Shown one piece after another: positions 1-41,921 of a stretch of 41,921 bases of DNA. The translations under genes were made by a program, and so were the position numbers. The DNA is from Candidatus Mailhella merdavium (GTDB lineage: Bacteria > Desulfobacterota > Desulfovibrionia > Desulfovibrionales > Desulfovibrionaceae). The stretch lies in contig DWXS01000035.1 of the NCBI GenBank assembly GCA_019119045.1, positions 1 through 41,921 on the forward strand. Direction: 5' to 3'. Below the pieces are notes generated by a model, which did not search any database, was not told where the DNA came from, and saw nothing but the letters and a program-made list of their open reading frames with translations. The stretch's first letter is position 1. Each line of letters opens with the position of its first letter.

Positions 1-79
1 CACCCAGCGATGCCGCCGCGAGACCCTTGCCCAGAGAGGAAAGAACGCCGCCGGTGACGAAAATGAACTTGGTCTTCAT
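1..79 (-). CDS. pyrG: CTP synthase, N-terminal fragment (cut by window edge)
   Basis: Only the first 26 codons are present, read leftward from an ATG at 77-79. They encode [20 protein letters not shown] followed by AAASLG, the near-invariant start of CTP synthase with the nucleotide-binding loop of the amidoligase domain. The enzyme makes CTP from UTP, ATP and glutamine in the cytosol. An AAGGAAG ribosome-binding site lies 7-8 bases upstream of the start. The gene diverges from purQ, another glutamine-dependent nucleotide-synthesis gene. The identification rests on a short but highly diagnostic stretch; nothing can be said about the rest of the protein. Confidence 0.93.
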
Positions 80-189
80 CAAAAAAACTTCCTTTATGTT
101 TTGCCCCCGCAGGGAAAGATATTTGACAAGACGGCAAAGCTCGTGCCGCATCCGGCGGCACTGAAAAGGCACCGCCCTCATGACCCTGT

Positions 190-208
190 GCCGGAACGGC
201 GTTCCGGC
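190..208. repeat. Perfect 8-bp inverted repeat between pyrG and purQ
   Basis: GCCGGAAC (190-197) and GTTCCGGC (201-208) are perfect arms around GGC. No T-run follows on either strand, so it is not a standard intrinsic terminator. It could be an operator or a short RNA hairpin in the pyrG-purQ divergent region; function unknown. Confidence 0.4.
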
Positions 209-264
209 GGGCATCGGGCACTGATCTTCAGTTTATGTCATGAATCCGGGAAAAAGGCACCCCA

Positions 265-294
265 TTGACGCATTATGCTTTTGTTCACTATACT
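265..294 (+). promoter_or_regulatory. Sigma-70-type promoter for purQ
   Basis: TTGACG (265-270) and TATACT (289-294) are separated by 18 bases, a good match to the housekeeping consensus. Transcription would begin near 301, giving a 5' leader of about 125 bases before purQ. The promoter lies inside an open frame that extends upstream of purQ, which argues that the upstream extension is not translated. Confidence 0.65.
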
Positions 295-426
295 TTATCC
301 CCCCCGGAAAGGAAAGAGGGGATATTTCCGGCAGCGCCCCGTGGAATGCGTTGGTTTCGCAAGTGGAGGCAGCGTCAGGCCTTCTGGCGGACGCTGATAT
401 CATCAAAACCCTCTCTCGGAGTATCT

Positions 427-1230
427 ATGGCCAAGGTCAATGTTCTGGTGCTTACCGGCTATGGAACCAATTCCCACGCGGAAAGCGCCCATGCGGCGCT
501 GCTTGCTGGTGCGGATCGGGCCGATGTCGTGCATTTTTCCGATATTGTGGAAGGAGAAGTCCGGCTTGAGGATTACCACATGCTGGTATTTCCCGGCGGC
601 TTTCTCGACGGCGACGATCTCGGGGCGGCCCAGGCTGCGGCACAGCGCTGGCTGCATCTTGCCGACAAACAGGGGACGCCGCTTCTCGAGCATCTGAGGC
701 GTTTTCTGGATGAGGGAAAGCTCATGCTCGGAATCTGCAACGGCTTTCAGCTCATGGTCAAGCTGGGGCTTCTGCCCGCGCTTGACGGCAGACGCTTCGA
801 ACGTCAGGTTTCGCTCACGCACAACGCCTCGGCCCGCTATGAGGACCGCTGGGTTCGTCTTGCCGTAAATCCTTTAAGTCCCTGCATATTTACCAGAGGT
901 CTCAATCATCTTATGATGCCCGTGCGTCATGGAGAGGGGAGGCTGGTTGCTCCAGATGACGCCACGCTGGATCGGCTGGAAGCGGAAAATCTTGTGACGC
1001 TGTCCTATGCCGACCCGCAGACCGGACGTCCGACCATGGAGTATCCCGCCAATCCCAACGGTTCGCCCCGCTCCATTGCCGGACTCACCGATCCCACCGG
1101 ACATGTGCTCGGCCTCATGCCTCATCCTGAAGCGTTCAACCACGCGACCAACGCTCCGCGCTGGAGTCGCGGCGAATACGAGTTGCCTGGAACGGCCCTT
1201 TTCGAAAACGCCGTGCGTTATCTGCGTTGA
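427..1230 (+). CDS. purQ: Phosphoribosylformylglycinamidine synthase, glutaminase subunit PurQ
   Basis: This is a 267-residue class I glutamine amidotransferase that releases ammonia from glutamine for FGAM synthase in the fourth step of purine synthesis, acting with PurL in the cytosol. The catalytic triad is visible: nucleophile Cys104 in GICNGFQ, and His233 and Glu235 in MPHPEAF. The length and the LTHN...N-rich acceptor region fit the form with an extended C-terminus seen when PurQ resembles the glutaminase domain of large PurL proteins. The ATG at 427 is chosen because CGGAG lies 5 bases upstream; an open frame continues back to 265 but contains the promoter. The gene is transcribed alone and ends in a terminator. 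Confidence 0.9.
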   Translation: MAKVNVLVLTGYGTNSHAESAHAALLAGADRADVVHFSDIVEGEVRLEDYHMLVFPGGFLDGDDLGAAQAAAQRWLHLADKQGTPLLEHLRRFLDEGKLMLGICNGFQLMVKLGLLPALDGRRFERQVSLTHNASARYEDRWVRLAVNPLSPCIFTRGLNHLMMPVRHGEGRLVAPDDATLDRLEAENLVTLSYADPQTGRPTMEYPANPNGSPRSIAGLTDPTGHVLGLMPHPEAFNHATNAPRWSRGEYELPGTALFENAVRYLR

Positions 1231-1258
1231 GGTATGGGCAAAAAGGAGAATCAGATCG

Positions 1259-1297
1259 TCCGGCCGCGAGCATCAGGTACGCGGCCGGAACCTTTTT
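1259..1297 (+). terminator. Intrinsic terminator after purQ
   Basis: A perfect 10-bp GC-rich stem (TCCGGCCGCG at 1259-1268 with CGCGGCCGGA at 1280-1289) encloses an 11-base loop and is followed by ACC and five T (1293-1297). It isolates purQ from the flagellar genes downstream. Confidence 0.85.
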
Positions 1298-1482
1298 GAG
1301 CAGGGTGTTCATCCGGCAGGAAAGGAAAAAGGATAGCCGATGTCCGAAATTGCGGGGTTCCGGGCGTAACCTTCCGCTCCGGGGCAGAAGGGCGCGCAGG
1401 CAGGGACTGTCGGGAGAATTTGCCTGTTTCCGCAGTATGATTGCGCGATGCCGGGATGGGCAGAAAAATAGAAAATGGGTTT

Positions 1483-1498
1483 TGGCAGGATTTTTGCA
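1483..1498 (+). promoter_or_regulatory. Sigma-54 promoter upstream of fliG
   Basis: TGGCAGGATTTTTGCA matches the -24/-12 sigma-54 consensus TGGCAC-N5-TTGCA at every key base, with GG and GC correctly spaced. The predicted transcription start is near 1510, about 145 bases before fliG. The same element precedes fliM and the gene at 34158, so it probably responds to a flagellar enhancer-binding activator of the FlrC/FleQ type, encoded outside this window. Confidence 0.85.
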
Positions 1499-1653
1499 TA
1501 ATTCTGCTTGTGGTGAAATATGACATACTTTCGTCGGGAATTTGACGGAGTATCGTGGCGGAAAGGCGTTGCGCTCGGGAAGGACGGGAGTCCGGTACAG
1601 ACAGATCCGACAGAACCTTGTGTCGGAAAATGCGGTTTTAAGGAGTGACAGGC

Positions 1654-2652
1654 ATGGATCTCAAAGGCTCACAGAAAATAGCGGTTCTTCTGCTCGCCCT
1701 GGGCGACAAGTTCACGGCAGACGTGTTCAAGCGTCTGGACCGTCAGGAAATTACCGCCATTTCCAAGGCCATTGTGGATTTGCCTCCCGTTCCCCGCGAG
1801 GAGGTTGAGTCCGTTCTGCGCGAGTTCCATCAGTCGCTGGTGACGGGCATGGATGTCGTGTCCGGCGGGGAAGATGCCGCAAAGCGTCTGCTCATGGCCA
1901 ATCTTGACGGCGAAACGGCAAAATACGTCATGGACTCGCTGGAGCTTGAAACCGGGCCCGTGCCTTTCCGCGAGCTTGAGCGGGTGAGTCCGCGTATGCT
2001 TGCCCAGCTGCTGCGCAGCGAACATCCTCAGACCTTGGCGCTCATTCTCGGGCATCTCAAGCCGGATCAGGCCGCTACCATGCTGTCGCTGCTTCCCGCA
2101 GGGGTGCGGGCGGAAGTGCTGATGCGTCTCGCCAAACTGGAATCCGTTCCCGAGGATATGCTGATGGAAGTGGATCGGGTACTCCAGAGCCAGCTCATCG
2201 CCATGGGCGGCAAGGAAGGCAAGAAGGTCGGCGGCGTCCAGAGCGTGGCGGAAATCCTCAACAACGTGGACCGCGCTACGGAAGAAGAGGTTCTTTCGGA
2301 AATCGAGGAGGAATCTTCCCAGATGGCGGAAGATATCCGGAACCTCATGTTCGTGTTCGAGGACTGCAAACTGCTGGACGACCGGGGTATGCGCGAGCTG
2401 CTCAAGGAAGTCAACAACGACGATCTCACGCTTGCTCTGCGCGGCGCATCCGACGAGCTGAAGGAACGTTTCTTCAAGAACATGTCCGAACGTGCGGGCA
2501 ATATGATCCGCGAAGAACTGGAATACATGGGGCCTGCCCGTCTGTCCGAAGTGGAAGGCGCGCAGCAGAATATTGTGAAGATTGTGCGCAGGCTCGAGGC
2601 CGCGAACAAGATTGTAATCAACCGCGGAGGCGGCGGCGATGCCTTCATCTAA
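1654..2652 (+). CDS. fliG: Flagellar motor switch protein FliG
   Basis: This 332-residue protein is the C-ring subunit that contacts FliF in the MS ring and the stator MotA to generate torque. Typical FliG landmarks are present: an N-terminal region beginning LKGSQKIAVLLLALG, the middle-domain EHPQT motif near residue 130, and the C-terminal segment MFVFEDC followed by the charged torque helix DDRGMRELLKEV. Length is normal for the family. The ATG at 1654 is preceded by AAGGAG 8 bases upstream; the in-frame GTG at 1645 overlaps that site and is unlikely to be used. It is the first gene of the sigma-54 transcript and overlaps fliH by 14 bases. In most relatives fliF sits directly upstream; here it is not in the window. 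Confidence 0.96.
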   Translation: MDLKGSQKIAVLLLALGDKFTADVFKRLDRQEITAISKAIVDLPPVPREEVESVLREFHQSLVTGMDVVSGGEDAAKRLLMANLDGETAKYVMDSLELETGPVPFRELERVSPRMLAQLLRSEHPQTLALILGHLKPDQAATMLSLLPAGVRAEVLMRLAKLESVPEDMLMEVDRVLQSQLIAMGGKEGKKVGGVQSVAEILNNVDRATEEEVLSEIEEESSQMAEDIRNLMFVFEDCKLLDDRGMRELLKEVNNDDLTLALRGASDELKERFFKNMSERAGNMIREELEYMGPARLSEVEGAQQNIVKIVRRLEAANKIVINRGGGGDAFI

Positions 2653-4081
2653 TAGTAACCGGACTCTGCCCGGCGGACGGGAAATCATCGGCGGAAAGGT
2701 GTACGGCACCATTTTCATGGGGCCGGAAAGCGAACGGGAAACGACGCTTGACAAGCTGTACACCGCAAGCCAGCGCGAACAGTGGAACCGTCAGACGGAA
2801 AACGAGTACATGGAGCGGGTTCGGGCCCGCGCCACGGAACGGGTGCGCGATCTTTTGCTTCAGGCCCGCAGACGCTGCGAGGCCCTGGAAGCGGAAGCCA
2901 GGAAGCAGGCCGAACAGATCGGACACTCTGCGGAGGCTCTGAAGGCGGAAGCCGCCCGCGATCGTGAACGTGCCGCCGAAGAACTCCGTCAGGCGGAGGC
3001 TACGCGCAGGGAAGCTGAAAGCAAACGGGCCTCGGCACATGAAACCGGACTGGAAGAAGGGCGGGCACAGGCTCGGGAAGAACTGGCGCAGGCCAAGGAA
3101 GAGCTGGGCAACGCCACGGGTGCGGTTCTCATTGGTATTCAGGAGCAGTGCGCCGCCATTTTTGAGGCCTGGCGGGGAGATCTTGCCGCTCTTGTACGCG
3201 AAGTGGCGGAAAAGGGCACGGGGCTGGTCATTCGGGCGGAACGTGCCGAGGTGCTGTCCGCTCTGCTCGATCAGAGCATGAGAGCCCTGCTTGACAAGCG
3301 TTCCTTCTCCGTGCGCGTTAATCCCGAAGATGCCGAGCTTGTCGGAGACATTCTGTCGGACGCCAGACACGTCAACCCCCGGGTGTCCACCTGGGAAGTT
3401 GTCCGGGATCCCTCTCTTGAGCCGGGCAGTCTGGTGGTGGAAAGTGATTCCGCGCTGGTGGACAACAGCCGTCATGCGCGTTTTTCCGCAGTGGACGAGG
3501 TGCTGTCTCATCTGGAAATTCCTTCCGGGAAGGCGGATGCCGCGGCTGCGGAGGCTGTGACGCATACGTTGTTGCAGAGCCTGCGCAAGGCCGGTGTGGA
3601 CGTGCAGGAAGAAGGGGCGGAGGAAGCCTCTCCGGAGCCTGCTGAAGCCGCACCGGAAGCAAAGCCCGCAGAGACCTCCGCTACGGCGGAAGCTGCTGCG
3701 GACACGGAAGAAGCTCTTCCTGTTGCTGAAGAAGAGCCTGCTGCGGAATCCGATGTCCATGCGGCGGAGCCGGACGCTTCCTCTGTCGTCGATGTCGAGC
3801 CTGTCGAAGCTGCTCCGGAAGAAGACGCGCCCGCCGATGACGGCAAACATGACCTTGTTGAAGCCTCCGCAGAGGCCGGAACGGCTGCCCCGTCAGAAGA
3901 CATTGAGCAGGTGGAGGCGAAGGAAATTCCGGATCATGCCGCTCTGGCGGGCAGCGAAGCCAGCGAGCTGGTGGACGCCTTCCTCGGGGGAAGCGACGGC
4001 GAGGCCGGGCATCCTCTGCCGGACATGGTGGCGGATGAGCTGCTGGCGGATATGGGCTTTGCTTCGGAGCAAAAGAACTGA
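2639..4081 (+). CDS. fliH: FliH-like flagellar export ATPase regulator with long acidic tail
   Basis: This 480-residue protein sits between fliG and fliI, the usual place of FliH, which binds the FliI ATPase and docks it at the export gate and C-ring. Residues about 1-60 are moderately charged, 60-180 form a long Glu/Arg/Ala-rich coiled coil with GxxxG-poor heptads, and about 180-300 resemble the FliH/V-ATPase E-subunit C-terminal domain. Residues about 305-450 are an unusual Ala/Glu/Pro low-complexity acidic extension, followed by a short ordered-looking end rich in Leu, Asp and Met. FliH proteins are usually about 230-270 residues, so this one is nearly doubled. The ATG at 2639 has GGAGG 8 bases upstream and overlaps the end of fliG, suggesting coupled translation. 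Confidence 0.85.
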   Translation: MPSSNSNRTLPGGREIIGGKVYGTIFMGPESERETTLDKLYTASQREQWNRQTENEYMERVRARATERVRDLLLQARRRCEALEAEARKQAEQIGHSAEALKAEAARDRERAAEELRQAEATRREAESKRASAHETGLEEGRAQAREELAQAKEELGNATGAVLIGIQEQCAAIFEAWRGDLAALVREVAEKGTGLVIRAERAEVLSALLDQSMRALLDKRSFSVRVNPEDAELVGDILSDARHVNPRVSTWEVVRDPSLEPGSLVVESDSALVDNSRHARFSAVDEVLSHLEIPSGKADAAAAEAVTHTLLQSLRKAGVDVQEEGAEEASPEPAEAAPEAKPAETSATAEAAADTEEALPVAEEEPAAESDVHAAEPDASSVVDVEPVEAAPEEDAPADDGKHDLVEASAEAGTAAPSEDIEQVEAKEIPDHAALAGSEASELVDAFLGGSDGEAGHPLPDMVADELLADMGFASEQKN

Positions 4082-4108
4082 TTTTTCCTTTTCGGGAGCG
4101 TAATTGCA

Positions 4109-4155
4109 CGGAGTGGAGCCGGAAGCTCGCGACCGGCTGCGCTCCGAAAGTTTTT
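4109..4155 (+). terminator. Terminator-like hairpin in the fliH-fliI gap
   Basis: CGGAG (4109-4113) pairs with CTCCG (4142-4146) and AGCCGG (4117-4122) pairs with CCGGCT (4133-4138), enclosing a 10-base loop; AAAG and five T (4151-4155) follow. It resembles an intrinsic terminator inside the operon and could attenuate fliI relative to fliG and fliH. The T-run is offset by four bases, so efficiency is doubtful. Confidence 0.45.
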
Positions 4156-4184
4156 GTGTCGGCGGGAGTTGACACGGGGGCATT

Positions 4185-5507
4185 ATGGGGTTTGATCCGC
4201 GTACCTGTCTGGATCTTCTGCATTCGGCTCAGCCCATGCAGTCCTTCGGCAAGGTCAATAAGGTGGTCGGGCTTGTTGCCGAGGCTTCAGGCATCAACGC
4301 CTCTCTTGGAGCCGTGTGTCACATTCTTCCCGACGACGGAGGGGAACCGGTGGCGGCGGAAGTCGTCGGCTTCCGTGACGGAAATATTCTGTTCATGCCC
4401 TACGGGGAAATGCGCGGCGTCCGGCCCGGCAGTCTGATCCGCAATTCCAGTCTTCCTCCGGTGTTTCCCGTCGGGCAGGGGCTGCTCGGACGGGTTTTTG
4501 ACGCTTTCGGCAAACCGCTGGATCGCAAGGATCCCATTGCTCCGGAAGGTATGGTTCCGCTGTATGCAAAGCCCCCTGCGCCGCTGGAAAGACCCCGCAT
4601 CGACGAGATGCTGGACGTGGGCGTGCGCGCCGTGAACGGTCTGCTGACGCTGGGCAAGGGGCAGCGCATAGGCATCATGGCCGGATCGGGCGTGGGAAAA
4701 TCAACCCTCATGGGCATGATGGCCCGGTACACGGAAGCGGACGTCAACGTCATGGGACTGATCGGCGAACGCGGCCGCGAAGTGCTGGAGTTCATGGAAA
4801 AGGATCTCGGCCCGGAAGGCATGGCGCGATCCGTGGTCATTGTGGGCACCTCGGATCAGTCTTCCCTCGTGCGTATGCGCGCTGCCTATGCGGCCACGGC
4901 CGTGGCGGAATATTTCCGGGATCAGGGCAAGGACGTTCTGCTCATGATGGATTCCGTGACGCGCTTTGCCATGGCTTCGCGCGAAGTGGGACTTGCCACG
5001 GGAGAACCGCCTACCACCAAGGGCTATACGCCTTCGGTGTTCGCCCAGCTTCCGCGTCTGCTTGAACGGGCGGGCAAAGTCGAAAAGGGCAGTATTACGG
5101 GGATCTATACCGTGCTTGTTGACGGCGACGATTTCAACGAACCCATTGCCGACGCCGTCCGCTCCATTCTGGACGGGCATATCGTCCTGACCCGTCAGCT
5201 TGCCGACCAGGGGCATTTTCCGGCCATTGACGTACTTCGCTCCATCAGCCGTCTTCGCAACGATATCTGTGAAAAGAACGTGGTGGAAGCGGGCCGGGTG
5301 ATCACCGCGCTCATGGCCAGCTACAAGTCTGCGGAGGATATGATCAATATCGGCGCGTACGCGCAGGGTTCCAATCCGGAAATAGACGCGGCCATCCGCA
5401 TGAAGGACCCCATAAACGAATATCTGTGTCAGGATGTGGCGGACAGAAGCACCCTTGCGGAATCTCTGACGGGGCTGCTCAATCTCGCCGCCCGGGCAAA
5501 GGGCTGA
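4185..5507 (+). CDS. fliI: Flagellum-specific ATPase FliI
   Basis: This 440-residue protein is the hexameric ATPase that unfolds and delivers substrates to the flagellar type III export gate. The Walker A loop GSGVGKST lies near residues 167-174, the Walker B strand VLLMMDS follows the glutamate-containing GERGREV motif, and the F1-beta-like core is complete through the C-terminal domain. Length is normal. The ATG at 4185 is the first in-frame start after a stop at 4170; it has only a weak upstream GGGG, so expression may rely on coupling. It is followed one base after its stop by a DUF599 gene instead of fliJ. Confidence 0.96.
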   Translation: MGFDPRTCLDLLHSAQPMQSFGKVNKVVGLVAEASGINASLGAVCHILPDDGGEPVAAEVVGFRDGNILFMPYGEMRGVRPGSLIRNSSLPPVFPVGQGLLGRVFDAFGKPLDRKDPIAPEGMVPLYAKPPAPLERPRIDEMLDVGVRAVNGLLTLGKGQRIGIMAGSGVGKSTLMGMMARYTEADVNVMGLIGERGREVLEFMEKDLGPEGMARSVVIVGTSDQSSLVRMRAAYAATAVAEYFRDQGKDVLLMMDSVTRFAMASREVGLATGEPPTTKGYTPSVFAQLPRLLERAGKVEKGSITGIYTVLVDGDDFNEPIADAVRSILDGHIVLTRQLADQGHFPAIDVLRSISRLRNDICEKNVVEAGRVITALMASYKSAEDMINIGAYAQGSNPEIDAAIRMKDPINEYLCQDVADRSTLAESLTGLLNLAARAKG

Positions 5508-5508
5508 T

Positions 5509-6219
5509 ATGCCGTCGTGGTGGCTTGATATCGCCGCGCTTGCCTTCGCCGCAGGTGTGACGCTGCTCTATCATCTGTTCATCGCGCGCAAACGCCGGGA
5601 CTGTCCTCTGCGCACCGTGCAGGGCGTGGCAGGAGCCGCACGCCGGGCCTGGGTCGCCAGCGTGATGCACGAACACAACGGTATCCTCGGAGTTCAGACC
5701 CTGCGCAATTCCACCATGGTGGCTTCCTTCATGGCGTCCACCTCTTCCGTGCTGGCTCTCGGCGTGCTTTCTCTTGCCGCCTCTGCCGACGATAAGGGCG
5801 GCGCGTGGCGTCTGCTGCATATGCTGGGAACGCCTTCTCCCGACATGCTCGCGATTAAGGTTCTGTCGCTTCTGCTGGTGTTGTTCTTCGCCTTTTTCTG
5901 CTTTGCCTCATCCATACGTCTGTATGGGCATGTAAGCTTCATGATAGGAACCGGTTCCGCTCCCGGCGAGGAAAAACGCCGGATACGCATAGCGGCGGCC
6001 TGTCTTGAACAGGCCGCACGGCAGTTTCATCTGGGGATGAGGGCCTTTTATTTTCTGGTTCCTCTCGTCCTCTGGCTGTTCGGGCCTCTGTTTCTGGCTC
6101 TGGGCGCGCTCGGTATGCTGCTGGCCTTCTATTATCTGGATCGTGTGCCTCCGGGAGCCAGTCGCGGTAAAGGTAAACTGCCGTGCCGTACTCATCCCGA
6201 GTGCCGCGAACAGGATTAG
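5509..6219 (+). CDS. DUF599 family integral membrane protein
   Basis: This 236-residue protein has four predicted membrane segments (about 5-25, 73-95, 115-140 and 180-205) and carries the family signature around HEHNGILGVQTLRNSTMVAS. No biochemical role is known for the DUF599 family. Its start codon is one base after the fliI stop, so the two are very likely co-transcribed and translationally coupled. The place is normally occupied by fliJ, but this protein has four membrane spans and lacks the small coiled-coil form of FliJ, so it is not a FliJ. A weak AAAGGG lies about 10 bases upstream of the start. Confidence 0.8.
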   Translation: MPSWWLDIAALAFAAGVTLLYHLFIARKRRDCPLRTVQGVAGAARRAWVASVMHEHNGILGVQTLRNSTMVASFMASTSSVLALGVLSLAASADDKGGAWRLLHMLGTPSPDMLAIKVLSLLLVLFFAFFCFASSIRLYGHVSFMIGTGSAPGEEKRRIRIAAACLEQAARQFHLGMRAFYFLVPLVLWLFGPLFLALGALGMLLAFYYLDRVPPGASRGKGKLPCRTHPECREQD

Positions 6220-6537
6220 GGCATTCCGATCTCGAACATATCTGCCGCTCAGGACTCCCCGTTCCGGATTGCAGCGTTCACGCCTCTGCCCTTGCCTGTT
6301 TTCCTGTTCATGTCGCACGTCCTGCGGGAGCCGGGTGCGGCCCTCCGCCGTCCGCAGGCGGGGCGGGGGCGCAAGACTGCCGCTCCTCAAGAATGCCGGA
6401 AGGGCGGCACTGCATCGGCGGGGGACACCGCAAGTACATTAACTGATCCGGCATTCCTTTCTGCTCCGTCCGGCTCCGGGGGCATGGTCGAAACGAAAAT
6501 GCCCGGTTCTGAAAGCCCCGCGACAGATGGAATGAAG
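6220..6537. other. Intergenic stretch between the flagellar operon and pgk
   Basis: About 320 bases of GC-rich sequence with no supported gene. Open frames here lack ribosome-binding sites and their translations are Arg/Pro-rich and non-descript. It ends at the terminator at 6538-6568. I see nothing else in it. Confidence 0.6.
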
Positions 6538-6568
6538 CCCTGCTTTATCTCATGGAAGCAGGGTTTTT
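6538..6568 (+). terminator. Intrinsic terminator upstream of pgk
   Basis: CCCTGCTT (6538-6545) and AAGCAGGG (6556-6563) form an 8-bp stem with a 10-base loop followed by five T (6564-6568). It probably ends the fliG-fliH-fliI-DUF599 transcript. Confidence 0.85.
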
Positions 6569-6593
6569 GCCTTCGAAAAGGAAGAGGAAGAGA

Positions 6594-6622
6594 TTCCCTT
6601 GCTCCGGCCGATGATGTATAAG
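6594..6622 (+). promoter_or_regulatory. Possible promoter for pgk
   Basis: TATAAG (6617-6622) is a strong -10 element; TTCCCT (6594-6599), 17 bases upstream, is a weak -35. It lies between the terminator and the pgk start, leaving a leader of about 50 bases. Confidence 0.45.
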
Positions 6623-6681
6623 AGGCGGAGCCGTGCATGCGGGAAGCCCGCAGCAAATATTCATCCAAAGCAGGAGACTCC

Positions 6682-7860
6682 ATGAAAGCTCTTTCCATGA
6701 ATGACGTTGACCTTAACGGCAAGCGTGTGGTCATGCGTCTGGATCTCAATGTCCCCATGAAAAATGGGGTGATCAGCAATGACAAGCGTATTCGCGCCGT
6801 GTTGCCGACCATACGTCTGGCGTTGGACAGGGGAGCGTCCGTCATTGCGTTGTCCCACCTCGGCCGTCCTGTGGAAGGCGAGTTTGACGAGAGTTTTTCC
6901 CTGCGGCCTGTGGCCGTGCGGCTGGGGGAACTGCTTGGTATTCCCGTGCGTTTTGTTGAAGATCCTTTTGCCGGTCTGGATATCAGACCGGGAGAGGTTG
7001 TGCTGTGCGAGAATGTGCGTTTCCTCAAAGGAGAGAAGAAGAACAACCCCGAACTGGCCGCAAAGCTGGCCGGACTGGGGGATGTTTATGTCATGGATGC
7101 CTTCGGAGCGGCGCACCGGGCGCACGCCTCCACGGAAGGTGCGATCCGTGCGGCAAAGCAGGCCGTGGCGGGCCCGCTTCTTCTTGCGGAAATGGAAGCC
7201 GCCACACAGGTGCTGGAACACCCCACACGGCCTCTGTATGCCATTGTCGGAGGCTCCAAGGTTTCCACAAAACTCACCGTGCTGGAAAATCTGATCAAGC
7301 ATGTGGACGGAATGATCGTAGGCGGCGGAATCGCCAATACCTTCATGCTTGCGGCCGGTATGAACATGGGACGTTCTCTGGTGGAGGAAGATCTTGTTCC
7401 TGAAGCAAAGCGACTCATGGAACTGGCCGCCTCGCGGGGGGTGAAGCTGCCTCTGCCGCTGGATGTGGTGGTTGCGCCCGGGCTGGATCAGCCGGAAAAG
7501 GCCGAAGTCAAAATGGCTTCAGAACTCGGGCCGGAAGATTGCGTGCTGGATATTGCGGAAGGCAGTGTGAAGAATTATGCGGCCATGCTGGCCGATGCCG
7601 GCACTATCGTATGGAACGGCCCCCTCGGTGCCTTTGAAACCGTCCCCTTTGATCGGGGCAGCCGGGCCGTTGCCGAAATTCTGGCGGCCTCTCCTGCCTA
7701 TACGCTGGTATGCGGCGGGGATTCCATTGCTGCCGTGGAAGGTTTCGGTCTGGGAGATAAGATGGACTATCTCTCCACGGGCGGCGGTGCGTTCATGGAA
7801 GTGCTTGAAGGCAAGACGCTGCCCTCCGTGGCTGCGCTGGCCGATCGTGCGGCCTGCTGA
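6682..7860 (+). CDS. pgk: Phosphoglycerate kinase
   Basis: This 392-residue monomeric kinase interconverts 1,3-bisphosphoglycerate and 3-phosphoglycerate, forming ATP in glycolysis. Family landmarks are clear: RLDLNVPMKNG near residue 20 (substrate-binding Asp and Asn), SHLGRP near 58, the VMDAFGAAHRAHAS segment near 140, GGSKVSTK near 190, and the C-terminal GGGAFMEVLEG loop that normally reads GGGASLE. Length is standard. The ATG at 6682 has AGGAG 5 bases upstream; longer in-frame extensions lack a site. It is flanked by terminators on both sides, so it is monocistronic. In relatives pgk is often beside gap, which is not seen here. Confidence 0.97.
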   Translation: MKALSMNDVDLNGKRVVMRLDLNVPMKNGVISNDKRIRAVLPTIRLALDRGASVIALSHLGRPVEGEFDESFSLRPVAVRLGELLGIPVRFVEDPFAGLDIRPGEVVLCENVRFLKGEKKNNPELAAKLAGLGDVYVMDAFGAAHRAHASTEGAIRAAKQAVAGPLLLAEMEAATQVLEHPTRPLYAIVGGSKVSTKLTVLENLIKHVDGMIVGGGIANTFMLAAGMNMGRSLVEEDLVPEAKRLMELAASRGVKLPLPLDVVVAPGLDQPEKAEVKMASELGPEDCVLDIAEGSVKNYAAMLADAGTIVWNGPLGAFETVPFDRGSRAVAEILAASPAYTLVCGGDSIAAVEGFGLGDKMDYLSTGGGAFMEVLEGKTLPSVAALADRAAC

Positions 7861-7880
7861 GAGACCGCCCTTTTTGACGG

Positions 7881-7924
7881 AAGACGCCCGCGAAACGGAG
7901 ATGTTCCGGTTCGCGGGCGTCTTT
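7881..7924. terminator. Long stem terminator between pgk and a convergent binding-protein gene
   Basis: AAGACGCCCGCGAA (7881-7894) and TTCGCGGGCGTCTT (7910-7923) form a perfect 14-bp stem, extended by GGA/TCC pairing in the loop. The T-run is short on the plus strand; on the minus strand the distal arm merges into CTT. It lies between convergent genes and may serve both. Confidence 0.7.
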
Positions 7925-8003
7925 GCGTGAAGTATGCGCGGATTGCGGAACAGGGCGTTATGAACGCAGGCCCCGTTTCGTCCGTATGGTCATGGGCAGG
8001 GGC

Positions 8004-8750
8004 TTACTCGGCGGTTCCCATCCACTTTTCCCTGATGGCTTTTTCCGTTCCATCGGCGCGGATGGCGGCGAGACCCTTGTTGATGTCGTTTTTCAGCTGT
8101 TCGTCCTGCTTGCGGAATACGAAGCCGGCGTCTTCACCTTCAGACGTGATGAAGGCCAGTTTCATGAGGTCGGTGTATCCTTCCTTGCGGTTCGCATAGT
8201 AGGCGGCAACGGGGTCATCGCACATTACGGCGTCAATGCGGCCGACCTTCAGATCTTCAAAGGCCAGACCCACATCGTCATAGGCGGCAATATTGTCTGC
8301 GGGCAGGGCCTTTTGCAGCACGATATGGCCGGTCGTTCCGATCTGTGCGCCTACGCGCTTGCCCTTGAGGTCGTCCATGCCGGTCACGTTGGAGTCTTTG
8401 GGCACGACGCAGGCCTGCTTGAAGGAATAGAAGGGATCGGAGAACAGGTAATTTTTCTTCCGTGCGTCGGTGATGGTCACGCACGAAGCGATGATGTCGC
8501 AGTTGCCGGATTCCAGCAGGGAGAAGATTCCGTCCCAGGAGGTATTGACGAGCTTGACGTCATATCCGGCAGCCTTGGCGGCGGCGGTGATCACATCCAT
8601 TTCATAGCCGATGACGTTCTTTTCTTCATCCACCATGGTCATGGGCGGCCACAGGCTGGTAGCGACGACGAGCGTTTTCCCTGCGGCAGATGCGACTGAA
8701 GGAGCAATAAGCGCGGCGAGGAGCGCCAGCGCGGAAACGAAGCGTTTCAT
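8004..8750 (-). CDS. Periplasmic amino-acid-type solute-binding protein (family 3), copy 2
   Basis: This 248-residue protein has a signal peptide ending at SVASA (about residue 22) and the bacterial extracellular solute-binding protein family 3 fold, including WPPMTMVDEEKNVIGYEMDV near the start and the GYDV, DIIASCVTIT and IGTT motifs lining the ligand cleft. It would capture a polar amino acid for an ABC importer. It is about 60 percent similar by eye to the upstream gene ending at 8855, so the two are tandem duplicates. No permease or ATPase gene lies beside it. The start at 8750 has only a weak AAGAG about 12 bases upstream, and its expression may depend on readthrough from the first gene. 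Confidence 0.88.
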   Translation of the reverse strand: MKRFVSALALLAALIAPSVASAAGKTLVVATSLWPPMTMVDEEKNVIGYEMDVITAAAKAAGYDVKLVNTSWDGIFSLLESGNCDIIASCVTITDARKKNYLFSDPFYSFKQACVVPKDSNVTGMDDLKGKRVGAQIGTTGHIVLQKALPADNIAAYDDVGLAFEDLKVGRIDAVMCDDPVAAYYANRKEGYTDLMKLAFITSEGEDAGFVFRKQDEQLKNDINKGLAAIRADGTEKAIREKWMGTAE

Positions 8751-8804
8751 AAGGGCAGAACTCTTGATGAGAAATGGTGAACATCCCGTAAAAACACACT
8801 GCCT

Positions 8805-8833
8805 CGCCCGGCCTACGGGAAACAGACCGGGCG
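8805..8833 (-). other. Hairpin between the two binding-protein genes
   Basis: CGCCCGG (8805-8811) can pair with CCGGGCG (8827-8833). Read on the minus strand it is followed by TGTGTTTTTA about 10 bases on. It may be a partial terminator or an mRNA-stabilising loop that sets unequal expression of the tandem genes. Confidence 0.4.
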
Positions 8834-8854
8834 GGCGTTATATATGCGCGAGGC

Positions 8855-9607
8855 TTACTGCCCCATCTTCCACTGCGTGAGCAGAGCCTTTTCCGTGCCG
8901 TTTGCACGAACGCGGGCCAGAGCTTCATTGAACTGCTTCGCCAGTTCGGTATCTCCCTTGCGGAAGGCGAAGCCGACGCTTTCCCCTTCCTCCGTGAGGA
9001 AGGCAAGTTTCAGGGTGTTGGCGTATTCCGAATCATGGTTGGCGTAATAGGCGGCAACGGGGTCGTCGCAGACCACGGCGTCGATGTTGCCGTTTTTCAT
9101 GTCCTGAAAGGCCAGACCGATGTCGTCATAATTGCGCAGTTCGGCTTTCGGGGCCTGCTTCTGTACTGCGAAGGAGCCGGTTGTTCCGAGCTGGGCGCCG
9201 ACCTTTTTGCCCGCGAGATCAGCCATGGAAGCAATGGCGGAGCCGGTCGGCACCACGCAGGCCTGCTTCAGGGAATAGACGGGATCGGAAAAGAGAACGG
9301 CTTTCTGGCGTTCCGGGGTAATGGTCATGCAGGCGGCGATGAGATCGCAGTTGCCGCTTGCAACGTCGCTGATCAGACCGTCGAATTCCGCGTTTCTGAT
9401 GGTGATGTCGTACCCGGCTTCCTTGGCCACGGCGCGCACCAGATCCATTTCATAGCCCGTGATGTTTTTGTCCTTGTCCACGAACTGCATGGGCGGGAAG
9501 GTTGCGTTGGTGCCGACGACCAGAGTTTTTCCCTCCGCCCGTGCGGACGGAACGGACGGAACGACGAGCGCTGCGACAAGAGCCAGCGCCGTGACAATGC
9601 CTTTCAT
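8855..9607 (-). CDS. Periplasmic amino-acid-type solute-binding protein (family 3), copy 1
   Basis: This 250-residue protein has a signal peptide (about residues 1-24, ending SARA) and the family 3 solute-binding fold: NATFPPMQFVDKDKNITGYE at the N-lobe, DLIAACMTITPERQKA, and the QLGTTGSFA phosphate-like loop. It likely binds an amino acid in the periplasm and presents it to an ABC importer whose membrane genes are not in this window. GAGGGAA lies about 6 bases before the ATG at 9607, and a strong promoter lies 160 bases upstream, so it is the first gene of the pair. Ligand cannot be told from sequence alone. Confidence 0.9.
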   Translation of the reverse strand: MKGIVTALALVAALVVPSVPSARAEGKTLVVGTNATFPPMQFVDKDKNITGYEMDLVRAVAKEAGYDITIRNAEFDGLISDVASGNCDLIAACMTITPERQKAVLFSDPVYSLKQACVVPTGSAIASMADLAGKKVGAQLGTTGSFAVQKQAPKAELRNYDDIGLAFQDMKNGNIDAVVCDDPVAAYYANHDSEYANTLKLAFLTEEGESVGFAFRKGDTELAKQFNEALARVRANGTEKALLTQWKMGQ

Positions 9608-9767
9608 GGGCGTTCCCTCGTGTTAAGGTGAAAAAAGTATCCGCTTCCGCTTGCTGTCTGCGCTCCGCCTTTCTGCCCGCAGGGCAGACCGGAATTGCGG
9701 GAACATGACGTCGGTCGAACCGGCATTTTCCCGGCAGAAAGCCCGGAGGCGAACGAATGCCAATGAG

Positions 9768-9795
9768 CTTATAGACCTGTGCATGAGGCTGTCAA
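9768..9795 (-). promoter_or_regulatory. Sigma-70 promoter for the binding-protein pair
   Basis: On the minus strand TTGACA (9795-9790) and TATAAG (9773-9768) are separated by 16 bases, an almost perfect match. Transcription would begin near 9761, giving a leader of about 150 bases that contains a CTGCCCTGCGGGCAG hairpin before the start codon. Confidence 0.75.
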
Positions 9796-9836
9796 GGGAA
9801 TGACGGGGACTGTGTGACAGCCAAGAAAAAAACTTT

Positions 9837-9873
9837 ATTTGAAATTGACATTCAAATTCATAAAAGATAAAGA
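9837..9873 (+). promoter_or_regulatory. Promoter with overlapping Fur-like inverted repeat, upstream of the Cys-tailed protein
   Basis: TTGACA (9845-9850) and TAAAGA (9868-9873) are spaced by 17 bases. The -35 is embedded in a perfect 7-bp inverted repeat, ATTTGAA (9837-9843) and TTCAAAT (9851-9857), with a 7-base centre. The half-sites resemble the TGAAA/TTTCA arms reported for Fur sites in Desulfovibrio, recalled from memory rather than searched. A repressor bound here would block polymerase. The AT-rich island stands out against its GC-rich surroundings. Confidence 0.55.
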
Positions 9874-10005
9874 TATCTCTGACCCGGGGTACAGACTCCG
9901 TATTTTTGTTTGTTTTGTGATGCGTGGTGCAGTGTCCGCTCCGGGTGGAGGCTGTACCTGATTGGAAAATGAGAGAATCGTCACAGCTTCGGAAAAGGAG
10001 AGATT

Positions 10006-10434
10006 ATGAGCAGGGATTTTCAGATGCAGTTTCGGCACAGTGAAGGTAACCTTCATATACGCACGAGCGGAAAACTTGACGTCGATGCGGCGCGGGAACT
10101 GCTGAAGCTGTTCGTTTCGGAATATCGTCACGGGGGGAGGATTTTTGTCGATACTGCCGGACTGGAGGATATACATCCGGCTGTCCGGGGGCTGCTGGAT
10201 TCCGGGTTGCCGGAAAGCTCCGTCGCTCCCTCATCCCTGTATTTTAAGGGGGAAAAGGGGTTTCAGATCGCACCTGCCGGGTGCAGGGTGATTGTCATGG
10301 CCCGCGACGGGAAGGAAAAACGAAAAACGGGGACACCGCGGGGGCGGCGTTTTTCCAGGCATGTATGCTGTGGAAAGTGTGCGCACTGCACCTGTCATGG
10401 ACAGGGGCATGGAGAAGGGGGGCATTGTGATTGA
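10006..10434 (+). CDS. Small STAS-like protein with Cys/His-rich C-terminal tail
   Basis: The first 100 or so residues of this 142-residue protein alternate strand and helix in a way that resembles STAS/anti-anti-sigma folds: NLHIRTSGKLDVDAARELL, then GGRIFVDTAGLEDIHPAV. The final 25 residues change character completely: HVCCGKCAHCTCHGQGHGEG, with five Cys and several His, suited to binding a metal or an iron-sulfur cluster. I do not recognise a named family with known function; the STAS comparison is inference. AAGGAG lies 5 bases before the ATG at 10006. It appears monocistronic and its promoter carries a Fur-like operator, so iron- or metal-linked regulation is plausible. The Ser/Thr phosphorylated in classical STAS regulators is not identifiable. 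Confidence 0.7.
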   Translation: MSRDFQMQFRHSEGNLHIRTSGKLDVDAARELLKLFVSEYRHGGRIFVDTAGLEDIHPAVRGLLDSGLPESSVAPSSLYFKGEKGFQIAPAGCRVIVMARDGKEKRKTGTPRGRRFSRHVCCGKCAHCTCHGQGHGEGGHCD

Positions 10435-10527
10435 AAAAGTTCCCTCCCCATGCATGGAAGAAGCGGAACAAGCCCGCGCGATAGTGAAGGAGAAGCGGAG
10501 CTTTTCGGAACAGGTGTTCCCGGAAAG
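10435..10527. other. Start of a 430-base gene-free stretch
   Basis: From 10435 to 10865 there is no supported gene; open frames on both strands lack ribosome-binding sites and family features. Apart from the hairpin at 10528-10579 I see nothing that can be named. Confidence 0.5.
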
Positions 10528-10579
10528 GGGCTGCGGGTTCCCGTTTCGAATCACATGAACGGGAAAAGATTCGCAGCCC
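10528..10579. other. Strong two-tier hairpin in the gene-free stretch
   Basis: GGGCTGCG (10528-10535) pairs with CGCAGCCC (10572-10579), and inside it CCCGTT (10540-10545) pairs with AACGGG (10558-10563), leaving a 12-base apical loop. No T-run follows, so it is not a typical terminator for the upstream gene. It might be part of a small RNA or mRNA 3' structure. Confidence 0.5.
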
Positions 10580-10865
10580 GCGCAAGGTGAGCCATAAGCG
10601 TTGAATGTATCCGGCAGTATAGTCCCAAAACATTGTGGTCGTCTTTTCATGCAATGAATTCACTATGATATGCGGCCTTTCCAGAGCGGTAAATCCAGGC
10701 CGAGGTGCGGCGGTTTTAATATCGTGTATGCCGGGGAGCAGCATCGGGAGGAATCCCTGTCGGCCTCTCTCCGCAGCTTCCTGTCGTTGAATTTTGTCAG
10801 ATTCCCTTGCCGGGGCATGTGGACGGCCTCCCATTCCTGTTGGGCGGCTTTTCGCGGGGCACGGC

Positions 10866-11714
10866 TCACGCGGACTTGTCTTCGTCCCCGGCGCGCAGAC
10901 AGGCCAGATAGGCCAGAAAGGGGAGTTTTTTGCGGCGGCAGTCCACATACGCAAGCGCATATTGCCGGAAGGTGAGGCGGTTTTCATAGATCCGATAGCG
11001 TCGTTCCGGCCCTGCAAAAGGCAGGGCAAAGCGGCGTCCTATGCCCGGATGAATGGGCTGGTGCAGCTGCCTGTCGCAGTCCAGAGCGTCTCCTTCGCTG
11101 TCGAGAACGGAGTTGGGAAGGCTGGGCAGATGCAGTCTGTCCAGCACGGCGTTCGCCACCATGAGGGAGAGCTTCGGTGCGGGGTGATTCACCGTGGTAA
11201 AAAGCTGCTCTTCCTTCCAGTGCGCATCGATGAAATTTTCCAGAGAGATGATTGCATTGCCGTCCTTCTGTTTCTGATAGGTTCGCGATTCGTTGATGCG
11301 TTCCTCGATATTGCAGATGGCATCCAGCCGGCCGTGAAGACAGACATGCAGAATTTCCGCCGGGCTTAATCCTTTATCCGTCAGATAATCAAGGCAGATG
11401 TCGCCGAAATTCATGGAGCTGTCGCTCGTCCAGAAGGGCCAGTAGCCCATGAAGAAAAGGTTGGGCAGGCAGAGGGATACGGCATTGCGGGGCAGACGGG
11501 AGAGCAGATTTTCCGAGGCCAGATCCCCCCATTGCGGGCCGAGATGCTGATACAGAAAAAGACTACAGTGTTCCAGCGCGTCGGAGGGGACGGGGCTGCG
11601 ATCATAATTGGTGATGTGGAGTATGTCCCAGCGGCGGGAAAAGGCGGGGCTGAGACGCAGCAGCCTGGTCAGCGGGCCGCCCTGACAGTTTGCGTGCAGG
11701 ATACAGATCGACAC
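10866..11714 (-). CDS. WcbI-family polysaccharide biosynthesis protein (putative acyltransferase)
   Basis: This 282-residue protein begins with the WcbI-type motif SICILHANCQGGPLTRLL and contains LPNLFFMGYWPFW near residue 90, both typical of the capsule-biosynthesis family whose structural prototype binds coenzyme A or acetyl-CoA. It may acetylate or otherwise modify a surface glycan. The GTG at 11714 is preferred: AAGGA lies 7 bases upstream and a promoter at 11777-11805 begins transcription just before it, whereas an upstream ATG at 11828 lies outside that transcript and adds a poorly conserved-looking leader. The gene stands alone with no glycosyltransferase neighbours, which suggests a late or transferred addition. 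Confidence 0.72.
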   Translation of the reverse strand: MSICILHANCQGGPLTRLLRLSPAFSRRWDILHITNYDRSPVPSDALEHCSLFLYQHLGPQWGDLASENLLSRLPRNAVSLCLPNLFFMGYWPFWTSDSSMNFGDICLDYLTDKGLSPAEILHVCLHGRLDAICNIEERINESRTYQKQKDGNAIISLENFIDAHWKEEQLFTTVNHPAPKLSLMVANAVLDRLHLPSLPNSVLDSEGDALDCDRQLHQPIHPGIGRRFALPFAGPERRYRIYENRLTFRQYALAYVDCRRKKLPFLAYLACLRAGDEDKSA

Positions 11715-11776
11715 GGTGTTTCCTTGCGGGAAGACGGATATCGGGGCGGTGCGTATATGCTCTGCCCCGCAGGGCC

Positions 11777-11805
11777 ATGCTAGCGCGAAAAAATTTTGCT
11801 TACAA
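11777..11805 (-). promoter_or_regulatory. Promoter for the WcbI-family gene
   Basis: On the minus strand TTGTAA (11805-11800) and TAGCAT (11782-11777) are separated by 17 bases. The predicted start near 11770 leaves a 55-base leader to the GTG at 11714 and supports that start codon. Confidence 0.5.
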
Positions 11806-11840
11806 GGAGGAAGTGTTTGAATCCTCATGGCTTTTGCCCC

Positions 11841-11869
11841 TTGCCGCAGTGGTCAATGGCTGGTATGAG
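11841..11869 (+). promoter_or_regulatory. Possible promoter for the DUF47-PiT operon
   Basis: TTGCCG (11841-11846) and TATGAG (11864-11869) are spaced by 17 bases, each with four of six consensus matches. No Pho box is recognisable in the 190-base leader that follows. Confidence 0.35.
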
Positions 11870-12059
11870 AAAGGAAGCGCCGGACTTCTGGTTTTGAACG
11901 GATGTCTGTGCCCATGGCGGCCGGATACGGATGCTCCTCCGGGGAACGTAAGGGAATGTCGTGGCCGTCCGGAATCTTGAAAGGCATATGGTCACCGACC
12001 CGGAAGGCCGGGCCGGGCTTCCCGTCATACGGCTCAGGCCGTCAGTTTCAGGAGAACGC

Positions 12060-12689
12060 ATGTTCGCACGACTCTTGCCCCGTTCCGCGCCTTATTTCGA
12101 GTATTTTGCCCGGCAGAATTCCATATTGCAGAAAATGACGCTGCTGCTTTCAGGTGAACTTGCGCCGGGCAAGCAGATGGAAAGCAATGTCCGTGAACTT
12201 ACGCGCCTCGAGGCGGAAGCGGATGACTTGCAGCATACCATCATCCACGAACTTTCGCAGACCTTCATCACGCCTATCGACCGGGAGGATATTTACGCCA
12301 TCAGCACGGCGCAGGAACGCACCATCGACAGCCTGAACAGTCTGGGCACGCGTTTTTATTTGTTTTCCTTCGTGTATGTGCGTTTCCCCGCCAAGAAGTG
12401 CGTGGATGACATGTATCAGATGGCGCTTGCCATCGGAGAAATGTTGGACTGTCTGAAGGAAAAGCAGCCCCCCACGGAGCCTGTGGCGCGTATTCACGGC
12501 CTGAAGGAAAATTGCGAAATGCTTCTCGGCGTGGGACTTGGAGAGCTTCAGGACAGCGAGGTGACAAGTTTCGAACAGGTCAAGCAGCTTATGGTCTGGA
12601 CGCAGCTTTATGACCGCATCGAGCAGACGCTGCTGCTTTTTTCCGAACTGACCGACACTCTTGAACAAGCGGTACTCAAATATGCCTGA
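12060..12689 (+). CDS. DUF47 (PhoU-like) phosphate transport accessory protein
   Basis: This 209-residue, wholly helical protein belongs to the DUF47/PhoU_div family whose genes accompany PiT transporters and are thought to regulate them. The metal-binding-type E/D-rich helices are seen in the segment RLEAEADDLQHTIIHEL near residue 45 and in ITPIDREDIYAIS near 70, the typical signature. The ATG at 12060 has AGGAG 5 bases upstream; longer extensions lack a site. Its stop overlaps the start of the PiT gene by 8 bases, implying coupled translation. Cytosolic. Confidence 0.88.
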   Translation: MFARLLPRSAPYFEYFARQNSILQKMTLLLSGELAPGKQMESNVRELTRLEAEADDLQHTIIHELSQTFITPIDREDIYAISTAQERTIDSLNSLGTRFYLFSFVYVRFPAKKCVDDMYQMALAIGEMLDCLKEKQPPTEPVARIHGLKENCEMLLGVGLGELQDSEVTSFEQVKQLMVWTQLYDRIEQTLLLFSELTDTLEQAVLKYA

Positions 12690-13689
12690 TCTGCCGCTTC
12701 TGCTCGTTCTTATCGTGGCCGTGGCTCTGGTGTTCGATTTTACCAACGGGGCTCACGACTCGGCCAATGCCATCGCCACCGTGGTTTCCACCAAGGTTCT
12801 CAGCCCGCGCACGGCCGTACTCATGGCCGCGAGCCTCAATCTCATCGGGGCCATGCTGGGCGATCAGGTCGCCACCACGCTGGGCAAGGGCGTCGTCAAT
12901 CCCGATATGCTCAACGGCTCGCAACTGCTGGTACTCGGCGCGCTGCTCGGAGCCATAGGCTGGAACCTCATCACCTGGTACGTGGGGATACCTTCCTCGT
13001 CCTCTCATGCTCTCATCGGCGGTCTTATCGGGGCTGCCGTGGTTCATGCGGGCTTTTCCTCGCTGAACGGGCAGTCCATTGTGGACAAGATTCTCATTCC
13101 GCTGTTCATGTCGCCGCTGTGCGGCTTTCTGGCGGGATATCTGCTGATGGAGCTGATAAAGATCGTCTGCTGGCATTTCAACAGGCACAGGACAAACAAA
13201 TTCTTTCATCATTTTCAGATATGCTCTGCCGCCTTCATGGCCGTCAGCCACGGACTCAACGACGCGCAGAAAACCATGGGGATCATCACGCTTGCCCTGT
13301 ATCTTTTCGGCGAGATCGACGTAATTCATGTGCCGCTCTGGGTTAAGCTGTTCTGTGCCACGGCCATGGCCATGGGGACGGCCGTGGGCGGATGGAAGAT
13401 CGTCAAGACCATGGGGCACAAGATATTCAAGCTCGAACCCGTGCATGGCGTGGCTGCGGAAACTTCTGCCTCTCTCGTCATTATCGGGGCGTCCATGTTC
13501 GGTGCGCCCATAAGCACCACCCACACCATCACGGCCTGTATTTTCGGCGTGGGAAGCACCAAGCGTCTGAGCGCCGTGCGCTGGGGGGTGGCAGGGCAGC
13601 TTGTGACGGCGTGGCTGCTTACCATACCGGCGGCTGCCTTCATGGGAGGCTTTTTCTTCTGGTTGCTTCATGCTGTCGGGCTTGGCTAA
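12682..13689 (+). CDS. pit: PiT family inorganic phosphate transporter
   Basis: This 335-residue integral membrane protein takes up phosphate (probably as a metal-phosphate complex or with cations) across the inner membrane. Both halves of the internal duplication carry the PiT signatures: FDFTNGAHDSANAIATVV near residue 15 and SHGLNDAQKTMGIITLAL near 190. About ten membrane segments are visible. The length fits the short PiT forms that lack a large central loop. It overlaps the upstream DUF47 gene by 8 bases (ATGCCTGA) and is followed by a strong terminator, so the two genes form a closed operon. Confidence 0.93.
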   Translation: MPDLPLLLVLIVAVALVFDFTNGAHDSANAIATVVSTKVLSPRTAVLMAASLNLIGAMLGDQVATTLGKGVVNPDMLNGSQLLVLGALLGAIGWNLITWYVGIPSSSSHALIGGLIGAAVVHAGFSSLNGQSIVDKILIPLFMSPLCGFLAGYLLMELIKIVCWHFNRHRTNKFFHHFQICSAAFMAVSHGLNDAQKTMGIITLALYLFGEIDVIHVPLWVKLFCATAMAMGTAVGGWKIVKTMGHKIFKLEPVHGVAAETSASLVIIGASMFGAPISTTHTITACIFGVGSTKRLSAVRWGVAGQLVTAWLLTIPAAAFMGGFFFWLLHAVGLG

Positions 13690-13764
13690 GGCCGTTCTCC
13701 ATTAACCATTCTAAGCGAAAGAAACGAATATTCTGCAATGTCGGGAGCTTGCCCTACATGTTTT

Positions 13765-13794
13765 GCCGGAGAAGTTCGACTTCTCCGGCCTTTT
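13765..13794 (+). terminator. Intrinsic terminator after the phosphate transport operon
   Basis: GCCGGAGAAG (13765-13774) and CTTCTCCGGC (13780-13789) form a perfect 10-bp stem with a 5-base loop, followed by C and four T. Confidence 0.85.
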
Positions 13795-13844
13795 CATGCG
13801 GGCAACTTCGGGACGGAGCTTCTGAACACTTGGGAAGGCTGAAA

Positions 13845-14771
13845 ATGAAGGAAGGCGGTGTTGCCGGACATTTTGTCGCGCTGTTCACCATCGTTGTCTG
13901 GGGAACAACATTTGTATCTACTAAGGTGCTTCTGCGGGATCTTGTTCCCGTAGAAATATTGTTTTTCCGTTTCCTGATCGGACTTGCTGCGCTGACCGTT
14001 ATTTATCCGCATAGGCTGAAGCTGCGTGAGCGGAAACACGAGCTGCTGTTCATGGGGGCGGGCTTGACGGGGATCACCCTGTATTTTCTGCTGGAAAATA
14101 TTGCGCTTTCTTTTACGTTGGCCTCCAACGTGAGCGTTATCTGTTCGCTTGCTCCCTTCTTTACCGCGCTTGTCGCGCAACTGTTTCTGCGGGGAGAAGG
14201 ACTGAGCTGTGCCTTTTTTACGGGCTTTGTCATTTCCATTGCCGGGGTTGTTCTCCTTTCCCTGCATACGGGAAGCCGTTTTGAACTTAACCCATTGGGA
14301 GACCTTCTGGCTCTGGGTGCGTCGATCGTATGGGCCTTTTATGCCGTGCTGACGCGGAAAATAGGGATACTCGGCTATCACCCCGTACAGGTTGTACGGC
14401 GGAGTTTTTTCTGGGGGCTGCTGTTCATGCTGCCCGTATTGGCGCCGCTGGGCTTTCGGATGGATTTTTCGTGGTTGAACAGACCGCTTGTTCTGGCAAA
14501 CATTTTGTTTCTTGGATGTTGTGCCTCGGCCTTATGCTTTGTCACTTGGAATGTGGCCGTGCGTCTGATCGGCGCTGTGAAAAGCAGCGCATACATCTAT
14601 CTTATTCCCGTGGTAACGGTCACAGGTGCCGTCTTTGTGCTGCACGAAACGCTTACTCCGGCCGGTTGTGCAGGAATTGCCCTGACCTTGCTCGGCCTTG
14701 CCGTGTCTGAAGGAAAGTGGGAGAAATTTCGTCGGCTGATAAAAAAATACTGCGGCAGCCCTGCTGAATGA
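13845..14771 (+). CDS. EamA/DMT family permease
   Basis: This 308-residue protein has ten predicted membrane helices in two five-helix EamA repeats (about 5-140 and 150-295), typical of the drug/metabolite transporter superfamily. Features include FFRFLIG in the first repeat and YIYLIPVVTVTGAVFVLHETLT near residue 245, close to the family end motif. Likely substrates are amino acids, metabolites or small toxic compounds; none can be assigned. The ATG at 13845 has GGGAAGG about 6 bases upstream. It sits between two terminators and is probably monocistronic. Codon use is slightly more AT-rich than its neighbours. Confidence 0.88.
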   Translation: MKEGGVAGHFVALFTIVVWGTTFVSTKVLLRDLVPVEILFFRFLIGLAALTVIYPHRLKLRERKHELLFMGAGLTGITLYFLLENIALSFTLASNVSVICSLAPFFTALVAQLFLRGEGLSCAFFTGFVISIAGVVLLSLHTGSRFELNPLGDLLALGASIVWAFYAVLTRKIGILGYHPVQVVRRSFFWGLLFMLPVLAPLGFRMDFSWLNRPLVLANILFLGCCASALCFVTWNVAVRLIGAVKSSAYIYLIPVVTVTGAVFVLHETLTPAGCAGIALTLLGLAVSEGKWEKFRRLIKKYCGSPAE

Positions 14772-14950
14772 AAAAGATTTGCTCTCAGAGCCGACAGGAG
14801 TATGTCGAAAGCCGGTACGGAAGATGGTCTAGCCCCGGTGGAGGGCAAAACTCCGAACCAGGCTTTTCTATGAGGGCAGAAGCTCATGAAGAGAGGCCCC
14901 TCCTGCTTTCAACAGGTATTGGAAAGGAAACCGATGGCACGGGCACGGAC

Positions 14951-14986
14951 AAAAAAAGCCCTGTTCCGAAAGGAACAGGGCTTTTT
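14951..14986. terminator. Bidirectional terminator between EamA and the HhH protein
   Basis: Seven A, then GCCCTGTTCC (14958-14967), a GAAA tetraloop, GGAACAGGGC (14972-14981) and five T. The A and T tracts flank a perfect stem, so it can end transcription from both convergent genes. The 180 bases between the EamA stop and this element show nothing recognisable. Confidence 0.92.
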
Positions 14987-15044
14987 ACATGTCATCCTAC
15001 ACGGAACCTGTCAGCAGGTTCCAAGGGATATACTCAGGCCTGTC

Positions 15045-15347
15045 TTAGCAGTTGCATTCCGCACCGGCGACAGCTTCCAGACCGACATGAGGCTTGATGC
15101 TTTCCAGCAGTTCCTTGGTTATGCCGGGGACTTCGGTCAGTTCGTCCATGGACTGGATGTCGCCCATGTCGTCACGGTACTGCACGATTCCTGTGGCCAG
15201 TTCTTCATTCAGGCCGGGAACCTGAGCAAGCTGTTCCACGGTGGCGGTGTTGATGTTGAGCAGTTCACCTTCGGCAAAAGCGCCCTGAACAGGAATGAGA
15301 AGGGCGGCGGCGATAACAGCGGCGGCGATGTTGTGGCGCAGATTCAT
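15045..15347 (-). CDS. Secreted ComEA-like helix-hairpin-helix protein
   Basis: This 100-residue protein has a signal peptide (residues 1-25, cut after GAFA) and one ComEA-type double helix-hairpin-helix domain: LLNINTATVEQLAQVPGLN followed by MDELTEVPGITKELLESIKP. Such domains bind DNA non-specifically; in competent bacteria ComEA takes up DNA in the periplasm, but many small secreted members have no known role. It ends in CNC, which could be redox-active or metal-binding. AAGGAG lies about 9 bases before the ATG. A promoter 210 bases upstream gives a long structured leader. Role in DNA uptake is an inference only. Confidence 0.87.
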   Translation of the reverse strand: MNLRHNIAAAVIAAALLIPVQGAFAEGELLNINTATVEQLAQVPGLNEELATGIVQYRDDMGDIQSMDELTEVPGITKELLESIKPHVGLEAVAGAECNC

Positions 15348-15553
15348 GATTATGTACTCCTTCCGAGCTGGACGGCAGACGGGCCGTTGCTCTTGTCAAT
15401 AGGAAACTTGCGGGAAGAAAGTCCCGCCCGATCGGTTATGCCTTTTCCGGGTAGCGTCAGATATGGCGGCTCCTGGTCTGAATTCAGGAATACCCGATCT
15501 CCGTTTCTGGTTTGCTGCCTTGTCGGCAGACTACGAGAGGCAACCTCGTGTCA
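15348..15553 (-). promoter_or_regulatory. Long structured 5' leader of the HhH protein gene (riboswitch-like, unclassified)
   Basis: From the predicted transcription start the minus-strand RNA folds by eye into a three-way junction: CTCCGT and ACGGAG close it, with ACGAG/CTCGT and CTGCC/GGCAG arms inside. A second domain follows, closed by CGGGTA and TACCCG with an inner CCTG/CAGG stem, then a GCGGGA/TCCCGC hairpin near 15411-15426. I could not match it to FMN, TPP, SAM, cobalamin, glycine, purine or c-di-GMP aptamers. Confidence 0.5.
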
Positions 15554-15558
15554 CGGAG

Positions 15559-15588
15559 AGTATATAAGACTTTTTCGGCTAAATGCAA
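15559..15588 (-). promoter_or_regulatory. Promoter for the HhH protein leader
   Basis: On the minus strand TTGCAT (15588-15583) and TATACT (15564-15559) are spaced by 18 bases, a good match. The start would fall near 15552, exactly where the first stem of the structured leader begins. Confidence 0.65.
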
Positions 15589-15689
15589 CCACATTTCAAA
15601 ATTTATGCGGTTGTGCGCCTTGCCGCATATATTTTTTCTGAAAAAATCGAAAATGTGCGGAAAAGCGCATGGCCGGAAAGGAAAAATAC

Positions 15690-16016
15690 TCAGTCCATAT
15701 TTTCCACAGGACGCCTTTCTTCCACATCGGGGAAAAAGTTCGGATCGTCCTTGTGTTCTGCATCGACGAACAGTGTGCAGAAACACGCGCCGTAATCGCG
15801 GATATCGTCATCCCGATACACGCAGGGGCAGACAATATCCTTGTCCTTTTCCAGAGACGTTGCGAGGCGGCATGGACAGCAGAGATAACCGTATCTCTGC
15901 TTGTTTTCCAGCAGGCTTTCCGCCGTGGCAAGGCAATGTTCCTCGTCGGCGTGCAGGAAATAGCCTTTCTGCTCAGCTGTTGCCTTGAGAACTTTCAGCA
16001 ATGACTGCGGAGTCAT
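15690..16016 (-). CDS. Ferredoxin:thioredoxin reductase catalytic-chain-like protein
   Basis: This 108-residue protein has the Cys pattern of the FTR beta chain: CPC (47-49), CPC (63-65) and CFC (78-80), which in the classical enzyme hold a 4Fe-4S cluster beside a redox-active disulfide and pass ferredoxin electrons to thioredoxin. The classical third motif is CHC; here Phe replaces the His that tunes the active site, and the spacing between the second and third motifs is longer. GGAGG lies about 10 bases upstream of the ATG. The gene overlaps the glutaredoxin gene by 44 bases, so the pair probably works together in thiol redox control in the cytosol. The redox partner is inferred. Confidence 0.85.
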   Translation of the reverse strand: MTPQSLLKVLKATAEQKGYFLHADEEHCLATAESLLENKQRYGYLCCPCRLATSLEKDKDIVCPCVYRDDDIRDYGACFCTLFVDAEHKDDPNFFPDVEERRPVENMD

Positions 16017-16434
16017 GAAAGAGCGCCTCCCTCAGAAGTTGTTCGCGGAAACCGACGACGACCTTGCCGCCCGGCAGCACGATAGTGGGAAACGAACCGC
16101 GCGGATTGTAGGAACGAACTTTGTCCATGAGATCCGTGCGATCCTTGCCGTGGAATTCATCAACGTAAAGCAGGTGATACTTTGCGTCGTTGGAGTCGAG
16201 ATATTCCTTCGTTTTTTTGCAATGACGGCAGGTTGTCAGCGCAAACATGAAGGGCAGACCGTCTTCGCCCGGGGTATCGGAAAGTCGGAGCAGTTCCTTC
16301 TGTTCCGGGGTAAGCGCAGGAATTTCTTCCGGCTGGGCTGCGCCGGAGCCGCTGCTTTTTGATTTGCGGAGGAAGAACAGCGCCAGAACGGCGACAATCA
16401 CGAGAACTGCAACGACAATGACGGTAGTATTCAC
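15973..16434 (-). CDS. Membrane-anchored glutaredoxin-like protein
   Basis: This 153-residue protein has one N-terminal membrane helix (about 4-22), a linker, and a glutaredoxin-type thioredoxin fold with active site CRHC (69-72) and cis-proline in SFPTIV (116). The GTG at 16434 is chosen because GGAGG lies 6 bases upstream; an in-frame ATG at 16488 lacks a site. With no signal-peptidase site the protein is anchored, with the catalytic domain on one face of the inner membrane; positive residues RKSKSS after the helix suggest a cytosolic domain. It overlaps the FTR-like gene, a plausible reductant for its disulfide. Confidence 0.83.
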   Translation of the reverse strand: MNTTVIVVAVLVIVAVLALFFLRKSKSSGSGAAQPEEIPALTPEQKELLRLSDTPGEDGLPFMFALTTCRHCKKTKEYLDSNDAKYHLLYVDEFHGKDRTDLMDKVRSYNPRGSFPTIVLPGGKVVVGFREQLLREALFHDSAVIAESSQGNS

Positions 16435-16812
16435 GGTGTTCCTCCTGGGTGGGACAGGCTCATATCGCGCCGGCAGGCGCGGCGGCATGTCAGAGATACT
16501 CCATCTCGCAAAGTGTTTCTAGCACAGATGTCGGATAAAAGCCAGACGGAGGGAGGGGGGAGAAGACCTTGTCCGGACATTTATTTATGCGCGGCATCAG
16601 GAGGCGAAGACGTGTCGGATGAATGTTCCGTCGGGCGGACTGTACGGAAGAGGCTTCGGAAGGGAAGGAGCTTCGGAAGCTCCCTGTCCGGAGGAGACTT
16701 TCTACTTTCCGGCGTTCCGTAAAGAGGATAGATCGTTATGTGTTGGATCGGGAGCAATATCCTGCGGAGGGCTGTTCGGAGCAGCGGGCGTGTTGCCGGA
16801 AGGAGCGAGAGT
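16435..16812. other. Divergent region between the redox pair and MATE gene
   Basis: About 380 bases without a supported gene. It contains a perfect inverted repeat, GGAGCTT-CGG-AAGCTCC near 16666-16682, and several purine-rich tracts. No clear promoter was found on either strand; one must exist for each gene. Confidence 0.45.
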
Positions 16813-18216
16813 ATGGTTCTGACCCGCAAGGTTGCAAATTCGGAGCGCAGGAGCGGAAATACATCGGAAGCCCGGGAGGACATGATTGCCGGGCCTGTGG
16901 GGAAAACCTTTCTCCGCTATGGCGTTCCCTGGGCGTTGAGCATGGTTGCGACGGGTTCGGCTGCGGTCGTGGACGGTATTTTTGTGGGACGTTTTGCCGG
17001 AGCGCAGGCTCTGGCGGCGGTCAATCTGGCCGCGCCGATCTGGTGTCTGGTTTCCGGACTCGGCTTCACGCTGGTGACCGGAGGCTCGGTTCTGGCCGGG
17101 CGGTATATGGGAGAAGGCCGCTACGAAGAGGCTTCCGCCCTGTGCATCAAGATTTTCATGACGCTGCTTGCGCTCATCGCGCTGACCTGCGGAATCATGT
17201 ACGCTCGCCTTGAAGATGTGCTGACCTTTCTGGGCGCGGGAGACGGGGGGAAACTGCGCGGACTGTGCCGGGAATATCTTGAGATCGTCCTGCTGTGTTG
17301 TCCGGTATTTCCTCTGAGTTATGGACTGTCCTATTTTATCCGGGTGGATGGAAGACCTCTGCTTGCCAGCGCGGGCCCGGGCATTGCCGCCGGGTGCAAT
17401 ATTCTGCTGGATGCGCTGCTGGTGGGATATGCCGGTATGAGCGTCCGGGGAGCGGCTCTGGCTACCGTGCTGGCCTATCTGGCGGCCTGTCTCGCGTTGA
17501 TCGGGCATTTTTTTTCGGCTCGTTCCCGCTATATCCGCCCGCGTCGGCTCGGCGGCTGGAAGGAAGTGCTGGGGGCGGCATGGAACGGCGCGTCGGAATT
17601 TGTCAATGAGGTGTCGACGGGCTTCATCGTGCTGCTGTTCAATCTCATGCTCATGGAGAGTGTGGGGAGCAACGGCGTGGCGGCCTTTACGGTGGTTGCC
17701 GCGGCCAGTCTGCTGGGCATGAATCTGCTCTACGGCATAGGGGATTCCCTTGCTCCGCTTGTCAGCGTGAACAGGGGGGCGAAAAATTTCGTCAGAATGG
17801 ATGCCTTTCTCCGGGCGGCGCTGATTACCGCATTCGGCACAGGTTTTGCCTTTTTTCTTGTGCTGACCTGCTTTCCGGAAGCTCTGGCGGATCTGTTTCT
17901 CCCGGGAGACAGGGAAACGGCGCATATAGCCCGCAGTTTCGTTCTGGCCTGGCGCTGGGTTTTTCCTCTGGCTGCCCTGAATATGGTGCTGGCCTCCTAT
18001 TTTACGGGAAGGCAGTGGGCGGCAAGCTCCATGCTTGTGGCCGCAAGCCGGAGCTTTGTTCTGCCGCTGATTATGCTTGTCGTTTTGCCCCGCCTTCTCG
18101 GCGATCAGGGAATTTTTTACGCGACTTCTGCTGCGGAAGGTCTGACGCTCTGTCTTGCCGCGGCCCTGTTCTGGCTGGGGCGTCGTCGCTGTTCTTCTGC
18201 CGGACGGGCCTGCTGA
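16813..18216 (+). CDS. MATE family multidrug/Na+ antiporter-type exporter
   Basis: This 467-residue protein has twelve predicted membrane helices in two six-helix bundles and the MATE layout: GPVGKTFLRYGVPWALSMVAT at the first helix, GIFVGRFAGAQALAAVNLA following, and a symmetrical second half starting near residue 235. Members export drugs or metabolites with Na+ or H+. The ATG at 16813 has AGGAG 7 bases upstream; upstream in-frame starts lack sites. The last 146 bases overlap the end of the convergent Rsm22 gene, an unusually long antisense overlap. Substrate unknown. Confidence 0.9.
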   Translation: MVLTRKVANSERRSGNTSEAREDMIAGPVGKTFLRYGVPWALSMVATGSAAVVDGIFVGRFAGAQALAAVNLAAPIWCLVSGLGFTLVTGGSVLAGRYMGEGRYEEASALCIKIFMTLLALIALTCGIMYARLEDVLTFLGAGDGGKLRGLCREYLEIVLLCCPVFPLSYGLSYFIRVDGRPLLASAGPGIAAGCNILLDALLVGYAGMSVRGAALATVLAYLAACLALIGHFFSARSRYIRPRRLGGWKEVLGAAWNGASEFVNEVSTGFIVLLFNLMLMESVGSNGVAAFTVVAAASLLGMNLLYGIGDSLAPLVSVNRGAKNFVRMDAFLRAALITAFGTGFAFFLVLTCFPEALADLFLPGDRETAHIARSFVLAWRWVFPLAALNMVLASYFTGRQWAASSMLVAASRSFVLPLIMLVVLPRLLGDQGIFYATSAAEGLTLCLAAALFWLGRRRCSSAGRAC

Positions 18217-19759
18217 ACGGTCTGTCCTTCCGTCCGGATTGTTCGCCGGGACGGGGAGGTACGGCATTTTTCCGGAAAAGCGGCAGAATCAGCGCGCCGG
18301 ATTTGCGATCCCGCTGCGGGGAGGGAATATTTTCCACTTCGCAGAGTGCGCCGGGGGGCAGCCGGGAGCAATCGGGCACAAGAGCCAGACCTCTGGATGT
18401 GCATGCGTAGCGGGCGCGGCCGGGATAACCGGGCAGGACGAAAGGTTCGGAAAGCAGCCGTGCGTTCAGCGGCTCCGTCCGGGAGGGAGCGACGGGCGGA
18501 ACGGGACGATCCGGCTTGTGCAGCAGCAGAAACGAGAGGCTTACGCTTTCCTTGTCCATGCCTGCGCTGCGGGAGAGCGTTTTCAGTTCTTCCGGCACGT
18601 CGGATGCCGGAGCGTTGACGTGGCACCAGGCCGAACAGCCGGGCCTGTCCAGAGGGCAGCCTTCACGGTGCGGGCAGGGCGAGAGGGGAATGAGAAGCGG
18701 GGAGTCATCCTCTTCATCAGGGCAGTCCGCATGATCCGGGGAGGCGGCATCCGGAGCGGGGGACGTTTCGCGCTCTTCGGGGGCGTCGTCTTCCATGTCG
18801 TCCGGGTCGTAAAGAAACTCTCTTTCTTCATCCAGAGACAGAGCGCGCAGGCTGCGGATCAGTTTTGCGCCCTGCCGGGTGCCGGGTTCAAGGGCGAAAA
18901 GAAAACCGCCGGGGAGCAGAGCGCGCGCCGCTTCTGCCGCGAAGGATTCCAGCCGCTCCTGCCATGCGCCGGGTTTACGGCTTTTTTCTTCCATTTCATT
19001 GAGAACGTTTCCGGCGGAGATCAGCCAGGGGCGTTCTTTCAGGCGTCGCATACTCTGTCCGAAGGGGGCGCGCAGGAGGCGTATGTCCCAGGGAGAGGAG
19101 GGATCCAGTTCTCTGCGCAGGGCGTTGAAGATATCGCGGCCGAGATGCAGGGGATGCAGGGCCGAGTCAATACAGAGTACGGTCAGCGGCGCGGCGCGGA
19201 AATCGGGTCTGCCGAGCCACAGGGCCAGCGGCAGGGTCAGAGGTCCAGAACCCAGATCTATTACGAGAGCGCGTGGTTTTTTTTCGGAAAAATCCGGCAG
19301 GCTCAGAGGCAGTGAGGGAAGAAGAGGAAGCAGCCGGATCAGGTTCCACGGCAGAAAATACCGCAGATAGGCCGAAGTAAGACGCGGAGTACTCCAGTAG
19401 GGCAGCGAGAGATCGGCGCGATCGGTGGTGAGCAGTGCGGAGAGTTCACGGCAGGCGGCCGGCAGTTCGCGTCGCCTTGCCGCCGTCAGCGGCATGACGC
19501 CGTCCAGTATGCGGGGCAGGAGTTGCAGGCCTCTGCGCGCGAAAGCATCCATTCCGGGGAAGAGCGGCAGAACCTTGTCGCGAACGGCAGGACGCGGCTT
19601 CCATGCGGAGTTTTTTTTCTCTTCAGAATTCCGGCGCGGGAAGGAAGGTCTTTTTTCTTCATCTCTCCGGCGGGGGCGGGAAATTTCCGGACGGGAGACT
19701 TCCCCTCTATGTTCTGTGCGCGCGCTTTCTGCGCGGGGGGGACGGCCGTTTGTCTTCAT
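18071..19759 (-). CDS. Rsm22-like ribosomal small-subunit methyltransferase family protein
   Basis: The 562 residues carry the Rsm22/METTL17 signature: an S-adenosylmethionine site VIDLGSGPLTLPLAL (near 165-178), AGNVLNEME (near 250), and a four-cysteine cluster C-x5-C-x6-C-x3-C (about 361-378) that in eukaryotic members binds a 4Fe-4S cluster and contacts the small-subunit rRNA. Some members appear to be assembly factors rather than active methylases. The N-terminal 60 residues and the last 100 are basic, low-complexity and variable. AAGGA lies about 9 bases before the ATG at 19759. The start is 22 bases after the RACo-like gene, so the two form an operon; the end overlaps the MATE gene on the other strand. 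Confidence 0.8.
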   Translation of the reverse strand: MKTNGRPPRAESARTEHRGEVSRPEISRPRRRDEEKRPSFPRRNSEEKKNSAWKPRPAVRDKVLPLFPGMDAFARRGLQLLPRILDGVMPLTAARRRELPAACRELSALLTTDRADLSLPYWSTPRLTSAYLRYFLPWNLIRLLPLLPSLPLSLPDFSEKKPRALVIDLGSGPLTLPLALWLGRPDFRAAPLTVLCIDSALHPLHLGRDIFNALRRELDPSSPWDIRLLRAPFGQSMRRLKERPWLISAGNVLNEMEEKSRKPGAWQERLESFAAEAARALLPGGFLFALEPGTRQGAKLIRSLRALSLDEEREFLYDPDDMEDDAPEERETSPAPDAASPDHADCPDEEDDSPLLIPLSPCPHREGCPLDRPGCSAWCHVNAPASDVPEELKTLSRSAGMDKESVSLSFLLLHKPDRPVPPVAPSRTEPLNARLLSEPFVLPGYPGRARYACTSRGLALVPDCSRLPPGALCEVENIPSPQRDRKSGALILPLFRKNAVPPRPGEQSGRKDRPFSRPVRQKNSDDAPARTGPRQDRASDLPQQKSRKKFPDRREGGAKRQA

Positions 19760-19781
19760 GGCTGAATCCTTTTCGCGTGGG

Positions 19782-21404
19782 CTATGGCCGGGGAAGAACC
19801 GGCTGATCGAAACGCATGTGCCGGACGTACTGTTCATGGAAAGACGGCGATTCGGCCAGCGGCAGGGCCTGAGCGTTCCGGCAGAGGTCGGAAAGTTCGG
19901 CGCGCAGCGCGTCCGGGCCGATGCCGTCATGGCCGCGCAGCAGAAAGGCCGCGCCTTGCAGAGAGGTGTTTCCGGCCGCCCGGGTTTTCGACTCTGAAAG
20001 AGGAAGGAGAAAGCCGAGTCGGCCGAGAGCTTCAAGAGGCGCATGTACGCCGAGCGCACCTGCAAGCATGATTTCCTCCAGATCGACGGCAGTCAGATCC
20101 GCCGCGGCCAGCAGAGATTCCACTGCGAGCGAGAAGGCCGCCTTGACCTTGAGCAGATTTTCCACATCCGAGGCTGCGAGGAAAAGCCCGTCGGGAAGGC
20201 GGAGTACCGGCTCTCCCTCTTCCGAATCCAGCGATGCGGCCAGACGCGCACGCAGAAAGGCCAGAGGATGGGGCGTCCTGTTTTCCGGATGGAAATGTCC
20301 GTCGGCGTCCAGCAGCCCCAGAGAAAGCAGCAGCCGGATCAGAGAGAGGTAGCCCGCGCCGCAGATATGATGCGGCCGGGTATTGCCGATGACGTGTGGA
20401 ACCAGCCCGGAAGGCGAGGCATGAAAGGCTGTCGCCGCACCCTCTCCGGCCATCCCGCCGCAGCGCAGTCCTATGCCTTCCAGCGCAGGCCCGAGCGGAA
20501 CGCTGGCCAGAAGAGGGGGCTTTCCGGCGCGCAGCAGGGCAAATTCTCCGTTGGTACCCATATCGGCCAGCAGCAGGGGAAGCCTGTGTCCGGAATGCAG
20601 GACGGCGCAGAGCCCCGCGCTCAGATCTCCTCCGACAAAGGGAGCCGGAAGAGGGGGAATCCACAGCGGAGGAAATCCGGGAAGATTGACGTATTCGTCG
20701 CCGTGAAAGTTCAGCGTATAGGGGGCGGAGCGCAGCCCCGAGCTGTCCAGACCGAGGGCCAGCAGCGTCATGGCCGGATTGGCGGCAAGGCAGAGTTCCC
20801 GCACCTGCATGTTCTGCGAAGTCAGGCCGGAGATGATTCCGGCAAGGGCGTTCCGTACGCTGTCGCGCATGAATGCCGCGCCGGACTCCGTGGATGCGGC
20901 GGCCAGACGCGCCATGACATCCGTTCCCGCTCCCATCTGGGGGTTGAGCTGCCGGCCCTCGGCCAGAACGTTCCCTGCCTCGTCCAGAGCCTCCCACACA
21001 AGGGAGGTGGTGCCGAGATCCACGGCGAGCCACACGGGAAGAGTCTTTTCCGGGGTCCCGGGAAGCGGGGCCTTTTCTTCCGGCGGCAGATATTCCCCCG
21101 GAAGGGGCGGGATACTCAGCTCCATGGAATTTTCGGCATCGTGACAGCAGGCCAGACGCAGCCCGGAGGAAATTTCTTCCTGATCGAGCATGTCCCGTTC
21201 CCGCGGGGTAGGGGCGGGAGGGGAGGAAAGAAAACGCACCCGGCACAGACCGCAGTGTCCTATGCCCGCACACAGCGGACGCGGAGGAAGATGACCGCGC
21301 CCCCAGAGGAGCGTGGCGAGATTCGTGGAGCCTTCCGGGACGGAGATGTCAAATTCCCGGCGCTCATCCTGTTCGATCGACGAGGCAGACAGATGGACGC
21401 GCAT
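19782..21404 (-). CDS. RACo-type ASKHA-domain ferredoxin-like activator (DUF4445)
   Basis: This 540-residue protein has an N-terminal 2Fe-2S ferredoxin domain with Cys45, Cys51, Cys54 and Cys86 or 87, then an ASKHA ATPase domain (DUF4445) starting near AVDLGTTSLV (about 132). This is the layout of RACo and RamA-like proteins, which use ATP to re-reduce inactive cob(II)alamin of corrinoid methyltransferases. No corrinoid protein or methyltransferase gene lies beside it; it is instead coupled to an Rsm22 gene 22 bases downstream. The ATG at 21404 is assigned by protein alignment; an in-frame frame continues upstream to 21566 through the fliM promoter region. The upstream site ACAGGG is weak. 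It diverges from fliM. Confidence 0.85.
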   Translation of the reverse strand: MRVHLSASSIEQDERREFDISVPEGSTNLATLLWGRGHLPPRPLCAGIGHCGLCRVRFLSSPPAPTPRERDMLDQEEISSGLRLACCHDAENSMELSIPPLPGEYLPPEEKAPLPGTPEKTLPVWLAVDLGTTSLVWEALDEAGNVLAEGRQLNPQMGAGTDVMARLAAASTESGAAFMRDSVRNALAGIISGLTSQNMQVRELCLAANPAMTLLALGLDSSGLRSAPYTLNFHGDEYVNLPGFPPLWIPPLPAPFVGGDLSAGLCAVLHSGHRLPLLLADMGTNGEFALLRAGKPPLLASVPLGPALEGIGLRCGGMAGEGAATAFHASPSGLVPHVIGNTRPHHICGAGYLSLIRLLLSLGLLDADGHFHPENRTPHPLAFLRARLAASLDSEEGEPVLRLPDGLFLAASDVENLLKVKAAFSLAVESLLAAADLTAVDLEEIMLAGALGVHAPLEALGRLGFLLPLSESKTRAAGNTSLQGAAFLLRGHDGIGPDALRAELSDLCRNAQALPLAESPSFHEQYVRHMRFDQPVLPRP

Positions 21405-21462
21405 GCCCTGTTCTTGCCCATACTCTGCTGATTGGCAAGAAAAATTCCATGTTGTCGTGTTC

Positions 21463-21478
21463 TGGCATGTTTCTTGCT
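21463..21478 (+). promoter_or_regulatory. Sigma-54 promoter for fliM
   Basis: TGGCATGTTTCTTGCT matches TGGCA-N6-TTGCW with GG and GC exactly ten bases apart. The predicted start is near 21490, about 90 bases before fliM. It lies in the divergent region shared with the RACo-like gene. Confidence 0.85.
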
Positions 21479-21580
21479 TAAATTTCGCGAATATAATGGA
21501 CAGGAGGGGGCGGACCTTGACCCGGCCGCTGATTTGACGGAATATCGCCCGAATGTTCGGCACCAAAAGACGGGTGAGCT

Positions 21581-22561
21581 ATGGATAAAATACTGGCCCA
21601 GGATGAAGTCGACGCCCTGCTTCGGGGCTTGTCCGGCGGAGAGCTTGAAACGGAGACGGATATTCCGGAAGATGATTCCGGCATTGTTCCCTTCGATCTT
21701 GCCAATCAGGATCGTATTATTCGCGGGCGTATGCCGGTTCTTGAAATCATCAACGACCGCTTCGCCAGACTGTGTACCAATGCACTGACCAACGCGGTGC
21801 GCAAGCGCGTGGAACTGAACCCCATTTCCATCGATATGACCAAATTCGGGGAATTCATGCGTTCCCTGCCCGTGCCGACCAGCATCAACATTTTCAAGAT
21901 GGAACCCCTGCGCGGCAATGCGCTGATCGTCGTGGACGCCCGTCTTGTGTTTTCGCTTGTGGAAAATATCTTCGGCGGCATAGGTTCCCAGCCGAAGATC
22001 GAAGGGCGCGAGTTCACGCGCATCGAACAGGCCATTGTGGACAGGATCATCAAGATTGCCCTCCATACTATGGAGGACTCCTGGAGACCCGTACACGATA
22101 TCAAGATGGAACTCGTGCGCTCGGAAATCAACCCGCAGTTCGCGGCCATTGTGCCGCCCAGCGACGTGGTTGTCGTGATCAATTTTGAAGTGGAGCTGGA
22201 TTCTTCCATCGGCTCCATGATCATCTGCCTGCCTTACTCCACTATTGAACCCATACGCAGCAAGCTCAACGCCAACTATCAGACGGAACGTCTGGAAGTT
22301 GACCATGCCTGGGTCGGCCGCCTCAAGGATCGTCTCATGGAAACGCCGGTGGATTTGAAAATCCGCATGGGCGGCACGCAGATTACGGGCAATCAGCTGC
22401 TGCGCCTTCAGGTCGGGGATGTGCTGGTGCTGGATACGGACATAGAAGAACTGCTTCCCTGTACGGTCGCCGGGGTGGTGAAGTACTGGGGCATTCCCGG
22501 CACGGTGAAGTCAAACAAGGCCTTCCAGATCATCAAGAGCGAAGAACCGCAGTACGCATAG
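21581..22561 (+). CDS. fliM: Flagellar motor switch protein FliM
   Basis: This 326-residue protein links FliG to FliN in the C-ring and binds phospho-CheY at its N-terminus to reverse rotation. It opens with MDKILAQDEVDALLRGLSGG, the CheY-binding peptide typical of FliM, and continues through the CheC-like middle domain (about 45-230, with RSLPVPTSINIF and EFTRIEQAIVDRII) to the SpoA domain (about 255-320). GGGTGAG lies about 5 bases upstream of the ATG. It is alone here, between a sigma-54 promoter and a terminator, without fliN or fliL neighbours. Confidence 0.97.
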   Translation: MDKILAQDEVDALLRGLSGGELETETDIPEDDSGIVPFDLANQDRIIRGRMPVLEIINDRFARLCTNALTNAVRKRVELNPISIDMTKFGEFMRSLPVPTSINIFKMEPLRGNALIVVDARLVFSLVENIFGGIGSQPKIEGREFTRIEQAIVDRIIKIALHTMEDSWRPVHDIKMELVRSEINPQFAAIVPPSDVVVVINFEVELDSSIGSMIICLPYSTIEPIRSKLNANYQTERLEVDHAWVGRLKDRLMETPVDLKIRMGGTQITGNQLLRLQVGDVLVLDTDIEELLPCTVAGVVKYWGIPGTVKSNKAFQIIKSEEPQYA

Positions 22562-22618
22562 CCCGGCGCCGGGCTTCTTCCGCAGCGCAGTGCGGAGCCG
22601 GAACGGACACGAAAGACG

Positions 22619-22652
22619 AAAAGCCGTCGCTTCCGAAGAAGCGGCGGCTTTT
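22619..22652. terminator. Terminator after fliM
   Basis: AAAAGCCGTCGCTTC (22619-22633) and GAAGCGGCGGCTTTT (22638-22652) form a 15-bp stem with one G-T pair around a CGAA tetraloop. A and T tracts at both sides allow it to serve both fliM and the convergent htpX gene. A GC palindrome AGCCCGGCGCCGGGCT precedes it at 22560-22575. Confidence 0.85.
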
Positions 22653-22764
22653 GCCATAGGGATACCAAAGACATCGCGGATTCGGATCAATCCACATGTT
22701 TCTTAACGGCCGCGCTCAGTTTTTTATTATGGTTTTCTGAAAAAAAGAACGCGGAGCCGCGGAC

Positions 22765-23919
22765 TTATCTGCTTCTGAAGCGATCCCAGCCGGAGGAAGA
22801 GGCATTGCCGGAGGAGCCGCTGCCCGGCGTACTGCCGGACGAAGTTCCGTTCGAATTCGGCTGGTGTTCTTCCCGGCGGGAGCTGTCCTGTCTGTCCATA
22901 AGACGTTCCCAGCCGGAAGAGCTGCCCGCTGTGCTGCCCGAAGAGCCGCCGGAAGAGGCCTCGCGTTCGGAAGATGCGCTGCCGCCGAAACTGCCCCATC
23001 CTCCGGAACCGGGATTAGCGGAACCCGATCCGCCGGAAAAAGAGGAAGGCCCGGCGGAGCTTGAGGACTGGAGACCTTCTCCGGCCATCTGTTGCAGGCG
23101 GGCAATACGTTCCTGCATGGGGGGATGTGTGCTGAACAGATTGGCCATGCTCATGCCGGAAAAGGGGGAGACGATGAACATGTTTTCCGTGGACGGATTC
23201 CCCTGCATGGGGATGCGCTGACTGTACATCGTCAGTTTGTTCAGCGCAGAGGCCAGAGCCAGGGGGTCGCGGCAGAGTTCCGCTCCTGTGGCGTCGGCCT
23301 TGTATTCCCGCGTGCGGGATATGGCCATCTGGATCAGCGTGGCGGCAATGGGCGCGAGCAGAGCCATAAGCAGCATGGCAAGAGGATTTCTTCCTTCTCC
23401 GTTTTCATCCCTTCCGCCGAAAATGGCGGCAAACTGCGCGAAGTTGGCAATGGCGGTAATGGCCGAAGCCAGCACGCCCGCCACGGTCTGAATCAGAATA
23501 TCGCGGTTTGCGACGTGGGCCATTTCATGGGCGAGGACGCCGCGCAGTTCGCGGGGGGAAAGCAGATGCATGATGCCTTCCGTCACGGCAACGGCGCTGT
23601 TTTCCGGATTCCTGCCCGTGGCAAAGGCATTCGGGGCTTCCTGCGGGACGAGATAGACCCGCGGTTTGGGAACGCCCGCATTGGCGGCGAGTTCCTCCAC
23701 GATCTGATGGAGCATGGGGGCTTCCTGCGGAGAAAGTTCCCGCGCGCGGTACATGGAAAGAACGATTTTGTCGGAATACCAGTAGCTGCCGATGTTCATC
23801 ACCAGAGCGAAGGCGAGGGCGATCATGATCCCCCCTCTTCCGCCCACGGCCCCGCCGAGTACGATAATAAGGCCCGAAAGCAGGGCCAGCAGCGCTACGG
23901 TCTTGAATTGGCTGGTCAT
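22765..23919 (-). CDS. htpX: HtpX-type membrane zinc metalloprotease with Ser/Gly-rich tail
   Basis: This 384-residue inner-membrane protease degrades misfolded membrane proteins, working alongside FtsH in other bacteria. Two N-terminal helices (about 6-24 and 30-46) precede the M48 domain with zinc motif HEMAH (131-135) and the third ligand Glu205 in SRTREYKAD; two further helices lie at 143-167 and 179-200. The catalytic part ends near 281. Residues 282-384 are a Ser/Gly/Asn low-complexity tail that twice contains SSGW followed by acidic and basic residues (GWERLMDR and GWDRFRSR at the very end). CGGAG lies 10 bases upstream of the ATG at 23919. A Met 12 codons upstream is less likely. Confidence 0.9.
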   Translation of the reverse strand: MTSQFKTVALLALLSGLIIVLGGAVGGRGGIMIALAFALVMNIGSYWYSDKIVLSMYRARELSPQEAPMLHQIVEELAANAGVPKPRVYLVPQEAPNAFATGRNPENSAVAVTEGIMHLLSPRELRGVLAHEMAHVANRDILIQTVAGVLASAITAIANFAQFAAIFGGRDENGEGRNPLAMLLMALLAPIAATLIQMAISRTREYKADATGAELCRDPLALASALNKLTMYSQRIPMQGNPSTENMFIVSPFSGMSMANLFSTHPPMQERIARLQQMAGEGLQSSSSAGPSSFSGGSGSANPGSGGWGSFGGSASSEREASSGGSSGSTAGSSSGWERLMDRQDSSRREEHQPNSNGTSSGSTPGSGSSGNASSSGWDRFRSR

Positions 23920-23953
23920 GCGTAAGACTCCGTATAAGGTTCTATATGTTCCC

Positions 23954-23981
23954 ATGATAGGGATTACGGGGCAAAAGGCAA
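23954..23981 (-). promoter_or_regulatory. Promoter for htpX
   Basis: On the minus strand TTGCCT (23981-23976) and TATCAT (23959-23954) are spaced by 16 bases. The predicted start near 23947 leaves a short leader and lies upstream of the chosen ATG. Confidence 0.5.
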
Positions 23982-24389
23982 GCGCGGATATCCGGGAGAG
24001 CCTGCCTGCTGGCGAAATATCCCACTTTCATTCCGCTTTGCACGGTTCTTGTGGGCTTCATGGAAAGCGACGGAGGAATCTGCCTCCCCGGCGTCCCGCG
24101 GGGCTTTTCCGCAGTACAATTTCCGGGGGAGGAAAGTTGCGGAGCTGCTGTACGGACAGAGGAGAAGAGGCGTTGCCCGGCGTTCCGCCTTTCCGCAGTG
24201 TCAAAAGGATCAGCGAGGATTCGGCTTGTGCGGCCGTTTGCAGGTCTGTGAAGCCCCGAGAGAGACAGTCTGAACAATGCGGCGGAGCAAGAGCGGAACG
24301 GAGGGTGCGGAGGCCGATCGTCTTGTCGGAGGCGTTTTCCCTGCCGGATGCTGCTTGCCAAGTCGGGGAGGGAAGGCTACACACGGGGG
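23982..24389. other. Gene-free divergent region before nagZ
   Basis: About 400 bases with open frames on both strands but no ribosome-binding site or family match. No terminator, riboswitch or operator was recognised. Confidence 0.55.
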
Positions 24390-25529
24390 ATGAAAAAATG
24401 TATGTTTGCGGCGGCGAGCCTGCTTTCCGTGCTGCTCGCCGTGTTGCCCTGTCCGGCGAAAGAGTCCGCACAGGAAAGGGAAGCGGATCTGTCCGTCATG
24501 GCCGGAGAAATGATCATGACGGGATTCCGGGGGCAGAGTCTGGAAGAGAATGCCGCGCCCCTGCGTGCGCTGCGCGAGGGGAAGATTGGGGGCGTCATTC
24601 TGTTTGCCAGAGATATTGAAACCAGAAAAGTGCGCAATATCGTCTCTCCAGAACAACTGTCCGCACTGACGGCGCAGCTCGGAGCGGCGGGGCAGTCCGG
24701 GCCATGCGCTCCTGCCTGGATTGCCGTGGATCAGGAAGGCGGCAAAGTTCGGCGTCTTTCCTCTCATAATGGGTTTCGGGACTGGCCTTCCGCTCTTGAA
24801 ATGGGCAGACATCCTTCCCAGCAGACCTGGGAAACGGCTCTGAACATGGGGCTGATGCTGGTCGGCATGGGGATTAACCTTAATTTTGCCCCTTCGCTGG
24901 ATCTGCACGATCCGGACAGCCCGGCCATAGGTCATATGGAGCGCGCCTTTTCCTCCGATCCGACAAGCGTAGCCGAACACGGCGCAGCCTTTGCCCGGGG
25001 GATGAGGGATGCCCGTATCGTCTGCTGTTACAAGCATTTTCCCGGACACGGCAGTGCGAAGGGCGATACCCATAACGGCAGCGCAGATATCAGCGCAAGC
25101 TGGTCGGAGCGCGAACTGGAACCGTTTAAAGCCCTGTTGGCCGAGAATATGCCCGCCATGGTCATGGTGGCGCACGTCACGCTGCGTCAGATGGATGACA
25201 GACCCGCCAGCCTCTCGCAGGTTGTGATAAGCGGGCTGTTGCGCCACAAGCTCGGCTTTCAGGGGGTGGTCGTCACCGACGATCTGGATATGGAGGCTGT
25301 GGCGGCCCGCTATTCCCTGAAGGAACGTATCCGGCTTGCCGTGGAGGCGGGAGCGGATATTCTGCTGTTCGGCAATAATCTTCATTATGAGGAAGACCTG
25401 CCCTTCCGTGTGCATGATACGCTCATGGAACTGATAGAAGAGGGGAGCATTTCTCCGGAGCGGATACGGGAATCCTATATCCGTATCCGGGCGCTCAAGG
25501 CTTTTATTGCTGATGATGGCGGGAGGTAA
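24390..25529 (+). CDS. nagZ: Glycoside hydrolase family 3 beta-N-acetylhexosaminidase, exported
   Basis: This 379-residue protein has the GH3/NagZ core that trims N-acetylglucosamine from muropeptides during wall recycling. The signature KHFPGHGSAKGDTH lies near residue 212 and the nucleophilic Asp is in TDDLDM (297-298). The first 25 residues (MKKCMFAAASLLSVLLAVLP, then CPAKE) look like a signal peptide, so it acts in the periplasm or is membrane-anchored, unlike the cytosolic NagZ of enterics. The ATG at 24390 is chosen for the signal peptide; GGAGGGAAGG is 13 bases upstream, and an alternative ATG lies at 24402. It is 5 bases ahead of the tRNA methylase gene and likely heads a three-gene operon. 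Confidence 0.87.
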   Translation: MKKCMFAAASLLSVLLAVLPCPAKESAQEREADLSVMAGEMIMTGFRGQSLEENAAPLRALREGKIGGVILFARDIETRKVRNIVSPEQLSALTAQLGAAGQSGPCAPAWIAVDQEGGKVRRLSSHNGFRDWPSALEMGRHPSQQTWETALNMGLMLVGMGINLNFAPSLDLHDPDSPAIGHMERAFSSDPTSVAEHGAAFARGMRDARIVCCYKHFPGHGSAKGDTHNGSADISASWSERELEPFKALLAENMPAMVMVAHVTLRQMDDRPASLSQVVISGLLRHKLGFQGVVVTDDLDMEAVAARYSLKERIRLAVEAGADILLFGNNLHYEEDLPFRVHDTLMELIEEGSISPERIRESYIRIRALKAFIADDGGR

Positions 25530-25534
25530 GGAGC

Positions 25535-26014
25535 GTGCATATCGTATTGTTTGAACCGGAGATTCCTCCGAATACCGGAAATATCGCCCGGCTTTGCGCC
25601 GGAACCGATACGCCTCTGCATCTCATCGAACCGCTGGGCTTTTCTCTGGAGGATCGCTATCTCCGGCGTGCGGGGCTGGATTACTGGCCGCATGTGCGCC
25701 TCCGGGTATGGCGCAGCCTTGAGGAATATCTTGCGACGGAGGGGCCGGAAGGCGGGGCGGGCAGACGTCTGGTGATGACCAGCGCCAGAGCTTCGGAACA
25801 GTCCGTTCCTGTGCATCGCTTTCCCTTCGAGGCGGAAGACGCACTTGTGTTCGGCCCGGAAACCCGGGGTCTGCCGCCTGAAGTGCTGCAACTCTCGGAA
25901 TGCAGAATACGCATTCCCATCAACGACAATATCCGCAGCCTCAACCTGTCCACCGCGGCCGGGATCGTGCTGATGACAGCACTGGCCCGGACAGGCGGAC
26001 TCGAGGCATGGTAG
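25535..26014 (+). CDS. trmL: tRNA (cytidine/uridine-2'-O)-methyltransferase TrmL
   Basis: This 159-residue SPOUT-fold enzyme methylates the 2'-oxygen of the wobble base C34 or U34 in tRNA-Leu isoacceptors. Motif FEPEIPPNTGNIARLC at the start, FGPETRGLP near residue 109, and the knot-forming IPINDNIRSLNLSTAAGI near 128 are diagnostic. It starts with GTG at 25535, with GGAGG (25522-25526) 8 bases upstream, inside the end of nagZ, five bases separating the genes. Its stop TAG is part of the TAGGAG site of cbiB, so the three genes are tightly coupled. Confidence 0.93.
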   Translation: MHIVLFEPEIPPNTGNIARLCAGTDTPLHLIEPLGFSLEDRYLRRAGLDYWPHVRLRVWRSLEEYLATEGPEGGAGRRLVMTSARASEQSVPVHRFPFEAEDALVFGPETRGLPPEVLQLSECRIRIPINDNIRSLNLSTAAGIVLMTALARTGGLEAW

Positions 26015-26022
26015 GAGACAGC

Positions 26023-27027
26023 ATGAATATATCCACGCTTGTATGGATGGTTCCCCTGGCGGCGATATTGGAACTGGGCTTCCGTTATCCGCATATTCCT
26101 CACCCTGTTTCCCTTGTGGGCAATATGCTCGACGCGCTGGAAAGCCGTCTGAGGCCGCTTGCCGTCAAACTCGGCGGAAAGAGCGGCTCCACGCTTGCCA
26201 ACGGGGAATTCCGGGCGGGATTTCTGGCCCTGATTGCGGCCGTGCTGGCGTCCTGGATTGCCGTCTCGCTGTTGGGCAGGCTTCCTTTTTTCGGGATGTG
26301 GATACTGCTTTTCCTTTGTTATGCAGGGCTGGCTCTCGGGCATCTGCTGCGTGTCGGGCGCAAGGCTCTGGATGCGCTGGAGAAAGGCAATATCGAGGAA
26401 GGTCGTCTGCGGGTAAGTCATCTGGTCAGTCGGGATCTGCGCGAAGCGGATACCCGGGATATCTATCGCGCACTGGCGGAAAGTCTGGCGGAAAATTTCA
26501 ACGACGCCTTCATTGCCCCGCTGTTCTGGCTCTGTCTGTGCGGCCCTGCGGGCTTATGGGTATACAAGACGGTCAGTACGGCGGACTCCATGTGGGGATA
26601 TCGCACGCCGCGCTGGGAGTATTTCGGCAAGACGGCCGCACGGGCGGATGATGTTCTGGCCTTCATTCCTGCGCGTCTTTCCGCACTGCTGCTCTGGCTT
26701 ACGGCCTACGGCATGGGCGGGAGTACCCGTACCGAGTTATGGCCCGGCTGGCGTATTCTGCGCGCTCAGGCCCGCAGCATGTCCAGCCCCAACGCGGGCT
26801 GGCCCATGGCCGTTGCGGCCTGGATGCACGGCGCGGTCATGGGGGGGGCGACCGTCTATCACGGAAAGGTTGTCGACAAGCCCTTGCTGGGGCCTTCCCC
26901 CCTGGCTCTGGATGACGCCTCATGGACTCCCGGAAAGATCAGAGGCCTGATGTTTCATCTGTTTGTCGCCGGACTTGTGGGGATGATCCTTGCCCTCTGC
27001 ATCCTCATCGCGGCCTTGTGGCTTTAG
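26023..27027 (+). CDS. cbiB: Adenosylcobinamide-phosphate synthase CbiB
   Basis: This 334-residue integral membrane protein attaches aminopropanol (or its phosphate) to adenosylcobyric acid, a late step in cobalamin assembly. It opens with the family motif RYPHIPHPVSLVG near residue 17 and keeps SHLVSRDLREAD near 130, ESLAENFNDAFIAPLFW near 155 and ADSMWGYR near 185, all CbiB hallmarks. Four to five membrane segments are visible. TAGGAG lies 5 bases before the ATG at 26023, overlapping the trmL stop. It is the only cobalamin assembly gene in the window besides the CobA-HemD fusion. Confidence 0.95.
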   Translation: MNISTLVWMVPLAAILELGFRYPHIPHPVSLVGNMLDALESRLRPLAVKLGGKSGSTLANGEFRAGFLALIAAVLASWIAVSLLGRLPFFGMWILLFLCYAGLALGHLLRVGRKALDALEKGNIEEGRLRVSHLVSRDLREADTRDIYRALAESLAENFNDAFIAPLFWLCLCGPAGLWVYKTVSTADSMWGYRTPRWEYFGKTAARADDVLAFIPARLSALLLWLTAYGMGGSTRTELWPGWRILRAQARSMSSPNAGWPMAVAAWMHGAVMGGATVYHGKVVDKPLLGPSPLALDDASWTPGKIRGLMFHLFVAGLVGMILALCILIAALWL

Positions 27028-27255
27028 CGCATTGTTGCCTTGAGCATGCTTCCGGAGTCAGACACGGCAAGACTCCGGTGCGGCAGTGAGGTTCCGGTGC
27101 GGTGCGGGGGCAGGGGGAAGGCAGAGGGCCTTTTTCCTGCTCGGATTTTCCGCTTTCCAGCGCAGTTTTTCCGCAGAGGCCCCGTCCTCTTCTGTCTGCT
27201 CCCGTCTGGCTCCCGTCCGGGGGTATGCCGGGGGCGCGGTATCTGCCGCTGTGTT

Positions 27256-28383
27256 TCAGGCATCTGTCTGCAATGCGTCAAGCAGCGCACGGGCCGCTCT
27301 CCGGGCCGAACCCGGGGAGCCGCATCTTTCGCGCAGTTCCCTCATGTCTTCGGCCATGCGCGCAAAATATTCCGGATTCTTCAGCCAGGAGCGGATGCGT
27401 CCTGCCAGAGCTGCCGGGCTGGCGTCTCCCTGTATGTGTTCGGGAAAGGCCTCTCTGCCCAGTATGAGATTGGTCAGGCTGATCCATCTGACTTTGACCA
27501 CCCGGCGGCCGATGGCATAGGAAAGAGGGTTCAGTCTGTAGGCCACGAGGGTGGGGACGCCGGCAAGTCCGCTTTCCAGCGTTGCGGTGCCTGAAGCCGA
27601 CATCAGACACTGACAGCTGCGCATGAAGGCATAGCGTCCTTCCGGTTCCGCCATGTGCAGCGGAGCCGCCCCCTGCCAGAAAGCGCGCAGATAGTCTTCC
27701 GTAAAGTGCGGCGCACGGATGCAGTGAAAAGACAGATGAGGGAATTCGCGCAGCAGCAGAGCCGCCGCCGCAGAAAAAACGGGGAGAAGGCTTTCCACCT
27801 CTTTTTTTCTGCTTCCCGGCATCAGGCCGATGCGCCCCTCTTCGGGCAGGATATGCCGTATATGTTCATAGTCGACAAGATCCACAAGCGGATTGCCCAC
27901 ATAGTCCACGGACATGCCGTGCGCCCGATAAAAATTCACCTCGAACGGCAGAATGGATAATATTCTGCGGATATGCTGTTTAAGAAAGGCAATGCGCCCC
28001 GTTCTCCAGGCCCATACTTTCGGGGGGATGAAGTAGTACACGGGAATATGCAGACTCCCGGCGATCTTCGCCACCCGGAAATTGAATTCCGGCGCGTCCA
28101 CCAGCAGCACGGCGTCCGGCTTCTCCTGCTCCATCGCCCGCCGTATGCGCCGGAGTATGCCGGGAATCCGGGGAAGAATTCCCAGAACTTCCACCACGCC
28201 CATGACGGAGAGTTCCTCAATGCTGAGGATATTGCGCTGCCCGGCCTGTTCGAGCCTGTCCCCTCCCATGCCGACGGCTTCAAGGGGCAGGTTGCGGCCG
28301 TCGCATTCAAGACGCAGGGCATGAAGCAGTTCCGTAGCCTGAATGTCGCCGGAAAGTTCTCCGGCGCTGATCCACAGCTTCAT
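27256..28383 (-). CDS. lpxB: Lipid-A-disaccharide synthase
   Basis: This 375-residue GT19 glycosyltransferase joins UDP-2,3-diacylglucosamine and lipid X to make the tetra-acyl lipid A precursor at the inner-membrane surface. Typical motifs are the N-terminal ISAGELSGDIQA, VLLVDAPEFNFRVAK near 95, YYFIPPKVWAWRTGR near 117, GLMPGSRKKEVE near 186 and SASGTATLE near 263. Length is standard. Its ATG at 28383 overlaps the rfbD stop (ATGA), so it is co-translated with the dTDP-rhamnose genes. It is last in the minus-strand run; the 230-base gap to cbiB has only a weak hairpin. Confidence 0.97.
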   Translation of the reverse strand: MKLWISAGELSGDIQATELLHALRLECDGRNLPLEAVGMGGDRLEQAGQRNILSIEELSVMGVVEVLGILPRIPGILRRIRRAMEQEKPDAVLLVDAPEFNFRVAKIAGSLHIPVYYFIPPKVWAWRTGRIAFLKQHIRRILSILPFEVNFYRAHGMSVDYVGNPLVDLVDYEHIRHILPEEGRIGLMPGSRKKEVESLLPVFSAAAALLLREFPHLSFHCIRAPHFTEDYLRAFWQGAAPLHMAEPEGRYAFMRSCQCLMSASGTATLESGLAGVPTLVAYRLNPLSYAIGRRVVKVRWISLTNLILGREAFPEHIQGDASPAALAGRIRSWLKNPEYFARMAEDMRELRERCGSPGSARRAARALLDALQTDA

Positions 28384-29330
28384 GACTTCTTGCCCGGAAT
28401 TTCATCGGCATAGATGCCGAACACATAGTCCCGCAGAGCCTGCGGCCAGGGACGCGGGGTTATGCCGGTCAGCTCCGTAAGGCGCGAGGTGGAAAGCACG
28501 GAATAGGAAGGTCGTTTTGCCTTCTGCGGCCACTGCTCCGAGGGAATGGGCTGAATGCGCACGTCCGGATTGATCAGTTCGATGGCTTCCGCGGCCAGCT
28601 CGCACCAGCTTGCCTGCCCGGCGTTGACGGCATGGAGTATGCCGGATGCCCGCCTTGTTGCCAGCTCAAGGCTCATGTCGGCAAGATCCACGGTATAGGT
28701 GGGAGAGCCAACCTGATCGTGTACCACGGTAATGGAATTTCTGGTGTCCTCACGGCTGGCCAGATCCAGCATGACGCTTACGAAATTGCGGCGTCCGGGG
28801 CCGAAAAGCCAGGCTGTGCGAATCACGCAGCAGTTGGGAAGATCGAGCGCGGCAAGCGCCTGCTCGCCCGCAAGTTTGCTTGCGCCGTACACGTTGAGGG
28901 GGTCCGGGCTGTCTTCTTCGGTATAGGGAGTGCGTTTTTTACCGTTGAAGACAAAATCGGTACTGAAGTGAATGAGATGCGCGCTCGAGCCGCGCGTCAT
29001 GCCGCCGAGCAGCGAAGGGAAGGTTCTGTTCAGGGCGCAGGCCTTTTCCTTTTCGCTTTCCGCAAGATCAACGGCGGTATAGGCTATTCCGTTGAAAATA
29101 TAGTCCGGATTCATGCGTCCCAGAGCATCTTCAAGAAAGGCCGGGTCCGTCACCGGGCCGTTTTCGCGTCCGAGCGTGCGGACGTTCCAGCCTCTGGATA
29201 GTGCGGCGTTGACCAGAGCCTGACCCAGCATGCCCGTGCCGCCGCCGAGAACCAGCGCCAGAGGGGTTGACGTATGGCTGTTGTCCGGACTTTCGGCGGA
29301 TGCTGCGGAAGAGGAGAGGAGGGCTGTCAT
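28380..29330 (-). CDS. rfbD: dTDP-4-dehydrorhamnose reductase RfbD (RmlD)
   Basis: This 316-residue short-chain dehydrogenase performs the last step of dTDP-L-rhamnose synthesis, NAD(P)H-dependent reduction at C4. The cofactor motif LGGGTGMLGQAL is near residue 28, and the catalytic Tyr-x3-Lys is YGASKLAGEQ near 145, preceded by HFSTDFVFNGKKRTPY. The N-terminus has about 20 extra Ser-rich residues before the Rossmann strand. GGAG lies 7 bases before the ATG. It overlaps rfbB and lpxB by four bases on each side (ATGA). No rfbA or rfbC gene is in this window, so the pathway must be completed elsewhere. Confidence 0.94.
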   Translation of the reverse strand: MTALLSSSAASAESPDNSHTSTPLALVLGGGTGMLGQALVNAALSRGWNVRTLGRENGPVTDPAFLEDALGRMNPDYIFNGIAYTAVDLAESEKEKACALNRTFPSLLGGMTRGSSAHLIHFSTDFVFNGKKRTPYTEEDSPDPLNVYGASKLAGEQALAALDLPNCCVIRTAWLFGPGRRNFVSVMLDLASREDTRNSITVVHDQVGSPTYTVDLADMSLELATRRASGILHAVNAGQASWCELAAEAIELINPDVRIQPIPSEQWPQKAKRPSYSVLSTSRLTELTGITPRPWPQALRDYVFGIYADEIPGKKS

Positions 29331-30346
29331 AAGCGTTCTCCGTACCAGAGTTTTTCAAAGTCGCGGTAAGCGCCGGATTCCACCTGTCGAACCCATTCTT
29401 CATGGTTTTCGTACCAGCGTACCGTTTCCTGAAGGCCGGTTTCAAACGTCTTTTGGGGCGCAAAGCCAAGCTCGCGCGAGGCCAGAGAATGATCCATGGC
29501 ATAGCGCAGATCGTGGCCCGGGCGATCCTTGACGAAGCGGATCAGGCTTTCGTCCCGGCCGGTGAGGCGCAGAATTGCTCGGACAACTTCCAGATTGGTG
29601 CGCTCCGCGTCGCCGCCGAAGTTGTAGACCGCGCCGGGACGGCCCTTTTCCAGAGCAAGCAGGACTCCGCGGCAATGATCTTCCACATGAATCCAGTCCC
29701 GCACGTTGCTTCCCGTTCCGTAGACGGGCAGAGCTTCTCCCCTGCGGGCGCGTTCCGTCATCAGAGGAATGAGCTTTTCCGGAAACTGGTAGGGGCCGTA
29801 GTTGTTGGAACAGCGGGTGATGACCACATTCTGGCCGAAGGTTTCGTGAGCGGCCCGGACCAGCATGTCCGAGGCGGCCTTGGATGCGGAATAGGGGCTG
29901 TTCGGAGCAAGGGGCGTATCTTCGCGGAAGCGGCCCTCTGCCCCGAGCGTTCCGTACACCTCGTCCGTCGAGACATGCACCATGCGGGGGATGTTCGCCT
30001 GTCTGGCACAGTCCAGAAGCACCTGCGTTCCGAGGACGTTGGTCGTCACGAAGGGCGTTGCGTCCGTGATGGAGCGATCCACATGGCTTTCCGCCGCAAA
30101 ATGGACAAGGGCATCGGGTTTTTCCTGCTCAAGAAGCGAGGAGACCAGCGCGCGATCCGTGATATCGCCTTTGACGAAACGGTGACGGGCCGCCTGATCC
30201 GGGGGCAGATCCGCAAGATTGGCAAGATTGCCCGCATAGGTCAGCTTGTCGAGGTTGACGATTTCCGTTTTCTCATCCTGCCCGAGAACAAGCCGGATGA
30301 AGTTCGAACCTATGAATCCGCATCCGCCGGTGACAAGAATTCGCAT
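29327..30346 (-). CDS. rfbB: dTDP-glucose 4,6-dehydratase RfbB (RmlB)
   Basis: This 339-residue extended short-chain dehydrogenase converts dTDP-glucose to dTDP-4-keto-6-deoxyglucose, second step to rhamnose. It has the N-terminal TGGCGFIGSNFIRL NAD+ site, HFAAESHVDRSI near residue 80, HVSTDEVYGTLG near 118, catalytic YSASKAASD near 150, and NNYGPYQFPEKLIPL near 180, which are typical of RmlB. AGGAG lies 8 bases before the ATG at 30346, inside the last codons of the preceding gene. An open frame continues upstream into that gene and is not used. Confidence 0.97.
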   Translation of the reverse strand: MRILVTGGCGFIGSNFIRLVLGQDEKTEIVNLDKLTYAGNLANLADLPPDQAARHRFVKGDITDRALVSSLLEQEKPDALVHFAAESHVDRSITDATPFVTTNVLGTQVLLDCARQANIPRMVHVSTDEVYGTLGAEGRFREDTPLAPNSPYSASKAASDMLVRAAHETFGQNVVITRCSNNYGPYQFPEKLIPLMTERARRGEALPVYGTGSNVRDWIHVEDHCRGVLLALEKGRPGAVYNFGGDAERTNLEVVRAILRLTGRDESLIRFVKDRPGHDLRYAMDHSLASRELGFAPQKTFETGLQETVRWYENHEEWVRQVESGAYRDFEKLWYGERL

Positions 30347-30348
30347 GC

Positions 30349-30915
30349 TTATTTCTCCTGCGTGCCGGAGTTTTCCGCGCCGTTCCGCGTTTCGTCGGTC
30401 TGCTTCGCCGCTTCCGGTCTGGTTTTGGGGAAAAGATAGGAATAGCGCACGGCGAGCGTGTCGGTACGTTCGACCAGCTTTGCCGCGACGTCGTCCACCT
30501 GATCCGGGGTCAGCACGCCCACTTCGCGGGCAAGATAGTGACGCAGGGTGTTTTCCTTCAGGGAAAAGACCCATACGACGGAATAGGCGGAACCTACCGA
30601 GGGGCGATCCTTGAATTCCGAGGTTGACGAAATCAGAATGCGGAACTTGGGTATATCCTGCTCCTGAAGCTGAAACAGACTGCTGCCGTTGAGCAGCTCC
30701 TTGAGACGGGTAGACAGTCTGGCTCCAAGGGCGTCTTCTCCTTCATGCTCCACGGAAACGGGGCTGTTGCGCGGCGTTATGGGCATGGGGTTGTCCGGAA
30801 GAGCCGTGCTTTCCGCCGCACGGGCAAGCGGCGCGGCGGCGTTGCAGAGCAGCGCTGCGCACAGAACAGGGAAGGCAAGACGGCAAAGAGGACGACACAG
30901 AGTTGAGGCAAACAT
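30349..30915 (-). CDS. Secreted hypothetical protein heading the rhamnose/lipid A gene run
   Basis: This 188-residue protein has a signal peptide (about 1-33, ending in LARAAE) and no family I can name. The mature part contains a compact alpha/beta stretch (about 65-165: LKELLNGSSLFQLQE, KFRILISSTSEF, VGSAYSVVWVF, then LAVRYSYLF) and a charged disordered end. The pattern resembles small periplasmic proteins seen in Desulfovibrio with no known role. AAGGAG lies 6 bases before the ATG. Its last codons contain the ribosome-binding site of rfbB, two bases after its stop, so it is probably co-expressed with rfbB, rfbD and lpxB and may act in envelope assembly. That link is inference. Confidence 0.75.
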   Translation of the reverse strand: MFASTLCRPLCRLAFPVLCAALLCNAAAPLARAAESTALPDNPMPITPRNSPVSVEHEGEDALGARLSTRLKELLNGSSLFQLQEQDIPKFRILISSTSEFKDRPSVGSAYSVVWVFSLKENTLRHYLAREVGVLTPDQVDDVAAKLVERTDTLAVRYSYLFPKTRPEAAKQTDETRNGAENSGTQEK

Positions 30916-31025
30916 GAAATCTCCTTGTGATCTTCAAGGCTGTATCCGGCGCAAAGCCGCCGGTATTTTGAGGATGGAAAACACCTTATGAACAGGAGAA
31001 AAAGTGAGTTGTCGCAGAAGGCCCG

Positions 31026-31679
31026 CTATACCTTTTGCGGCCCGATGAGAAAGGCCTCGTAGGTAAACAGGCGCGAACGACCTTCCCTGAACGCTTCCTC
31101 CGTTACGGTTTCGGGCGGAAGCCCGGCCTTGCGCCGCAGGGCTTCCAGAGTCTGAGACAGATTCCAGCCCTGTTCCGGCGGAACCTGCGGCAGAAAGACC
31201 GCCGATCGCCCCAGAGCTTCCAGTTTGACGCCATGGCGTCCCAGTTCGATGTCTTCAGGGGCCGCGGGACTGAGAGGGCCGAGTACGGAAATGTCAAGTT
31301 CCAGATCCGGAACTTCCGCGGCACGCAGAGGAGAAAAACGATAGTCGGAAAAGGCCGCCGCCCAGCCCATGCGCAGTACGGCGAGAGCAAGCGGCATGAC
31401 GGGTTCCATCAGACCTATGCAGCCGCGCAGCATGGGAACGCCCGTAGCGGTTCCATGCAGGGTGACGAAGGCCCCGGACGGCGTCAGCAGCCGGGGAACC
31501 CGGGCCTGCGCCGCAAGAAGCGTCTGCTCCATGGCGCGGGAGTCCGGTTCCCCGTCTCCGTTGAGAAAGGCAAAGTCTTCGGGCAGAGGCAGACGCACCC
31601 CCCGGCGTATGGAGGCGCGGGCACAGTCCAGCAGAAAGTGTTCTTCAGCTTCCGTCAGAGGCAGGGAGAGACCGGACAT
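31026..31679 (-). CDS. AMMECR1-domain protein (AmmeMemoRadiSam protein A type)
   Basis: This 217-residue protein matches the AMMECR1 fold, with the conserved LRGCIG motif (near residue 84) and SDYRFSPLRAAEVPDLELDISVL following, where the metal-binding or catalytic Cys is expected. In many anaerobes the family is encoded with a Memo-like protein and a radical SAM enzyme; neither is beside it here, and the pair may be elsewhere. Its function is unknown, perhaps in modification of small molecules or tRNA. AGGAGG lies 6 bases before the ATG. The start is 9 bases from the purN stop, so they share an mRNA. Confidence 0.87.
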   Translation of the reverse strand: MSGLSLPLTEAEEHFLLDCARASIRRGVRLPLPEDFAFLNGDGEPDSRAMEQTLLAAQARVPRLLTPSGAFVTLHGTATGVPMLRGCIGLMEPVMPLALAVLRMGWAAAFSDYRFSPLRAAEVPDLELDISVLGPLSPAAPEDIELGRHGVKLEALGRSAVFLPQVPPEQGWNLSQTLEALRRKAGLPPETVTEEAFREGRSRLFTYEAFLIGPQKV

Positions 31680-31688
31680 GAAAGCCTC

Positions 31689-32366
31689 CTAAAAACCTTC
31701 TTCCAGCGGGGGCCAGACAAGAACGTTTTCCGCAACGGCCGCGTTCGCCCTGCGGCTGCCCGGCTTCAGGAAGACGCGCCGTCCCCTGATTTCCAGCCGT
31801 TTTTCCGCCAGCCACTGCAACGCCTGCGGATAAATGCGGTGTTCCAGCACATGAATGCGGTTTTGCAGTTCGTCCGCACTTTCCTCCTGCATGACGGGCA
31901 GACAGGCCTGCACGATGATCGGGCCGCAATCCATCTCCGGACTGACGAAGTGAACCGTGCAGCCGGTGAATCTGACCCCCCAGTCGTGCGCATCCGCCGC
32001 GCCGTGAACTCCCGGAAAGGAGGGGAGAAGCGCGGGATGGATATTGAGGACTCTGTTCGGAAAGGCGTCGAGAAAGGCGGACGTCACCAGCCGCATGTAT
32101 CCGGCCAGCGCAACGGTGTCCGCTCCGGCCGCGCGCAGGGCGGCGATCACCTCCCTGTCGAAGGATTCCCTGTCCGGAAAGCTTTTGTGATCGATGCAGA
32201 GGCAGGGCAGGCCGCGTCGTTCTGCCCGTTCGAGAACCTTTGCCCCCGGACGGTTGCTGAGAACCAGACGGATGTCCGCGTCCAGCGCGCCGCGTTCGAC
32301 GGCGTCAAACATGGCCTCCGCATTGGTGCCGCTTCCGGAAGCAAGAATGGCAAGTTTGAGTCCCAT
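31689..32366 (-). CDS. purN: Phosphoribosylglycinamide formyltransferase PurN
   Basis: This 225-residue enzyme transfers a formyl group from 10-formyltetrahydrofolate to GAR in purine synthesis. The substrate loop SGSGTNAEA is at residues 10-18; the catalytic Asn-His pair is in NIHPALLPSFPG near 108-113, and the third catalytic residue is Asp in SPEMDCGPI near 146. The length is about 15 residues longer than average at the C-terminus. GAGGAG lies 6 bases before the ATG. It starts 9 bases after the CobA-HemD gene. Confidence 0.96.
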   Translation of the reverse strand: MGLKLAILASGSGTNAEAMFDAVERGALDADIRLVLSNRPGAKVLERAERRGLPCLCIDHKSFPDRESFDREVIAALRAAGADTVALAGYMRLVTSAFLDAFPNRVLNIHPALLPSFPGVHGAADAHDWGVRFTGCTVHFVSPEMDCGPIIVQACLPVMQEESADELQNRIHVLEHRIYPQALQWLAEKRLEIRGRRVFLKPGSRRANAAVAENVLVWPPLEEGF

Positions 32367-32375
32367 GGTGTCTCC

Positions 32376-33890
32376 TCATGAACCCAGAGCAGCGCGTACC
32401 GCCCGGACAAGGCCGGGAATGGTGTATTCTTCCGGTTCGATATCGGGTTCAAGGCCCGCTTCCCGCAGAGTGGCGGACGTGATCGGGCCTATGCTGGCAA
32501 GTCTGGTTTCCGGATGTTCCTTCAGCAGTTCTGCCGGAAAGACGGAAAGAAAATTGCGCACGGTGGAGGAAGAGCCGAAGGTGATGCAGGAAAGCTTTCC
32601 TTCCTTAAGATCGTCGATCAGACGTTGCCTCAGCGCGGAGTTTTCCGCAGGCACCGTTTCATACGCCGCTACGACGTCCACGCTTGCGCCCGCCTTCGTC
32701 AGTTCGTCCGGGAGTACGTCGCGGGCCTTGAGCGCGCGGGGAAGAAGGATCTTCTTTCCTGCCACGCCGTCGGCAATCAGACCCTCGGCGGCACATTCCG
32801 CCACATGGCGGGAGGGAATGAAGTCCGGACGCAGGCCGAGAGCACGCAGACTGTTCCCCGTTGCCGGGCCGATGGCGGCGATGCGGACGCCGCCGAAGGC
32901 GCGGGCGTCCAGCCCCAGTTCTTCCAGCTTCCGGGCAAAAAATCTTACGCCGTTGGCGGAGGTGAACACCACCCAGTCATACGAGGCAAGCCGGGCAACG
33001 GCCTGCGTCAATGCCGAATCGTCCTGCATGGGGCGTATGGCAATGGTGGGGAACTGAATGACATGTGCGCCCAGTTCGGCAAACAGGGCCGCGCTTTCGC
33101 TGGCCTGTTCGCGCGCGCGGGTGATCACGATGCTGCGACCGAACAGGGGACGGCGTTCGAACCAGTCCAGCTTTTCGCGCATCCGCACCACCTGCCCGAC
33201 CACAATGACCGAGGGGTTGGAAAATCCCTGTCGGACGGCCTCCTGCGGAAGCTCCCCGAGCGTGGAAACCAGGGAACGCTGATGATCCGTGGTGCCCCAG
33301 TGAACGAGGGCGGAGGGCGTTTCCGCAGACATGCCGGCCGCAATCAGATTGCGGGAAATTTCCGGAAGGTTCTTCATCCCCATGACGAAAACCAGCGTGG
33401 AGGCGCTGCGTGCCAGAGCGTCCCAGTTATGCACCGAACCGGGCTTTGTCGGATCTTCATGACCGGTGATCAGCGTTACCGAAGAAGCCAGCGTGCGGTG
33501 CGTCAGAGGAATGCCCGCATAGGCCGGCCCGGCTATGGTGCTTGAAATGCCCGGAATTTCCTCAAAGGGAATATTCGCGTTGAAAAGTTCTTCGCCTTCT
33601 TCGCCGCCCCGTCCGAAAATATAGGGGTCCCCGCCCTTGAGACGGGCAACGACCTTTCCTTCTCTGGCAAGCCGGATCAGAAGCTTGTTGATTTCATGCT
33701 GGGGGAGCGCGTGATTTCCCGCCTTTTTGCCCACATATATGAGTTCAGCGTCGGGGCGGGCGTGGGCGAGCAGATCTTCGCTGGAAAGAAAGTCATAGAC
33801 CACGGCATCAGCCCGCTCGAGGGCGCGCAGTCCCTTCAGGGTAAGAAGACCGGGATCGCCCGGCCCTGCTCCGATCAGATATACGTACAT
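32376..33890 (-). CDS. cobA/hemD: Fused uroporphyrinogen-III C-methyltransferase / uroporphyrinogen-III synthase (CobA-HemD)
   Basis: This 504-residue fusion combines two tetrapyrrole activities. Residues about 1-245 are CobA (SUMT), with VYLIGAGPGDPGLLTLKG at the start, the SAM-binding LKGGDPYIFGRGGEE near 85 and GISSTIAGPAYAGIPLTHR near 115. Residues about 255-504 are HemD, beginning GRSIVITRAREQ and ending in a GPITSATLREAGL loop. It closes the porphyrin ring and then makes precorrin-2 for siroheme, cobalamin and (in sulfate reducers) heme by the siroheme route. The ATG at 33890 has GGAGG about 4 bases upstream; a longer frame upstream spans the promoter. It heads a minus-strand run with purN and AMMECR1. 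Confidence 0.96.
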   Translation of the reverse strand: MYVYLIGAGPGDPGLLTLKGLRALERADAVVYDFLSSEDLLAHARPDAELIYVGKKAGNHALPQHEINKLLIRLAREGKVVARLKGGDPYIFGRGGEEGEELFNANIPFEEIPGISSTIAGPAYAGIPLTHRTLASSVTLITGHEDPTKPGSVHNWDALARSASTLVFVMGMKNLPEISRNLIAAGMSAETPSALVHWGTTDHQRSLVSTLGELPQEAVRQGFSNPSVIVVGQVVRMREKLDWFERRPLFGRSIVITRAREQASESAALFAELGAHVIQFPTIAIRPMQDDSALTQAVARLASYDWVVFTSANGVRFFARKLEELGLDARAFGGVRIAAIGPATGNSLRALGLRPDFIPSRHVAECAAEGLIADGVAGKKILLPRALKARDVLPDELTKAGASVDVVAAYETVPAENSALRQRLIDDLKEGKLSCITFGSSSTVRNFLSVFPAELLKEHPETRLASIGPITSATLREAGLEPDIEPEEYTIPGLVRAVRAALGS

Positions 33891-33925
33891 TCCGCCTCCC
33901 GCAGAACTGTAAAGTTTCAGCGCAC

Positions 33926-33954
33926 ACTCTAGCCGGAAAGGTCTGCGGGGGCAA
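33926..33954 (-). promoter_or_regulatory. Promoter for cobA-hemD operon
   Basis: On the minus strand TTGCCC (33954-33949) and TAGAGT (33931-33926) are spaced by 17 bases. Predicted start near 33919, giving a 30-base leader to the ATG at 33890 and excluding the longer open frame. Confidence 0.55.
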
Positions 33955-33985
33955 GAACCGCTTCCCGACTTATCCTGATGGATTG

Positions 33986-34001
33986 TGGCATTATTTTTGC
34001 A
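33986..34001 (+). promoter_or_regulatory. Sigma-54 promoter upstream of the hydrolase-like gene
   Basis: TGGCATTATTTTTGCA fits TGGCA-N6-TTGCA perfectly at the conserved positions. The predicted start is near 34013. It is the third element of this type in the window; the other two drive fliG and fliM. Confidence 0.82.
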
Positions 34002-34157
34002 TTTTGATGTCTCGATCTGCCTCAAACGGAGTCCGAATAACTCCCGGATTCAGACATACAGCGGCAGAATATTTGATATTTCTTGATTTATTTATGGAAT
34101 AGCCCATGCGGGAGACCGTCAAAATATCGGCGCAGCATCGCCGTGGAGCCTGATGCC

Positions 34158-35360
34158 ATGATCGAACGAACCGTAATGATACGCAACCATATTGAGCCTG
34201 GAGACGCGGGAGAGAGCGTTCGCAAGGCCATGGGGGCGACAAGGGATACGGGCGGTTTTGCCCGCGCACTCGGAGAACAGGCCTCATTCGGAAGCCCGGA
34301 CTCCATCCTTCCTCAGGCCGGTGCGCTGGTAACGCCTTCGGCTCTGGGAGGTGTCTTCGGCAAGACGCTGGGGGAAAGGGCGGCGAGCGATCCGGCCCTT
34401 GCCGCCGCTCTCGGTCGGAGCAGCGCGGAGTCCAGGTCTGGCGGGACTCCTTCAGCGGGAGACGCAGGGAGTTCTGCCGGAGCCGCAGCCGCGTCCGGAG
34501 AGCAGGAGGAGCAGACGCAGGGCATTCCTCTGCGCAGGAGCAGCCGCATTTCACTGGACAGGGTTGCTCTGCCCCTGCGTCGCAGCAGCATGGCTCCGGG
34601 AATTTCTCTGTCCGCCGTCTCCGGCGGCATTTCTCTGGGAAGGAGAACGGGAGCCATTGCTCTTGACGAGCGTTCCCTGCGCACATTGAGCCGCGTGCGC
34701 GAAAAGTGCAGCGTGGAAGAAAAGCCCAGCTTTGACGAAGGGAGCCTGTCCGCTCGCTTCGAATCCGGAGGAGACGGTGCGGGGGCAATAGGATACGATC
34801 GCACGGGGGGCACTTCCTACGGATTGTATCAGATTTCCTCCCGTCAGGGGACGTTCGGGGAATTTCTGAAATATCTGGATGAGGAAGCTCCTTCGCTCGC
34901 CGAACGTCTGCGCGCTGCCGGCAATCCGAATACGGGCAATCGCTCCGGCTCCGTTCCGGAGGTCTGGAAGAGCATCGCAAAGGAAGATTCGCAGTATTTT
35001 GCTTCGCTGCAGCACGACTTTATCCGCAAGACGCATTTTGAACCCGTGGTGCGGGATGTGGAAAAGACCCTCGGCGTGAGAAAACTGTCCGAAGCCATGA
35101 AGGAAGTTGTCTGGAGTACTTCTGTCCAGCATGGCCCGAACGGAGCCAGACGTCTTTTTGCCCAGGCTGCGGAACAGGCCGGAAGCGAGGGCGGCAAGGT
35201 GGACGAACGGAAGCTGATTAAGGATGTGTACGCATTGCGGCGGGAGCAGTTCGGCTCTTCCGAAAGAGCGGTGCGCGACGCCGTGCAGCGTCGCCTTGAC
35301 GAAGAAAGGGAACTTGCGCTGGCCATGGTGGGAAAAAAGGGCGGCAGCGTCCTTGCCTGA
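34158..35360 (+). CDS. Signal-less peptidoglycan hydrolase-like protein under sigma-54 control
   Basis: The N-terminal half of this 400-residue protein is low complexity: Ala/Ser/Gly (about 30-120), then repeated hydrophobic-basic units of the form IPLRRSSRISL (about 122-175). Residues about 198-345 form a lysozyme-like domain starting RFESGGDGAGAIGYDRTGGT, with Glu202 as probable catalytic acid, and SYGLYQIS, LQHDFIRKTHFEPV and WSTSVQHGP motifs that resemble lysozyme/chitosanase-like domains in phage tail and VgrG-type proteins. No signal peptide is visible. The sigma-54 promoter links it to the flagellar genes, so it may be exported by the flagellar apparatus and cut the wall for the rod, as FlgJ does. 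GGAG lies 9 bases before the ATG. Function is inferred. Confidence 0.7.
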   Translation: MIERTVMIRNHIEPGDAGESVRKAMGATRDTGGFARALGEQASFGSPDSILPQAGALVTPSALGGVFGKTLGERAASDPALAAALGRSSAESRSGGTPSAGDAGSSAGAAAASGEQEEQTQGIPLRRSSRISLDRVALPLRRSSMAPGISLSAVSGGISLGRRTGAIALDERSLRTLSRVREKCSVEEKPSFDEGSLSARFESGGDGAGAIGYDRTGGTSYGLYQISSRQGTFGEFLKYLDEEAPSLAERLRAAGNPNTGNRSGSVPEVWKSIAKEDSQYFASLQHDFIRKTHFEPVVRDVEKTLGVRKLSEAMKEVVWSTSVQHGPNGARRLFAQAAEQAGSEGGKVDERKLIKDVYALRREQFGSSERAVRDAVQRRLDEERELALAMVGKKGGSVLA

Positions 35361-35398
35361 ATATCCGGGCCTGAATATCGGAATCTGAATATCCGGAG
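35357..35398 (+). repeat. Three tandem 14-bp repeats with stops in all three frames
   Basis: CTGAATATCCGGGC, CTGAATATCGGAAT and CTGAATATCCGGAG follow each other directly at 35357, 35371 and 35385. Each includes TGA; since 14 is not a multiple of three, the three stops fall in three different frames, and the first is the stop of the preceding gene. The last copy forms the left arm of the terminator. Confidence 0.75.
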
Positions 35399-35426
35399 AG
35401 CGGAGTTTGCTCTCCGGAATGTTTTT
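35393..35426 (+). terminator. Terminator after the hydrolase-like gene
   Basis: CCGGAGAGC (35393-35401) and GCTCTCCGG (35409-35417) form a 9-bp stem with a 7-base loop, followed by AATG and five T (35422-35426). Confidence 0.85.
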
Positions 35427-35468
35427 ATCGCCGGAAGCATCCGTCAAACGCTTGTTCCGGCCTCTGCG

Positions 35469-35500
35469 GAGAAGGTCGAACGTCGGCCTTCTCTTTTTTT
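35469..35500 (+). terminator. Second, tandem terminator
   Basis: GAGAAGG (35469-35475) and CCTTCTC (35487-35493) with an 11-base loop are followed by seven T. It backs up the terminator 70 bases upstream and shields the convergent sdaA gene from readthrough. Confidence 0.75.
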
Positions 35501-35584
35501 CGTCTTCCGACTGCCTTGCCGCCGTACTCCGCAGGCCGTTGCAGGCTGCAGAGCGCGCCGGGCCGGTGATGCCGCTGGCTGTTT

Positions 35585-36991
35585 TCAGCAGTTCACCATG
35601 CTGACGGCCAGTCCTCCCAGCGACGTTTCCTTGAATTTTGCGTTCATGTCCCGGCCGGTTTCGGCCATGGCGGCAATGACGGAATCCAGCGTGACCCGGT
35701 GATGCCACGGATTTTCCGTGGAGGCTATGAGATAGGCGTTGTATGCCTTGAGCGCGCCCATGGCGTTGCGTTCGATGCAGGGAATCTGGACATAGCCGCC
35801 CACGGGATCGCAGGTCAGGCCCAGATGATGTTCCAGCGCAATTTCCGCAGCGTTTTCCGTGGTTGCGGCGGAACTGCCCCGGGCATGGGCCACAAGCGCG
35901 GCCGCCATGGCCGATCCGACGCCGACCTCGCCCTGACAGCCCACTTCGGCCCCGGCAATGGCGGCGTTGTGCTTGGCGAGAAATCCCACCGCGGCGGCTG
36001 CCAGCATTCCTTCCCGCAGGGCCCTGTCGCCTACGACGAGATCGTGACGCAGGGCATGGAGAAGGGCGGGCATGACGCCGGAGGCTCCGCAGGTGGGAGC
36101 GGTGACGATGACCCCTCCCGCCGCATTTTCTTCCGCCGTGGCCATGGCATAGGCGTTGAGCTGGGCCATGAAGCGATCGCTGCGCAGCGGCATGGCTTTG
36201 CCCCGTTCATACAATTCCGCAGCCTTGCGCTGAACCCCCAGAGTACCGGGCAGGGCGCCGTCGCGCTCAAGACCGTGTCGCACGCTGGCAAGCATGATTT
36301 CCATGAGCGCATCGAGCTTTTCCAGAATGGCGGCCCGTCCCATGCCGGAGATTGCCATTTCGTTTTCCAGCATGAGTTCGTGTATGGCCAGACCTGTTGT
36401 CCGGAGGAGTTCACGCAGCTGGCGCATGTTGCGATAGCGGTGAACGGGAAGCCCTCTTTCCGGAGCCTTCCAGCCCTTCCACTGGATGAAGCCTCCGCCT
36501 ACGGAATAATATTCGCGTTCCAGCAGGGGAGGCTCGCCGTCCCCGGAGGGCTTTTCCGGCACAAGGGAGATGATGAGCGTATTGCTGTAGGGAAAACTGT
36601 GCATGACGCTGTCGTGCGTGATGCGGGAGAGCGAAGCCCGTATTTCTCTTGTCCCGGCAAGAACGGTATGCTCGTGTTGTTTGTCTTCCCGAAGACGCTG
36701 TAAAAATCCGGGCGGACAGCTGGAAGGATCGTATCCGAGCAGTCCGGCCAGTACGGCGGCGTCGGTGCCGTGCCCTTCGCCCGTTGCGCTGAGAGAGCCG
36801 AAGAGCCGGACATGAAAAGCCAGAGGAATGTCCGTCGGCATTCGGGACAGCTCGTCCGCATGATCGCGGCAGAGCGAGAGAAAGTCGTGAGCGGCCTTCA
36901 TCGGCCCTATGGTATGTGAGCTGGAAGGCCCCGGCCCGCTTTTGAAAAGATCAAAGATGGATGTTTCGATGCAGTCGGCATTGACGGACAT
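35585..36991 (-). CDS. sdaA: Iron-sulfur L-serine ammonia-lyase, single-chain form
   Basis: This 468-residue enzyme deaminates L-serine to pyruvate and ammonia with an oxygen-sensitive 4Fe-4S cluster. The N-terminal beta domain opens with SIFDLFKSGPGPSSSHTIGPM, and the alpha domain carries Cys352 (GCQGEVGVG), Cys394 (TCDPVGGY) and Cys405 (IPCIERN), the three cluster ligands. The final residue, Cys468 in MVNC, matches the C-terminal cysteine that in the Legionella enzyme folds back to cap the cluster. Length and layout are standard. It starts at 36991 with only a weak GGGAA upstream and stands alone between terminators and a divergent respiratory module. Confidence 0.96.
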   Translation of the reverse strand: MSVNADCIETSIFDLFKSGPGPSSSHTIGPMKAAHDFLSLCRDHADELSRMPTDIPLAFHVRLFGSLSATGEGHGTDAAVLAGLLGYDPSSCPPGFLQRLREDKQHEHTVLAGTREIRASLSRITHDSVMHSFPYSNTLIISLVPEKPSGDGEPPLLEREYYSVGGGFIQWKGWKAPERGLPVHRYRNMRQLRELLRTTGLAIHELMLENEMAISGMGRAAILEKLDALMEIMLASVRHGLERDGALPGTLGVQRKAAELYERGKAMPLRSDRFMAQLNAYAMATAEENAAGGVIVTAPTCGASGVMPALLHALRHDLVVGDRALREGMLAAAAVGFLAKHNAAIAGAEVGCQGEVGVGSAMAAALVAHARGSSAATTENAAEIALEHHLGLTCDPVGGYVQIPCIERNAMGALKAYNAYLIASTENPWHHRVTLDSVIAAMAETGRDMNAKFKETSLGGLAVSMVNC

Positions 36992-37175
36992 GGCTGTTCC
37001 CGAAATAAGCGGTTAAATGTTTTCCGGGCGGAGTATGGCATTGCCCCTGCCGCCGCGCAAGAAGAATCCCGCCCGAAAGGGCAGGGGGGACGAAAGCCCT
37101 GTTCTCCCTTTGTCGGAAGGTGAGGGCGGAGGCCGGGCACGCTCCGGAGCGGGGGAGGAGCTTTGGAGAAGGTAC

Positions 37176-37204
37176 TTGTTTTTTGAGGAATATTGAAATA
37201 GAAT
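37176..37204 (+). promoter_or_regulatory. Promoter for the membrane redox module
   Basis: TTGTTT (37176-37181) and TAGAAT (37199-37204) are spaced by 17 bases; the -10 matches five of six. It leaves a leader of about 100 bases to the gene at 37313. The 184 bases toward sdaA hold a GCCC-GAAA-GGGC hairpin but no other feature. Confidence 0.5.
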
Positions 37205-37312
37205 CCGGAAAGTTTTCCCTCGGGAATTCATCTTTGGCAAGAACTGCCCGGACAGGGCCGCTGCTTAATCCTGAGTACGGCGCCGTTCCCGGCAAGTTTG
37301 GAGGAGAGACCT

Positions 37313-38266
37313 ATGCTCTTTATGTTCCTGGCTTATGCGGCCCTGATCGCTTGCGTAGCCATCATCGCGATGAAGTTCATCGGCTACCTGAAACACCCCC
37401 AGCACCTGCGCTGGGAACTCTATCCCGTGGCGCATGAAGAAGCTGACCGCGTGAAGTACGGTGGCAGTTATCTTGAAAAGACGAACTGGTGGAAGGAAAA
37501 GCAGCACGGTTCGACCATCGGAATGCTGAAAGGTTTTCTGCAGGAAGCTCTGTTCCTGCATGCCACCTTTGAACATAACCGCCCCCTGTGGTATGTCACC
37601 TATCCGTTCCACCTCGGTCTGTATGCGCTGATCGGCGCCTTTGTTCTCACGCTGCTTGTCTCCGTACTTATTGCGGCCGGCTTTACCGGCGGCTTCGTCA
37701 GTTTCCTCACCGTACTGCTTGCTCTTGCCAATTTCGTCGGCTTTGTCGGCGTACTCTTCGGCACGATCGGCCTCATCCGCCGTCGCCTTAATGACAAGGG
37801 CCTGCGCAAATACAGCACGCGCGAACACTTCTTCAACCTCGGCATGTTCGCCCTGTATGCGCTCATCGGACTTATTCTGGTGTTCCACGGCAGCGGCTAT
37901 CTTGCTCTGAGCATGACCTTTGTCGGCGGCATGTTCATGTTCGACGCCACCCCCTTCTCCCTGGCCTTCGGGGCGGCTTCCGGCTCTCTGGCTTTCTTCT
38001 ACGGTCTGTACATTCTGCTGACCTGCTTTATTCTTGTGTGGGTTCCCTACAGCTTCATGGGTCATGCCTTCATGAAGTATTTTACCTGGCATGACATCCG
38101 CTGGGGCGACACCCCGACTCAGGACAGTGAAACCATTCAGGCCAAGCTGCTTGAAGACCTGAATCGCCCCGTGAGCTGGAAGGCTCCCCACGTCAAGGGC
38201 GACGGGAAGAAGACCTGGGCCGAAATCGCCACCTCCACCGGCACGGACGACGCCTCCAAGGAGTAA
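37313..38266 (+). CDS. Membrane b-type cytochrome-like subunit (TmcC/DsrM/HmcE type)
   Basis: This 317-residue integral membrane protein has five or six helices (about 3-23, 97-122, 128-155, 174-194, 228-248) and a cytosolic tail. The N-terminal RWELYPVAHE segment and His at 100, 172, 192, 251 and 260 fit the NarI-like quinone-linked cytochrome b subunits of Dsr, Tmc and Hmc complexes, where two His pairs hold hemes b. It would exchange electrons between the quinone pool and the CCG protein encoded 7 bases downstream. GGAGGAG lies 6 bases before the ATG at 37313. No periplasmic cytochrome c gene is present, so it differs from Tmc and Hmc clusters. Confidence 0.82.
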   Translation: MLFMFLAYAALIACVAIIAMKFIGYLKHPQHLRWELYPVAHEEADRVKYGGSYLEKTNWWKEKQHGSTIGMLKGFLQEALFLHATFEHNRPLWYVTYPFHLGLYALIGAFVLTLLVSVLIAAGFTGGFVSFLTVLLALANFVGFVGVLFGTIGLIRRRLNDKGLRKYSTREHFFNLGMFALYALIGLILVFHGSGYLALSMTFVGGMFMFDATPFSLAFGAASGSLAFFYGLYILLTCFILVWVPYSFMGHAFMKYFTWHDIRWGDTPTQDSETIQAKLLEDLNRPVSWKAPHVKGDGKKTWAEIATSTGTDDASKE

Positions 38267-38272
38267 TCTGCA

Positions 38273-39865
38273 ATGAAAATTGACGATATTAATTTCAACG
38301 ACCTCGCCACGGAAGAAGGTCAGCTGACCACCGTCGACGTAAGCACGCTGAAAAAGCTGCCGGTGGACTACCGGACCTATGAATGGAAGCCCTATACCGA
38401 CGCCCAGAAAGAAGAATTCTGCTGCATTCTGGACGACATGAACGTGCTTCAGATTCCTGTGCCGAAGACGCCCGAAGAAGAAGAGGAAATGGTCAACCGC
38501 TTCATCGACGGCGTGCGCAAGCTCTTTTCTCCGGACAATAACTGGACCTGCCTCGCCATGCTGGACACCAGCATGGATTACTGCGCCCAGTGCAACTCCT
38601 GCTCCGAAGCCTGCCATCTGTACGAAATGACCAACGGGCATGAAATGTACCGCCCGAATTTCCGTTCCGAAATCTTCCGCCGCATCTACAAGCAGTATGT
38701 GAAGAAGGAACCCTTTGCGAAGTGGCGTTACGGCGACATCCAGCTGAACTGGAAGATGGTTGCCCGTCTTGCCGAGCTTTCCTACCGCTGCAACCTGTGC
38801 CGCCGCTGCGCGCAGGTGTGCCCCATCGGGGTGGACAACGGTCTGATTGCCCGCGAACTGCGCAAGCTCTTCAGTCAGGAATTCGGCTGGGCTCCCCGCG
38901 AACTGCATGAAAAAGGCACGGTTCTCCAGCTTGAAAAAGGATCGTCCACGGGTATGACCAAGGACGTTGTGCAGGAAACCGTGGAATTCATCGACGAGGA
39001 CTATGTGGAGTCCACCGGGTACGAATTCAAGACCCCGTGGGACGTGGAAGGCGCGGATATTCTGCTCATCCACAATGCCGGCGAAATGCTGGCCTGGCCC
39101 GACAACATCGCGGCTTTCTCCATCATCTTCGAGGCTGCCGGACTCTCCTGGACGTTGAGCAGCGAAATCGCCGGATACGATTCGGTCAACTACGGCGTCT
39201 TTTATGACGACGTGCAGGCCGCCCGCGTTGCCATCAAGCATGCGGAAGCCGCCAAGAAGCTCGGCGTCAAGCGCATCGTGCTGGGCGAATGCGGTCATGC
39301 CCACAAGGCTCTGACCGTCATTGCGGATCGCATCCTGCCCCCGGAACTGAATATCCCCCGCGAAAGCTGCTTCCCCGTGCTGCGCGACATCGTGCTGAGC
39401 GGAAAGCTCAAGCTCGACCCCAGCCGCAACGACTTCCCCGTCACGCTGCACGACCCGTGCAACCTGGTGCGTCTGATGGGCGTGGTCAAGCCCCAGCGCG
39501 ACGTGCTGCACGCCATCTGCCCGCAGTTCCGGGAAATGACCCCCCACGGCGTGGAAAACTACTGCTGCGGCGGCGGTTCCGGCTTTGCCATCATTACCCG
39601 CAACAATGCGGAACAGTGGCGTATGAACGTTTCCGGACGTAAAAAGATGGAACAGATCCTCGGGGCCTTCTCCGAGTGCATGGATCCCTCCATCAAGAAG
39701 TATGTCTGCGCTCCCTGCTCCAACTGCAAGGGCCAGATTCGCGAACTTCTCGAACAGAACAACATGCTGGAACGGCACTCCATCCAGTACGGCGGACTTG
39801 TCGAACTCATCGTCAACGCCATGGTGGATGTGAAGCCGGGCTTCATCAAGTGGGAAGAAGAATAA
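38273..39865 (+). CDS. CCG-domain iron-sulfur protein (DsrK/TmcB/HmcF/HdrD-like)
   Basis: This 530-residue cytosolic protein has two 4Fe-4S ferredoxin motifs, Cys104-107-110-114 and Cys173-176-179-183, and a heterodisulfide-reductase-type CCG region with Cys340 (LGECGHAH), Cys396 (LHDPCNLVR), Cys431-432 (NYCCGGGSGF) and Cys479-482-485 (CAPCSNC). The first CCG repeat is degenerate (GYDSVN in place of CCG), as in DsrK-type proteins. It probably holds the catalytic cluster that passes electrons to a thiol/disulfide substrate such as DsrC, or to a soluble carrier. AAGGAG overlaps the stop of the upstream gene, 7 bases away, so both are co-expressed. Which complex it belongs to is not decided by the sequence. 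Confidence 0.85.
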   Translation: MKIDDINFNDLATEEGQLTTVDVSTLKKLPVDYRTYEWKPYTDAQKEEFCCILDDMNVLQIPVPKTPEEEEEMVNRFIDGVRKLFSPDNNWTCLAMLDTSMDYCAQCNSCSEACHLYEMTNGHEMYRPNFRSEIFRRIYKQYVKKEPFAKWRYGDIQLNWKMVARLAELSYRCNLCRRCAQVCPIGVDNGLIARELRKLFSQEFGWAPRELHEKGTVLQLEKGSSTGMTKDVVQETVEFIDEDYVESTGYEFKTPWDVEGADILLIHNAGEMLAWPDNIAAFSIIFEAAGLSWTLSSEIAGYDSVNYGVFYDDVQAARVAIKHAEAAKKLGVKRIVLGECGHAHKALTVIADRILPPELNIPRESCFPVLRDIVLSGKLKLDPSRNDFPVTLHDPCNLVRLMGVVKPQRDVLHAICPQFREMTPHGVENYCCGGGSGFAIITRNNAEQWRMNVSGRKKMEQILGAFSECMDPSIKKYVCAPCSNCKGQIRELLEQNNMLERHSIQYGGLVELIVNAMVDVKPGFIKWEEE

Positions 39866-39903
39866 TTCCCTTTCCCGCGTTGAACTGACGCACAAGCTCA
39901 TGA

Positions 39904-39941
39904 CCGGGCCTCTTGCCGTATTTCGGGAAGAGGCCCGTTTT
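39904..39941 (+). terminator. Terminator after the membrane redox module
   Basis: CGGGCCTCTT (39905-39914) and AAGAGGCCCG (39928-39937) form a perfect 10-bp stem, with a further CC/GG pairing inside the loop, followed by four T. Confidence 0.85.
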
Positions 39942-39954
39942 GTATCCGCTTTTC

Positions 39955-39982
39955 TTGACATGCGCCATGACGGGCGTATGTT
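39955..39982 (+). promoter_or_regulatory. Sigma-70 promoter of the FMN riboswitch
   Basis: TTGACA (39955-39960, perfect) and TATGTT (39977-39982) are spaced by 16 bases. The predicted start near 39990 coincides with the beginning of the riboswitch. Confidence 0.75.
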
Positions 39983-39990
39983 TTTTCCGT

Positions 39991-40126
39991 CTCAGGGCGG
40001 GGTGAAAGTCCCCACCGGCGGTAAACCGGCACAGACCGGCAAGCCCGCGAGCGCGTTTCCCCGTGGGAAGGGCGCTGATCCGGTGCGATTCCGGAGCCGA
40101 CGGTAACAGTCCGGATGGAAGAGATC
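39991..40126 (+). promoter_or_regulatory. FMN riboswitch (RFN element)
   Basis: The conserved RFN blocks occur in order: AGGGCGGGGTGAAAGTCCCC at the start, ACCGGCGGTAAA, AGCCCGCGAGCGC, a variable hairpin GCGTTTCCCCGTGGGAAGG, then GATCCGGTGCGATTCCGGAG, CCGACGGTAACAGTC and CCGGATGGAAGAGA closing the helix. It binds FMN and turns down the riboflavin gene ribB 110 bases downstream. The expression platform contains CGCCC/GGGCG and GCGCC/GGCGC hairpins, with no clear terminator, so control may be at translation. Confidence 0.96.
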
Positions 40127-40237
40127 GGTTTTTCCTTCGCCCTTTTTCCGGGCGGGTGCGCCTTTTCGGCGCCATTCCCTCTCCTCCCTGTCATATCGCC
40201 CTGATGCCTGAATCTTTTTCCGTAAGGAGAACGTATC

Positions 40238-40891
40238 ATGCGTCAGTCTTCTCTTCTTGATGAATTCGGTTCCTCTGCGGAACGTGTTGCCGCAGCTCTT
40301 GAGGTATTGCGCGCGGGGCGCGGCGTATGCGTGGTGGACGACGAAAACCGGGAAAACGAGGGAGACCTCATTTATTCCGCCGAATTTCTTACAAAAGAGC
40401 AAATGGCTCTTCTCATACGCGAATGCAGCGGGATAGTCTGCCTCTGCCTCACGCCGGAACACTGCGCTCGTCTGGATCTGCCCCTGATGACGGAACACAA
40501 TACCAACCGTCAGGGTACGGCCTTCACCGTGAGTATTGAAGCTGCGGAAGGGGTGACGACCGGCGTTTCCGCCGCGGACAGGGTTGCCACCATCAAGGCG
40601 GCCGTGGCGGATGATGCCAGGCCGGAAGATTTGCTGCGTCCCGGGCATGTGTTTCCGCTCATGGCCCGCCCCGGCGGAGTGCTGGAACGGCGGGGGCATA
40701 CGGAAGCCACGGTGGATCTGATGCGGCTGGCCGGTCTACGTCCCTGCGGCGTTCTGTGCGAGCTGACCCGCGAGGACGGCGTGATGATGCGTCTGCCGGA
40801 AGTGGCGGATTTTGCCCGCCGTCATGGCATGATCGTCCTCAGTGTCGAGGATATTGCCGCATGGCGCCGCAGTAAGGAAATGCATTCCTGA
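40238..40891 (+). CDS. ribB: 3,4-dihydroxy-2-butanone 4-phosphate synthase RibB
   Basis: This 217-residue enzyme converts ribulose 5-phosphate to the four-carbon unit of riboflavin. The acidic metal loop [12 protein letters not shown] near residue 35, [18 protein letters not shown] near 85, [23 protein letters not shown] near 135 and CELTREDG near 175 are diagnostic. It is the single-domain E. coli-type form, not fused to GTP cyclohydrolase II (RibA). AAGGAG lies 9 bases before the ATG. The upstream FMN riboswitch makes it FMN-repressed. The rest of the riboflavin pathway is not in this window. Confidence 0.97.
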
Positions 40892-40970
40892 GCCTTCCGG
40901 GCATCTGCCGGTGCTGAACGGGAACGGCCGCTCCAGCGGCGTAAGGCAACCTGTCCCGATGCGCCGCGAC

Positions 40971-40999
40971 TTGTCACTTGCGGCCGCTTCCCGTATATC
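40971..40999 (+). promoter_or_regulatory. Promoter for the small sulfur-carrier gene
   Basis: TTGTCA (40971-40976) and TATATC (40994-40999) are spaced by 17 bases, with a start near 41006, about 50 bases before the gene at 41055. Confidence 0.5.
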
Positions 41000-41054
41000 C
41001 CACTTGCCGGGGCGGCGTCTCCGGAACACGAGATTTTTATTTCCGGAGGAGTGC

Positions 41055-41297
41055 ATGCGTTCGGAAAAGCATGATGATGAAGAGTTCGGCGGGAGCATTA
41101 CCGTGCAGTTGCAGCCCGGCTGTTCGGAATTTGCCGTCCCAAGACGCAGGGCAAAGAATGTCGCCCGGCTGCTGGAGCATCTGGGGCTTCGGCAGGGGAC
41201 GGCCATCGTCGCACGGGAAGGTACGCTGCTGACGCCGGATGTGCCGCTGTTTTCAGGGCAGACCGTGCTGGTGCGCAAGGTCATGTCCAGCGGCTAG
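41055..41297 (+). CDS. Ubiquitin-like sulfur carrier protein (ThiS/MoaD/TtuB type)
   Basis: The 80 residues form a beta-grasp pattern: SITVQLQPGCSEFAVP, a helix ARLLEHLGL, AIVAREGTLLTPDVPL and GQTVLVRKV. Such proteins carry sulfur as a C-terminal thiocarboxylate for thiamine, molybdopterin or tRNA thiolation; the short form with LLTPDVPL resembles the TtuB-like carriers of tRNA 2-thiolation seen in many anaerobes. It ends SSG rather than the usual GG, so the terminal Gly is kept but the penultimate Gly is replaced. GGAGG lies 5 bases before the ATG. No thiamine, molybdenum or tRNA-thiolase gene is nearby, so the partner is unknown. Confidence 0.75.
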   Translation: MRSEKHDDEEFGGSITVQLQPGCSEFAVPRRRAKNVARLLEHLGLRQGTAIVAREGTLLTPDVPLFSGQTVLVRKVMSSG

Positions 41298-41382
41298 ACA
41301 GCTTCCCTTCCGGTTCTGCCGAAACGGGCCGTGCGTCATGACGGGAGTCCTGCGTCCGGCACTGCTTCCGCCTGATATGCGC

Positions 41383-41400
41383 CGGAGCTGCCGCGAGGCG
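41383..41400 (+). repeat. 18-bp direct repeat, copy 1 (GNRA hairpin)
   Basis: CGGAGCTGCCGCGAGGCG occurs here and identically at 41558-41575. GCC and GGC pair around a GCGA tetraloop. Confidence 0.85.
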
Positions 41401-41557
41401 GGCCGCAGAAAGGCGTCCGGATAGAAGGGCGGCCCGGCAGAAAACATCCGTCGGAAGGAAGCAGGGGAAAGACCGGCCGGGGGAATCTTCCCGGCATCAC
41501 GTCTGCCGTCCCCGAACATGCTTCTGGAGTCGGACGAAGCCTGACTGCCCGCGAGGG

Positions 41558-41575
41558 CGGAGCTGCCGCGAGGCG
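41558..41575 (+). repeat. 18-bp direct repeat, copy 2 (GNRA hairpin)
   Basis: Identical to 41383-41400, 175 bases downstream. It directly follows another GCGA-loop hairpin (GCCC-GCGA-GGGC at 41547-41558), giving two GNRA hairpins in a row. Confidence 0.85.
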
Positions 41576-41725
41576 TGCGAGCTGCGGGGTCATGTCCGCA
41601 GCCCGCGGGCATAAGGGACGGCGGAGCAGGCTCCGGTGCGGCTGAGAACGCTGCAATCCGGAAGCCCGGTTCTGAGCGGATGTCTTCAAAAGCAGAGCGC
41701 GCCGGCGGAAAATCGTTGATTGCAG

Positions 41726-41755
41726 GCTCCGGGGAACTTCTCCGGAGCTTTTTTT
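41726..41755 (+). terminator. Strong intrinsic terminator
   Basis: GCTCCGGGGA (41726-41735) and TCTCCGGAGC (41739-41748) form a 10-bp stem with one G-T pair, a 3-base loop, then seven T (41749-41755). It marks the end of a rightward transcript, either a long 3' region of the sulfur-carrier gene or a separate RNA. Confidence 0.9.
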
Positions 41756-41921
41756 GTTGTAGGCCGTAGCTTGGCGTGCGGCTCTGTTTCCGGGCCGGAA
41801 AATTTAATTTCAGAGTGCGTTTGAATCATGGCATTTTTCCGCGGCCGAGGGCATGATGAAAACGATGCCTGCCCGTCATATGGCTGAACAAATATTTTTC
41901 AGGACGAGGGGAAAGAAAAAG
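41756..41921. other. Window end, no gene recognised
   Basis: 165 bases, AT-richer than the rest, without a supported start or stop. It may hold the promoter of a gene beyond the window. No sigma-54 or clear sigma-70 element was found. Confidence 0.5.

Follow-up and report, generated by a model that had tools for sequence, protein, structure and literature searches.

In beta- and gammaproteobacteria, FlgJ is both the rod cap and an enzyme of the GH73 family. Passages of a study on Salmonella describe its FlgJ as being secreted via the flagellar apparatus (PMC9307174). In delta- and epsilonproteobacteria, the two jobs of FlgJ are reported, in part of another paper, to be split over two distinct proteins (PMC8517470). 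SltF of Rhodobacter sphaeroides is a stand-alone glycan cutter in an organism whose FlgJ is without a muramidase domain. This lytic transglycosylase carries a signal sequence, and its export by Sec brings with it a risk of stray damage, as passages of the source point out (PMC7277832). BB0259/LTase of Borrelia burgdorferi is also a separate wall enzyme, needed for the passage of the flagellar structure, and has an SLT homologue in its C-terminal domain (PMC8517470, in an excerpt).

Here we describe a gene from Candidatus Mailhella merdavium (Desulfovibrionaceae) that lies in a stretch of 41,921 nucleotides, the whole of which we call the window. We suggest, with a probability of about three in four, that it encodes a flagellum-exported peptidoglycan glycosidase which belongs to the flagellar sigma-54 regulon, opens the wall for the rod and is separate from FlgJ. 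The product is like the FlgJ of beta- and gammaproteobacteria in its putative role and in that no Sec signal is seen in it. Unlike that FlgJ, it has no rod-binding domain, belongs to another glycosidase family and has a gene of its own. It resembles SltF as a predicted stand-alone glycan cutter and LTase as a separate wall enzyme, but it differs from SltF in its domain family and in showing no Sec signal. Among the best matches in the open-licence literature, no title or abstract opening announced a flagellar enzyme of the VgrG3/GH46 type, and none of the papers among these matches names a flagellar enzyme for Desulfovibrionaceae. The class of function is known; what is new to it, as far as these searches show, is the family of the enzyme and its putative delivery signal.

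The gene and its catalytic domain

The gene and the parts of its catalytic domain are as follows.

34158 to 35360, + strand: glycosidase-like gene, putatively flagellum-exported; intact open reading frame of 400 amino acids with an ATG start, stop codon included in the coordinates
34740 to 35306, + strand: catalytic domain, residues 195-383, PF21277, GH46-like fold (Pfam, phmmer, AlphaFold, Foldseek)
34761 to 34763, + strand: codon of E202, predicted catalytic acid
34797 to 34799, + strand: codon of D214, predicted second catalytic acid

The ATG call at 34158 is supported because the orthologue in genome G089 begins at the matching position. Residues 1 to about 190 are largely disordered and the glycosidase domain comes after them. 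Residues 1-194 matched no family in the Pfam scan, and NCBIfam returned no name for the protein. The closest named relative is a Candidatus Mailhella protein with 70% identity. PF21277 occurs once in the organism's own genome (3.0 Mb assembly, 87.8% complete). Divergent from the gene there is a long open reading frame on the minus strand (32376-34025 of the window), which we take, by reading alone, to resemble a fused uroporphyrinogen-III methyltransferase/synthase.

The domain matches PF21277 (T6SS_VgrG3-like_C) with an E value of 9.1e-32 and 111 bits against a cut-off of 27, over profile positions 2-182 of 183, and the GH46 profile attains its own cut-off of 27 bits. These are the sole Pfam matches in the protein; the VgrG core, the rod-binding domain PF10135, the GH73 glucosaminidase domain and the SLT domain are all absent from it in the Pfam scan. 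In phmmer, the solved VgrG3 domain is matched at 4e-12. The top ranks in Foldseek are 4noo (E 5.8e-8) and 4nso (1.6e-7), with GH46 chitosanases next. The AlphaFold model, built from 50 sequences, has block pLDDT values of 85-98 over residues 191-390, but 68 in residues 211-220, the block that contains D214; over residues 1-160 the value is 50 or less. The protein thus shares its domain family and fold with the C-terminal domain of VgrG3 (PDB codes: 4NOO, 4NSO) and with GH46 chitosanases. Unlike VgrG3, it has no match to the VgrG core, and it tracks flagella rather than type VI secretion (T6SS). The earlier note had predicted a lysozyme-like C-terminal domain of phage or VgrG type. The motifs FESGG (which includes E202), YGLYQIS and VQHGP are all present, and the profile and fold comparisons give a VgrG3/GH46 glycosidase and not an unrelated fold.

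We compared orthologues in a panel of 42 loci, each of them the best match in one of 42 genomes chosen among the 126 positive Desulfovibrionaceae; the panel covers 40 of the 41 positive genera, with three rows from genus g1 and without g19. Both E202 and D214 are invariant in this panel (42/42) and in a second alignment (50/50). The catalytic residues of VgrG3 are a glutamate and an aspartate 15 residues further on. In the alignment with VgrG3, E202 stands in the column of the catalytic glutamate and D214 is one column off the catalytic aspartate. This offset and the low pLDDT of the block around D214 count against the proposed acid pair. The enzyme would be of the muramidase or glucosaminidase type, acting by a two-acid mechanism with E202 and D214. 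In genus g39 (G038, G066, G085, G100, G112, G145) the domain match is partial or is split near residue 340, pointing to a putative insertion inside the catalytic domain.

The N-terminus and its export-type motif

The prediction that the protein has no signal peptide agrees with the hydropathy of the 42 orthologues, in which no strongly hydrophobic N-terminal stretch is found. The highest ten-residue mean Kyte-Doolittle value within the first 45 residues has a maximum of 1.74 and a median of 0.885. No Sec signal sequence is seen in any of the 42, as judged by hydropathy alone. The N-terminal half is poorly conserved among these orthologues and varies in length and sequence. It carries one short element of note.

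34257 to 34271, + strand: FARAL, residues 34-38, of the form F-x-x-x-hydrophobic, similar in sequence to the FlhB gate-recognition motif

Early flagellar export substrates have a gate-recognition motif whose general formula is F-x-x-x-hydrophobic, and FARAL resembles this motif. In passages of one study, the motif of FlgD is placed at 36-40 and those of rod and hook subunits at least 30 residues in (PMC8983047). A match to the formula starting at residues 25-62 is found in 39 of the 42 orthologues, the exceptions being G009, G025 and G044, against 9.9 ± 2.7 in shuffled N-termini (maximum 20 in 2000 rounds) and 129 of 371 neighbour open reading frames. Other spacings were found in 1 (x1), 22 (x2), 11 (x4), 11 (x5), 15 (x6) and 13 (x7) orthologues, all to be compared with about 10 in shuffles, and seven alternative first residues in place of F gave no excess. 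The motif case has its limits: so short a pattern was compared among sequences that share ancestry, and the x2 spacing is raised too (22 against 10.0), with x6 raised slightly. In a second set, which reaches other orders, takes in Syntrophobacteraceae and Desulfarculales, and partly overlaps the panel, the motif is present in 61 of 64 loci; 80 loci were named and 16 without a usable open reading frame were dropped. FlgJ has the motif in 42 of 42 cases, but this is a weak positive control because the pattern falls in a conserved region, near residue 50 in the printed sequences.

Other features of the N-terminus can be set beside the motif. I2, V6 and I8 are present near the start, as candidates for the small non-polar N-terminal residues of early substrates. 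The orthologues are poor in cysteine, with 10 cysteines in 16237 residues, and their N-terminal parts contain 0.1% cysteine against 1.2% in neighbour open reading frames. We suggest that the unstructured N-terminus bears an early-substrate export signal. Because no Sec signal is seen and the N-terminus has this candidate signal, the protein would leave the cytoplasm through the flagellar gate.

Regulation, gene neighbours and co-occurrence with flagella

Three elements of the sigma-54 type and two flagellar genes of the window are of interest here, the elements having been found by pattern matching.

33986 to 34001, + strand: sigma-54 (-24/-12) promoter-like element, exact TGGCAYN5TTGCW, 172 bp before the ATG
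21463 to 21478, + strand: sigma-54 element, exact, ahead of fliM
1483 to 1498, + strand: sigma-54-like element, one mismatch, ahead of fliG
1645 to 2652, + strand: fliG, with a FliG_C match at 2299-2619
21581 to 22561, + strand: from the open reading frame list, presumably fliM (named by reading)

As the earlier note said, the same kind of sigma-54 element precedes this gene, fliM and fliG; the pattern is exact at the first two and has one mismatch at fliG. When the final base is dropped, the exact pattern is found at two places in the window against 0.26 expected, and one of 100 shuffles equals this. With up to one mismatch, the window count is not significant (4 seen against 2.87 expected), so the case for sigma-54 rests on conservation in relatives. 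Within 300 bp upstream, TGGCAYN5TTGCW with at most one mismatch is found at 35 of the 42 orthologues against 10 of 444 other open reading frames of the same loci, and the pattern TGGCAN6YTGCW at 18 of 42 against 4 of 488. Two other kinds of upstream site showed no enrichment and were rejected: the FlbD/DVU1063-type site GGCAxxxxTGCC (6/42 with at most one mismatch against 85/444) and a sigma-28 promoter (4/42 with at most three mismatches against 39/444). For Desulfovibrio vulgaris, passages of a published survey give flagella as the largest single function under sigma-54, with 19 of 85 operons (PMC4641369). Its flagellar activator DVU1063 is reported in a further study to be missing from just one of the Desulfovibrio that were compared, the non-motile D. 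piger (PMC3333781).

The gene neighbours give a mixed picture. No neighbour is conserved within the Desulfovibrionaceae panel, where the commonest neighbour cluster occurs in 6 of 42 loci; these clusters come from a simple longest-frame caller, which may choose the wrong frame. In D. cuneatus, flgI-flgJ-flgN-flgK follow the gene at a distance of about 2.2 kb and share its strand, and an opposite-strand open reading frame is called in the space between. Outside the family, the next gene was profiled in 8 of the 18 listed loci and is fliK (PF02120) in six of them (L127, L128, L131, L132, L133, L167), on the same strand and about 200-370 bp on; in L146 and L166 the next same-strand gene is not fliK. 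Thus the neighbour survey that the earlier note proposed gave no flagellar gene that is conserved next to this one in the family panel, and gave one, fliK, in most of the loci profiled beyond it. A FlgE/FlgG-like gene is also nearby in L132 and a CheZ gene in L147. An apparent adjacency to FlgJ in L119 was rejected, as the neighbour's match is to the M23 domain only.

Across 149 Desulfovibrionaceae genomes, relatives of the protein are present in 126, FliG_C in 129 and the FlgJ rod-binding domain in 130. The gene and FliG are both present in 124 genomes and both absent in 18, with five having FliG only (G049, G052, G067, G123, G124) and two having the gene only (G030, 64% complete, and G113, 88% complete). 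In the 120 good genomes, defined by completeness of 90% or more and contamination of 5% or less, the numbers are 107 with both, 11 with neither, two with FliG only, one of which has a fragment of the gene at a contig edge, and none with the gene only. Fisher p values are 8e-17 for the 149 genomes and 7e-14 for the 120, with kinship among genomes ignored. The gene state of G123, G124 and G126, which are absent from the match listing, was deduced from lists, and G136 was counted as positive on a weak partial match (E 6e-7). In a more sensitive search, the last part of the gene, its C-terminal end, was found at the start of a contig in G067, and nothing convincing was found in G049, G052, G123 and G124. 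Three of these four are 54-79% complete, and G124 is in about 820 contigs. Joint absence of the gene and FliG is repeated, since genera g1, g7 and g41 each contain members with both and members with neither. Thus the proposed link to flagella is borne out among the relatives with and without FliG: the gene is missing in just five of the 129 FliG-positive family genomes, and is present in none of the 11 good FliG-negative ones. Some genomes, among them G002, G009, G045, G050, G065, G075, G094, G106 and G118, encode one or two additional relatives of about 370-520 amino acids.

Beyond the family the link is looser. Among 199 genomes drawn from the whole order, PF21277 and FliG occur together in 156 and are both missing from 23; three have PF21277 only and 17 have FliG only. 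The three are G503, where the domain is part of a 1537-residue frame, and G491 (85% complete) and G494 (83% complete), which carry the short form and whose FliG state was deduced from their being missing from the positive list. The 17, out of 173 flagellate genomes, are G067 and 16 genomes of sister families (eight in f97, six in f96, one in f99 and one in f100); no PF21277 was found among the genomes drawn from f97 or f100. In the phylum-wide draw, PF21277 is present in 25 of 297 genomes, with the rows L080-L087 scored for the gene alone. Given the family counts and the 16 FliG-only genomes of other families, the link between gene and flagella is near-perfect inside Desulfovibrionaceae and partial outside. 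The 16 genomes speak against a universal role.

A housekeeping or division peptidoglycan enzyme that merely happens to be under sigma-54 control would be compatible with the lack of a conserved flagellar neighbour in the family panel. In D. vulgaris, sigma-54 also drives many non-flagellar genes and widely regulates genes of the cell exterior, according to passages of the same survey (PMC4641369). We nevertheless consider this explanation very improbable, because such a gene is missing from every good family genome that is without FliG, its product shows no signal peptide and the export-type motif is present in nearly all of the panel.

FlgJ, viral relatives and the proposed role

The organism has a FlgJ of its own, and this bears on what the glycosidase could do.

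Contig C5, L036:5975-7936, - strand: FlgJ of the same genome, with an M23 peptidase that a linker of about 420 residues separates from the rod-binding domain (matched at G000:C5:24591-24731)

We scanned 42 FlgJ proteins, namely those of 40 carriers of the gene and of G067 and G003, with G089 and G030 left out and FlgJ at contig ends included as read. No Pfam family other than the rod-binding and M23 domains was found in them. Pfam finds M23 in 21 of the 42, supplying the count alone; reading of the tails identified six M23-like domains without HxH. In the 40 carriers, 14 FlgJ have M23 with HxHF, six have an M23-like domain without HxHF and 20 have no enzyme. The 16 flagellate genomes of sister families that have no PF21277 yield a rod-binding match in 13 cases, of which 12 are readable (that of G488 is not). 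Seven of the 12 have an M23 tail with HxHF, and five are single-domain proteins of 94-118 amino acids. The five belong to families f97 (G445, G453, G465, G469) and f100 (G439). In these five genomes either another enzyme must act or none is needed. From the FlgJ domain counts, FlgJ-borne enzymes come and go and the glycosidase gene is nearly constant in the family. The earlier note saw in the gene a possible equivalent of FlgJ as the wall-opening enzyme. This is supported in that a non-FlgJ enzyme domain tracks flagella, but the own-genome FlgJ bears M23, so the glycosidase would be a second enzyme and not simply a replacement for FlgJ. The genome also encodes ten SLT domains (L214-L221 and two further places), and six of the eight SLT proteins that were read by eye have a signal-peptide-like or lipoprotein-like N-terminus. 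With the M23 hydrolase of FlgJ and the ten SLT domains, other enzymes could open the wall.

These observations also bear on whether a flagellum-exported wall enzyme would serve the rod at all. It could instead make room for anchoring of the stator or P-ring, remodel the wall at the hook stage or be released onto other cells. The place of fliK, a hook-stage gene, downstream in the profiled loci outside the family fits such a use, as does the M23 enzyme already present in the own-genome FlgJ, and the motif indicates an early-type substrate, no more. On the other hand, in half of the 40 carriers FlgJ is enzyme-free and in six its M23-like domain has no HxH, so that the rod of these carriers has no FlgJ-borne enzyme. 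Moreover, the occurrence of the gene follows that of FliG within the family. We therefore regard a use other than rod passage as unlikely.

The nearest solved relatives belong to the C-terminal domain of a T6SS spike, VgrG3, and relatives are also encoded on viral contigs, in 144 stretches, of which 80 were kept, with domains 35-51% identical. A T6SS effector, or a remnant of a prophage lysin or tail, could be imagined from this. However, no VipB, the T6SS sheath protein, was found in the own genome (about 88% complete), and of the 149 family genomes 38 have VipB, compared with 126 that have the glycosidase gene; the T6SS reading was rejected on this basis. The viral relatives have a homologous catalytic domain but are mostly longer, with a median open frame of 968.5 amino acids (some cut by locus ends). 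The median from the domain start to the protein end is 293 residues in the viral proteins against 204-220 in the flagellar-type rows of other families. In a tree of 120 domains, from which 31 of 151 rows had been removed as duplicates, 67 flagellar-type rows (42 from the panel and 25 from other families, three labelled Myxococcota) are on one side and 51 viral and two long cellular rows are on the other. The branch that separates them has support of 95/96 and is in 98% of bootstrap trees. The domain of G503, the sole good FliG-negative carrier in the order set, is part of its long frame, and in the tree it groups with the viral rows at the end of a long branch. As the viral relatives are longer and outside the flagellar clade, the prophage reading was rejected as well, and of all the explanations weighed here an effector or a prophage remnant is the least credible.

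Returning to our main proposal, a flagellum-exported glycosidase which makes the opening in the wall that the rod needs, we suggest the following pathway. The flagellar sigma-54 regulon would include the gene for this dedicated peptidoglycan glycosidase. Still unfolded, the product would pass through the type III export gate of the flagellum and then through the growing proximal rod. On reaching the rod tip it would fold in the periplasm and cut glycan strands there, and with these strands cut the distal rod could cross the wall. FlgJ would act alongside as the rod cap; in this species and some others it would also contribute the M23 peptidase for the peptide cross-links.

Since the tree was rooted at its midpoint, it does not tell which way the domain was transferred. 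For the origin of the gene we think it slightly more likely than not that a muramidase domain of the virus or T6SS type was captured once in Desulfobacterota. With the addition of a signal for recognition by the FlhB gate at its N-terminus, this domain would have become an enzyme of flagellar assembly, and would be delivered through the rod to the very spot of the wall that has to be opened. It would pair with FlgJ in some species as a two-gene cutter of glycan and peptide, and would stand in for the FlgJ enzyme where M23 has decayed or is absent.

The proposed role bears on how flagella cross the wall in the many lineages whose FlgJ is without a glycosidase. The proposal predicts roles for the F34 motif, for E202 and for sigma-54 dependence. 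If it is true, delivery through the rod would avoid the problem of stray damage that is raised by the Sec-exported SltF, and a weapon domain of phages and T6SS would have been turned into a builder's tool.
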